In this document: positions 1-40,962 of the stretch, in pieces
Layout: every line of letters starts with the position of its first letter
Numbering within the stretch: position 1 is the stretch's first letter
Source of the DNA: Endozoicomonas sp. (ex Botrylloides leachii)
Lineage (GTDB): Bacteria; Pseudomonadota; Gammaproteobacteria; Pseudomonadales; Endozoicomonadaceae
NCBI GenBank assembly: GCA_028728195.1
Contig: JAQYUY010000099.1
Coordinates: 1-40,962, forward strand
Length of the DNA: 40,962 bases
Direction of reading: 5' to 3'
Notes under the pieces: model-generated
Database searches by the model: none
Seen by the model: only the letters and a program-made list of their open reading frames with translations
What the model was told of the DNA's origin: nothing
Position numbers and translations under genes: made by a program

Positions 1-217
1 TCTCAGGCTTGAGCTTTTCCTTGGTCAGGTAGTCATTAATATGCCGAGCGATAGAGTGCTCAGTTTTTCTAAGCGCTTGAGAAATGGCTTTTACTGACCC
101 GTCTTCAGAACGTAGCAGAACGGCTTTGATGCGGTCACACTCTCGAGCATCCCGTGACATTTTATGGCGGGATTCCAAGATAGATTTCTGTTGCTGTGTG
201 AGTGTAAATTTCGGCAT
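1..217 (-). mobile_element. IS630-like transposase, N-terminal part (truncated by window edge)
   Basis: Minus strand from ATG at 217 reads MPKFTLTQQQKSILESRHKMSRDARECDRIKAVLLRSEDGSVKAISQALRKTEHSIARHINDYLTKEKLKPE, open to the window edge; helix-turn-helix N-terminus typical of IS630-type transposases. Absent from the ORF track because it runs off the edge. Confidence 0.7.
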
Positions 218-779
218 AGCTATAGGTTGGCAAAAAATGTTGAAAAATCAAGCATCTTCAATGGTCACGGGTATAGATAGTATATCGGTCAAATAAAACC
301 GAATACGCCAAACACTGCCTGCTGAATATTTTCCCTATTCATCAATGGGTCATATTGGAAGGTTTCTATCTTCAGATAGTGAAAGAAGCTTTTTAGTCAT
401 TACCCTTAATTCTTTTGCCGCACCAGAGATACCGCTAGCTTCAGGGTTTCTTTTCTGAATGCTTTGGTAGCGCTCATTAGTCACATTAAATAGGGGTTTA
501 ATTATTATAGCGAGGTGCCCAAAAATGGTACCTCAGATCACGGGTATGCAAAATACTAAAAAATTAACAATTTTCAGCAATAAAGGGTATATACCTCTTG
601 CCTAAGCAATAAACCAGTATATAATGAAAGCACGTTAAAAGTGTGAGTTATTCTTTATGTACAGATTTGATGTTCCGAGTGTAATAGCTCGTCATATTCT
701 TCATAAGTAATAATAAAACTTCTAGCTTCACTGCCTTATTATAAGGCTGCAGTTATTATGAATATATCAGGATATGATT

Positions 780-989
780 ATGTCTATTACTACCGGTACA
801 GTTAAGTGGTTTAACGACGAGAAAGGTTTTGGCTTCATCGCTCAAGAGAACGGCGGGCCAGATGTATTTGCCCACTTTCGTCAAATTGTAGGTGATGGAT
901 TCAAGTCTCTGGCTGAAGGCCAGCGTGTTGAATTTAAAGTAACTCAAGGCCAAAAAGGTCCTCAGGCAGAAGATATTCGACCTATCTAA
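780..989 (+). CDS. Cold-shock protein (CspA family)
   Basis: [36 protein letters not shown]...: RNP1-like KGFGFI and VFAHF motifs. Start taken at the second Met (780) of the track ORF 774..989. Confidence 0.93.
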
Positions 990-1044
990 TGGCTAAAACT
1001 ATATAATTATAGTTTATTGCTTCGCCTAAGATCAATGATCAATG

Positions 1045-1080
1045 AAAAAAAGCAGCATGCTTTGTGTGTTGCTTTTTTTA
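1045..1080 (+). terminator. Rho-independent terminator after csp gene
   Basis: AAAAAAAGCAGCA ... TGTTGCTTTTTTT stem with T tract. Confidence 0.75.
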
Positions 1081-1177
1081 TGCAATAGCCCATAGTTCCA
1101 TCGCTCGTCTGTTCATTTAAAGATCAGCTTTCAGCTTCACTGCGTCTATAATAATCTCAGCTTGACATAAGAAACCG

Positions 1178-1346
1178 ATTTATACCAATCATATTTTCTA
1201 ACTCTCATAATGAGTATGGGTAATCTCAGTCCAGAGTAAGGCGGAATGACAAGTAAATAGCCGGGCTATTTCTAGGGGTTACAACGCAGAGCTGGTATTC
1301 AGGTGGTCAGCGTAATAGCGTAGTTAAACAACACAATTGGCATAAT
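1178..1346. repeat. MITE-like element, copy 1 of the ATACCAAT family
   Basis: Left end TTATACCAATCATATTTTCTAACT, right end TAGTTAAACAACACAATTGGCATAAT (imperfect inverted repeats); internal sequence shared with copies at 34.7 and 40.6 kb. Confidence 0.7.
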
Positions 1347-1707
1347 AGGTTGTCAGGCTTAACCTCTGAAACAGATTCGCCTACTTCAGGCTGTTTTCCT
1401 TTATGCGGCAGCTCCGTATTTTTATTCTTTAGTCATAAATTTTATGTTTTCAAATAACAGTGACAACTTTATGCCATTTGACTAGAAATATTGATATAAC
1501 TGGTTTTAATTATATATTTCGCACTGTCAATGCGTAAGTCTTACTATAATGATTTCTTTTCAATGCAATAAATAGAACGAATATGGGTGAGACTTTTTCG
1601 TGATTGTCATAAAATGTCTATCTATTAGTAGCGTGTCTATACTGACGGCTCGGGTTTGTCGGTAGAAAGGGCAGCTTGAAAATTGAGCGTGAGACTATAA
1701 CCAACTT

Positions 1708-4449
1708 ATGTTTGCTTCTTTAGTTAAGAAATTTGTAGGTAGCCGCAACGACCGGCAGCTAAAACGTATGAGAAAGCTGGTCAAGACCATTAATGCGCTT
1801 GAGGACAGTTTGTCTGGCCTTGATGATAGTGCGTTGAAGGCGAAGACACAGGCGTTCAAAGAGCGCTTCAACCGAGGGGAAACACTTGATCAGCTGCTGC
1901 CTGAAGCATTTGCTGTGGTGCGAGAAGTGGGTAAGCGCGTTATGGGTATGCGCCATTTTGACGTTCAGCTTGTGGGGGGGATAACCCTTCATGAGGGGCG
2001 TATTGCTGAAATGCGCACGGGTGAAGGAAAAACGCTAGTAGCTACGTTGCCTGCCTATCTAAATGCTATTTCTGGGGAAGGTGTTCATGTGGTAACAGTG
2101 AATGAATACCTTGCCAGCCGTGATGCCAACTGGATGAGACCTATTTATGAGTTTTTAGGACTAACCGTTGGGGTTATTGTTCCTCAGCAGGAGCCTGATG
2201 AGAAGCGAAAAGCGTATGAAGCAGATATAACGTATGGCACCAACAATGAATTTGGCTTTGATTATCTCCGAGATAATATGGCTTTTCGCAAAGAGGATAA
2301 ATTTCAGCGCACTTTGTCATTTGCTATTGTTGATGAGGTCGATTCAATATTAATTGATGAGGCAAGAACACCTCTGATTATTTCTGGGCCTGCTGAAGAT
2401 TCTTCAGAACTTTACAAAAAGATGAATCTGCTGGTGCCTAAACTCACTCGTCAGGAAGTTACAAGCGAAGGCGAAGTAAAAGATCCGGGCCATTTCATTA
2501 TCGATGAAAAAAGTCGTCAAGTGGAGCTGACAGAACATGGCCATCAGCACATTGAAGAGCTTTTACAACATGAAGGAGCGTTACCGGAAGGTGAAAGTCT
2601 TTACGCACCACAGAACCTTAATCTATTACATCATGTTAATGCCGCATTAAAAGCACGTGTTTTATTTTCGCGTAATGTTGAGTACCTTGTTCAAAAGGGC
2701 GAGATCATGCTGGTTGACGAGCATACCGGCAGGTCTATGCCGGGTCGTCGTTTATCTGAAGGTTTACATCAAGCTCTGGAAGCAAAAGAAGGCTTAGACA
2801 TTCAAGCGGAGAGTCAGACTCTTGCTTCTACAACGTTTCAAAATTATTTCCGTAACTATAAAACCCTATCTGGTATGACTGGCACCGCTGATACCGAGGC
2901 GTTTGAACTGCAACAGATTTATGGTTTGGATGTTGTGGTTATTCCAACACATAAACCTATGGCGAGGAAGGACTTCAATGATCTTGTCTATCTGACAATT
3001 GAAGAAAAGTACGAGGCGATTATTGCAGATATCCAAGAGACTGTTGCAGTAAATAGACCGGTGTTGGTCGGTACGGCTTCTATTGAATCTTCTGAGCGGC
3101 TGTCAGCAGCATTGAATAAAGTGGGCTTAAAGCATCAGGTGTTAAATGCAAAGTTTCACGAAAAAGAAGCGGAAATTATTGCTCAGGCTGGCAAGCCAGG
3201 TGCTATTACGCTAGCAACTAATATGGCTGGTCGAGGTACGGATATTTCATTGGGGGGTAACTGGGAAGCAGAAGTTGTTAAGCTCAATAATTCCTCGGAT
3301 GAAGTTATTAGTCATGCTAAGAAAGAGTGGCAGAAGAGCCATCAAGACGTACTAGCAGCTGGTGGTCTTCACATTATTGGTACGGAGCGGCATGAATCTC
3401 GGCGTATTGATAATCAGTTGAGGGGCCGTGCAGGCCGTCAGGGTGACCCTGGTTCTTCACGCTTTTATTTATCTTTAGAAGATAATCTGATGCGTATTTT
3501 TGCCTCAGACCGAGTTAAAGGGTTTATGAAGGCTCTAGGAATGGATAAGGGAGAAGCCATTGAGCATCGCATGGTCAGTAATGCGATTGAAAAAGCCCAG
3601 CGTAAAGTTGAAGGACGTAACTTTGATATTCGTAAGCAGTTGCTTGAGTACGATGATGTGGCTAACGATCAGCGTAAAGTGATTTACAAACAGCGCGATG
3701 AGCTGTTAAATGCTGAAGATATTTCATCCAGTATTGAGGCGCTAAGGGATGATGTGGTTCATGCGATAATCAGCAGTCATATCCCGCCCCAGAGCCTAGA
3801 GGAGCAGTGGGATATAGTCGGATTAGAAGAGCGTATTGCCAGTGAATTAAATCAAGAAATTCCTGTGCAGCAGTGGCTTAATGAAGACGATCGCCTTGAT
3901 GAAGATGCGTTGCGGCAGAAAATTATTGATGCAACGACTGATGCTTATCGTAAAAAAGAAGAGCTGGCAGGGAGTGACGTCCTTCGCAATTTTGAAAAGC
4001 ATATTTTGTTACGTATCCTTGATGATAAATGGAAAGAACATCTAGCAACAATGGATCACTTGCGACAAGGTATTCACCTGCGAGGTTATGCCCAGAAGAA
4101 CCCAAAGCAAGAATACAAGCGGGAAGCATTTGAGCTGTTCCAGCAGATGTTGGAAGATATCAAACATGATACGACTAGATTGTTATCGCATGTTCAGGTG
4201 CAGCAGGATGACCAGACGGAAGAGGCTGAGCGTCAACGTAGAGAAGACTTAGCTAGGCGAATGAAGTTCCAGCATGCTGCTGCTGAAAGCCCTGGAGATA
4301 GCAATGCATTACCTCCTACTGGAAAGCCAATGGAAGGTACGACTAATGTTCAACCCTTTGTCCGCGAAGGCCGTAAAGTTGGGCGTAATGAAGCATGTCC
4401 CTGTGGCTCTGGGAAGAAATATAAACAGTGTCATGGGAAAATTACTTAA
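1708..4449 (+). CDS. secA: Preprotein translocase ATPase SecA
   Basis: 913 aa; [49 protein letters not shown], and C-terminal zinc motif [18 protein letters not shown]. Confidence 0.99.
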
Positions 4450-4631
4450 CTAATGCAGTTCTGCAAGTAACAGTAGGGTGTTTTTGTTATGCTTTAGCCG
4501 TTTTATGCATAACAATACACTCGTAAATCAAGAATAAGATAAACTAAAACTAAAATAGTTTGAGAACGCATTGTTTGCTTTCAACAGAACGGTATGATTC
4601 ACAAATGCAGTAAAAATGTTAGATCAGCACA

Positions 4632-5540
4632 TCAAAAGATATCTGTCTGCTTGATATGAAGATCTGACAGCTTATTCAAATAGCCTGAAATATCATCGCG
4701 TTCTCCGTATCGTGGGTAGTGATGCATTTCAGCGCAAGGTCTGGAGTTTACCTCAAGAAGAATACTTTTCTGTGCATCGTAGTCATGTTCAATACCTTTC
4801 TCCATAATAATATCGATCCCAAGAATATTGGCATCAAAAATATGAAGTATTTTTTCCATTAACAGAATGTTTTTAGTCGGAATTTTGTCTTTCTCAACTG
4901 TTTCAATAATACCTCCCGAAGGCAGGGCCACTCTATGAAAAAGCAATATCCGTTGTCTATCGTCAGGTATCGAGTTGATACTGAGACCCTGCCTTGCTAG
5001 GAATGACTGCGTTTTCTTTTTTTTCTGAAGAGGGTACATCCACTGGTGCAGCCCCATTTTATTACGAATGTTGTTTTCTTTGTCAATTAAAGCGGAAATA
5101 CTGTCTACACCGTTTCCAATAACAAAGGGAGCATACCGCTGTATGACGGAAATAACGCGGCCATCTGCCACTAATACGCGGTAGTTTTTTCCCTCCAGAT
5201 ATTGTTCAACCACACTGACAGGCCACCATATTTTTGCCAGAAACATAGCTTTCCAAAGTGACCAAAAATTATGAATTGGGAAGTAACTTCCTCTTGAGAA
5301 CCCTCCAACATTGGGTTTGATGACCAGAGGGAAGCCATGTTTTTTTGCAAAAAGGTGAGCCTTCCAAGGATTGATAAATGTTACGCCTTTAGAATGAGGT
5401 ATATTGTGTCGTGCAAATGCTTCGCGTGCCTGTTTTTTGGAACGACAGCTTTTACGTACCTCTAGGGGGTTGAAATTTGTACAGCCGTTAAGAAGCTTAC
5501 TATTAATACATTGGTAAATAAGTTTTTTTATATAAATCAA
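4632..5540 (-). CDS. ATP-grasp ligase, resembling the cyanophycin synthetase / GshF ATP-grasp domain
   Basis: KQAREAFARHNIPHSKG..., ATP-binding FPLVIKPNVGGFSRGSYF, VVEQYLEGKNYRVLVADGRVISVIQRYAPFVIGNGVDSI, metal-binding ILLEVNSRPCAEMHHYPRYGE. Confidence 0.75.
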   Translation of the reverse strand: MIYIKKLIYQCINSKLLNGCTNFNPLEVRKSCRSKKQAREAFARHNIPHSKGVTFINPWKAHLFAKKHGFPLVIKPNVGGFSRGSYFPIHNFWSLWKAMFLAKIWWPVSVVEQYLEGKNYRVLVADGRVISVIQRYAPFVIGNGVDSISALIDKENNIRNKMGLHQWMYPLQKKKKTQSFLARQGLSINSIPDDRQRILLFHRVALPSGGIIETVEKDKIPTKNILLMEKILHIFDANILGIDIIMEKGIEHDYDAQKSILLEVNSRPCAEMHHYPRYGERDDISGYLNKLSDLHIKQTDIF

Positions 5541-6424
5541 GAAGTCGCTCTCCTTTTGTTAACCAATGCTTTATATTTTCGGGTAAACAATTTTTGAAAA
5601 AGAATAGATTTATTTCTCTGACTCTTAGGGATGGTTTCTGTAATGATTGCCAGCTCACGGCCAAATCGGTTGGCAAGTAGTGCTTTATAACAAAACCCAA
5701 CATTTTTACAAAGAAGTACAAGTGGCATAGGAAGGAAGAGATTAATCTCAAAAATTTTAAACTTTCCGGTCAATAAATCTTTTATGCTATTGGCCTTTAT
5801 GCCATAACGTGCCGTACGAAATGTTCTAATGGTTTTTAGATAGCCCCATAATATGGCCAACTGTTCATCGTTAAATGAATCAGTAATATCAATGTAAGAC
5901 GTTGCCTGATTATAAACCCCATTAACGGGCAATGAGTGTTCACTATCGTTTAAAACTTCTGAAATGGATAGCGTAGAAAAATTATCCAGTGAGTCTGGTG
6001 ATGAAATGAGGTAAACTTCAAATTCCCTGTTACCAATAGCGCTCTCTTGAATTAAGTATGGCGCAGCACTTTTTGCTCTTTGCTTAAGAACTTTAGTGAG
6101 TTCGGCAGCGCTATTAATTCGAACAACCCCCGTGGAATTCTGTCCCCACTCCGGTTTTAGAAATACCGGATAGTTTATTTTTTGGGGAATAAAATCAAGC
6201 TTATATTGATTTAAACGCCAGCATGGATGGATTAACTCATTTATATCGAGCTTGGAAAATAATCCTTTACTTTCATTAAAGTATTCAGCATTCAGTTTAA
6301 AAAAATTAGATGGCATCACTCTACGCAAAAGACAGTGCCATATATAAGTAATAATTAGTAAGGTGCGGATAATCATAAGATTTATATAGTATGCACTCGG
6401 TCTATATCTCTTACCAAGATACAT
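5537..6424 (-). CDS. Second ATP-grasp family protein
   Basis: PVFLKPEWGQNSTGVVRINSAAEL, YLIQESAIGNREFEVYL, FKIFEINLFLP look like ATP-grasp lysine, hinge and E-x-N motifs. Overlaps downstream gene by 4 bp. Confidence 0.65.
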   Translation of the reverse strand: MYLGKRYRPSAYYINLMIIRTLLIITYIWHCLLRRVMPSNFFKLNAEYFNESKGLFSKLDINELIHPCWRLNQYKLDFIPQKINYPVFLKPEWGQNSTGVVRINSAAELTKVLKQRAKSAAPYLIQESAIGNREFEVYLISSPDSLDNFSTLSISEVLNDSEHSLPVNGVYNQATSYIDITDSFNDEQLAILWGYLKTIRTFRTARYGIKANSIKDLLTGKFKIFEINLFLPMPLVLLCKNVGFCYKALLANRFGRELAIITETIPKSQRNKSILFQKLFTRKYKALVNKRRATS

Positions 6425-6923
6425 TGACCTTATTTTTAATTAGGCTGTAATTAGCTATAGCAATTACCATTCCTAAAATTAGGATTGAAACAGCAGAATA
6501 AAAAAGTGAGCCACCGTCTTCTTTTCCTTCATGCTGCACCACAATACCCAAAGGGGATGCTAGATGGAAGAAGACAGCCCCAAGCATAATGATGGATGCA
6601 GCAAATCCGCCAAGGCAATGGAACCACCGCACATCAACTACGGGCTTGTAATCAAAAAGCTTTGATAAAAATAACAAGATAATAGGAATAAGCAATACCA
6701 TGCTGACTATCAGTTCGGTTGCACCAACAGCAATAGCACCGTATTGAGTAAACCAAGCGCCAATTTCTTGATTAAAAACATCGCCAATCCATTGTCCGAT
6801 AGTGCTAAAAATATGAACTGTATCAGGGTGACCTGAAAATTTATAGGGAAGAGAGAATAGAAAGATCTTGGCAATCCATGCGACAATAATCCAGCTACAT
6901 AGACGAATAATTGTACTTAGCAT
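6411..6923 (-). CDS. DoxX-like multi-pass membrane protein
   Basis: 170 aa with several hydrophobic segments and DoxX-like SLPYKFSGHPDTVHIFSTIGQWIG. Overlaps the next gene by 14 bp. Confidence 0.6.
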   Translation of the reverse strand: MLSTIIRLCSWIIVAWIAKIFLFSLPYKFSGHPDTVHIFSTIGQWIGDVFNQEIGAWFTQYGAIAVGATELIVSMVLLIPIILLFLSKLFDYKPVVDVRWFHCLGGFAASIIMLGAVFFHLASPLGIVVQHEGKEDGGSLFYSAVSILILGMVIAIANYSLIKNKVNVSW

Positions 6924-6947
6924 AATATGATTTCCTCAAATTCATTC

Positions 6948-7412
6948 TTACTTGAGAATAGCGGACCAATGTTGATCTGCTTTCTTAATTGACTCTTCTT
7001 TATCTGCTAACCATTTCTTTTTTACTGAAGCATCGTAGTTTAGATATAACTTACCATTTTCAATAGACCATTGTTTCGGGTCACTTTTAGCGGTGTGCCC
7101 TTGAGCCATGGCCCATGCGCAGTAACCGCCATATTGAGGAGCGTATTTCTTAGGGTTAGCTTTGAATAATTCTAGGTTTTCTATGCTACTGAATAACCAT
7201 TTTGCACCCATGTATTTGGTGGTATACCGATCACTGCCTTTCTTAGGCTTGCCTTCAGTAAAGTATGCGACCGTATCGTAACCGCTAACAGCTTTATTAT
7301 TAAAAAATCCTGTATATACTCGATCTGTAGCCATTACTGATGTGCTTGTAATAAGAAGTACTAAAGCTACTAGTAAATGTCTAAGCGGCACGTTCCAATA
7401 GTTAGGCTTCAT
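6948..7412 (-). CDS. YHS domain-containing exported protein
   Basis: Signal peptide followed by AVSGYDTVAYFTEGKPKKGSDRYTTKYMGAKWLFSSIENLELFKANPKKYAPQYGGYCAWAMAQGHTAKSDPKQWSI, characteristic of YHS-domain proteins. Confidence 0.85.
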   Translation of the reverse strand: MKPNYWNVPLRHLLVALVLLITSTSVMATDRVYTGFFNNKAVSGYDTVAYFTEGKPKKGSDRYTTKYMGAKWLFSSIENLELFKANPKKYAPQYGGYCAWAMAQGHTAKSDPKQWSIENGKLYLNYDASVKKKWLADKEESIKKADQHWSAILK

Positions 7413-7762
7413 ATTTTCACCTCACATATTTTATTCATGATCATACTTAATATTGCACAGAAATTATCAGCTGGGAAAGGAGATAACGAGTTAAGTGGCG
7501 TAATAGTCTCAAAATGGCGGCAGCTCAAAAATGTATGACAGGCATTACTGAAATATAGATTAACTATTTAATTTTAACTTGAAAAATTAGTGCACCCATA
7601 AAAAACAGAGTATTAGGCAGTTTTACTATCCAGTCACACTGCAAGTTTTTGGATATCTTTGCTTAAAATCTTGCAGCTTGAGCATATAATGAAGCAAAAA
7701 AAATAATCGCCCCAAAATGGCCTTTTCCGTAAAGCGTTTCACAAGCTCATCAACCTTAATCA

Positions 7763-8110
7763 TCACCTGAGTTCAACATAACAATTATCAAGTGATCTCA
7801 ACCAGCCCTGAATGTTCAGAGTAAGTTTCTTCTTTGAAACGCCTGTTGAGTCAGGTATAAGAAATGCCAGATACTTTACCATGACGTGCCTGCAAAAAAG
7901 CTGGGAGTACCGTAAGTGCTTGCAGTGTCAGCTTAACAAACGGGTAATAACTGGCTAGTTCATGAAAGTACTTGTACCCATATTGACAGGCATGATTAAT
8001 ATAGAAATGTTCTAGGAAACGATGAGCGCTAGCATGAAATATGGTGATTGTGGCCACTTCGCTAACTGACTTGGATTGTTTACGAAGGCGTTTGCGACCA
8101 CAGTGCTTGA
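7763..8110 (-). pseudogene. Decayed IS982-family-like transposase fragment
   Basis: Minus strand LRKQSKSVSEVATITIFHASAHRFLEHFYINHACQYGYKYFHELASYYPFVKLTLQALTVLPAFLQARHGKVSGISYT resembles the IS982 N-terminal half. An in-frame stop at 7851, with DST continuing in another frame (PDSTGVSKKK...), indicates a frameshift; no full C-terminus follows. Confidence 0.6.
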
Positions 8111-8119
8111 GCAGATAGT

Positions 8120-8581
8120 TTAGAGAGGTAAAGCGGTGGTATGCTTCATCTGCTCCATAGCAAAGGTAGAGGTGACATCAGTTAGTCCATCAATACTTGC
8201 AACCAGTTTTTTGTAAAAAAGATCAAAAGCAGCCATATCAGCTACAACGATTTTCATCATATAGTCATAATTACCTGCCATGCGGTAAAGCTCCATTACT
8301 TCATCAAGTGCTAATACCTTATCCGTAAAGCTTTTATACCACTCACTGCAGTGATTGGTTGTTTTTATATGGACAAAGGCGGTAAAAGAAAATCCCAATT
8401 TTACTTGATCAAGTAAAGCAACGCGTTGCTTCAACACTCCACACTCTTCCAATTTTTTTAGGCGCTTCCAGCAAGGTGTTGTGGTGAGATTAACCGATTC
8501 GGATAATTCAGCTAATGATAAGTCGCCTTTTTTTTGTAATAGAGAAAGAATTTTTCTATCAATTGAATCTATCTTAATCAT
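8120..8581 (-). CDS. Lrp/AsnC family transcriptional regulator
   Basis: MIKIDSIDRKILSLLQKKGDLSLAELSESVNLTTTPCWKRLKKLEECGVL... winged-helix plus RAM domain. Confidence 0.93.
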   Translation of the reverse strand: MIKIDSIDRKILSLLQKKGDLSLAELSESVNLTTTPCWKRLKKLEECGVLKQRVALLDQVKLGFSFTAFVHIKTTNHCSEWYKSFTDKVLALDEVMELYRMAGNYDYMMKIVVADMAAFDLFYKKLVASIDGLTDVTSTFAMEQMKHTTALPL

Positions 8582-8724
8582 GTTATCCTAAAAAAAAATA
8601 AAATATAGAAAAATATTCTATAATAGAGTGGAATAACATGCAATTTAGCAAAGTTTTTTCCTAGTATTTACACTATATTGGTATCGTTAGCCGTTACACT
8701 TTTCTATGGAGTAGGTGAATAAGC

Positions 8725-9654
8725 ATGAACAAGAAATATTTACCTTTGCTACTATTTTTTTCAGTTTGTTTAATTTGGGGAACAACCTGGATAGCTATGG
8801 AAATGGCAGTGGCAACCATTCCCCCTATTTTGGCCACAGGGCTGCGATTCTTAATTGCTGCTCCTATACTCATATTCATAGCGTACAAGTTAAAACAGCC
8901 GCTACTGTTTCCTAAACCGCAGCAAAAATGGATGCTGCTGGTAGCCATTTGTTATTTTGCTATTCCATTCACGTTAATGATTTTTGGCGAGCAATACATA
9001 TCTTCAGGTTTGGCGGCGATTATTTTTGCCAATATGCCAATTGCAGTAATGGTTGTATCTGCCCTATTTTTAAATTTACGGCTGTCAGTGCATCAGGTAG
9101 TAGGACTACTTATTGCAGTCATCAGTTTATGTTCAATTTTAATGAACGAAATGAAGATAGGAGGAGAAGATTATTTAATAGGCTCTCTGGCATTAGGCGG
9201 TGCTGTGATTATGCACGCATTAACTTATGTTATGATTCAAAAGCATTGCAAAAATATTAAGGTGTTTACTTATAATGCGCTGCCTTGCTTGATTGCAGCA
9301 ATATGTTTGTTAGCTACGTCAGCCTTGGTTGAAACTCCCAATATCCACTCATTTACAGTGGAATCAATTTCTTCAGTGCTGTACTTAGGCGTTATTGCTG
9401 GCGTAGGTGGGGTTGCCGCTTATTTCAAGCTGAATGAAATTTCTAGTCCCTTTACAGCATCAATTTGCTTTTTATTGTTCCCAATTGTTGCATTAACATT
9501 ATCGTCCTTTCTGTCATCTCATACGGTTTCTAAAGCATCTATATTAGCTATGCTTCCTTTACTGGGCGGTATTTTATTAACAAAGACTGAAAAAACATTT
9601 TGGTTGAAAAGGTTCAAGGTTAAAAAAAGTCCAGCGCTATCTTGGGAAAAGTAG
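8725..9654 (+). CDS. EamA/DMT family transporter
   Basis: About 10 hydrophobic segments; CLIWGTTWIAMEMAVATIPPILATGLRFLIAAPIL; divergent from the Lrp-family gene. Confidence 0.9.
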   Translation: MNKKYLPLLLFFSVCLIWGTTWIAMEMAVATIPPILATGLRFLIAAPILIFIAYKLKQPLLFPKPQQKWMLLVAICYFAIPFTLMIFGEQYISSGLAAIIFANMPIAVMVVSALFLNLRLSVHQVVGLLIAVISLCSILMNEMKIGGEDYLIGSLALGGAVIMHALTYVMIQKHCKNIKVFTYNALPCLIAAICLLATSALVETPNIHSFTVESISSVLYLGVIAGVGGVAAYFKLNEISSPFTASICFLLFPIVALTLSSFLSSHTVSKASILAMLPLLGGILLTKTEKTFWLKRFKVKKSPALSWEK

Positions 9655-9877
9655 CTGGCGGGCTATCGGCGAGAGTTTTGTTATCAGTGGATTCTTTCAA
9701 TTATTGACATTGTCTCATCAAGGATGATCTAAGAATGCTACAACAGGCTGGGATTGTTAAAATATTAGTTTTTTTTAAGGAAGGGACTCTTTAAGTGACT
9801 AACTTCGAGCAGTTTTATTATTCTACTCAAGCTGTTATACAGCGGCGGATTTGTTAAATAGGTTGTTATAAAATTAA

Positions 9878-9953
9878 TGGCGTCCCCTAGGGGACTCGAA
9901 CCCCTGTTACCGCCGTGAAAGGGCGGTGTCCTAGGCCACTAGACGAAGGGGAC
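9878..9953 (-). tRNA. tRNA-Glu (TTC)
   Basis: Reverse complement GTCCCCTTCGTCTAGTGGCCTAGGACACCGCCCTTTCACGGCGGTAACAGGGGTTCGAGTCCCCTAGGGGACGCCA folds as tRNA; anticodon TTC; CCA encoded. Confidence 0.98.
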
Positions 9954-10089
9954 GCATTCACCTTCAAAGGCCGAGGAAAATAATATCTATTAAGCGCGAT
10001 ACTGTCAAATATCTTTATGCGTTGTTAGGTATGATACGCAGTTTATTGCCTTCAATGCCGTATGGATAACGGCAATAATATGCTTTGTA

Positions 10090-10503
10090 CTATCTTTTTT
10101 TAAAGTCGAGTACCACCGAGTTGATACAATACCGCTTCCCGGTAGGCTCGGGGCCGTCATCAAATACATGTCCAAGATGAGCATCGCAACCCGAACAGCG
10201 CACTTCCACACGCTTTACAGCAAGGCTATAGTCATCTTGGTAAGTGAGGGCTCCACTATTAATTGACTCCCAGAAGCTGGGCCAGCCACACCCGGCATTA
10301 AACTTTACCGCTGAGTCAAACAAAGGTTGGTTACAGCATACACAATGATATAAACCATCTTGATCAAAGGTATTGTATTTACCCGAGAAAGGCGCTTCAG
10401 TTCCTTGCTCTCTACAAATATGATACTGCTCACTGGACAGCTGAGTTCGCCACTGTTTATTTGACTTATTAATTTTCATGATGATCTCCATAGGAGTTGG
10501 CAT
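10090..10503 (-). CDS. msrB: Peptide-methionine (R)-S-oxide reductase MsrB
   Basis: YHCVCCNQPLFDSAVKFNAGCGWPSFWESI ... VRCSGCDAHLGHVFDDGPEPTGKRYCINSVVLDF. Confidence 0.97.
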   Translation of the reverse strand: MPTPMEIIMKINKSNKQWRTQLSSEQYHICREQGTEAPFSGKYNTFDQDGLYHCVCCNQPLFDSAVKFNAGCGWPSFWESINSGALTYQDDYSLAVKRVEVRCSGCDAHLGHVFDDGPEPTGKRYCINSVVLDFKKR

Positions 10504-10632
10504 AATAATGTATCATTGTTCTTTTTAATAGAAATATTCTTTTCTGGCGGTCACCTCTTGGCAGCTTAGGCTCTTCAACGCCATAATGGTTAATACTTAT
10601 GGTAATGGTGGCTTAACACTAGAGTAATACAT

Positions 10633-11877
10633 ATGCCAGTAGGAGTTTTTGGAAAGAGTGCCATGACTAAAATTGTAAAATCCCTGAAGATGGCAAATAT
10701 TTGTTATGACATTAGGGGACCTGCACTGCGTGAAGCAAAGCGACTGGAAGATGAAGGACATAAAATCCTTAAGCTTAATACAGGGAATCCTGCTGCTTTT
10801 GGGCTTGATGCCCCTGAAGAAATCATTCAAGACATGATTCGAAACTTACCGCAGGCACAAGGTTATTGTGATTCAAAAGGGCTATTTTCAGCTCGAAAAG
10901 CCATTATGCAAGACTGCCAAAAAAAGAATCTACCTAAAATCACGCTAGAAGATATTGTGATTGGCAATGGCGTTAGTGAATTAATTGTCATGGCGATGCA
11001 GGCATTGCTCAACCATGGCGACGAAGTGCTTATTCCAGCACCAGACTACCCATTGTGGACCGCAGCCGTTAATTTGTGTAGTGGCCGAGCGGTTCATTAT
11101 ATCAAAGATGAGCAGTCCGAATGGTATCCAGATATTAATGATATACAAAAAAAAATAACATCAAAGACTAGAGCTATTGTTGTTATTAACCCTAATAATC
11201 CGACTGGTGCCGTGTATCCAAAAGAGTTGTTAGAACAAATTGTTGAGCTTGCCAGAAGAAATAATCTCATCATTTATGCTGACGAGATATATGACCGTAT
11301 ATTATACGATGGTGTCCAGCATACGCCGATGGCGACGCTGGCAGAAGATGTTTTATGTATTACATTTAATGGGCTGTCAAAATCCTATCGTGCTGCGGGT
11401 CTGCGCGCTGGGTGGCTTGTAGCCAGTGGTGCACGGCACAAGGCAGTTGATTATATGGAAGGTTTGGAGATGCTTGCGTCCATGCGCCTGTGCGCCAATG
11501 TGCCTTCGCAATTTGCAATACAGACAGCCTTAGGTGGTTATCAAAGTATAAAAGACCTTGTTATACCTGGTGGTCGGTTGTTAGAGCAAAGAAATAAAGC
11601 ATGGGAAATGCTGGAACAAATTCCTGGTGTTAGCTGTGTAAAACCCAAAGGAGCGCTTTATGTCTTCCCACGGCTCGATCCTAAAAGATATTCAATAAAG
11701 AATGATGAAAAACTGATACTTGATCTGCTTCTCCAAGAAAAAGTGTTATTGGTGCAGGGTAGCGCTTTTAATTGGCCAGAGAAAAATCATCTCCGTCTTG
11801 TCACGTTGCCAAGACTAGAAGAGTTGGAAGATATCATCACTCGACTTGCCCGTTTTCTTGGGAAATACAAGCAATAA
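10633..11877 (+). CDS. alaA: Pyridoxal-phosphate aminotransferase, AlaA-type
   Basis: IRGPALREAKRLEDEGHKILKLNTGNPAAFGLDAPEEI, NPNNPTGAVYP, FNGLSKSYRAAGLRAGW. Start may be the internal Met (MTKIVKSLK). Confidence 0.9.
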   Translation: MPVGVFGKSAMTKIVKSLKMANICYDIRGPALREAKRLEDEGHKILKLNTGNPAAFGLDAPEEIIQDMIRNLPQAQGYCDSKGLFSARKAIMQDCQKKNLPKITLEDIVIGNGVSELIVMAMQALLNHGDEVLIPAPDYPLWTAAVNLCSGRAVHYIKDEQSEWYPDINDIQKKITSKTRAIVVINPNNPTGAVYPKELLEQIVELARRNNLIIYADEIYDRILYDGVQHTPMATLAEDVLCITFNGLSKSYRAAGLRAGWLVASGARHKAVDYMEGLEMLASMRLCANVPSQFAIQTALGGYQSIKDLVIPGGRLLEQRNKAWEMLEQIPGVSCVKPKGALYVFPRLDPKRYSIKNDEKLILDLLLQEKVLLVQGSAFNWPEKNHLRLVTLPRLEELEDIITRLARFLGKYKQ

Positions 11878-12002
11878 GGTTTTTAGTCCTATTTTTTTAT
11901 TATCTTAGCAAGGCATAAGTAATGTCGTTTTTTATCTGGAAACGCTATGCCTCTTTGTTTTATCGGGCTTAAGTTTATTATCTGTAAATTTCGTCGACAA
12001 CG

Positions 12003-12032
12003 CTTGAAAGATGGTAAGTTAGTTACCATTTA
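12003..12032 (+). promoter_or_regulatory. Candidate sigma-32-type promoter for htpX
   Basis: CTTGAAA - 14 bp - TACCATTTA, close to the CTTGAAA/CCCCATnTA consensus, about 45 bp upstream of the htpX start. Confidence 0.55.
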
Positions 12033-12077
12033 TATAGCCACTCTACTCTAACTCTGAATAAAGGTAATCATTCTGTA

Positions 12078-12962
12078 ATGAAACGAATACTGCTATTTCT
12101 GGCGACTAATCTTGCAGTTGTAGCGCTGGCAAGTATCACCCTAAATATATTGGGTGTTGGCAGCTATATGACCTCCCAAGGGTTAAATCTTTCTGCATTA
12201 CTAATATTTTGCGCTGTGTTTGGTTTTGCGGGTTCTTTTGTATCTCTACTCATGTCCAAATGGATGGCAAAAATGAGCACGGGTACAGAGATTATCCAGC
12301 AGCCACGTAATGCGCAGGAGCGCTGGTTAGTTGACACCGTTACCGAACTATCTCAGAAGGCAGGTATCGGTATGCCTGAGGTAGGCATTTTCCCTTCACC
12401 TGAGCTCAATGCATTTGCTACAGGCTGGAATAAAAACGATGCGTTAGTTTCAGTCAGCCAAGGATTGCTTGATCGTTTTAATCCATCAGAAGCAAGGGCA
12501 GTTATTGGTCATGAGATAGGTCATGTTGCTAATGGTGATATGGTTACGCTGTCTTTAATACAAGGTGTAGTTAATACCTTTGTCATGTTTTTTGCACGAC
12601 TCATTGGATATGCTGTTGATAGTTTTTTACGCAGAGATGAGGAAAATAGTGGGCCAGGCTTTGGGTTTTATATCACTAGTTTTATAGCAGAAATTATACT
12701 TGGCTTTTTTGCTAGCGCTATTGTTATGTGGTTTTCACGCAAGCGAGAATTTCGGGCTGATGAAGCAGGTGCCAATCTTGCTGGAAAACAGAATATGATT
12801 TCAGCACTCCAACGCTTGAGCGAAGAATATGAAGCACCAAGTGCAATGCCTGCCAACATGTCGGCCATGGGTATTCGTAGTGGTTTAAAAGAGGGGTTAG
12901 CAGCTATGTTTTCCAGTCACCCGCCTATCAAAGAACGCATAGCCGCACTTAAGAATCATTAA
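12078..12962 (+). CDS. htpX: Membrane zinc metalloprotease HtpX
   Basis: [11 protein letters not shown] zinc-binding motif, [16 protein letters not shown]-terminus, [12 protein letters not shown]. Confidence 0.98.
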
Positions 12963-13050
12963 TCCATTTCATTGCCCTGGAAAAACTTGAGCTATTTGTT
13001 CAGGGTATTACCTAACTGTCCGAGAAAAAACTATTCTTCAGCATAGCCTC

Positions 13051-14295
13051 TTAAAAATACCGTTTTATGCCAGAGGCTATTTCTTCACCTTTTCTGCTTT
13101 TTTCTTTATTTGTTGATACGATGTTATCGCCTGCTTTATTGCGGGGCCTTTCATTGACTTCTGTTACCGCTTCACTCCTTCCTTGAGGGATATGTGGCTC
13201 AGGACTCGAAATGGTTCTAAAGGCATCTGTGAGTCCCGTATCATCTGGTGGCGTGTTAAAATGTGAAGCAGAAGCTACATTATTACCCGTAGTCATGTTC
13301 TTTCTGGCGGCATTAACGGCTTCTCCAAGTGCCTTAGCACCACCAGCAAGGTGAGAAGTACTTTCTCTGATCATTGATGCACTCATATTTGTAGCAGCGA
13401 TTGCCCCAGCTGCTGCCCCAGCTGCTATGGCATTACTATTTACATTTCTGCTGCCGATTGATGCACCCGTGATAACACCAGAAAGTAAAGCGGGTATTTT
13501 GTCTGTTAAAGTATATAAAATAACCACGACGACAAATAAAACGAACATTTCTTGCAAGTTGATTCCTGCTTGCATTTTGGTGTAGTAGTCATCTAAAAAG
13601 TTTTTTCCTATACCAATGATAAATATCATGGTAAATAACCGTGCGCCTAATCCAAGTACTGTTTTATAATAATTAATGGCAATATCTGTGGTCCAACGTG
13701 AACCGCCAAATCCCAAAAAGAAAACACCTGCATAAGCCAATATCCAGCCTGAACAGATAAGAATTAGCACGTTAACACTAATGAGCGTAAGCAGAAATAA
13801 AATAATGCCACCTAATATCAAACCAGCCATTGCGCTTGGTGGTGACCATAAAGATGCATTATTGATAACCTTAGTAATGACTTCAAAGCCAATATCCATA
13901 ATACTAGAGGGTGATATTTTTGGCCCCAATCCTGTTGCTTCTCCTGCTATTTGTCGTAATGAGTTGATGATAGCGTTGGCTATTTCAGGACCGTTGGTAA
14001 GTAACCACCAGAAAAAGCCTGTAAAAATAGTAAAGCGTATAAGCTCAAGAAAAAATGCTTGAATATCTTCTTTTTCAAGCGCCATTTGACCAAAAGTCCA
14101 AACCATACTCATTAGTACCAAGCTCCAGTAAAGATAACTGGCATGCTTAATAACGACAGCTGACCATTGGTTGAAGGATGACTGGTAGAGAGTCATGATA
14201 TTGTTTACAAGGTTATGACTATCGATATCAGCATAAGCACTAGGTACAAAGAGTAAGGGAAAAAGCAAATATAGTGACGATGGCTTTATAGTCAA
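13051..14295 (-). CDS. trbL: P-type conjugative transfer protein TrbL (VirB6-like)
   Basis: Polytopic membrane protein with ICSGWILAYAGVFFLGFGGSRWTTDIAINYYKTVLGLGARLFTMIFIIGIG, last gene of trb cluster; start codon TTG. Confidence 0.92.
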   Translation of the reverse strand: MTIKPSSLYLLFPLLFVPSAYADIDSHNLVNNIMTLYQSSFNQWSAVVIKHASYLYWSLVLMSMVWTFGQMALEKEDIQAFFLELIRFTIFTGFFWWLLTNGPEIANAIINSLRQIAGEATGLGPKISPSSIMDIGFEVITKVINNASLWSPPSAMAGLILGGIILFLLTLISVNVLILICSGWILAYAGVFFLGFGGSRWTTDIAINYYKTVLGLGARLFTMIFIIGIGKNFLDDYYTKMQAGINLQEMFVLFVVVVILYTLTDKIPALLSGVITGASIGSRNVNSNAIAAGAAAGAIAATNMSASMIRESTSHLAGGAKALGEAVNAARKNMTTGNNVASASHFNTPPDDTGLTDAFRTISSPEPHIPQGRSEAVTEVNERPRNKAGDNIVSTNKEKSRKGEEIASGIKRYF

Positions 14296-14449
14296 TTACT
14301 TACCCTCAAAGTTATTCCATTTAGAGTTACGATAACTTCATTAAAAAAACGGTTGTATTGAAAGGTAGTGATCAAATACGTATACCCGTATATTGAAAAA
14401 CTAAACGGATTTAAACTTAGTAAGTATCGGTTTTGTCTATCACAGTTGG

Positions 14450-15247
14450 TTACCATTTGGTTTGATCGGATTTCTTTATCGGTTTAGTAGACATAAACTG
14501 AACGGTTGCGGCTTGTTGCTGAGCCTGTTGATTTATTTCCTGTTGTCGTTGAACTGCTTGTGCATTCTGCCCAGCAAGCATGACTGTCCTAAGTTGAAGT
14601 AACTGGTTAACTTGAGCGCTAGCCAATAGATTAGCATATTGAATAGCCTTCATTTGACCATCGGCATTTTGAGCGGTCTGTTGCAAATTTTCCAAATGCT
14701 GCGCATCAGATTCAAGAAGTTTCTGTTGATTTTCGATTGCACTAAACAAGGCATCATTGGCACGTTTTTGCGATGTAGACCCAATACGACCATTTTTGTT
14801 TAATGAATCCAGATCTGCCTGTGTGCAGGCATTACCATTAAAACAGGGCTGTGATTTGTAGTGTTCTATATCTTGAAATTGATTGAGATACTGCTTAAGG
14901 CTACCAGCCTGTTCGACGTAGTAACGCATCTGATTTTGAATGCTAAGTATCTGGTTGATAGTGCTTTTTGCCTTATCCCAATCAAAATAGTGTAGTGTAT
15001 TGGTGTTCTGTACCATATTATGGTACTGATTTTTTTCCGTGGAAAGTTGACTTCGCTCTGTTGATAGTTGGCTTCTTGCTATCGAGAGTTCCATTCTAAG
15101 CTGTTGCAATTGAATTCTCATAACATTGAGCTGCTGAAAGGCTATGCCTATGGCCTGTACATCTACTACAGGAATAAAACCTGTCATTAGCGACTCTATA
15201 GTGAATACAAACGCTAATACGATAATCTTTCTGTTTAGCGACATCAT
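14450..15247 (-). CDS. trbJ: P-type conjugative transfer protein TrbJ (VirB5-like)
   Basis: Signal peptide, coiled-coil Q-rich protein, position between trbI and trbL. Confidence 0.85.
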   Translation of the reverse strand: MMSLNRKIIVLAFVFTIESLMTGFIPVVDVQAIGIAFQQLNVMRIQLQQLRMELSIARSQLSTERSQLSTEKNQYHNMVQNTNTLHYFDWDKAKSTINQILSIQNQMRYYVEQAGSLKQYLNQFQDIEHYKSQPCFNGNACTQADLDSLNKNGRIGSTSQKRANDALFSAIENQQKLLESDAQHLENLQQTAQNADGQMKAIQYANLLASAQVNQLLQLRTVMLAGQNAQAVQRQQEINQQAQQQAATVQFMSTKPIKKSDQTKW

Positions 15248-16536
15248 GATTTCCCTCCAGCTGGATAGTCAAATGACCGGTAGGGTGTTTTAAATGTTAG
15301 ATCCTTGGTTAAGGTTACGTTAAAGCGGTAACCGGGGCGGATTTCCAGTGTCGGTGCTATATTCATATTTTTAGTAATCAACTGTGCAGCCGCCTGCCCT
15401 AACTGCTGACCAAGCGCCTCGTTGATCGCATCACTGGTGCTTATTCTATTATTGTTGCCTATCTTATTATCTTCTTGTTGGCTTAGCGTGATGCCAGCGG
15501 TGATGACTGACATCATTAAGGCGCCGCCGAAGATCCGCAAATAATGGTTATTGACCTGATCCTTAAAGCCAGAATACCCAGCGCTGTCAGCCCCTGGCAT
15601 AGATCCTATATCTAATGCTTTGCCGTCAGGAAAAATAATACGTTGCCAGCCAATTAGCACGCGAGACTGGCCAAAGGCAACCTGACTGGCATAAGTGCCC
15701 ACCAGACGTGCTCCCTGGGGAATTAACAAATAGCGCCCGGTGGGGGTGTCATAAACATTCTGAGAAACCTGCGCCATAATTTGTCCTGGAAGATCTGAAT
15801 TAATCCCTGAAATCATAACCGCAGGAATTACAAAGCCTGCTCTAACCTCATATGCAGAGCGAGGTTCTTGCATTTTGTTATCCAGTTTCCAGCGGTCTTT
15901 TCCATCGCTACCAGCAAAATCTGCATAAGCTGCTGATGAATCGTTAGACCTACCTGTTGTATTGTTTCCAGACACTGTTTTGCTAGTGCTGTTAGTCAAT
16001 AAGGCATTATTGCTTGCACCATAAGACTGTGATAATGAAGAAACTGCTACAGAAGTGTCAGCGATAAGTGCTTGTTGAAATTGATTTTCTCTCATCTCAT
16101 TAATTTTTTTTTGCTGCTCGGTCTGTACTGGATGTGTGGTTGCTTTTGATAATGAAGATTTAGTATAGGCTGCTATGGCGGCTTGATAAGTAGGCGGCGA
16201 TGATTTTGAAACTGTTTCTTTGTGACTCATAACCTCTGGACTGGCTGGAATAAAGCTTTGCCCTTCTCCTTTCACCATTTCTTTGGCGTAACTTAGTGCA
16301 GACTGTGCTCCCCCCTTATGATCATTTCCTGCTGTATTTGAATCATTACGCTCAGTGCGCGAGCGATCATAAGCGCCCAGACCAATAAGTAGGGTAAAAA
16401 ATAATACGATGCCAAAACAGATGAACAACGCCCGATTATTAATACGACGAACGCCTTTACCGCTAGGCTCAAAAGAGCGGTCAGGCGATGTTTTTACATT
16501 CTGATTTGGGTCAACATTGTCATTTTTTTTAGTCAT
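15244..16536 (-). CDS. trbI: Conjugal transfer protein TrbI (VirB10-like)
   Basis: YEVRAGFVIPAVMISGINSDLPGQIMAQVSQNVYDTPTGRYLLIPQGARLVGTYASQVAFGQSRVLIGWQRIIFPDG. Start probably MTKKNDN (16536) rather than track start 16587. Confidence 0.96.
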   Translation of the reverse strand: MTKKNDNVDPNQNVKTSPDRSFEPSGKGVRRINNRALFICFGIVLFFTLLIGLGAYDRSRTERNDSNTAGNDHKGGAQSALSYAKEMVKGEGQSFIPASPEVMSHKETVSKSSPPTYQAAIAAYTKSSLSKATTHPVQTEQQKKINEMRENQFQQALIADTSVAVSSLSQSYGASNNALLTNSTSKTVSGNNTTGRSNDSSAAYADFAGSDGKDRWKLDNKMQEPRSAYEVRAGFVIPAVMISGINSDLPGQIMAQVSQNVYDTPTGRYLLIPQGARLVGTYASQVAFGQSRVLIGWQRIIFPDGKALDIGSMPGADSAGYSGFKDQVNNHYLRIFGGALMMSVITAGITLSQQEDNKIGNNNRISTSDAINEALGQQLGQAAAQLITKNMNIAPTLEIRPGYRFNVTLTKDLTFKTPYRSFDYPAGGKS

Positions 16537-16984
16537 GGTCTGTTGCTCCTTTATAAGTCCATTTACCGGCTGGAACATACATGCCATCTACAATATCATA
16601 GCCCCGTGTCAGCACATCATTACCTACTAACAGGGTGACGCGTGTCATACTCGCAGAGGGCTCATCAATGATATAAGCTAAGGGAAAAATAGATGAGCCT
16701 TTACCGGCTGATTCGATCTTATTTTCTGGTGCATATTCCCGTACGGCATAACCAGAACGCCGAAGATTTTTTACCAGTTGTCTGCCGTAGTCATCATTGA
16801 TCGGTTGCTTAAATTGAAGCCAGGTATGTGCAGGTGGGTAGAGTCGAGCTAATGCACGAGTGGTGTCGTAAGCAATGCCAGCTTGGGCGTATTGGTCCAT
16901 AACCGGTGAGAAGTTACCATAATGGGATGTTGTGGCACACCCTGAAAGGAAAGCGCTAACGGCTAAAAACATCAGTTGTTTCAT
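16529..16984 (-). CDS. trbH: TrbH-like lipoprotein
   Basis: Lipobox FLSGC near N-terminus; location between trbG and trbI as in the RP4 order. Confidence 0.75.
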   Translation of the reverse strand: MKQLMFLAVSAFLSGCATTSHYGNFSPVMDQYAQAGIAYDTTRALARLYPPAHTWLQFKQPINDDYGRQLVKNLRRSGYAVREYAPENKIESAGKGSSIFPLAYIIDEPSASMTRVTLLVGNDVLTRGYDIVDGMYVPAGKWTYKGATDHD

Positions 16985-17865
16985 GATGAGCCTCTCTTGA
17001 TGGTCACCTTCTGTTGATGATTGCCAACACCGGAAATCAAAATAGCTTCATCAAATACTGAATCGACGATATAGCGGTCGTTTTGTACTCGGTAGTTGAC
17101 CATAGCTAACTGAGCCTTGGAAAATAGCCCTCTTTCTTTAGTCACCACCATCAATGCAGGTGCATCTTTTTGATGTAAAATGCTAGGCATTTGGATAATA
17201 GTTTTTTGGCCGTCATTATATACGCGCACAGGTTTCCAGCTGGCATTGCCTTTAATGAAGTACTTAAAGTCTAGGTTGCCCAGATATTCGTGAGTTTGTG
17301 GTAGTGTGGCTTGTTGGCGTTTTTTTGCTTGCTGTTGCTCAATGGCTGCCCATTTAGCTTCTTCCTGCTCAGGGTAGATAAAACCCACTTTGGGCATCCA
17401 ATCTTTCTGGTCAGATTTAGCAACTATATTATAAGTGCGCCGATTTGTTGTGATCACCATGGAGGTTTCTAAGCCTACATCATGGGGTTTAAAGTTGACG
17501 TTGATAGTGTCACCGGCTATGGAGGGTTTAATTGTCCAACGTGCTGTATCGCCTACTTCCGGTGTATCTGATAAGGTTTCACCGGGTTGTAATTGCAGGT
17601 TACAGACCTTAAACGGTGCGCAGATGATAGTGGCTTGTTGGACGCCATAGATATAACGAATAATGCCATCTTTGCCAATAATAGGTTTATTGTTTTTCTC
17701 GTTAACGCGCTTTTGCCATTGATGATACTGGATAATGGCTTCTTTCTCTTGAGTGGTTAGCTTTGGCTCTTTTCCCGAGAAATATGAGCGCTCAAAATTA
17801 GAGGTGGCGAGCAAATTAAAAGAGGGAAAAACCGATAGCATAAAAACCAATAGTTGCTTTTTCAT
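16981..17865 (-). CDS. trbG: P-type conjugative transfer protein TrbG (VirB9-like)
   Basis: GVQQATIICAPFKVCNLQLQPGETLSDTPEVGDTARWTIKPS ... VGFIYPE; start likely MKKQLLVF (17865) with signal peptide; track ORF extends to 17901. Confidence 0.94.
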   Translation of the reverse strand: MKKQLLVFMLSVFPSFNLLATSNFERSYFSGKEPKLTTQEKEAIIQYHQWQKRVNEKNNKPIIGKDGIIRYIYGVQQATIICAPFKVCNLQLQPGETLSDTPEVGDTARWTIKPSIAGDTINVNFKPHDVGLETSMVITTNRRTYNIVAKSDQKDWMPKVGFIYPEQEEAKWAAIEQQQAKKRQQATLPQTHEYLGNLDFKYFIKGNASWKPVRVYNDGQKTIIQMPSILHQKDAPALMVVTKERGLFSKAQLAMVNYRVQNDRYIVDSVFDEAILISGVGNHQQKVTIKRGSS

Positions 17866-17882
17866 TGCAATACCTTGAGGAA

Positions 17883-18593
17883 TTAAACCTGCTTTGACCA
17901 TGCAAAGTTGCTGATAAACAGTCCATTAGGGTTCTTCAGCAACTGTTCTTCACTGGTATCCTGATCAGCGGGTGAATAATAGATAGAAACTTGTGCTCGC
18001 CAGTTACTTTTACTGGTTAGCGTACCGCTGCGATCACGTACTATCTCAACCCATTCAACCTCCCAGGTTGTCTTCGTTTCTGGTATAACCGTACTTATCT
18101 GAACACTAACCGTTTCACGTGCTGCTTTTTGAAATACATTGCGATGTTGATAAAAATCATTCATTTCAACAAAAGCTGCATCTTTTTGGTCAAGCTTTGA
18201 ATAAACATCAAAGATGGCCTTGCGCTGGAGCTCTGCATCCGGTGTAATCATTCGAGCATGGGTAATAAAAGCAGCTACTTCTGCCCGAGTGACCAGTTTA
18301 CTGGGGGTCTTAGCATGCTGAGCCGCTCCGTATACGACGGTTTTTCCAAGTTTGTCTACTTCTACGATATAGGGCACAAACTTGGACTGTGAACCGATAT
18401 AAATCAACCCACCTACACTGGCCAGAGTGATCATTAAGCACAGCAGTGCAGCTAACTGCCAAAACAGCTTTTCAGTTTTAAGTCGAGCTGTATGGTCATT
18501 CCATGAACGTCGGGCGGTCAGATAGGGGGTGCGCCATTTTTTTGGATCTTGGCTATCTTTTGCAGGGTGCTTAAGTTTTGATAGTATGCTCAT
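17883..18593 (-). CDS. trbF: Conjugal transfer protein TrbF (VirB8-like)
   Basis: NPYLTARRSWNDHTARL-like start (WRTPYLTARRSWNDHTARLKTEKLFWQLAALLCLMITLASVGGLIYIGSQSKFVPYIVEVDKLG). Confidence 0.94.
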   Translation of the reverse strand: MSILSKLKHPAKDSQDPKKWRTPYLTARRSWNDHTARLKTEKLFWQLAALLCLMITLASVGGLIYIGSQSKFVPYIVEVDKLGKTVVYGAAQHAKTPSKLVTRAEVAAFITHARMITPDAELQRKAIFDVYSKLDQKDAAFVEMNDFYQHRNVFQKAARETVSVQISTVIPETKTTWEVEWVEIVRDRSGTLTSKSNWRAQVSIYYSPADQDTSEEQLLKNPNGLFISNFAWSKQV

Positions 18594-21169
18594 GCTATGT
18601 CATCCCTTTTATCGAACAAGGTATGATCTACATTACGCCTGCTCATCCAGTGATGAATCCATTCATCACCGTAAGTTCGTTCCAGTTTTTTCACCGCAGC
18701 TACCTCTTCTTTGTCAGAGACGCCTACAAAGCTCAAAGCTAATTTTCCCAGCCCTAGCTGAAAGAGACGCTGCCCTTCCTCAGAAAATACAAAATAGTCA
18801 CGCTTTTTCGTCGCCTTCGCCACGATATTAATTTGCGGGTCACGCAAGCCAAAGGCTTGGTAGATTGCATAGATATCTGGGTTGTTTGTATTTGCCTCTG
18901 GGTTAGGCAAGAAAATATTACTGGCAGTCCATGAAATCACTTTACTCATCAATCCAGCATTTTTTGCGTCATCAATTCCTTGTGTAGAAAACAGTACGAT
19001 GGCATTTTCTTTGCGGAACACACGTAACCACTCTTCAAACCGGTCGCTGAACATTTTATTACGGAACATCAGCCAAGCTTCATCGAGAGATATCACTGTT
19101 GGCCTACCATCAAGGGAACGCTCTATACGCCGGAATAAATAAGATAATACCGGCATCACATACATTGCTCCCATATTCATCAGGGTGGCCATCTCAAAGA
19201 CGGTAAAGTCAGATAGGGTTAGGTCATCTGTCTGGGCATCGAGTAAATTGCCCATAGGGCCATCAATCAGGTAGGCCGATAGTGCTTCACGTATTTCACT
19301 GTCCTGCACAGCTGTTGCAAAATCAGATAGAGAACGCGATTGACTACGATGACTCATATTTTCAATGGCTTCACGAATCAAGCTGCGCTTGAATACACCA
19401 ATATCGATACCACTGAGCGATAGCAGCAGTTCAATCCACTCACATGCCCATGCTTTATCGCTGCGGGTTTCTAAATATTGTAAGGGACATAAGCCAATCG
19501 AACTGTCATCAGCACCTAAATCAAAGTGCAGTCCAGACCGCCCATTGGTGCACGCTTGAATACCCGCTGCTAGCGTATAAGCAGAGTTACCTTTGTCAAA
19601 GGCAAACACTTGAGCTCTTTCATAACGCATAAACTGTGCTAGCGTGGTTAGCAGAAAGGTAGACTTACCACCGCCAGGACTACCAATAATGGATGTATGT
19701 CCCAAATCACCAACATGAAAATTGAGTAAAAATTGTGTTGTGCCTTGGGCAATACAAGCCATCAATGGGGGGCTGTCTTTTGGGTAAAATGGGCATGGGT
19801 TGTGCTCTCGACCTGTCCAGATACTACTGGTGGGAATAAGGTCTGAAAAATTCAAAGTATTAATCAAAGGACGACGGATATTCTCTACACCATGTCCAGG
19901 AATACTACCTAACCAAGCATCCATGGTATTGATATCTTCTACCCGTGCAGCAAAGCCTAGTTTTTGAATCATTTGACGAATTGTTCGTACCGATTCGGTT
20001 AGCTTGATTCGATTCTCGTCCATAATGACTACTACGCTGGTATAATAGCCTTGAGTGATCAGGCCACTGTTTACATCTGCTAGTGCCGCTTCAGCGTCAT
20101 TAACCATATCTGCGGCATCTTGATCAATTGCGCCTTTATAATTATTAAGCAGCTTGTCTACAAAGCCACGCACTTTTTGTCGCCACTTTTTACGGTATTT
20201 TTCTATATGGGCTATGGCCTCATGGTTATCAATAAAAATAAAACGATTTGACCACCGATATTCACAAGTTACTTCAGCCAGCGCTGAGAGGATGCCGGGA
20301 TAAGATTCCATAGGAAGGCCTTCCAGAGAGACTACCTGAATAAATTTGTCGCCAATACGAGGCACTACGCCGCTCCATAGATCTTGGCCGCCAATAATAG
20401 CATCGAGATAGATGGGATTTTTAGGCAGAACAATGGGCTGCTTAATGCCTGTGACACAGTATTGCAGCCACTGCAGGAAGAGGTCGTGAGTGATAGTATT
20501 GCCGGTCTTGTCACTAACTTTTCTAGCGGATAGCCGCTCCATGGACAGGACCACCCCAAGATCATCGGCAAGGGTTGAGCAGTCTTTTTTAAACTGATCA
20601 ATGATACTTTGTGTGCGAGCTTGACCTTCTAAAGGCGGTGTATCGTCATCAAATAATAGCTCGACGAATTTTTGCTGTGCCAATAATGGGGGAAACCAAG
20701 TCACGGTTAACACAAAATAGCCGCGATACATGGTTCCCATAGATTCAAACATTCGACGACGCTCTTCATCTATGGCTTCTGTTAGCGCATCAGGAAAGCT
20801 AGATGCTTCTCGATCAAAGTATTTTGGCGCTGGCTCACGAACAGCATCGACATGAAGCATCCAACCACTGTCCATTTTATTGGCCAGAGCCTGATTAATC
20901 CGAGCGATTACATTTTCCTTTTCATTATCGGTGGCACTGTTATGATCAGGCCCCCGATAGATCCAAGCAGCCATTAATGAGCCGTTTTTTCCAACAATAA
21001 CGCCGTCGTCTACCATAGCTGCATGATTTAATAAATCGACTAACCCTGCGTCTTTGCTACGGTGTTTTTTTAGATTAAGGTCCTGATCTACTCTGTAGAT
21101 CCGTTGCGCCAATATTAAAACAAGGAAAACACCCAATCCGGCAATCAGGTAAGTGATTACAGATAACAT
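18590..21169 (-). CDS. trbE: Conjugal transfer ATPase TrbE (VirB4-like)
   Basis: 859 aa; Walker A IIGSPGGGKSTFLLTTL; Walker B TVISLDEAWLMF. Confidence 0.97.
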   Translation of the reverse strand: MLSVITYLIAGLGVFLVLILAQRIYRVDQDLNLKKHRSKDAGLVDLLNHAAMVDDGVIVGKNGSLMAAWIYRGPDHNSATDNEKENVIARINQALANKMDSGWMLHVDAVREPAPKYFDREASSFPDALTEAIDEERRRMFESMGTMYRGYFVLTVTWFPPLLAQQKFVELLFDDDTPPLEGQARTQSIIDQFKKDCSTLADDLGVVLSMERLSARKVSDKTGNTITHDLFLQWLQYCVTGIKQPIVLPKNPIYLDAIIGGQDLWSGVVPRIGDKFIQVVSLEGLPMESYPGILSALAEVTCEYRWSNRFIFIDNHEAIAHIEKYRKKWRQKVRGFVDKLLNNYKGAIDQDAADMVNDAEAALADVNSGLITQGYYTSVVVIMDENRIKLTESVRTIRQMIQKLGFAARVEDINTMDAWLGSIPGHGVENIRRPLINTLNFSDLIPTSSIWTGREHNPCPFYPKDSPPLMACIAQGTTQFLLNFHVGDLGHTSIIGSPGGGKSTFLLTTLAQFMRYERAQVFAFDKGNSAYTLAAGIQACTNGRSGLHFDLGADDSSIGLCPLQYLETRSDKAWACEWIELLLSLSGIDIGVFKRSLIREAIENMSHRSQSRSLSDFATAVQDSEIREALSAYLIDGPMGNLLDAQTDDLTLSDFTVFEMATLMNMGAMYVMPVLSYLFRRIERSLDGRPTVISLDEAWLMFRNKMFSDRFEEWLRVFRKENAIVLFSTQGIDDAKNAGLMSKVISWTASNIFLPNPEANTNNPDIYAIYQAFGLRDPQINIVAKATKKRDYFVFSEEGQRLFQLGLGKLALSFVGVSDKEEVAAVKKLERTYGDEWIHHWMSRRNVDHTLFDKRDDIA

Positions 21170-21195
21170 GTGTTAATAACCTTTAGTGTTATGGT

Positions 21196-21531
21196 TTATT
21201 GACTGTACTGCTTAACCTGAGTAGGTGTGTTGATACGGTAAGGAGTACTTCTAGCTGGGTAATAGCGTTTATAGCGGATATTCCGGATATAGATATGTCG
21301 CAGCTTTGGATCCACCTTGGCCAATTTGCGAAAACACGCTTTTCCGATTAACCATATTGCAATGCTCGAGATCACCATCACTGTACGCAAAGTGAAAGAA
21401 AACACCTGAACTGCACTAAAGAGTAAAGTGCAGGATAGAAGACCAGAGAGCATGATTAACTCCCGGTCTCCTCCCATAAATAATGTGTCTCTACAGCCTA
21501 CCTGACGGATCGGCGTGTGTCTGATCGTCAT
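21196..21531 (-). CDS. trbD: Conjugal transfer protein TrbD (VirB3-like)
   Basis: Small membrane protein (HTPIRQVGCRDTLFMGGDRELIMLSGLLSCTLLFS) between trbC and trbE. Confidence 0.92.
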   Translation of the reverse strand: MTIRHTPIRQVGCRDTLFMGGDRELIMLSGLLSCTLLFSAVQVFSFTLRTVMVISSIAIWLIGKACFRKLAKVDPKLRHIYIRNIRYKRYYPARSTPYRINTPTQVKQYSQ

Positions 21532-21532
21532 G

Positions 21533-21934
21533 CTATGCTACCTGTATGACAGGGGGTAATGCTTTGTATATCATGGCAATTTCGGCGCCGTGACCAAACA
21601 AGCCCTCCATAATATTTTGTGCCGCAATAATTAAGGCCATAATTAATACCAAAAAGATTGATGAGCGTAAAAAATGATTCAGATCACCTCCAAAAATCAA
21701 CGCACCGCCAGTGCCTACAATACCGATGATAGCTAGGGTAAAAGCCACCGGACCCGTGATAGAACTGCGCAAATCTTTCAGCCAGTTTTCGTACGGCAGA
21801 CCGCCGCCGTGACCAACACTAGCCATTGCATCATTAGAAATAAATAAAAGAGCTATTAATGTGACTAGCAGTAGCCATAGGACTTTAGTGTGTGCGCCCA
21901 ATTTTAAAACTTTTGTATTGTACATACTCTTCAC
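21533..21934 (-). CDS. trbC: TrbC-like pilin precursor (VirB2-like)
   Basis: [77 protein letters not shown], close to RP4 TrbC pattern. Confidence 0.95.
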
Positions 21935-21938
21935 CTCC

Positions 21939-22907
21939 TCATAAGGCTCTTATCAGATACTGATTATTCTCATAGCCAATGACTTCGATAATCTCATCAA
22001 TGCACCGGCCAGCAGGAATGGCTGGGTCTTTTTTAATAAACACCACTAGGTGAACAGCATCTGCTATCAGCGGCTCAATCTCTCTTGGTGCCGCTTGATT
22101 GCGAGAAATCAGGCTTTTCATTCGAGTGAGTGAGTCTATTGCTGAGTTAGCATGAATAGTAGCGACTCCGCCAGGGTGTCCGGTATTCCAAGCATCGATT
22201 AAATCAAGGGCCTCAGCACCACGCACTTCGCCTACTAAAATACGATCAGGACGCATGCGTAAGGTGGTCTTCAGTAGTTGGGTCATATCAACGTTAGCTT
22301 CACTAGACGTTAGATACTGCACGAAGTTCTCAGCAGTACACTGTATCTCACCATTATCCTCAATAATGAAGATCCTTTCATTGGGGAAGGTTTTTACCAT
22401 TTCATGGATAACGCCATTTGCAAGCGTTGTTTTCCCACTACCACAACCACCACTGAGTAAAATGTTTTGGTGATTAGTAATAGCTTGACAAAGGGTGTTG
22501 GACTGAGTCTGTGTCATAACGCCTGATGTGACATATTGCGCCAAGGTGAAAATAGCACTGGCTTTTTTGCGAATAGAAAAAATACCTTGGGGAACAATAG
22601 GTGGCAGTTGTGCCGCGAAGCGTGAGCCATCTAATGGCCATTCGCCTTCGAGTAAAGGGCTATTACGTGTTGTAGTTTTTCCTAAATAACCGGAAACTGT
22701 TCGGATAATCGACTCAACTCGCCAAGAAGAAAGGCAGCCTACTACCTGCATAGGTTTGCCGAGTTGATCAATCCAGAGCTTGCCATCTTGGTTGCACATC
22801 AGCTCAATGGTTGTTGTCTGTTCAAGAAGATTTAGAATCTCTTGACCAACTTCACGAGCTAGCTTCTCTCGAGCTCGCTGTTTGGTGGAGTCAATATCAA
22901 CAGTCAA
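21939..22907 (-). CDS. trbB: P-type conjugative transfer ATPase TrbB (VirB11-like)
   Basis: Walker [70 protein letters not shown]. Confidence 0.97.
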
Positions 22908-23252
22908 AATAACCTCCCGTCCTCAAGCAACAAGCCTTTGTTCTATTTTTTCCGTTTAACTGTTTGCAAATGCTAATAATATGACTTTAGTTGTGTATTT
23001 TCCTATAAGTTATATTTTTTCTTTAAGGTATTTATAAAAACTTTGTTCTATAAATAAGTAGAATTTCTCCTCTTGTATAAAAATTAATTACTATAGTTTA
23101 TTTTTTGTAGTTGCTGTTTGCTCTTTAATATTCCAAACGTGTTCCATTTTGCTCAATATGTTCGTTTATATTCCAATATGTTGATATGCAGTTTAATTGA
23201 TAAGTATTCTATTACCAAAGTCCCATTAGGTTCACGGAGAATAGTCTTTAAC

Positions 23253-23277
23253 TAAAGCTTATATTTAATAAGCTTTA
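23253..23277. promoter_or_regulatory. Perfect palindrome in the trbB upstream region
   Basis: TAAAGCTTAT-attta-ATAAGCTTTA, 10 bp perfect arms. Confidence 0.4.
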
Positions 23278-23600
23278 CGTTACAATAAAAATTTAGTTCA
23301 TTAAACAAACCATTAATATAGTTAAATATTCATATTTTAATATAGTTATTTATTTTAATTACGCTATTTTTTCCACGGTATACGTAACAGCCGCTGAAAT
23401 CATAGCATTTATTCTTTAACGACACTATTATTTTATATGGATGTTTGCTATTAAACTTTTTTTTAGTTTCATGCCGAAAATAAATTTATTTCATATGTTT
23501 TGTCATTGATAGCACAGCACTGTTTAATGAGGGATAGTTGATCTGTTGCTCTCATCATCGTTAAAATGCTATTTTCTTACCGACGGGTTAAGGTTGTTGA

Positions 23601-24263
23601 TTGATGGATGAAACGCGCTCTGTCGCGCCTGTTATGTATAGGCAGCGTAAAACAGTTCAGTTGCCTGCTGAGTTGGTAGATTTTCTATTATGCAGAACGC
23701 CCAAGCGGTGGTTAGAAGAAGCGCTTAAGCAGCCAGATATCCTATTGATAGATCATGCTAACTGCGAAAAAAAAGCTGCAGCCACTGCCCTGAATTTGAT
23801 GTTTAAATATATCGAAAACACAGAGCTTCTTAATAAAATGTCTAGGCTAGCAAGAGAAGAGCTACGACATTTTGAACAGGTACTGGCTCTTATGAATAAG
23901 AGAGGCATAAAGTACCGTTATGTTAGTGCATCTCGTTATGCAGCTTCTTTGTTTGCAGTAGCTAGAACGAACGAGCCAGACAAGTTGGTGGATACATTGA
24001 TTATCGGTGCTTTTATTGAGGCGCGCTCTTGTGAGCGGTTTCATGCGTTAGCACCTTATCTTGATGCTGAATTGCAAGCGTTTTATTGCTCTTTGTTGAA
24101 ATCTGAAAGCAGGCACTTTAAAGATTATTTAACGCTGGCAAAACAGGCTAATGGTGCGTCAGTGGATGCTCGGGTGAGCTTTTTTGCCGAGCAAGAGCGA
24201 CATGCTATTGAGTCAGCTGATACAACATTCCGCTTTCACAGTGGCGTACCAAATCTGACGTAG
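23601..24263 (+). CDS. miaE: tRNA-(ms[2]io[6]A)-hydroxylase (MiaE family)
   Basis: DILLIDHANCEKKAAATALNLM, SRLAREELRHFEQVLALM, FIEARSCERFHALAPYL, ESRHFKDYLTLA (diiron E/ExxH motifs). Confidence 0.93.
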   Translation: MMDETRSVAPVMYRQRKTVQLPAELVDFLLCRTPKRWLEEALKQPDILLIDHANCEKKAAATALNLMFKYIENTELLNKMSRLAREELRHFEQVLALMNKRGIKYRYVSASRYAASLFAVARTNEPDKLVDTLIIGAFIEARSCERFHALAPYLDAELQAFYCSLLKSESRHFKDYLTLAKQANGASVDARVSFFAEQERHAIESADTTFRFHSGVPNLT

Positions 24264-24304
24264 ACGTATCCAGTAAAGTTGGGGTTTCTAATTACCAGAA
24301 TAAG

Positions 24305-25042
24305 TCAATTATTATCGGGGATGTCAAAGCTTTCCAGCGTTAGTTGATTATTATCCGTGCTAAGCAACCAACCTTTTTCCCCCCAGTCGCCTAGCACTAT
24401 TCTCTTTGCTGGTGTGTTTCCTTTGAGTGTTACATCATGAATAGCTGGACGATGGGTATGGCCATGAATCATTATTTTGACGTTATAGTGTTCCATCATA
24501 TTTACAACTTCTTCGGCAGTGACATCCATAATCTCAGGTTTTTTCTTAGTCTTCTTTGTTACGCTATTTTCACGAATAGTCGAACCTAGCTTTCTACGGT
24601 AGCTTAAAGGTATCATCCGCAGTAATTTCATAACCCATGGGTTGCGAATGATGCGGCGATAGCGCAGGTATTGAACATCGGCAGTACATAATAAATCGCC
24701 ATGTAACAGTAGTACCTTTTCATTATTTAGCGTAAGCAGTGTGGGGTCATTAAGCCACAGAGCACCCGCCTTTTTTAAAAAGTCTTCGCCGATGGCAAAG
24801 TCTCGATTGCCAGCCATAATAAACACAGAATGACCCGCATCACTATAGCGTCTAAGGCTTTGAATTATCTCCTCGTGAAAAGGTTCTATTGCATCATCGC
24901 CAACCCAATATTCAAAGAAATCCCCTAAAATATACAGCTCTCGTGCTTTAGGTGCAGTATGTTCCATAAAAGAAAGAAATGCCCGCCCAATAGTAGGGCG
25001 TGCTGGGGTGAGGTGTAAGTCTGAAATCACCAGTGCTTGCAT
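24305..25042 (-). CDS. lpxH: UDP-2,3-diacylglucosamine diphosphatase LpxH
   Basis: ISDLHLTPARP, LGDFFEYWVGDD, MAGNRDFAIG, HGHTHRPAIHD. Confidence 0.96.
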   Translation of the reverse strand: MQALVISDLHLTPARPTIGRAFLSFMEHTAPKARELYILGDFFEYWVGDDAIEPFHEEIIQSLRRYSDAGHSVFIMAGNRDFAIGEDFLKKAGALWLNDPTLLTLNNEKVLLLHGDLLCTADVQYLRYRRIIRNPWVMKLLRMIPLSYRRKLGSTIRENSVTKKTKKKPEIMDVTAEEVVNMMEHYNVKIMIHGHTHRPAIHDVTLKGNTPAKRIVLGDWGEKGWLLSTDNNQLTLESFDIPDNN

Positions 25043-25533
25043 TAAATCAGTTCCGCTGACTCTATGACAATATCTTCTACGGGTACATCCTGATGTCCAG
25101 CGCGGGAGATTGTTTTGACTTTTGCAATTTTTTCAACAATATCCATTCCTTTTGATACTTTGCCGAATACAGCATAACCCCAGCCGTCCGATGTTTCCGA
25201 TGTATGATTTAGAAAATTATTGTCACTGACATTGATAAAAAATTGGGCTGTAGCAGAGTGCGGATCCATAGTGCGCGCCATCGCAATTGTACCTGTGGTA
25301 TTTTTTAAGCCGTTGTTGGCTTCATTTTTGATGGGTTTTTGAGTCTCTTTTTGCTGCATACCAGGTTCAAAACCGCCACCTTGAATCATGAAACCATTGA
25401 TGACTCGATGAAAAATGGTGTTGTTAAAATGACCATTTTTTACATATTGAACAAAATTATCGACGGTCACTGGTGCTTTCTCTGTATCCAGTTCAAGTGT
25501 AATATCGCCAACATTAGTGTGAAGTACAAGCAT
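25042..25533 (-). CDS. ppiB: Peptidyl-prolyl cis-trans isomerase B (cyclophilin)
   Basis: [15 protein letters not shown]-type start, [44 protein letters not shown]. Confidence 0.96.
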
Positions 25534-25752
25534 GAAATTAGAACTCCTGGTTAAGGCCCAGCTGGGCAGTCAGATGAGAAGCTTAGGTGTTTTTGTGCTT
25601 CCTGTAAAAGCTGTTGATATAAACCCAGTGATCTTATCTCTGTGTATTTTACCTAGTCTTTGGATGATGTTACCCTAAATGGTTTATTTCCTGTGGGTGT
25701 CGCCTTAAGGTTATCCCGCCAGTCAATCCCTACCATAGATGCTTTAGTCACA

Positions 25753-27423
25753 ATGAGCAGCATAGAAAAAAGCAGTAACTTTATAGAGCAGATTATTGAA
25801 ACAGACTTGGCAGAAGGGCGGGTAAAAGCCATCCATACTCGCTTTCCTCCAGAGCCTAACGGTTTTTTGCATATTGGGCATGTAACTTCAATATGTCTGA
25901 ACTTTGGATTAGCGGAAAAATATCAGGGAACGTGTAATTTGCGTTTTGATGACACTAATCCGGAGAAAGAAGAGCAAGTCTATGTCGATGCCATTAAAGA
26001 AGATGTCCGTTGGTTAGGTTTTCAGTGGGAAGGCGCTGCTCGTTATGCATCGGATTATTTTGATAAGCTTTACCAGTGGGCGTTATATTTGATTAAAGAA
26101 GGTAAGGCGTATGTTGACCATCAGGATGCGGGCATGATGGCCAAAACTCGGGGTGACTTCACTACGCCGGGTACCAATAGCCCATACCGTGATGCCAGTA
26201 TTGAGGTCAATCTGGCTGAGTTTGAAAAAATGCGAGCAGGTGAATATGAGGAGGGGTGTTGTAGTCTCAGGGCAAAAATCGATATGCAAAGTGGCAATAT
26301 GAATTTGCGTGATCCGATTTTGTACCGTATTCGTAAACAGGCACACCACCAAACGGGTGATCAATGGTGTATCTACCCTAGCTACGATTTTGCTCATGGT
26401 CAGGGGGATGCTATAGAGGGTGTTACCCATTCAGTTTGTACGTTAGAATTTCAAGATCATCGCCCGCTGTATGAGTGGTTTTTGGCTAATTTGCCTGTAC
26501 CACATCAACCAAAACAATATGAATTTGCTCGCACTAATCTGAATTATACCATCACCAGTAAGCGTAAATTAAAAAAGTTGGTGGAAGAAGGTGTGGTTAG
26601 TGGTTGGGATGATCCGCGAATGCCAACTATTTCCGGTTTTCGCCGTCGTGGCTACACAGCTTCAGCGTTAAGGAAGTTCTCAGCTATGATAGGCGTTAGT
26701 CGTACCGATAGCGTGGTGGATGTTTCAATGTTAGAGCATGCAATTCGCGATGATCTGAATGCGCACGCATGCAGAGCTATGGCTGTACTCCAACCGCTAA
26801 AATTAGTCATTACTAACCTTCCAGCTGATGAGGTTCAGGAAATGGTGGCTGCAGAGCACCCTAACAAACCTGAGCAAGGGCAGCGTAAATTACCCTTTAC
26901 TCGTGAACTGTTTATTGATAGGTCGGATTTTACCGAAAATACCACTTTATCGCGTAAAAAATTCAAAAGACTTGTTTTTGGAGAATATGTGCGACTGCGC
27001 AGTGCCTACGTCATCAAAGCAGATGATGTCATTAAAGATGATGCCGGTGAAATCATTGAAGTGCATGCCAGTTATGTGCCGAATACCGTCGGAAAGAATC
27101 CTCCAGAGGGTATTAGACCTCGAGGTGTTATTCATTGGGTCTCTGCAAGCTATGGACGAAAAGCAATGTTGCGACTATATGACCGCCTATTTACCCATGA
27201 AGCACCTGGTCGCAGTGAGGATTTTATGTCTTACGTGAATCCGAACTCTTGTGTTGAGTGCCAAGCCTTGGTTGAACCTGGTTTGGCTGCTGCGTTACCT
27301 GAACAGTCTTTCCAATTTGAGCGGGAAGGTTATTTTGTTGCTGACCGCTATGATCATTCGCCTGAATACCCTGTGTTTAATCTGACCATTGGCCTGAAAG
27401 ATACTTGGACCAAAAAGGTGTAG
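25753..27423 (+). CDS. glnS: Glutaminyl-tRNA synthetase
   Basis: IHTRFPPEPNGFLHIGHV (HIGH motif), TLEFQDHRPLYEW, class I synthetase. Probable start ATG at 25753 (MSSIEKSSNF); track ORF extends to 25660. Confidence 0.97.
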   Translation: MSSIEKSSNFIEQIIETDLAEGRVKAIHTRFPPEPNGFLHIGHVTSICLNFGLAEKYQGTCNLRFDDTNPEKEEQVYVDAIKEDVRWLGFQWEGAARYASDYFDKLYQWALYLIKEGKAYVDHQDAGMMAKTRGDFTTPGTNSPYRDASIEVNLAEFEKMRAGEYEEGCCSLRAKIDMQSGNMNLRDPILYRIRKQAHHQTGDQWCIYPSYDFAHGQGDAIEGVTHSVCTLEFQDHRPLYEWFLANLPVPHQPKQYEFARTNLNYTITSKRKLKKLVEEGVVSGWDDPRMPTISGFRRRGYTASALRKFSAMIGVSRTDSVVDVSMLEHAIRDDLNAHACRAMAVLQPLKLVITNLPADEVQEMVAAEHPNKPEQGQRKLPFTRELFIDRSDFTENTTLSRKKFKRLVFGEYVRLRSAYVIKADDVIKDDAGEIIEVHASYVPNTVGKNPPEGIRPRGVIHWVSASYGRKAMLRLYDRLFTHEAPGRSEDFMSYVNPNSCVECQALVEPGLAAALPEQSFQFEREGYFVADRYDHSPEYPVFNLTIGLKDTWTKKV

Positions 27424-27447
27424 AGAAGCAAAGCTAAGGAATAGAGT

Positions 27448-28830
27448 GTGTTGCAGATTTATAATAGCTTAACCCGAAAAAAAGAACCCTTTACCCCATT
27501 AGAAGCAAATAAAGTACGGATGTATGTTTGTGGGATGACTGTATACGACTTCTGTCATATTGGACATGCTAGAACGGTTACTGCTTTTGATGTGGTCGCG
27601 CGGTATCTTCGGGCGCGTGGCTATGAGCTCACTTATATTCGTAATATCACTGACATTGACGATAAAATTATAAAGCGAGCCCTTGAGAAGGGTGAGCCAA
27701 TTGGTGCACTAACTGATCGCATGATTAAGGCAATGCAGACTGACTTTGAGCGGTTAGGTAACCAAACGCCAGACCAAGAACCGAGAGCCACTGCGCATAT
27801 TGATGGCATGATTTTAATGATCAGTGAATTGATAGAAAAAGGTTTTGCCTATGCGCCGGGAAATGGTGATGTTTATTTTAGAGTTCGCCGTTTTGATGGC
27901 TATGGCAAATTATCAGGTAAGATGATTGAAGAGTTGACATCAGGTATTCGCATTGAAGTTGATGAGATGAAGAAAGATCCGTTAGATTTTGTGCTCTGGA
28001 AAGCGAGCAAGACGGAAGAGCCTTCTTGGCTTTCACCTTGGGGTGATGGTCGCCCAGGCTGGCATATTGAATGCTCGGTAATGAGTAACTGTTGCCTAGG
28101 AGAAACCTTGGATATTCACGGTGGAGGCTCAGATCTGGCATTTCCCCATCATGAAAATGAAATTGCTCAAAGTGAGTCAGCCAATGGCAAAAAATTTGTC
28201 AATACTTGGATGCATACCGGAGCCATTCGGGTTGATAATGTTAAGATGTCTAAAAGTTTAGGTAACTTTTTTACTATCCGTGACGTATTGGATCAGTATC
28301 ATGAAGAAGTAGTTCGCTACTTTCTAATTTCCAGCCATTATCGCAGCCCAATTAATTATTCAGAAGGAAGTCTGAAGGAGGCAGGTGTCCGCCTTAAGCG
28401 ATTATATACCTCATTGGCGGGTTTAGATTTAACTGACAGTGAAGAGGTAAAGCAGAGTGATTTTGAACGACGCTTTTTCAAAGCAATGGATGATGACTTT
28501 AATACACCCATTGCTTTGGCGGTGCTGTTTGATTTGGCGCGTGAGCTAAATAAAATGCGAGCTCAGAATAAGCAGCAGGCGTTGTCATTAGCGGCTCTAT
28601 TGGTCAGGCTCGGTGCTATTTTGGGTATTCTTCAAAGTAGCCCAGATGCTTTTCTTCAGGCTGGGAATAAAATAAGTAAAGCGTGGATTGAGGAGATGAT
28701 AGCTAACAGAGACGCAGCGAAAAAAGCTAAAGATTACGCAGGCGCTGATCGTATTCGCGATGAACTCGCTGAACAAGGTGTTATTCTGCAAGACGATCGA
28801 AAAGGTACTACTTGGCGAATTGAAAAGTAG
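27448..28830 (+). CDS. cysS: Cysteinyl-tRNA synthetase
   Basis: RMYVCGMTVYDFCHIGHARTVTAFDVVARYL, GWHIECSVMS, KMSKSLGNFFTIRD; GTG start. Confidence 0.98.
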   Translation: MLQIYNSLTRKKEPFTPLEANKVRMYVCGMTVYDFCHIGHARTVTAFDVVARYLRARGYELTYIRNITDIDDKIIKRALEKGEPIGALTDRMIKAMQTDFERLGNQTPDQEPRATAHIDGMILMISELIEKGFAYAPGNGDVYFRVRRFDGYGKLSGKMIEELTSGIRIEVDEMKKDPLDFVLWKASKTEEPSWLSPWGDGRPGWHIECSVMSNCCLGETLDIHGGGSDLAFPHHENEIAQSESANGKKFVNTWMHTGAIRVDNVKMSKSLGNFFTIRDVLDQYHEEVVRYFLISSHYRSPINYSEGSLKEAGVRLKRLYTSLAGLDLTDSEEVKQSDFERRFFKAMDDDFNTPIALAVLFDLARELNKMRAQNKQQALSLAALLVRLGAILGILQSSPDAFLQAGNKISKAWIEEMIANRDAAKKAKDYAGADRIRDELAEQGVILQDDRKGTTWRIEK

Positions 28831-28847
28831 CTCTATGCTAGAATGTG

Positions 28848-28956
28848 TTTATACCCAAGTGAATTCAAGATGCTCATTTTTCTTCCAAGCTTACTCCTTA
28901 AAATGAAGGGTTATAGCTGAATAAACGCGAGCATCTTGAAAGCGTTTGAGTATAAA
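28848..28956. repeat. 109 bp element with 28 bp terminal inverted repeats (MITE-like, second family)
   Basis: Left TTTATACCCAAGTGAATTCAAGATGCTC; reverse complement of right end TTTATACTCAAACGCTTTCAAGATGCTC: 23/28 identities. Confidence 0.7.
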
Positions 28957-29041
28957 ATGCAGGATTAACATCTACGAATGATTGTTAGTCCTGCTTGTTA
29001 ATGAAAGTAACGGGTACTGGTATTATCTAATAAAAAATGAT

Positions 29042-29893
29042 TTAGTGAAGATGCTCGCAAGCATATAGCGTATTCTCTAAGAGCGTCGCAATCGTCATCG
29101 GTCCTACGCCACCAGGAACGGGAGTTATCCACTTGGCGCGTTGTTGTGCTGCGTCAAACTCAATATCACCGACTAGTTTGCCGTTAGGTAATCGGTTGAT
29201 GCCGATATCAACTACGATGGCGCCTGGTTTAATCCAGTGACCTTTTACTAATTTGGGTTTTCCTGCACCGACCACTAAAATATCGGCTCGACTCACTTCT
29301 TCGGCTAAATCTTCAGTAAAACGATGGGCTGTTGTTGTTGTGCAGCCTGCCATTAACAGTTCCATTGTCATCGGGCGACCAACAATATTTGAAGCGCCAA
29401 CCACAACGGCGTTTTTTCCGCGAATAGGCTCATAAGTACTTTCTAAAAGCGTCATAACGCCTTTCGGTGTGCAAGGTCTGAGTAGTGGTTTTCTCTGTAT
29501 AAGACAACCAATGTTGTATGGGTGAAATCCATCAACGTCTTTATCGGGTCGAATGCTTTCAATGATATTTTCTGTATTAATATGATCAGGTAGAGGGAGT
29601 TGAACAAGAATGCCATCAATATCAGGATTGTTATTGAGTTCATTGATCAAGTCTAGCAGCTCACCCTCGGGGGTGCTCACAGCTAAATTATAGGAAACTG
29701 ATTTAAAGCCAGCTTGTGTGCACTTCTTGCGTTTGTTGCCCACATAAATTTGTGAAGCAGGATCTTTTCCGATCAGAATAACGGCAAGTCCTGGCGGACG
29801 AAACCCTTGGTTGAGTCGTTTATTAACCCGTTCAGCAATGGATTCACTAAGGCGAGAGGCAATAGCTTTCCCGTCAATAATTCTGGCTGTCAT
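29042..29893 (-). CDS. folD: Bifunctional methylenetetrahydrofolate dehydrogenase/cyclohydrolase FolD
   Basis: [74 protein letters not shown]. Confidence 0.98.
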
Positions 29894-30397
29894 GATTATA
29901 ATTGCTGCCTTATCGCAGTTAAAGTGCAGCAGAGTTTAGCATTTTTTTAAATTCAGGTAGATAAAGTTTAAATGATTAACAGTAAGGTGGATAAACTCAT
30001 CACTTATCAAGAGATATCTTTTTGCGTTCTTTACGGGTTGTTGATTATTTTGTAGCTGTCGTTTTGGTTTTATACCAATCAAATTTCTTTAATGACATTA
30101 TTGTGTTTATCATCCGAATATCAATATTGCACCGGAACCCTCCGCAATCGCCCTACTATTATTTATCATTTGGCTTTGTTTTGAAGTCCCGCTGCCTCAT
30201 GCTGATTATGATGGTCTACTCTAGATGATTTTTATCTGAAATGGAGTAATTTTATTTTTCCTGCATTTTTCAGGTGACAAGCTGCTATAGCTTTGGTAGA
30301 TTCATAGCCCGATCTTGGAGTGCGGGTGTAACGTTTGAGCGCTGATAAACAAGCCGTTGACGAAATGATAAGTTATCAGTAAGATCTGTTCGGGTTT

Positions 30398-30474
30398 CGG
30401 GGTATAGCGCAGTCTGGTAGCGCGCCTGCTTTGGGAGCAGGATGTCGGGAGTTCGAATCTCTCTACCCCGACCA
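30398..30474 (+). tRNA. tRNA-Pro (TGG)
   Basis: CGGGGTATAGCGCAGTCTGGTAGCGCGCCTGCTTTGGGAGCAGGATGTCGGGAGTTCGAATCTCTCTACCCCGACCA; anticodon TGG. Confidence 0.98.
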
Positions 30475-30480
30475 TTTTTA

Positions 30481-30557
<77 letters not shown>

Positions 30558-30607
30558 TATAGTGCATGGCAAGTAGATTCGATAGTTGATAATTAATACG
30601 ATTTAGT

Positions 30608-30684
30608 GGTGGGCGTAGCTCAGTTGGTAGAGCTCCGGATTGTGATTCCGGCGGTCGAGGGTTCGAGCCCCTTCGCCCACCCCA
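30608..30684 (+). tRNA. tRNA-His (GTG)
   Basis: GGTGGGCGTAGCTCAGTTGGTAGAGCTCCGGATTGTGATTCCGGCGGTCGAGGGTTCGAGCCCCTTCGCCCACCCCA; anticodon GTG; includes G-1. Confidence 0.98.
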
Positions 30685-30722
30685 AGTTATAGCTGATACA
30701 CTAATTCAAGTGTTAGGCATAA

Positions 30723-30807
30723 GCGGGAGTGGTGGAATTGGTAGACACGCTGGATTTAGGTTCCAGTGCCGAAAGGTGTGAGAGTTCGAGTCTCTCCTTC
30801 CGCACCA
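30723..30807 (+). tRNA. tRNA-Leu (TAG)
   Basis: GCGGGAGTGGTGGAATTGGTAGACACGCTGGATTTAGGTTCCAGTGCCGAAAGGTGTGAGAGTTCGAGTCTCTCCTTCCGCACCA; 85 nt with variable arm; anticodon TAG. Confidence 0.98.
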
Positions 30808-30815
30808 TTTGTTTG

Positions 30816-30846
30816 ACGGGGGTAAGCGTGCTTATCCCCGTTTTTG
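30816..30846 (+). terminator. Rho-independent terminator of the tRNA cluster
   Basis: ACGGGGGTAAGC-GT-GCTTATCCCCGT followed by TTTTT. Confidence 0.85.
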
Positions 30847-31028
30847 TATGGTAAGTACCTGATGTTCGCTATCTGCTAGTCCTTTGCTGCATTACGTTGA
30901 GCGTAATGTGGGGGAGTGAGAGTGGAGTATAAATAAAAGCGTTGCTGCTAGGCTATTGTTATTAAGACAATGCTGCGCAGTATACGCTATTGTTTATCGA
31001 TGATTCAGGTTTCTATTGAGGAACAAAT

Positions 31029-32390
31029 ATGCAAGTCGAACTTGAAGTGACTTCCGGTCTGAAGCGTCGTCTTACCATCACTATCCCCTCTGATCAGATT
31101 GAAGAAGGGATTAATAAGCGCCTACAAGATTTATCTCGTCGTATCCGTTTAGATGGTTTCCGTCCTGGAAAAGCGCCAATGAAAGTGCTTAAACGCCGTT
31201 ACGGTGAGGGTGCTCGTCAGGAGGTGCTAGACAAGATGATTCAGTCATCTTTCGTCGAAGCTGTAGGACAGGAAAATTTAAATCCTGCTGGGGTACCATC
31301 AGTTGAGCCGGTATCTAAAGGGCAAAATGAAGACTTCCAGTTTATTGCCTCTTTTGAAGTCTATCCGGAAATTGAATTAGGTAATTTTGCTGCTATTAGT
31401 GTCGAGCGCCCAGTGGCTGACGTCAATGAAGCTGATGTTGACGAAATGATTAATACCTTAAAACAGCAAAGTCGAACTTTTGAAGAGATTAACCGAGGTG
31501 CGGAGCAAGGTGATCAGGTAACGCTTGACTATCAAGGTACTCTAGATGGTGAACCATTTGATGGTGGATCCGCTGAAAATGCTGAGCTTGAATTGGGATC
31601 AGGCCGAATGATTCCTGGATTTGACGATGGCTTGGTTGGTATGATGGCTGGTGAGGAAAAGGTGCTAAAGCTGACCTTTCCTGAGGATTATCATGCCAAG
31701 AAATTAGCGGGTAAAACAGCTGAGTTTAGCTGTAAAGTAAGCAAAGTATCCACACCGGTAGAGCCAGAGCTTGATAACGCTTTTTTTGAACGTTTCGGGG
31801 TCAAAGACGGTAACTTAGAAGCGTTTCGTTCTGAGGTTGCCAAGAATATGCAGCGTGAGTTGCGTCAGGCTGTTAAGGGTAAGATTAAGAGCCAAGTCAT
31901 GGATGGTCTGCTAAAACTGCATGATATAGAAGTGCCTTCTGTATTGATTTCTCAAGAAATCGATCGCATGCGTGAGCAAGCCGTTCAAAGCTGGAATGGG
32001 GAGAATAATGATTTTGACCCTAAACAATTGCCAGCTCAGTTATTTGAAACACAGGCTAAAAAACGCATAGCTCTAGGATTACTGGTTAATGAAGTGGTCA
32101 AACAGCGTAAAGTTGAAGTAGATGATGAGCGTGTTCGGGTAATGGTTGAGGAAATGGCTGCTGCTTATCAACAGCCTCAAGATGTAATCGACTGGTACTA
32201 TAATAATGATCAACAGCTTTCCCAAGTTAAGTATATTGTTCTCGAAGAGCAAGTGGTAGATACTATTCTTGAATCTGCTAACGTTAGCGAAAAAGCCTGC
32301 AGTTATCAGGATGCTATTAAGCCTGAACAAAAGCAGCAAGAAGAAGCTGCTGACGTAGTGGATGATAAATCTGTTGAGCAAGAAACCTAA
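31029..32390 (+). CDS. tig: Trigger factor
   Basis: MQVELEVTSGLKRRLTITIP, RLDGFRPGKAPMKVLKRRYG, FKBP-type domain. Confidence 0.98.
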   Translation: MQVELEVTSGLKRRLTITIPSDQIEEGINKRLQDLSRRIRLDGFRPGKAPMKVLKRRYGEGARQEVLDKMIQSSFVEAVGQENLNPAGVPSVEPVSKGQNEDFQFIASFEVYPEIELGNFAAISVERPVADVNEADVDEMINTLKQQSRTFEEINRGAEQGDQVTLDYQGTLDGEPFDGGSAENAELELGSGRMIPGFDDGLVGMMAGEEKVLKLTFPEDYHAKKLAGKTAEFSCKVSKVSTPVEPELDNAFFERFGVKDGNLEAFRSEVAKNMQRELRQAVKGKIKSQVMDGLLKLHDIEVPSVLISQEIDRMREQAVQSWNGENNDFDPKQLPAQLFETQAKKRIALGLLVNEVVKQRKVEVDDERVRVMVEEMAAAYQQPQDVIDWYYNNDQQLSQVKYIVLEEQVVDTILESANVSEKACSYQDAIKPEQKQQEEAADVVDDKSVEQET

Positions 32391-32502
32391 GACTAAAGGT
32401 TGCTTGCTAGTGATGCTCTGATAATGTGAGTTATCAGAGACATCTGTGCACAGGTGGTTATAGCCCACCCCTCTTCGACTTTGAAAGGAGTTAAGAAAGG
32501 AT

Positions 32503-33153
32503 ATGTCCTTACTGACAGATGCGCAGGCTGTAGCAATTACCAGTTCGGGGCTGGTGCCTATTGTAGTTGAGCAATCGGCACGGGGCGAACGGTCGTACGA
32601 TATTTATTCCCGCCTTTTGAAAGAACGTGTGATTTTTATGATCGGTCAGGTCGAAGATCATATGGCAAATCTTGTGGTGGCTCAGCTGTTATTTCTTGAA
32701 TCAGAGAATCCAGATAAAGATATTCATCTTTATATAAACTCTCCTGGGGGCTCGGTAACAGCTGGCATGTCTATCTATGACACTATGCAGTTTATCAAAT
32801 CTAATGTGTCTACAATGTGTATTGGTCAAGCGGCAAGTATGGGTGCCTTGCTGCTCGCAGGTGGTGCGGCAGGTAAGCGTTATGTGCTGCCGCATTCTCG
32901 AGTAATGATTCACCAGCCCTTGGGTGGTTTTCAGGGTCAAGCATCTGATATAGAAATTCATGCAAAAGAAATTCTAACCATCAAGCAAGAGTTGAACAAT
33001 GTTTTAGCCCATCATACCGGCCAGCCTCTAGAGGTTATTGAACGAGATACTGATCGTGATAACTTTATGAATGCTGAAGAAGCTGTTAAGTATGGCTTAG
33101 TTGATCAAGTAATGGATCGCCGACAAGGTGAAGGCAATAAGCCAGCGGAATAG
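32503..33153 (+). CDS. clpP: ATP-dependent Clp protease proteolytic subunit
   Basis: [47 protein letters not shown]. Confidence 0.99.
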
Positions 33154-33311
33154 ATGGCGCTCTAGTATTCAAGAAGGATAATTCTTGAACTTATTCAGGA
33201 AGCCTTCTCTTATAGACAGAACTAATAGAGCGTTTGGATACACTTGGGAATGCCCCCCAATGCCTGCATCTTGTTTAATTCAGGTGTTGTCCTTGATAAC
33301 AGGGTAATCGA

Positions 33312-34601
33312 ATGACCGACGAAACAAGCGGCAAGGGTGAAGATAACGGCAAGTTGCTGTACTGCTCTTTCTGCGGAAAAAGTCAGCATGAAGTGCGCAA
33401 GCTTATTGCTGGCCCATCCGTTTTCATATGTGATGAATGCGTTGATTTATGTAATGACATAATACGTGAAGAAATTCAGGATGGTGGCTCAGAAGAAGCT
33501 TCTGATAAATTGCCAACGCCTCAAGAAATCAAGAAGATTCTTGATGAATATGTAATTGGTCAGCCAAAGGCAAAGAAAGTGCTTTCTGTTGCTGTTTATA
33601 ACCATTACAAACGTCTTCGCTACGACGATAAGAAAAAAGATGATGTTGAGCTGGGGAAAAGTAATATTTTGTTAGTAGGACCCACGGGTAGTGGTAAGAC
33701 CTTGCTCGCAGAAACACTGGCCAGATTACTCAATGTCCCTTTTACCATTGCTGATGCTACAACGCTAACTGAAGCAGGTTACGTAGGTGAAGATGTAGAA
33801 AACATTATTCAAAAATTATTGCAAAAGTGTGATTACGATGTAGATAAAGCTCAAGAAGGCATTGTTTATATTGACGAGATTGACAAGATTTCAAGGAAGT
33901 CCGATAACCCTTCTATTACTCGGGATGTATCGGGTGAGGGTGTCCAGCAGGCATTGCTAAAGCTGATTGAAGGTACGGTTGCTTCTGTGCCGCCCCAAGG
34001 TGGGCGTAAGCACCCTCAACAAGAGTTTTTACAGGTAGATACTTCTAATATCTTATTTATCTGCGGCGGTGCTTTTGCAGGATTAGATAAGGTTATCAGA
34101 GCTCGTACAGATAAATCAGGAATTGGTTTCTCGGCAGAAGTAAAAAGCAAGGAAAGCGCAAAAGATCTGGGTGAAACGTTTAAAGAAGTTGAGCCAGAAG
34201 ATTTAGTAAAATTCGGTCTTATTCCTGAGTTTGTTGGTCGATTACCGGTGTTGGCCACGCTAGAGGAATTAGATGAAGAGGCATTAGTGCGTATTTTAAC
34301 TGAACCTAAAAATGCCCTTACCAAACAGTATCGAAAGCTATTTGATATGGAGGGTGTAGATGTTGATTTTCGTGATGATGCTTTGAAAGCAGTTGCTAAA
34401 AAAGCGATGGATCGGAAAACTGGTGCTAGAGGGTTACGCTCTATTCTTGAGTCAGTGCTGCTGAATTCGATGTATGATATCCCTTCTCAAGAGATAGTAT
34501 CAAAAGTGGTTGTTGACAGTTCTGTCATTAATGGAGACTCAGAACCTTTGCTTATTTATGACAATACTGATGCGCCTAAAGCTTTGCCTGATAAGGGGTG
34601 A
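33312..34601 (+). CDS. clpX: ATP-dependent Clp protease ATP-binding subunit ClpX
   Basis: Zinc-binding [31 protein letters not shown]; Walker [12 protein letters not shown]. Confidence 0.99.
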
Positions 34602-34617
34602 TGGTAAATAAATGCAT

Positions 34618-34648
34618 AAAAAAAGACCCTAATTTGGGTCTTTTTTTA
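34618..34648 (+). terminator. Rho-independent terminator after clpX
   Basis: AAAAAAAGACCC-taattt-GGGTCTTTTTTT. Confidence 0.9.
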
Positions 34649-34701
34649 TGGTGATGGTGATGGTGATGCTCTTGGATGTTTGGTAATTTGTTCAGTGCAG
34701 A

Positions 34702-34867
34702 CTAATACCCATTATGTTTTCTAACTACTGCAATGAGCAGGAGTAGCTGTACTACAGGGCAAGTCAGAATGATGAGTAATAGTAGAACCATTGCGAAGAA
34801 GTCTACACCAGTGCTCGTATTCGGGTAGTCAGCGAGATAGCGGAGTTAGAAAAGATAATTGGTATAA
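34702..34867. repeat. MITE-like element, copy 2 of the ATACCAAT family
   Basis: Left TAATACCCATTATGTTTTCTAACT, right AGTTAGAAAAGATAATTGGTATAA, near-perfect inverted ends. Confidence 0.78.
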
Positions 34868-35111
34868 GGAACTAATTACTAAAAGATAACTCAATTATTA
34901 TTAGTGCTATTGAATTTTTTATGTAAAACCCGCATCTTAAGGCTATAGGCACCGTCTGATTGTTCCATTAAAGTGCCTAATAAGTATTATTTAGTCTCAA
35001 ACAGGTGCTGATCATGGTCTATTTTGGCGTATTTGGCGTCTATGAATAATTTTTTGCTTTGCATCCCTGCCAAAATAGGTGTGCGTGTTGCTGTTAGAAG
35101 GGGCTTGTATT

Positions 35112-37529
35112 ATGGATAAAACACTGGGTCATTCGTCTAATCTTTTTACGTTGCCATTGCTGCCTCTGCGTGACATTGTCGTTTATCCGCATATGGTAAT
35201 TCCATTATTTGTTGGGCGAGAAAAATCCATTGAAGCACTTGATAATGCGATGTTAGAAGAGAAAAAAATTTTACTGGTCGCACAAAAAAACTCACAGATT
35301 GATGACCCTCAATCATCTGATCTTTTTCAAGTAGGAACACTTGCCAGCATCTTGCAATTATTAAAACTACCCGATGGTACAGTCAAAGTATTAGTGGAGG
35401 GGGAACAGCGAATTTCTGTAGAGTCACTTAAAGAGCAAGAGGCAGGTCTGTTTGCAATCGGGCAGAGTTTAGAGGAAGAAGTAATTAGCGAGAGAGAATC
35501 GGAAGTGCTGGTACGCTCGCTTATGTCACAGTTTGAACAGTATGTGAAGCTCAGTAAAAAAATACCAAATGAAGTGTTAGCCTCGCTCTCAAGCATCAGC
35601 GAGCCAGGGAAGCTGGCTGATACTGTTGCAGCACATATGCCTATGAAAATTGAAGACAAGCAGAAAGTGTTGGAAATCGATACAATTGGTAGTCGTCTTG
35701 AATATTTAATAGGGGTGATGCAGGGAGAAATGGATTTTCTTCAGGTTGAAAAGAAAATTCGTGGGCGTGTTAAGAAACAAATGGAAAAGAGCCAACGAGA
35801 ATACTATCTGAATGAGCAAATGAAAGCAATTCAGAAAGAACTCGGAGATATGGATGAGGCGCCTGGCGAGTTAGATGCATTAACAGAAAAGATTGAATCT
35901 GTAGGTATGAGCAAAAGTGCTAAGGAAAAAGCGCTGTCAGAGTTGAATAAGCTAAAGATGATGTCGCCGATGTCTGCTGAGGCTACAGTGGTCAGAAGTT
36001 ATATTGATTGGATGGTCAGTGTACCATGGAAAAATCGTAGCAAAGTTCGTCATGATATGAGACGGGCTCAGCTTATTCTGGAAGCAGACCATTATGGGCT
36101 TGATGAAGTAAAAGAACGAATTCTAGAATACCTTGCTGTGCAAAAAAGAGTAAAAAAAGTCAAGGGGTCTGTACTTTGTCTTGTAGGACCTCCTGGCGTG
36201 GGTAAAACGTCTTTAGGTGAATCGATTGCTCGGGCTACTAACCGGAAATTTGTGCGCATGGCTTTAGGTGGAGTGCGTGATGAAGCTGAAATTCGCGGTC
36301 ACAGAAGAACGTATATTGGCTCGATGCCTGGCAAATTAATACAGAAAATGGCGAAATCTGAAGTACGTAACCCGCTCTTTCTTCTGGATGAGATTGACAA
36401 ACTTGGTTCTGATATGCGCGGTGATCCGGCCTCTGCTTTATTAGAGGTACTTGATCCTGAGCAGAATAATGCCTTTAATGACCACTATCTGGAAGTGGAT
36501 TATGATCTGTCCGATGTTATGTTTGTCTGTACATCAAACTCTATGAATATCCCTGCACCATTGCTGGATCGAATGGAGGTAATACGCATTCCAGGCTACA
36601 CAGAAGATGAAAAGCTTAATATTTCTATACGATATTTAATACCTAAACAGATCAAAAACAATGGTCTTAAAGAAGATGAATTGAGTTTTCAAGATGATGC
36701 AATCCGTTATGTGATTCGTTATTACACCCGTGAAGCAGGTGTACGTGGATTAGAGCGCGAGATTGCTAAGATTTGCCGAAAAGCAGTTAAAGATGATTCG
36801 CTGTCTGTGGAAGAAAAGCATGGCAAAGTAACCAAAGAAAATCTGGAATATTTCTTAGGTGTTAGAAAGTACAGCTACGGTTGTGCAGAAGAAAAAGACC
36901 AAGTAGGCCAAGTGACAGGGTTGGCTTGGACGCAGGTAGGTGGAGAGTTATTAACTATAGAAGCAGCTGCTGTTGCTGGTAAAGGGCAAATCATTAAGAC
37001 AGGTTCCTTGGGTGATGTAATGCAGGAATCTATTCAGACAGCGTTAACTGTAGTGAGAAGCCGAGTATCTGCATTAGGAGTACCGCCAGATTTCCACAAG
37101 AGGAATGACCTCCATATTCATGTTCCTGAAGGAGCTACGCCAAAAGATGGGCCTAGTGCAGGCATTGGCATGTGTACGGCATTGGTTTCCGTTTTGACCA
37201 ATGTGGCTGTTAAGGCAGATGTGGCTATGACGGGAGAAATTACGCTGCGTGGCCAAGTGCTGGCTATCGGAGGGCTCAAAGAAAAACTGCTGGCTGCTCA
37301 TCGAGGAGGGATAAAAACAGTTGTTATTCCAGAAGAAAATCGAAGGGACTTAAGAGAAATTCCCGACAATATCAAAGAAGATCTTAAAATTATTCCTGTT
37401 CAGTGGATTGATGAAGTACTTGATATTGCTCTGCAGTATATGCCGAAACCGCTGGTTCAAGAAGCAGGAACTGTTGCTAAAAGTGCAGAGGTAGATGATG
37501 CGGCACAAGAACGTACTAATACACACTGA
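35112..37529 (+). CDS. lon: ATP-dependent protease Lon
   Basis: LPLLPLRDIVVYPHMVIPLFVGREKSI, GPPGVGKTSLGESIA, catalytic PKDGPSAGI. Probable ATG at 35112; track ORF extends to 35079. Confidence 0.98.
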   Translation: MDKTLGHSSNLFTLPLLPLRDIVVYPHMVIPLFVGREKSIEALDNAMLEEKKILLVAQKNSQIDDPQSSDLFQVGTLASILQLLKLPDGTVKVLVEGEQRISVESLKEQEAGLFAIGQSLEEEVISERESEVLVRSLMSQFEQYVKLSKKIPNEVLASLSSISEPGKLADTVAAHMPMKIEDKQKVLEIDTIGSRLEYLIGVMQGEMDFLQVEKKIRGRVKKQMEKSQREYYLNEQMKAIQKELGDMDEAPGELDALTEKIESVGMSKSAKEKALSELNKLKMMSPMSAEATVVRSYIDWMVSVPWKNRSKVRHDMRRAQLILEADHYGLDEVKERILEYLAVQKRVKKVKGSVLCLVGPPGVGKTSLGESIARATNRKFVRMALGGVRDEAEIRGHRRTYIGSMPGKLIQKMAKSEVRNPLFLLDEIDKLGSDMRGDPASALLEVLDPEQNNAFNDHYLEVDYDLSDVMFVCTSNSMNIPAPLLDRMEVIRIPGYTEDEKLNISIRYLIPKQIKNNGLKEDELSFQDDAIRYVIRYYTREAGVRGLEREIAKICRKAVKDDSLSVEEKHGKVTKENLEYFLGVRKYSYGCAEEKDQVGQVTGLAWTQVGGELLTIEAAAVAGKGQIIKTGSLGDVMQESIQTALTVVRSRVSALGVPPDFHKRNDLHIHVPEGATPKDGPSAGIGMCTALVSVLTNVAVKADVAMTGEITLRGQVLAIGGLKEKLLAAHRGGIKTVVIPEENRRDLREIPDNIKEDLKIIPVQWIDEVLDIALQYMPKPLVQEAGTVAKSAEVDDAAQERTNTH

Positions 37530-38130
37530 GTAGATAGGTGCTATTCTTACTTTGCTATCATTTCCATATTTGCAAGATGGTGATGAAGAGAATGTATTGC
37601 TGTTGTCTAGGATTCTCGAACAATCGGTTGTTTTCAGATTTAATATGGTAAATATCCGAACTAGCTAGAGGCTCTTTGTTGACAGTAGAGTGAGCCGATT
37701 GGTATAAATTGCCGCTACCTCAATCTGAGCGTGAAGCGGTGGCTTTCTGCTTCATTGCGTTCTTTCTGATATGGTATTTATTTCGGCATGCGTTATTACT
37801 TGCCGCTATAGTTATCTATCGGTTTGGTATAACGTTTCACTGGCAGATTTATTTAAGCATAACTGAACGCTTAAGCTTGATGTAATGTTTAGGTCAATAC
37901 TCTGCTAATACAATATTTTATTGCTGTGAGTCTTCAAGCTGACTTTTTTTAATCAGGCTTTTAGGTGGATCAGTTAAAATGACACGGAGCCTGCTCTGTT
38001 GCTTGTGTTTTCAGTTAAAATCTAGCAGCATAGCGAACGTCCGTTAGGTGCAGGTATAAAGCATTTTCATCGCTGGTTACCTGTTAGCTGTTTTGGCTAA
38101 GCAAAGCATCCTACAAAGAAGGGGAATAGA

Positions 38131-38403
38131 GTGAACAAGTCTGAGCTGATTGATGCCATCGCTGCATCTGCTGATATCCCGAAAGCACATGCTGGTCGTG
38201 CCTTAGATGCGATGATCGCTTCTATTACAGATGCACTGAAAACGGGTGAGCAAGTTGTTCTGGTTGGTTTCGGTACTTTTTCTGTAAAAGAGCGTGCTGC
38301 TCGTACAGGTCGAAATCCTCAAACGGGTGATCCCATTCAAATTGCTGCAGCTAAAATCCCAAGCTTTAAAGCTGGCAAAGCGCTAAAAGACTCTGTTAAT
38401 TGA
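38131..38403 (+). CDS. hupB: DNA-binding protein HU (beta type)
   Basis: [29 protein letters not shown] ... [47 protein letters not shown] start; between lon and ppiD. Confidence 0.98.
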
Positions 38404-38505
38404 TCTGTGTTGCGTAAAGGTTCATTTTGGACCTATGACCCTAAGTAGAGAAGGGTTGCGCCTTGGTTTTATGAGGCAGCGTGCCTGATCTTTGCTTCTA
38501 TTGAT

Positions 38506-38537
38506 AAAGGCGCATCTACGGATGCGCTTTTTTTATA
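38506..38537 (+). terminator. Rho-independent terminator after hupB
   Basis: GGCGCATC-tac-GGATGCGC followed by T tract. Confidence 0.88.
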
Positions 38538-38672
38538 AAAATCGAGCCTCATCTGCGCTATCATTGCTAATGACCTGTCTCAGGGGTATGGGAGAGGCTC
38601 TGAAAATATATACTTGAAGACTGGCTGATAAACTAGAGCCTACTGGACAGAAGGACTGGAACTGAGGTTTTT

Positions 38673-40583
38673 ATGCTGCAATCAATGAGGGATAGGGCAA
38701 AAAGTTGGGTAACGATCGTTATTGTTGCCATTATTGCCTTTATGATGGCTATTACGGGCTTGGAGACATTGGCCCCTAATCCGAATAATCCAACTGTTGC
38801 TTCCGTTAACGGTGAAGACATAACTCATGCTCAGTTAGCTCATGCCTTGGATCAGCAGCGGCGTATACTGATGCAGCGTATGGGGCGTCAATTTGATCCT
38901 TCTACGATTGATGAGAAGGCATTTAAAGAAGCTGTTTTGCAGTCACTGATTAATCGTACATTAGAGCTGCAAGATGCAGAAAAGAATGGCATGAATGTCA
39001 GCTCTGAAGTGCTAGATAGAATCATTGTAGGTATGCCTGAACTCCAAGATAATGGTACATTTGATGAAGCACGGTATAAAATGCTGGTACGCAACTTGGG
39101 TATGACGCCCGCTGAGTTTAAAGACATGCTTCGAAAAGAGGTTTTGTTAACTCAGTTGCGTGCAGGTTTTTCTGCTTCTGAATTTGTGACAGGTGCTGAG
39201 TTAAAGCAACTGGGCTCTCTTGAAAATCAAACTAGAGATATTGCTTGGTTGACGCTGCCTGCAGCAGAGGCAAGAGCCAAAATTAAACCATCCGAAGATG
39301 AAATTAAAGCTTATTATAATGAGCACAAAGATGCTTATATGACACCTGAAGAGGTCGTTATCAGTTATATCGAGCTAGATAAAGCCAAATTGATTGATAA
39401 GGTAAAACTCAGCGAAGAAGATATACACTCAGAATATCAAGCTCGAATTGATGCGTTGAAACAAGAAGTTCAAGATCAAGAAAGCATTGCTTCTATTCTC
39501 ATTGCAATAAATAGCAAGCGCAGTGATGAGGCAGCAAAAAAACGCGCTGAAGAAGTTCTGAACAAGATCAAGCAGGGTGAGAGCTTTGCTAAGCTAGCTA
39601 AAACATTCTCTGATGACCCAGTAACCGCTGACAAAGGTGGCGATATAGGCGTTTACAAACCTGGTTTTTATGGACCTAAATTTGATTCTGCGGTAAAGAA
39701 ACTTAAAGTCGGTGAGATATCCGGTGCAGTTAAAACTCGTTATGGTTATCAGATCATTAAAATCATTAGTGAAAAACCACCTAAGCTACCTACATTTGCT
39801 GAGTTGAAAGCGAGTATAGTTAGTTCATTAAAAAATCGTAAAGTTGAAGATCTATACCAAGATCAAAGTAGACAGCTGGCAGATATTAGTTTTGAAGCAG
39901 CTGATCTTGCTCAGCCTGCTGAGCAGTTGGGCCTGACGATACATACCAGTAAAGTGTTTAGTCGTACTGGGGGTCAAGGTATTACCGCTAATCCAAAAGT
40001 TATTGCGGCTGCTTTTAGTGATGATACCCTGAATCTTGGCGCAAATAGTGAGGTCCTTGAGATTGCACCTGGTCGCTCAGTGGTTCTTAGAGTGAAAAAG
40101 CATCATATGCCCGAAGCTATACCTTTGAAAACAGTCAGGTCAAAGATTATTGCTTCTATTAAAAAGGAAAAAGCTAATGAGGAGCTACAAGAAAAAGCCA
40201 AACAGTTAATAGCTGCTATTAGGGATGGAAATGCCGATAAAATAGTTAAACAGGAAGGTTTACGTTGGGAAGAAAAGAAAGCAATACGGCGTAATCAGTC
40301 AGGAATTCCTCGACAGCTGGTAAGTAAGGCATTTGCCATGCCTCATCCATCAAAAGATAAACCCACATTAGTATCTACAGAGCTGCCTGATAGCGATGTT
40401 GTTTTAATTTCATTATCGGCTGTACATTCAGGCCAATATACCAAGGAGGATGAAATAAAAATGGCGACTTTAAGGCAGTATCTTGCCGAAGGTAATGGCC
40501 AAGATCTGTTTAATGAATACCTAGATAGCCTGAAAGCCAGTGCTGATGTGAAGATTAAGGGTAAAGAGAAGTCATCAAGTTAA
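38673..40583 (+). CDS. ppiD: Peptidyl-prolyl isomerase/periplasmic chaperone PpiD (SurA_N + parvulin)
   Basis: N-terminal TM anchor MLQSMRDRAKSWVTIVIVAIIAFMMAITG; parvulin FAKLAKTFSDDPVTADKGGDIGVYKPG; after hupB. Confidence 0.96.
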   Translation: MLQSMRDRAKSWVTIVIVAIIAFMMAITGLETLAPNPNNPTVASVNGEDITHAQLAHALDQQRRILMQRMGRQFDPSTIDEKAFKEAVLQSLINRTLELQDAEKNGMNVSSEVLDRIIVGMPELQDNGTFDEARYKMLVRNLGMTPAEFKDMLRKEVLLTQLRAGFSASEFVTGAELKQLGSLENQTRDIAWLTLPAAEARAKIKPSEDEIKAYYNEHKDAYMTPEEVVISYIELDKAKLIDKVKLSEEDIHSEYQARIDALKQEVQDQESIASILIAINSKRSDEAAKKRAEEVLNKIKQGESFAKLAKTFSDDPVTADKGGDIGVYKPGFYGPKFDSAVKKLKVGEISGAVKTRYGYQIIKIISEKPPKLPTFAELKASIVSSLKNRKVEDLYQDQSRQLADISFEAADLAQPAEQLGLTIHTSKVFSRTGGQGITANPKVIAAAFSDDTLNLGANSEVLEIAPGRSVVLRVKKHHMPEAIPLKTVRSKIIASIKKEKANEELQEKAKQLIAAIRDGNADKIVKQEGLRWEEKKAIRRNQSGIPRQLVSKAFAMPHPSKDKPTLVSTELPDSDVVLISLSAVHSGQYTKEDEIKMATLRQYLAEGNGQDLFNEYLDSLKASADVKIKGKEKSSS

Positions 40584-40584
40584 T

Positions 40585-40754
40585 GTAATACCAATTGTGT
40601 TTTCTGACTGTAATGGGCATCCGTAGTTGAACTCCAAGGTAAAGCGCAATGATGATTAATAGCAGGGTTTTTTCGAAGATGTCGAACACGGTGCTGGTGT
40701 TCGGATGCGGATGGCCAGCTCAATAGCGTAGTTAGAGAAGATTGCCGGTATAAT
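40585..40754. repeat. MITE-like element, copy 3 of the ATACCAAT family
   Basis: Left TAATACCAATTGTGTTTTCTGACT, right AGTTAGAGAAGATTGCCGGTATAATA; internal blocks shared with copies 1 and 2. Confidence 0.75.
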
Positions 40755-40774
40755 ATTTTCTCTGCGTTGATTTT

Positions 40775-40810
40775 AAATGCCATGCCTATTTTAGGCTTGG
40801 CATTTTTTTT
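40775..40810 (+). terminator. Rho-independent terminator downstream of ppiD
   Basis: AAATGCCATGCCTA-ttt-TAGGCTTGGCATTTTTTTT. Confidence 0.85.
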
Positions 40811-40879
40811 GGAAAGTAGGGGTGCTAAGTGAGGAAAGAGTTATAGCACGCGCCATCTAAAAATATGACAATGTCGTTT

Positions 40880-40962
40880 ATGACCTATTCAAATGATTTT
40901 ATACAGCGTGTACTTAAAGTACAAAAAGATAAAAAGCTGTCTCACAGAGCGACAGCATCCCT
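40880..40962 (+). mobile_element. IS630-like transposase N-terminus (truncated by window edge)
   Basis: MTYSNDFIQRVLKVQKDKKLSHRATASL..., typical N-terminal HTH start (MTYSxDFxxxVL) of IS630-family ORFs, open to the window end. Confidence 0.55.

Follow-up and report, generated by a model that had tools for sequence, protein, structure and literature searches.

What would two dissimilar ATP-grasp enzymes make when their genes are packed behind those of a YHS-domain protein and a DoxX-like membrane protein? The question is raised by positions 4632–7412 of a 40,962-nt stretch of DNA (hereafter the window) from Endozoicomonas sp. (ex Botrylloides leachii), contig JAQYUY010000099.1, for which an earlier note made from the sequence alone had proposed an uncharacterised operon. 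The reading preferred here, at a probability of about 0.55, is that the locus is a pared-down version of a conserved operon, of mainly marine distribution, in which two ligases carry out stepwise amide synthesis with a dedicated transporter.

Four closely packed ORFs were confirmed on the minus strand where the earlier note had placed them, encoding the YHS protein, the DoxX-like protein and the two ATP-grasp enzymes, GRASP2 and GRASP1. The cluster begins with the gene for the 154-aa YHS protein (6948..7412), which is followed after the reported gap of 24 nt by that for the 170-aa DoxX-like protein (6411..6923). The next ORF, for the D-Ala-D-Ala-ligase-like GRASP2, reaches 6424 and had been described as overlapping the DoxX-like gene by 14 bp. 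In alignment, homologues of GRASP2 begin at residue 17 of this ORF, so the probable start is the ATG at 6376, giving 279 aa from the conserved start (5537..6376) and a 34-nt gap in place of the overlap. The second reported overlap, of 4 nt between the GRASP2 stop and the GRASP1 start (5537..5540), recurs in most relatives and indicates probable translational coupling. GRASP1, a stand-alone ATP-grasp module of the cyanophycin-synthetase/GshF type with 302 aa (4632..5540), starts with TTG behind a purine-rich, Shine-Dalgarno-like stretch; most relatives share this start position and have ATG or GTG there instead. Because all four genes keep their order in other genomes, the cluster is not a chance arrangement. 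Promoter and terminator signals at the locus showed no excess over shuffled sequences. Beyond GRASP1, a space of 182 nt (4450..4631) extends to the convergent secA (1708–4449, plus strand), and the MFS and DinB genes found in relatives are absent here. Elsewhere in the window, minus-strand genes at 13051–22907 look by eye like a P-type/conjugative type IV secretion system with VirB4-, VirB8/9/10- and VirB11-like members.

The profile and structure searches suggested in the earlier note recovered the YHS and ATP-grasp families, and AlphaFold models compared by Foldseek gave ATP-grasp folds for both ligases. ATP-grasp ligases catalyze ATP-dependent carboxylate-amine ligation. GRASP1 aligned over residues 33–286 with the NCBIfam cyanophycin synthetase model at 145.9 bits (cutoff 850), with only the ATP-grasp module matched; the protein lies outside that family. 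A PDB profile search matched CphA (7e-33), and the AlphaFold model of GRASP1 (pLDDT 89.3) resembled the CphA module with a TM-score of up to 0.78. GRASP1 is thus akin in sequence and fold to the ATP-grasp module of CphA1/CphA2, but it stands alone, without the remaining CphA parts. GshF, which combines a GshA-like part with an ATP-grasp, was matched in its ATP-grasp half only, at 83.2 bits versus a cutoff of 425, which places GRASP1 outside the GshF family as well. The earlier suggestion that one of the ATP-grasps is an amide ligase of the cyanophycin/GshF type was borne out by these profile, PDB and fold matches.

GRASP2 is more remote from characterized enzymes. It scored about 26 bits with the NCBIfam D-Ala-D-Ala ligase models, roughly tenfold short of their cutoffs of 245–310 and hence outside these families, and the Pfam D-Ala-D-Ala ligase C-terminal domain was reached only by the window member (27 versus 24 bits), the other members tested remaining under the cutoff. 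The best PDB fold matches of its AlphaFold model (pLDDT 90.3) were D-Ala-D-Ala ligases, with which it shares the ATP-grasp motifs, but the TM-score was about 0.5, the identity 13–19%, and the short N-terminal region is replaced by a hydrophobic helix. Profile comparison detected no similarity between GRASP1 and GRASP2 (1.5% probability), in line with the two having been called dissimilar. Both qualify as members of the ATP-grasp superfamily by their fold, ATP-binding Lys and Mg-binding Glu/Asn. These residues, K75, E263 and N265 in GRASP1 and K74, E210 and N212 in GRASP2, were invariant in family alignments, covering 47 and 55 diverse members of the two ligase families, in keeping with the plausible catalytic motifs originally picked out (KPNVGG and LLEVNSRP in one enzyme, KPEWGQNSTG and FEINLF in the other). 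Such conservation fits GRASP1 and GRASP2 being active ATP-dependent carboxylate-amine ligases. The N-terminal region that binds the substrate in classical ATP-grasps looks short in both, and substrate specificity is therefore not readable from either protein. The graspetide ligase PsnB occurred among the lower-ranking fold matches, as might be expected if the pair modified a ribosomal peptide, in the manner of graspetide synthesis, or a protein. This appears extremely unlikely, given that GRASP1 is much nearer to cyanophycin synthetase in sequence and fold, that the genes abut with little room between them for a precursor gene, and that family clustering of ORFs of at least 80 aa yielded no conserved small ORF.

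The assignment of the first gene was upheld by Pfam YHS (40.7 bits, cutoff 30.3) and by the NCBIfam family NF041384, YHS (seleno)protein (164 bits, cutoff 70), to which the protein belongs. It carries a conserved GGYCAW motif and a hydrophobic N-terminal stretch (residues 10–28) resembling a signal peptide. The DoxX-like label holds in part: four hydrophobic segments fit a small four-helix membrane protein, and distant links to DoxX_2 and MauE exist, but the window protein itself matched no Pfam family, DoxX, DoxX_2 and MauE included. DoxX_2 was reached, weakly, by only 2 of 28 relatives of this protein, while its paralogues match MauE/DoxX and one of them passes the MauE cutoff. As a membrane or periplasmic accessory, the two proteins, of which the YHS protein is exported, probably work in or across the membrane; their role in the operon, the redox or metal function suggested earlier included, is a matter of speculation.

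Among 116 genomes sampled as relatives, the window's own included, GRASP2 was found in 12, that is, in 11 of the 115 others. All 11 of these carry GRASP1, the DoxX-like gene and an MFS transporter of about 400 aa adjacent to it, and 8 of the 11 an adjacent YHS gene. YHS paralogues are so common (44/116 genomes) that their co-occurrence alone is uninformative, whereas strong DoxX-like orthologues (286–313 bits) were confined in this sample to cluster-positive genomes, being present in 11 of the 11 others and replaced in cluster-negative ones by weak paralogues of at most 63 bits. The MFS family, which scores under the Pfam MFS_1 cutoff, followed the same pattern, being present in all 11 other cluster-positive relatives and in none of the 104 cluster-negative ones (Fisher p ~1e-15, phylogeny ignored). 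Pairwise distances of GRASP1, GRASP2 and the MFS correlated with one another (r 0.79–0.86). The cluster is rare overall, occurring in 12/392 genomes of an order sample and 2/399 of a phylum sample, with the window's genome counted in both.

A scan of 84,980 species, in which a single-sequence query found nothing and an alignment query was needed, located GRASP2 homologues in no fewer than 163 species, almost all of them from the sea. The neighbourhoods of the best 80 of the 163 loci were examined, 68 of them with enough flank; as these 80 are the highest-scoring half and many are related, the counts are not independent events. Downstream of GRASP2 on the same strand lay GRASP1 (63/68), the MFS (61/68), DinB (27/68) and TANGO2 (16/68), and upstream DoxX (47/68), YHS (46/68), a cysteine dioxygenase (CDO)-like gene (9/68) and a decarboxylase-like gene (8/68). 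The conserved core is GRASP2-GRASP1-MFS, and YHS/DoxX is a frequent, replaceable accessory module outside it; the fuller operon, mostly marine, reads YHS - DoxX-like - GRASP2 - GRASP1 - MFS - (DinB - TANGO2). The possibility that the ATP-grasp genes never lie beside YHS/DoxX genes elsewhere, which would have dissolved the proposed operon, can thus be dismissed. What survives of the original operon picture is a conserved, co-directional cluster, while the MFS had been missed and YHS/DoxX turned out to be replaceable rather than core.

Carriers include Endozoicomonas, Parendozoicomonas, Kistimonas, Psychromonas, Colwellia, Moritella, Osedax symbionts, Desulfobulbales-type bacteria and SAR324, and many of those named belong to genera of psychrophiles or piezophiles. 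That the genes have stayed together in such distant marine bacteria, Endozoicomonas-type animal symbionts among them, leads one to expect a product that is of use in the marine environment. Together with a 67-bit match of GRASP1 to N-acetylglutaminylglutamine synthetase, these habitats would suit a soluble compatible solute, an N-acetylglutaminylglutamine-like peptide made against salt, cold or pressure whose level the MFS only tunes. Such a solute seems quite unlikely, since 67 bits falls well short of the cutoff of 569, lineage may account for the marine bias, and a dedicated MFS suggests export. The DinB family, with its conserved histidines, could in turn point to a glutathione-like pathway for a low-molecular-weight thiol, in which DinB would act as a thiol transferase and DoxX/YHS in redox reactions, GRASP1 matching the ligase half of GshF. 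A thiol is nevertheless very improbable: DinB is optional and missing from the window cluster, the cluster holds no cysteine ligase, and similarity to GshF is common to cyanophycin-type ATP-grasps generally. Of the earlier proposals, stepwise ligation stands, and a thiol product has no specific support past the GshF similarity and an optional DinB. DinB was also considered as a core gene and rejected, on account of its occurrence in only 27/68 loci and its paralogues elsewhere. Spread by plasmids was discarded after PLSDB gave no real homologue, as was a defence system, for which PADLOC returned negligible matches only.

Stepwise, ATP-dependent ligation, as first proposed, would be the most economical reading of two ATP-grasps with invariant motifs. 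GRASP2 and GRASP1 would be two different carboxylate-amine ligases. With ATP/Mg, each would presumably activate a carboxylate by turning it into an acyl-phosphate and couple it to an amine; acting in two successive steps, in an order that we infer, the pair would yield a small amide or a short peptide, which the dedicated MFS would then carry across the inner membrane. On the best reading, the product would be small and exported or membrane-directed, its substrates being conjectural. A precedent is the phosphonoalamide cluster (PnaB/PnaC), in which two ATP-grasp ligases assemble a small peptide bearing an unusual head group and transporters are encoded alongside; it differs in its phosphonate chemistry and other accessory genes, and YHS or DoxX proteins are not mentioned in the portion of the source considered here (PMC11867202). 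The literature searched yielded neither a description of the present operon nor a paper that brings a YHS domain together with DoxX, whether an ATP-grasp is involved or not. Judged from that literature, the operon appears to be an undescribed member of the ATP-grasp amide-ligase clusters. It gives the uncharacterised YHS and DoxX-like families a biosynthetic context open to testing.

The copy in the window is reduced, having lost the MFS. No member of the cluster's MFS family was found in the whole genome, and neither was the cluster's DinB. The sole DinB-like match of this genome (G000:C163:40443-40889) is a remote paralogue whose aligned region contains a TGA. In the tree, the window locus falls, on a long branch, among MFS-bearing loci of Endozoicomonadaceae. 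The loss means that the product either stays in the cell or membrane or is exported by another carrier, and the window copy may make a different product or be decaying. Complete decay, leaving a functionless remnant, would agree with the genome-wide loss of the MFS, the missing DinB, the long branch and a genome of 2.64 Mb, small compared with most of its family. We regard it as unlikely because all four ORFs are intact and both the catalytic motifs, invariant in relatives, and the overlaps are kept.

A possible hint at the amine comes from a variant of the operon. The loci with CDO-like and decarboxylase genes (Desulfobulbales, SAR324 and allied bacteria) form one clade in the tree, in which a cupin with the CDO HxH motif and a PLP decarboxylase lie directly upstream of GRASP2. 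The cupins scored 22.2 and 23.4 bits with CDO_I, against a Pfam cutoff of 23, with HxH and YSR conserved; the decarboxylase of one locus (L062) had its best PDB matches in GADL1/CSAD (1e-75), and that of a SAR324 locus (L082) was closest to glutamate decarboxylase (GAD). The gene pair suggests a putative route from cysteine via cysteine sulfinate to hypotaurine, and in this clade the CDO-like and cysteine-sulfinate-decarboxylase-like enzymes might plausibly, if speculatively, supply a hypotaurine or taurine amine. That the amine of the operon is of the taurine type (hypotaurine or taurine) is doubtful. A general link to taurine synthesis was rejected, as Pfam CDO_I was absent from most cluster-positive gammaproteobacterial genomes tested, and the cysteine-dioxygenase route is thus a variant supply at best. 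CDO/decarboxylase and DoxX occurred together in only 1 of the 68 loci, so that they look like alternative modules on the GRASP2-GRASP1-MFS core. Desulfobulbales-type cupins (L035, L048, L062) read HISSDD, and those of the SAR324 type HIYSDD. The Tyr at this position is a catalytic residue in cysteine dioxygenase, and the specificity of the cupins with Ser may differ. SbzM-type clusters likewise place a cysteine-oxidising cupin beside amide-forming ATP-grasp enzymes, but they are actinomycete, with an unknown product (PMC9113183), whereas the present combination is a CDO-like cupin plus decarboxylase limited to a single clade.

A second locus in the relatives points toward the membrane. It consists of DedA - ATP-grasp (GRASP3, 387 aa) - YHS - DoxX/MauE - OlsF-like ornithine lipid synthase with a convergent DinB, and it is carried by many relatives, cluster-negative ones included (L136-L141 and L144 in Endozoicomonadaceae and relatives, e.g., L140:1711-7067). 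The GRASP3 profile aligned with both GRASP2 (97%, E 1e-10) and GRASP1 (95%, E 2e-8), which do not match each other, making GRASP3 a distant homologue of the two. The locus thus shares the ATP-grasp, YHS, DoxX and DinB families with the main cluster, but differs from it in having an acyltransferase, a single ATP-grasp and no MFS. This paralogous locus ties the YHS/DoxX-like families to ornithine lipid synthesis and suggests a possible membrane or aminolipid link. No description of it was found in the literature searched, where the sole paper containing both OlsF and ATP-grasp had the latter in a reference title only. In Vibrio cholerae, a putative operon of four genes ends with an OlsF gene (PMC12186959). 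The window's genome keeps a lone OlsF-like gene near gcvH (L148:2455-4227, G000:C100), beside which the relatives' DedA, ATP-grasp, YHS and DoxX genes are absent.

With this homologous locus, the lone OlsF-like gene, the N-terminal hydrophobic segment of GRASP2 and the ornithine-taurine lipid cerilipin reported from Gluconobacter (PMC4484230), a tentative and less likely alternative takes shape. Membrane-associated ATP-grasps would activate an N-acyl amino acid, for instance ornithine lipid, at its free carboxylate and amidate it with taurine or another amine; the resulting cerilipin-like lipid, with its new head group, would be moved or organised by MFS, DoxX or DedA proteins. Several findings speak against it: the surveyed flanks of the cluster hold no acyltransferase and no OlsF-like or GRASP3 ORF, the OlsF matches of the related locus stay under the curated cutoff of 620 bits, no OlsF match at E<=1e-40 came from the cluster-positive genome G006 and G086 is missing from the matches, and paralogy is no proof of a shared substrate. 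A broader marine pathway, in which membrane-associated ATP-grasps would link a (hypo)taurine-like amine through an amide bond to the carboxylate of an acyl-amino acid or peptide to give a new sulfur amide or aminolipid head group, and in which the GRASP1/GRASP2 and GRASP3-OlsF operons would be two branches built around YHS/DoxX, is rather improbable. The GRASP1/GRASP2 operon offers in any case a starting point in the search for a new product, whether a small peptide, a taurine-type conjugate or an aminolipid.

Two further genes were observed around the ligases. Many gammaproteobacterial copies of the operon encode a TANGO2-family protein behind DinB (L039:10693-11490 and 19 further loci), and a fusion of about 715 aa, joining a VTT (DedA-like) membrane domain to a pyridine-nucleotide disulfide oxidoreductase, lies near the ligase genes at L090:4575-6740 and in six further loci (L043, L069, L091, L094, L096 and L099).
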